Shown here piece by piece: positions 1 through 5,708 of a stretch of DNA of 5,708 bases. Made by a program: the position numbers and the translations under genes. Source of the stretch: Pseudomonadota bacterium (GTDB taxonomy: Bacteria > Pseudomonadota > Gammaproteobacteria > Burkholderiales > SG8-39); the NCBI GenBank assembly GCA_021825225.1, contig JAKAIH010000200.1, positions 1 to 5,708 on the forward strand, read 5' to 3'. The number at the start of each line of letters is the position of its first letter. Position 1 is the stretch's first letter. Below the pieces are notes generated by a model, which saw only the letters and a list, made by a program, of their open reading frames with translations, was not told the origin of the DNA and made no database searches.

Positions 1-2444
1 ACACTGTTGCTGCCCAGCGGCGTGAAATACGTAGCAGGGGTGGTCGCCGTCGAGAGATCGGTGGTGGTAATCACACCACCCAGATAGCGGCCCATGCGGA
101 TTCCATTGACCGTGTCATTGTAGTTCGCGTCCGGTGTGCTTCCTCCCGAAAATGAGACAGTCGCTGCCGTCAGCGGCGACGTCGGAAGCCCGCCCGGTGA
201 GCCGGTGTAGGGCACCGGGGCATTGCTGGTGTAGGAGGGCGGCCCCGAGGTGCCGCGTTCGCTCAGCTTGTAGTCCGAGTTTTGCATCCGCACCAGATTC
301 CCCGCCGAATCGAACAGGTAGTTCTGCGCGTTGCTTACGGCGGCCGTGGACAGACTGTAATTCGCGTTGTAAGTCGTCGTTCCGACCTTCAACGGCAGCA
401 CGACCTGTTGGCGGTAGGTGCCGCCTCCTCCTGTGACCGGAACTGCCGTGGCGCCGGCCGTTGGCGCAGCGGCAGTGCTCAGCACCGCGGCTCCACTAAT
501 GAAATCCGCGAATGGCTGGGTCGCTGCAGTGGTAGAGGTCGGGATCGCGGTAAAGCCGTAACTCAAACCGATGCCGGTGCCGACCGCGCCGCTGCTCGTA
601 CCGCCTGAAGCCGAGGCCAGGAAACCACCGCCGATGCTGCCGATGTAGCCACCGGCCGCGCAATCGGCGCCGCTGCAGCTGACCGTGTTATTGGGGTTGG
701 TACTCACAGGAACGCCGGCTACCACTGGCGCGACCGCAGCTGCGCCGAAGCCGCCTTTTTGAATCGGTACTTTGTTCGCGGATGCGGTCAGGCTCAGGTT
801 GCGCGTGCTCGGGTTCGCCGGATCGCTGGAACTGAACGACAGGTTCAGGTTCGAATCCACCGTCTGTGCAGAAAAATTCGCGCTCAGCGTGGCGCTGTTG
901 AGCGTGCCCACATTGCCGAAGCCATCGGTCGGATGGGTCGCCGCGGCAAGTACGTAGCTCGCACTACCCACCAGTTGCTGCACATTGTTGATGGTCGTTC
1001 CCGCAAGGTTGCCTGGAGTAAGCCCGATCAGCCAATGTGCGCTGGCGGCACCCAGCGAATCGGAAAACGGCGCCATCGGGCTGGTCGTCGCGAGGTCGGT
1101 GACGGCGATCTGGCCGCCGGACCAGCGGCCCATGTAATAGCTGCCGTTCGGATCGCTGAACGCATCGGCGGCAGTACCGCCCGTGAATTTGAGGTCTGCG
1201 TTTGCCACGGACACCGGCGCCTGGGAACTCAGGCCGTAGCGCAGATATGGCGACTGCAGGATTTCCGCGAGGCTATTGTCGCTCAGGACGAAATTCGAAT
1301 TGGCTGCATTGGATGCGCCCGTCGGCGAACTCAGCGAAACGAGCTCAACACCGCCGCTGACCGGCACTGCGCCGAGCACACCGTAGTGGTAGTTGCTCGT
1401 GGCAACGACTGGATTGCTGATCACCGGGCCCGCCGCTACCGGCGTCGTCGTTCCGCTTGCAGTCGTCGTCGTCTGCGTCGTGGTATTCAGGGTTGCGCCG
1501 CTCGCACCGGTCGCGGTTATCGCGACCACAGGCGCGACCACTGTCGGGGCAGTGGCGATCGGAGCTACCGCAGGCGCCGTAGTGACGGTACTCGTCGGGT
1601 CGACTACCGCGGTGCTCCGCGTCGCCGCGGATGCCTCGGCTGCTTGTTCCGTGGCAGGAGCCGTAGCGGTAGCCTCGGCGGCCTTCTCCCCCGGCGCTGC
1701 CGCTTTCTGTTCCTCGCCAGCCTTCGCCGGTGCGGCCGCTGCGTTTTCCTTCTTGCCTTCGTCCTTCGCTTCTTCCTTGGCTTTCTGCGGCCCGGGCGCC
1801 GGAGTCGGTTTGTAGAACGGCGGTATCCGCGGCAGGATCACGGGCGCCGCCTTGGTCACTGGGGCGAAACCAACCTGATTGCGCTGGATATCGACGCTGC
1901 CAGCATCGGTACGGATGAACGCCACCCCGACGTTGACCTTGTCGTAGGTGCCGGGCGGGGCAATGGCAGGCTGTCCAGGCGCCGGCGGCAGGATCACCAT
2001 GGGTTCATGGTCGGTACCGCGAATGCCGATCGTGGCAGTCTCGGTCCTGATCATGTAATTCTGCTTGTTGGTGTGACCGATGATGCCGGTGATGGTGCGA
2101 AAACCTCCCTGCAGCAGCGAAATGACCGCGCTTTCCTTTCCATCCGCCTTGCCGCTGTAACGGTAATTGTCGAAGCTCAGATTGGAGTTGGGACGCACCG
2201 CTATGAACCCGCCGTCCACCATTTTGATCTGTGCCGAGGCACCGGCTGCTGTGACTATCCTGTCACCCTCGTTGATTTCTGCGCCTTTCACCAGTGCCCG
2301 CGTCTCGCCGGTCTTGGTGATCAGTTTGACGTCGCCGATAACGAATTGCACATTGCCGGCTGCACCGAAGGCGGCGCCGGCAAAGGATGCAAGCAGCAGC
2401 AGAACGGGAAGGGCCTTTAGCGGATTTTTCCAGGAAAATTGCAT
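1..2444 (-). CDS. Secreted FecR-domain protein with repeated beta-rich modules (3' end beyond left edge)
   Basis: The minus frame from ATG at 2444 is open for 814 codons to base 1, with no stop in the window, so the C-terminus is missing. The start is supported by AAGGTG six bases upstream. Residues 1-28 are a Sec signal peptide (K6, K10, an LLLLAS core, cleavage near AFGA-A) with no lipobox cysteine. Residues about 30-165 are a FecR domain, including the family motif TIGIRGTD at 138-145. Residues 212-282 are a Lys/Glu/Ala/Pro-rich linker, followed by a Thr/Val/Ala-rich stretch to about 350 with a poly-Thr tract at 320-335. From 351 on the chain is Gly/Ser/Asn-rich and strand-like, in two related modules (351-632 and about 645 onward). 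It lies 21 bases behind the TPR/barrel gene, so co-transcription is likely. There is no anti-sigma N-domain or transmembrane helix, so an iron-signalling role should not be assumed. The FecR assignment is firm; the surface or secreted role is inferred. Confidence 0.88.
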   Translation of the reverse strand, partial: MQFSWKNPLKALPVLLLLASFAGAAFGAAGNVQFVIGDVKLITKTGETRALVKGAEINEGDRIVTAAGASAQIKMVDGGFIAVRPNSNLSFDNYRYSGKADGKESAVISLLQGGFRTITGIIGHTNKQNYMIRTETATIGIRGTDHEPMVILPPAPGQPAIAPPGTYDKVNVGVAFIRTDAGSVDIQRNQVGFAPVTKAAPVILPRIPPFYKPTPAPGPQKAKEEAKDEGKKENAAAAPAKAGEEQKAAAPGEKAAEATATAPATEQAAEASAATRSTAVVDPTSTVTTAPAVAPIATAPTVVAPVVAITATGASGATLNTTTQTTTTASGTTTPVAAGPVISNPVVATSNYHYGVLGAVPVSGGVELVSLSSPTGASNAANSNFVLSDNSLAEILQSPYLRYGLSSQAPVSVANADLKFTGGTAADAFSDPNGSYYMGRWSGGQIAVTDLATTSPMAPFSDSLGAASAHWLIGLTPGNLAGTTINNVQQLVGSASYVLAAATHPTDGFGNVGTLNSATLSANFSAQTVDSNLNLSFSSSDPANPSTRNLSLTASANKVPIQKGGFGAAAVAPVVAGVPVSTNPNNTVSCSGADCAAGGYIGSIGGGFLASASGGTSSGAVGTGIGLSYGFTAIPTSTTAATQPFADFISGAAVLSTAAAPTAGATAVPVTGGGGTYRQQVVLPLKVGTTTYNANYSLSTAAVSNAQNYLFDSAGNLVRMQNSDYKLSERGTSGPPSYTSNAPVPYTGSPGGLPTSPLTAATVSFSGGSTPDANYNDTVNGIRMGRYLGGVITTTDLSTATTPATYFTPLGSNS

Positions 2445-2450
2445 GGCATT

Positions 2451-2457
2451 CACCTTC
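2451..2457 (-). promoter_or_regulatory. Ribosome binding site of the FecR-domain gene
   Basis: Read on the minus strand the bases are GAAGGTG, ending six bases before the ATG at 2444. This decides the start: another ATG at 2449 overlaps the spacer but is in a different frame and has poorer spacing. The site sits in the 21-base gap after the stop codon of the upstream gene, which fits translation from a shared transcript. Confidence 0.7.
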
Positions 2458-2465
2458 TGCAAGAA

Positions 2466-3818
2466 TTATTTGAAGTCGCGACGGACCGTGATTGAAACGT
2501 CGGTACGGTCAAACTTGTAAATGACGATATTGGAGTCGTTGCGCATGTATGTGATTTGCGGCCGCAACGTCCAGGCCTTTTCGAAATGCCAATTGAGGCC
2601 GAGATTGGCGTCGTACTGCTTGTCGTCGCGAATCACCGATTCGGTGGGAGAACTGAATGCCGCGTTGGCAATCTGGTATTTGCCAAACTGCGCACCGAGT
2701 CCGGCGAACAATTCAGCCTTCTGGTTGAGCTGCACCTGTCCGCCCAGGCGCAGACCGATGAAGCGCTTGCCGCCATCAGCGCGCAGCGGGGCCCGCTCAT
2801 CCCCGGTGAACAGGCTCGCCATGGCCAAAGCCTTGCCGTCATTGATGAGGTGCAGCCAGTTGGCGCCGTAGGTGGATTGGTCGAAGTTGTTGACGCTGAT
2901 CGTCGGCTCGAAACGGAAGTTCGCGTACTGCCCGAACAGGCTTAGCTGGTTGGCGGGATTGAGCAGACGGCGCCATTCAGCGTTGACACCGTTGGTATCG
3001 CGATTGGTCTTCCCGTCAAGCTCATACCTGCCGGCGATGATACCCAAACGAAGGACGCCGGGGCCTTCGCCCATCGCGAGGCCGGCCCGCAGATCGAGGC
3101 TGGTGGAGTCGAACTGGTCCTGGGTCATGTTGCTGCGGCTGCGTGCGTCCGCGCCGGCGTAAACGCCCAACTCGGGTGTGATCTGGTGGCTGACCTCGCC
3201 GCCGAACGCGTATGCAAGATAATCGTCGGGGGCCTTAACGCCAGTCGGGTTCAGGGTAAAAATCAAATTGCCCAGGGCCGGCACCGCTATTTGGCTTTGG
3301 CTGGTCGCGAAATTGACGTTGCTATCATGGCCGATGCCAGCCTCGAAATAACCCGTTCCCTTGGTCTTCTTGGCGTTTTCCTGCTTCTCGATCGCTGCCA
3401 GGTAGTTGTTTACGGTCGCCTTGGCCGCCGCAGGGGGATTCTGCGTAAGCACGGTTTCGAATTCGGTTTTGGCACGGGTGAAGTCGCCCAATTGAAAGTA
3501 TGCGCGCCCCATGTCTATGCGCGCGCCGGCAAAATTTGGATCTGTCGCGAGTACGCGCTCGAATGCGAGTGTTGCCTTGTCCGGCTTGCCGCTGTCCAGC
3601 GCAGCTATGCCCAGGAGGTAGTCGTAGCGGATATTGCCGGATTGCTGAAACTCAAACGGTTCCAGCAGGGAATAGGCCTCGGCGGCCTTGCCTTGCTTCA
3701 TCAAGGCATCCGCCTTATCCAGGTCGGGATCAGCGGCAAATGCGCAATTTCCCATCATCCACAAACCGAAGCCCAGAGCGAGCAGCGTCCGCTTGACCGA
3801 AAATGAATTCGTTATCAA
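2466..3818 (-). CDS. Slam-like outer-membrane protein: TPR domain plus C-terminal beta-barrel
   Basis: This is probably 450 residues from a TTG start at 3818. Residues 1-28 are a signal peptide (K9-R10, hydrophobic core, cleavage near AFA-AD). C25 does not sit in a lipobox (MGNC). Residues about 34-130 hold two clear TPR units (about 64-97 and 98-130) and a preceding half unit; 131-154 is a Lys-rich linker. Residues 155-450 are a beta-barrel: it opens with FEAGIGHDSNVN, continues with alternating amphipathic strands, and ends in DVSITVRRDF, an outer-membrane-type terminus. An N-terminal TPR domain with a barrel of about 290 residues is the layout of the Slam/DUF560 family, which moves TbpB-like cargo across the outer membrane. 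The next gene encodes a large secreted protein, so this may be its translocator. The frame extends upstream to an ATG at 3938, but that start would bury the signal peptide about 50 residues in. A general TPR/porin-like protein is the alternative. Confidence 0.82.
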   Translation of the reverse strand: MITNSFSVKRTLLALGFGLWMMGNCAFAADPDLDKADALMKQGKAAEAYSLLEPFEFQQSGNIRYDYLLGIAALDSGKPDKATLAFERVLATDPNFAGARIDMGRAYFQLGDFTRAKTEFETVLTQNPPAAAKATVNNYLAAIEKQENAKKTKGTGYFEAGIGHDSNVNFATSQSQIAVPALGNLIFTLNPTGVKAPDDYLAYAFGGEVSHQITPELGVYAGADARSRSNMTQDQFDSTSLDLRAGLAMGEGPGVLRLGIIAGRYELDGKTNRDTNGVNAEWRRLLNPANQLSLFGQYANFRFEPTISVNNFDQSTYGANWLHLINDGKALAMASLFTGDERAPLRADGGKRFIGLRLGGQVQLNQKAELFAGLGAQFGKYQIANAAFSSPTESVIRDDKQYDANLGLNWHFEKAWTLRPQITYMRNDSNIVIYKFDRTDVSITVRRDFK

Positions 3819-3832
3819 TTTCTTACTCCCAG
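3818..3832 (-). promoter_or_regulatory. Ribosome binding site and TTG start of the TPR/barrel gene
   Basis: The minus strand reads GGGAGTAAGAAATTG: a GGGAG Shine-Dalgarno core seven bases before an in-frame TTG. A normal signal peptide follows directly from this TTG. No ATG or GTG lies in frame between it and the distant ATG at 3938, and the first downstream in-frame ATG codons fall inside the signal peptide core. This makes TTG the best start. Confidence 0.6.
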
Positions 3833-3853
3833 AGCGTGATCTTGAACGGCTTG

Positions 3854-3883
3854 AGTAAACCCGATTTTCCAGGGCTGCGACAA
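3854..3883 (-). promoter_or_regulatory. Weak candidate sigma-70 promoter of the TPR/barrel-FecR unit
   Basis: On the minus strand, TTGTCG (3878-3883) and TTTACT (3854-3859) are separated by 18 bases, and each matches four of six consensus positions. Initiation about seven bases on would give a leader of roughly 30 bases before the TTG at 3818 and would exclude the far-upstream ATG. Matches this weak occur by chance, so this is only a candidate. Confidence 0.22.
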
Positions 3884-3995
3884 CGCGCCGGGCGGGAACA
3901 GCGAAGCCGGCTTGTGTGCGCGTGTGACTTGATTGCATTTTTAGCTTTTGCCGCAGCTGTGCTTATTGCGCTATTTCATTGCAATCTAGCATATT

Positions 3996-4032
3996 TAATC
4001 ATGCGGGTAAATTCTAATCATGCGGGTAAATT
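3996..4032. repeat. Perfect 18-bp direct repeat, 19-bp period
   Basis: TAATCATGCGGGTAAATT occurs at 3996-4013 and again at 4015-4032, separated by a single C at 4014. The two copies are identical and are not part of any gene I can support. They lie in an AT-rich gap, about 180 bases upstream of the start of the minus-strand TPR/barrel gene and 50 bases upstream of tRNA-Leu. They could be a tandem regulator site or a small local duplication; the sequence alone does not decide. Confidence 0.8.
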
Positions 4033-4042
4033 ATTGATGGCT

Positions 4043-4071
4043 TTCAAGTTGGTGCGGTCCTCCAGTATCAT
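4043..4071 (+). promoter_or_regulatory. Candidate promoter of tRNA-Leu
   Basis: TATCAT at 4066-4071 matches five of six bases of the -10 consensus. A poor -35 element, TTCAAG at 4043-4048, lies 17 bases upstream. Initiation would fall around 4078, giving a leader of only a few bases before the mature tRNA 5' end at 4082. The stretch after the -10 (TCGCCTG) is GC-richer, as is common for stable-RNA promoters. Confidence 0.35.
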
Positions 4072-4081
4072 TCGCCTGTTC

Positions 4082-4171
4082 GCCAGGGTGGTGAAATTGG
4101 TATACACAGCGGGCTTAAAACCCGCCGCCGCTAATACCGGCATGCCGGTTCGATTCCGGTCCCTGGCACCA
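4082..4171 (+). tRNA. tRNA-Leu (anticodon UAA)
   Basis: This is a complete class II tRNA. The acceptor stem GCCAGGG (4082-4088) pairs with CCCTGGC (4161-4167), followed by discriminator A4168 and an encoded CCA (4169-4171). The anticodon stem GCGGG/CCCGC (4109-4113 and 4121-4125) closes the seven-base loop CTTAAAA, with anticodon TAA at 4116-4118. The long variable arm has a GCCG/CGGC stem (4127-4130 and 4138-4141). The T arm has loop TTCGATT (4149-4155). Anticodon UAA with a long variable arm identifies a leucine tRNA reading UUA and, by wobble, UUG. It lies between the TPR/barrel gene and the DUF1178 gene. No convincing intrinsic terminator follows it. Confidence 0.97.
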
Positions 4172-4287
4172 TCGCTTATCGCTAATTCCAGGGCGTAGAT
4201 GCGCGAATTTGCCGCCCAGGGCACGATAGGGCTTTAGTTTCCGAGTTTTGTCACGATATAGGCTAAAATGGATTCGGAAATGCACGC

Positions 4288-4719
4288 ATGATCGTATTCG
4301 ACCTTATCTGCAGGGATCATCACCGCTTCGAAGGCTGGTTCGCCTCGGGCGAGGATTTTTCTTCGCAGCAAAATCGTAGCCTGCTTAGTTGCCCTGTATG
4401 CGGCAGCGTGCATGTAGAAAAGCTTCCGGCCGCCAAGATAAGAAAGCAATCGACGGAGCCTGTGGAATCCGCACCAAGCAGCGCCGTTGCACCCGCGCGT
4501 AGCGACAAGGCTGATATCTCTCGCGTTCTAGATTACATCCTGACCCACACCGAAGACGTGGGAAAAACTTTTGCCGATGAGGCGCGCAAAATCCATTACG
4601 ACGAAGCGCCCCGGCGCAACATACGTGGAGTAGCCAGCCGCGACGAAACGGAAGATCTGCGTGAGGAAGGGATCCCGGTATTTTCCCTGCCGATTCCGCC
4701 ACAGGATCAATGGAATTAG
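4288..4719 (+). CDS. DUF1178 family protein
   Basis: This 143-residue protein has the usual length and both conserved ends of the DUF1178 family. The N-terminus reads MIVFDLICRDHHRFEGWF, then SSEDF-like SGEDF at 20-24. A CPVCG motif at 35-39 with C8 and H11/H12 could form a zinc-ribbon-like site. After a variable middle (about 50-75), the C-terminus carries the family's conserved block around RGVASRDETEDLREEGIPV, ending in a Pro-rich tail. It has no signal peptide or membrane segment, so it is probably cytoplasmic. The family's function is not established; metal binding is inferred from the cysteines. The start is fixed by the conserved MIV(F/Y)DL opening, although the upstream GGAAA is a weak ribosome site. 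It follows tRNA-Leu by 116 bases and converges on the ankyrin gene. Confidence 0.93.
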   Translation: MIVFDLICRDHHRFEGWFASGEDFSSQQNRSLLSCPVCGSVHVEKLPAAKIRKQSTEPVESAPSSAVAPARSDKADISRVLDYILTHTEDVGKTFADEARKIHYDEAPRRNIRGVASRDETEDLREEGIPVFSLPIPPQDQWN

Positions 4720-4797
4720 GTAGCTTTGGTCTTGGATGATAGTGCGCATATGTGTATTATGTTAAATATATGTAGCGAGTCTATTCAAATAATTAGC

Positions 4798-5439
4798 CTA
4801 TTCCTTCGCCCCCGCCTGCTTTAGCAGGTTCGCGATGTCGGTATTCCCCGCTTTCAGAGCCCATTGAAGCGCAGTCGCGCCGGACTCGCTTTTGATATTC
4901 GGATCCGCCACTTCCCAGAGCAACAGCTTCACCGTATCGAAATGGCCCTCGCGAGCTGCCATCATCAGTGCCGAAACGCCGCTAGGTGCGACCGCATCGA
5001 TGTCCGCTCCTTTTTCAAGCAGGTATTTGACTATTTCGGTTTTACCGCGCCAGGCGGCGTAAATCAACGGATTCCAGCCTGTCAGATTGATTCTGGCCCC
5101 GCGCTCGATCAATAGCTTTACCAGCTCGAGGTCGCCCTTGGCCGCTGCCAGCATCAGCACGGTCTCACCGTATTGATTTCTGGCGTCAACTTTGGCGTTC
5201 AATTGCAGCAGGCGCTTGGCCAAGTCGGTATGGTTTTCCTGGACGGCGATCATGAGCAGGGTATTCGCGCCGGAATCGGTCGTGTTCACGTCCATGCCGC
5301 GCGCAAGCAAGGCCTCGGCAACAGGACGGTCGTCCAGTTTGATCGCCGCGAGCAAGTCTTCGTAGGATCCAGCCAGAGCGCTCGATGCCGTAGTGAGAAT
5401 AATCACTATATACAATAATCGCAATAGCATACGAAACAT
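4798..5439 (-). CDS. Exported ankyrin-repeat protein
   Basis: This 213-residue protein has a signal peptide at 1-23 (R3, R7, core LLYIVIILTT, cleavage at ALA-G), so it is probably periplasmic. The rest is six ankyrin units: 25-56 (degenerate cap), 57-90, 91-122, 123-153, 154-186 and 187-213 (short C-terminal cap). Consensus pieces are visible, such as LMLAAAKGDLELVKLLIERGA and LLEKGADIDA. Unit 4 lacks the usual G-x-T-PL opening and has WNPLIYAA instead; unit 5 has WEVADPN where a Gly usually precedes AD. Ankyrin stacks mediate protein-protein contacts, and no enzymatic domain is present. The gene begins 14 bases after the TatD-family stop and is probably co-transcribed. A Shine-Dalgarno site is not evident before ATG 5439 or before the in-frame ATG at codon 4, so translational coupling is possible. 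The partner is unknown. Confidence 0.93.
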   Translation of the reverse strand: MFRMLLRLLYIVIILTTASSALAGSYEDLLAAIKLDDRPVAEALLARGMDVNTTDSGANTLLMIAVQENHTDLAKRLLQLNAKVDARNQYGETVLMLAAAKGDLELVKLLIERGARINLTGWNPLIYAAWRGKTEIVKYLLEKGADIDAVAPSGVSALMMAAREGHFDTVKLLLWEVADPNIKSESGATALQWALKAGNTDIANLLKQAGAKE

Positions 5440-5453
5440 TATTAAAGTTATAT

Positions 5454-5708
5454 CTAGATTATTAAAGGGCGAAAAAGCCTGAAAAAATTGGCTGTCGTCG
5501 CCTCCTCCAAAGCCTCTAGCGGAATTCCGCGCAGGCTGGCAATTTCCTCTGCTACATGCCGGACCCAGCCCGGTTCGTTGCTTTTTCCGCGATGCGGGAC
5601 CGGTGCGAGGTATGGGGAATCGGTTTCGACCAGCATGCGTTCCAAGGGTATCGCTTTGGCCACTGCCTTGAGCGCCTGCGCATTTTTGAAGGTGACGATG
5701 CCCGAAAA
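5454..5708 (-). CDS. TatD/YcfH-family metal-dependent hydrolase, C-terminal part (5' end beyond right edge)
   Basis: The last 84 codons are present; the frame is open through base 5708 and ends at TAG (5454-5456). The fragment starts [17 protein letters not shown] and contains [20 protein letters not shown] and, near the end, TTANFFRLF. These are the hallmark C-terminal blocks of the TatD/YcfH family of TIM-barrel metalloenzymes, with the VETDSPY Asp as a metal and active-site residue. Full-length members are about 250-265 residues, so roughly two thirds lies outside the window. Family members are cytoplasmic and several have DNase activity. The variant here is closest, from memory, to E. coli YcfH rather than TatD itself. 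It is followed after 14 bases by the ankyrin gene. A GTG at 5663 is only an internal Val codon, not the start. Confidence 0.93.

Follow-up and report, generated by a model that had tools for sequence, protein, structure and literature searches.

A Slam-like outer-membrane protein and a neighbouring FecR-domain protein as a candidate type XI secretion pair in environmental bacteria

According to the excerpted text of PMC12282271, all type XI secretion system (T11SS) proteins verified by experiment belong to the animal-associated cluster 1, and in the excerpted text of PMC8406197 the nine other T11SS clusters, mostly composed of water and soil organisms, have no characterised member. Here we describe a gene pair that points to a T11SS branch that we did not find described in the literature. 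The best overall explanation, which we regard as probable, is a Slam-family translocon that would export to the cell surface a cargo made of FecR and TbpB-like modules and encoded 21 bases downstream.

The gene pair and its outer-membrane protein

The window, that is the whole stretch of DNA that was analysed, is an entire contig of 5708 bases in which the Slam-like gene and the FecR gene both lie on the minus strand. The original prediction placed a TPR plus beta-barrel protein of about 450 residues 21 bases ahead of a large FecR protein, and this layout was confirmed by the open reading frames and by Pfam:

2466..3818, minus strand: Slam-like (SlipAM/DUF560) outer-membrane protein, 450 aa, TTG start (PF04575, hhalign)
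3357..3728, minus strand: TPR region of the Slam-like protein, residues 31-154 (TPR_19, TPR_2 and TPR_16 matches; predicted helices)
2472..3347, minus strand: SlipAM barrel region of the Slam-like protein, residues 158-449 (PF04575 profile positions 5-288 of 288)
2445..2465, minus strand: 21-base intergenic gap with AGAAGGTG, resembling a ribosome-binding site (the sequence itself)
3..2444, minus strand: candidate FecR-domain cargo, 814 aa shown, 3' end lost at the contig end (open frame)
2361..2444, minus strand: predicted signal peptide of the FecR protein, residues 1-28, without lipobox (by eye)
2010..2264, minus strand: FecR domain, residues 61-145 (PF04773, 37.3 bits against a cut-off of 24)
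1413..1847, minus strand: linker rich in Ala, Thr, Pro, Glu and Lys, about residues 200-344 (read from the sequence)
450..1412, minus strand: module 1, predicted handle plus TbpB-like barrel, residues 345-665 (AlphaFold2, fold matches, module profile)
3..413, minus strand: start of module 2, incomplete (module profile match at residues 777-805; beginning placed by eye)

The Slam-like frame opens with a TTG located 7 bases 3' of GGGAG; exactly 21 bases (2445-2465) separate its stop codon from the ATG of the FecR frame at 2444. The contig ends where the window does, so the FecR frame is still open at base 3 and the C-terminus of the cargo is missing.

By its profile match, the 450-residue protein is a member of the SlipAM/DUF560 family. 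PF04575 covered residues 158-449 with 40.4 bits against a cut-off of 22, over the full profile, and was matched at E<=0.01 by 19 of the 25 members of the OMP alignment, window included. The family aligned end to end with the classical Slams over 397 columns (hhalign E 1.2e-32), which bears out the proposed Slam identity. TPR matches spanned residues 33-134 (TPR_19 with 52.1 bits, cut-off 25), and PF24575, the TPR model of Slam itself, scored 17.2, below its cut-off of 35.2. Single-sequence AlphaFold2, run without an alignment, predicted helices between residues 31 and 154, mostly with pLDDT 82-95, and gave no usable barrel, so that the number of barrel strands rests on homology. When the OMP profile was compared with PDB sequences, nearly all of the 60 matches listed were to TPR proteins, with a few weak ones to OmpX. 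The OMP was not matched in plasmid records. In a quick tree, 107 other OMP rows were set apart from 11 classical-group rows with a support of 99.

The NCBIfam models BcsC, PgaA and EpsL also matched the protein weakly, all far below cut-off, and one could thus imagine a TPR-barrel protein of the polysaccharide-export or general porin type (of the PgaA, BcsC, EpsL kind) with the FecR protein as a periplasmic scaffold. We consider this very improbable in view of the full-length SlipAM match and the long alignment with classical Slams, of the predicted fold of the cargo modules, which would be that of Slam-type surface proteins, and of the four window proteins scanned, none of which was encoded by a polysaccharide gene. 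It is instead highly probable that the Slam-like protein, as predicted, would carry the FecR-domain cargo across the outer membrane, the two forming a T11SS translocon and cargo pair.

Domains and predicted barrel modules of the FecR protein

The presence of the PF04773 domain could also suggest a FecR-type anti-sigma or signalling protein in a regulatory position beside the Slam gene. There are precedents in excerpted texts: one Lysobacter gene cluster combines a Slam gene and a TbpB homologue with a FecR family regulator and a sigma factor (PMC11233812), and a gene list for Acinetobacter metal uptake names fecIR alongside slam (PMC12075148); in the excerpts of the other papers that contain both words, FecR is a regulator or a gene name and Slam itself does not figure. 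This is nevertheless the least probable of the readings that we weighed. Domain scans of the cargo recovered the FecR domain with no anti-sigma domain beside it; a cytoplasmic anti-sigma N-terminus with one membrane helix was absent, the FecR domain being preceded by a signal peptide (by eye); relatives end in barrels; and no sigma-factor gene was found among the four window proteins scanned. The FecR domain profile had no match among PDB sequences. The linkers of 74 relatives' cargos, taken together, contained 22% Ala and 15% Thr.

The Gly/Ser-rich beta modules noted in the original prediction are, judging from a module profile built from relatives' cargos, genuine repeats. On the window's cargo this profile scored 128 bits for module 1 at residues 431-657 (nucleotides 474-1154) and picked up the beginning of another module at residues 777-805 (i-E 4.8e-5), with zero matches in 430 shuffled cargos. 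One to six modules were present in 72 of 86 distinct complete cargos, the last one 0-18 residues from the C-terminus, the profile used on these 86 having taken as its seed the C-terminal ends of 50 such cargos from the same set (144 sequences were prepared for the module alignment and 138 used, one of them twice). The eight complete same-genus relatives of the cargo measured 1118-1570 aa and had 3-4 modules. The profile missed a divergent terminal barrel, seen by eye, in L077, L091 and L358; since it overlooks divergent barrels, calling a partner "FecR-only" is a judgement based on both profile and reading.

AlphaFold2 modelled residues 345-665 as a handle plus barrel (pLDDT 86.2, pTM 0.87; residue numbers in the model are those of the protein minus 344). 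Its strands at 514-523, 528-537, 600-609 and 624-633 overlap the two segments that had been singled out as barrel strands, 522-537 and 608-631. The closest solved folds, among the matches listed, were TbpB, LbpB, NHBA, fHbp and HphA. With VIA-align, all 50 matches listed were to one of these five, to HpuA or to a "Surface Lipoprotein". With Foldseek, PDB ranks 1-4 were TbpB and LbpB with TM-scores of 0.2-0.3, one match reached E<=0.001, and unrelated lyases appeared from rank 5 on. Module 1 is thus predicted to have a TbpB-like eight-stranded handle and barrel domain, a feature of T11SS cargo.

The suggested TbpB-type barrel was supported by the predicted fold; PF01298 (TbpB_B_D) had no match on the window's cargo in the Pfam scan. 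It weakly matched 3 of the 139 rows of the module alignment; hhalign between the modules and classical TbpB_B_D was also weak, and the module profile had no match among PDB sequences. The NCBIfam model "Slam-dependent surface lipoprotein", which has a cut-off of 80, matched the module found in one short cargo with a lower score of 30.3 bits. Conversely, the module profile found barrels in L353, a protein with three TbpB_B_D stretches. In the homologues P0003 and P0014 a TbpB_B_D domain over cut-off lies amid an array of these modules, in P0014 together with FecR in the same protein. Since the module profile had no match on the TbpB_B_D stretch of either protein, it was ruled out as one of the modules, and the two proteins join both barrel types by position, not by sequence. 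Counting this stretch as a barrel situated between the modules left our estimates unchanged, because the case rests on the comparison of folds: with modules whose predicted fold resembles the barrels of established Slam cargo, the FecR protein is the likely cargo of this channel, and the model, together with gene linkage, supports the candidate cargo originally put forward.

Recurrence of the pair

The same FecR and Slam-like pair recurs in many environmental bacteria, freshwater iron oxidisers among them (from record titles). A short complete example is the pair of Sulfuricella sp. T08 (L140), with an OMP of 449 aa and a cargo of 544 aa. Among 109 distinct Slam genes collected by similarity to the window's OMP (including the best 80 of 168 of one search), 99 had a FecR gene just downstream, meaning on the same strand with a gap of at most 333 bases or an overlap between longest-start frames, and one had it just upstream (100/109 in total); the gap did not exceed 100 bases in 93 of the 99 downstream loci. 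The nine Slam genes without a FecR neighbour comprised four at a contig edge, the contig ending within 236 bases (L089, L115, L116, L131), and five with room downstream (L076, L099, L103, L114 for its first gene, L118). A FecR domain on such a cargo, initially thought unusual, is thus the rule among these relatives.

Co-occurrence extended to SlipAM loci that were not selected by similarity to the window's OMP. FecR adjoined 19 of 35 loci in a class draw (38 rows minus the window itself and two fragments); these 19 included L256, a broken set of fragments, and L258, with FecR upstream, and none of the 11 classical-group loci of this draw had FecR. In a phylum draw, FecR adjoined 15 of the 60 loci examined, two of them by weak FecR matches (L347, L348) and five with FecR upstream. 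These 60 remained from 88 rows once 12 that had been covered before or were fragments of such loci, one second gene piece, nine below cut-off and six weak ones had been set aside. Taking both draws together, FecR stood beside 34 of 95 loci. We found no paper in the literature with FecR on a T11SS cargo.

Role of FecR and comparison with known systems

Signal peptides and the absence of a lipobox were assessed by eye and by pattern. As had been predicted, there was no lipobox in the signal peptide of the window's cargo (by eye), which would place it in the soluble T11SS cargo subtype, and 94 of 100 relatives' cargos had no lipobox-like match within their first 70 residues. Both observations are consistent with a cargo fully exported and released to the medium with FecR as an N-terminal effector domain, in the manner of the soluble cargo with TbpB barrels known from T11SS subcluster 1B, a precedent given in the excerpted text of PMC8406197. 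Such release, which was the original prediction and which we judge unlikely, leaves unexplained the FecR-only and split FecR partners beside the OMP. Indeed, a FecR protein adjoined the OMP without any barrel found at, for example, L161, L163, L157, L114, L249, L250 and L254. At L132 and L135 the barrels were encoded by a gene of their own that opens with a signal-peptide-like start, the FecR protein still lying beside the OMP, and at the split genes of L126, L132 and L135 each half had such a start.

A purely covalent tether is difficult to reconcile with the split and FecR-only partners. These could also fit a FecR acting as a periplasmic adaptor or chaperone of the Slam-like protein, in cis or in trans, the barrels being the sole surface part and never anchored by FecR. 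We find this quite unlikely, FecR and barrels being fused in most loci, which would be needless for a free adaptor. We thus favour docking or retention of FecR at the channel over simple release. Under this preferred reading, the cargo would be a Sec substrate, carrying an ordinary signal peptide of the non-lipid type, and, from what is known of the Slam system, would be kept unfolded in the periplasm. The Slam-like protein may recognise the barrel modules, the last of which is C-terminal in relatives, and pass them outwards; on the cell surface the tandem barrels would then form a multi-domain array with a binding or adhesive role. Last to arrive would be the N-terminal FecR domain, which would perhaps dock at the channel or beneath it and take the place of the lipid anchor that classical Slam cargo has. 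This docking is the least certain step and is proposed tentatively, at somewhat below even chances.

The LapA retention module sits in the periplasm, where it keeps adhesins anchored to the channel that secretes them (PMC13090378, excerpted text). It was resembled by 62 of 65 FecR regions scanned (E<=0.01; 83 of 100 cargos had the excision motif, 66 remained after thinning, and 64 plus the window were used), and the NCBIfam model of this module, NF033682, gave 35.8 bits, below its cut-off of 50. All of 20 control FecR proteins from outside Slam matches resembled it too (19 on other contigs and one 0.8 Mb away, picked by the absence of a Slam match, not by their neighbour genes). This likeness is thus a property of the FecR family and was dropped as specific evidence. 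LapG-type proteases were found in 24 of 60 relatives and were not found in 11 pair-carrying genomes with a completeness of 96% or more, and LapG-like sites occurred in 11 of 95 cargos versus 6.7 +/- 2.5 in shuffles, not clearly above chance. Protease distribution and site counts thus gave no support to LapG release as a general mechanism.

More speculatively, and with doubtful odds of being correct as a whole, in a large environmental T11SS branch FecR could be the constant partner, a periplasmic dock at the channel that, in cis or in trans, holds one to six lipid-free TbpB-like barrels on the surface. If true, this would add to LapA (T1SS) and CdrA (type Vb) a third route by which giant surface proteins are retained through a periplasmic FecR-fold module. 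The broad T11SS branch is now offered a concrete candidate cargo family, and the pair a simple test of how non-lipidated cargo might stay on the surface.

Like Slam1, Slam2 and other cluster 1 T11SS OMPs, the Slam-like protein is a SlipAM family member with TPR and barrel and an end-to-end profile match, and its neighbouring gene encodes a candidate cargo with a predicted TbpB-like handle and barrel, as for TbpB, LbpB, fHbp and HpuA; in contrast to cluster 1, the OMPs of the pair branch apart from the classical-group rows, and unlike classical Slam cargo the pair's cargo is non-lipidated, with FecR at its N-terminus and up to six modules. It shares with soluble T11SS cargo (HrpC/haemophilin, TbpBBDsol; PMC8406197, excerpted text) a Sec signal without lipobox and a barrel, HphA being among the fold matches, whereas the excerpted main text of that paper has no FecR domain and its cargo is single-barrel. 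The Sphingomonas and Psychrobacter surface proteins of PMC12282271 (excerpted text) similarly have 2-3 handle-barrel pairs after a low-complexity N-terminal stretch, although theirs carries Pro-Thr-type repeats, unlike the window's cargo, and the main text of that paper does not mention FecR at all. Finally, the pair differs from LapA (T1SS) and from the type Vb adhesin CdrA of P. aeruginosa by its secretion route and by giving no clear sign of LapG control, but resembles them in that a giant surface protein bears a FecR-like domain, which in our proposal would stay at the channel.

Gene layout and outer-membrane protein of the window

The 5708 bases make up a complete contig, from a source assembly of 3.13 Mb in 544 contigs, and carry the following features.

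Features of the window
3-2444, minus strand: open reading frame of 814 residues, running off the contig end, with a FecR domain (Pfam, over the cut-off)
2466-3818, minus strand: protein of 450 residues with TPRs and SlipAM, formerly DUF560 (Pfam, over the cut-offs)
4082-4171, plus strand: tRNA-Leu (TAA), directly 5' of the Slam gene, which is read in the opposite direction
4288-4719, plus strand: DUF1178 protein, an ordinary neighbour
4798-5439, minus strand: exported-looking ankyrin-repeat protein, an ordinary neighbour
5454-5708: presumably, by its motif, the C-terminal end of a TatD-family nuclease

The gene for the 450-residue protein and the FecR open reading frame are separated by 21 bases. 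Judged by its sequence, the former encodes a predicted T11SS outer-membrane protein (OMP). We recovered the DUF560/Slam similarity that had been proposed for it, the SlipAM match spanning the entire Pfam profile and the hhalign comparison of its alignment (the window's OMP and 24 relatives) with that of 10 classical-group proteins from the class draw giving a probability of 99.9 and an E of 1.2e-32, with 397 aligned columns that begin in the TPRs and reach the last strand. PF04575 was matched at E<=0.01 by 19 of the 25 members of the first alignment. "Classical" is our own label for 11 class-draw loci (L230-L240, L-numbers denoting SlipAM/Slam loci examined in relatives and in the class and phylum draws) from five genomes, each genome with a TbpB_B_D match; in the OMP tree, a single branch sets these loci apart from all others. 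The OMP structure model, made without an alignment, was poor outside the TPRs.

Linkage of Slam and FecR genes in other genomes

The Slam-FecR pair is conserved, and the adjacency expected from the original prediction was observed across genomes. Among 109 distinct Slam genes, obtained from 40 loci of relatives together with 79 named loci taken from the top of 168 that matched, a FecR gene lay just downstream on the same strand in 99 cases and just upstream in one; the remaining nine had no adjoining FecR, four of them being at contig ends. By record title, 28 of the 79 named loci belonged to Gallionellaceae/Gallionellales or Ferrovum, in a sample uncontrolled for ecology. Because searching with the window's own OMP biases the sample, genomes were drawn by Pfam family (matches in 28 of 274 genomes for the class draw and 69 of 398 for the phylum draw). 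FecR adjoined 19 of 35 examined loci in the class draw, including none of the 11 classical-group loci, and 15 of 60 in the phylum draw.

In a thinned tree of 118 OMPs, obtained by a quick method with a simple model and a warning for long branches, the 11 classical rows were split from the other 107 with a support of 99. The largest inner group of this quick tree comprised 102 rows (95 FecR-linked, 4 unlinked and 3 ending at contig edges), and the FecR label required 9 changes versus 20.5 in shuffles.

Two contigs bore conflicting titles: the pair at L137 is close to betaproteobacterial ones, yet the contig is titled Desulfobacterales, and L162, a metagenome contig titled Bordetella parapertussis, has an OMP match of 342.0 bits, the same as L077, whose genome belongs to the family of the window. 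Transfer, mis-binning or mislabelling are alternative explanations.

Cargo modules and variant loci

Thin sequence bridges connect the cargo modules (predicted TbpB-like handle and barrel units) to the known cargo domain. Two homologues, P0003 and P0014, score about 41 bits with PF01298 TbpB_B_D, against a cut-off of 26. According to the module profile, built from relatives' cargos, P0003 has four modules and P0014 has three, the final one being C-terminal in each. The TbpB_B_D stretch sits between the last two modules and has itself no match to the module profile; in P0014, FecR is N-terminal to the array. The module profile also picked up the barrels of the L353 protein, which has three TbpB_B_D stretches. 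Weak PF01298 matches occurred in 3 of the 139 rows of the module alignment (best E 5e-4), the NCBIfam model of Slam-dependent surface lipoproteins matched the module of the short L087 cargo at E 4.5e-7, under its cut-off, and a direct profile-profile comparison between the modules and 12 classical TbpB_B_D sequences gave a weak result.

Several loci depart from the arrangement of the window. FecR partners without a barrel by profile or by eye occur, for instance, at L161, L163, L157, L114, L117 (first pair), L098, L249, L250 and L254. FecR-only partners within the Gallionellaceae-type OMP group are L117:6531-7355, L157:3552-4439, L161:9301-10122 and L163:9296-10150; a C-terminal PPKVF or PGQVF is common to those at L117, L157 and L161. 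In the stretches L126:5057-6650, L132:9119-14327 and L135:3957-7293, FecR and the following protein are two genes, FecR being a separate short one; the two overlap or stand one base apart, each beginning with a signal-peptide-like sequence. The second gene carries four modules at L132 and three at L135, with no module found up to the contig end at L126; at L135, the segment normally following FecR sits in the second protein, behind its own signal-peptide-like start. The Slam-adjacent three-module cargos at L355:6135-9755 and L356:6180-9242 have no FecR match; what stands at their N-terminus may be the decayed remnant of such a domain.

Gene order is reversed at L144, L258, L334, L337, L340, L342 and L346. 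Tandem copies, either two Slam-FecR pairs per locus or a second FecR or module protein near the first, were seen at L117, L120, L165, L153:12606-14249, L242, L244 and L257. At L103:3371-4567, a protein of 398 residues, its final stretch resembling a TbpB-type barrel, precedes a FecR-less Slam relative and could possibly be a non-FecR soluble cargo.

FecR domain and comparison with known systems

We favour a role in which FecR would act at the channel, since FecR often persists beside these OMPs at loci that lack a recognisable barrel. LapA-type retention modules, described in PMC13090378 as periplasmic and as keeping adhesins in place at the channels of T1SS and type Vb systems, offer a precedent. 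The NCBIfam LapA retention-module model scored 35.8 bits (cut-off 50) on the window's FecR region and matched 62 of 65 scanned FecR regions; it also fitted all 20 control FecR proteins, which had been chosen at a distance from any Slam match, and the likeness is therefore a FecR family resemblance. LapG was detected in 24 of 60 relatives, whereas a search of 11 genomes that carry the pair and are each at least 96% complete did not find it; its cleavage motif showed no clear enrichment in the cargos. LapG-regulated release is thus not supported as a general feature. Release of the cargo into the medium is possible.

Published work defines the T11SS, with ten clusters and a soluble cargo type (PMC8406197), and analyses its clusters 1 and 3 (PMC12282271); "FecR" has no occurrence in the main text of either paper. 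In the open-access main texts searched, FecR was not found as a T11SS cargo domain and appeared as a regulator or gene name only; PMC11233812 has it in one gene cluster with a Slam gene, and PMC12075148 names both in a gene list. Sequence, fold and linkage support reading the window genes as a T11SS pair with predicted secretion, in agreement with the original prediction of the FecR protein as a Slam cargo. On this reading, the pair belongs to a system of a known kind, within which it forms a broad branch and shows a cargo architecture that is new.
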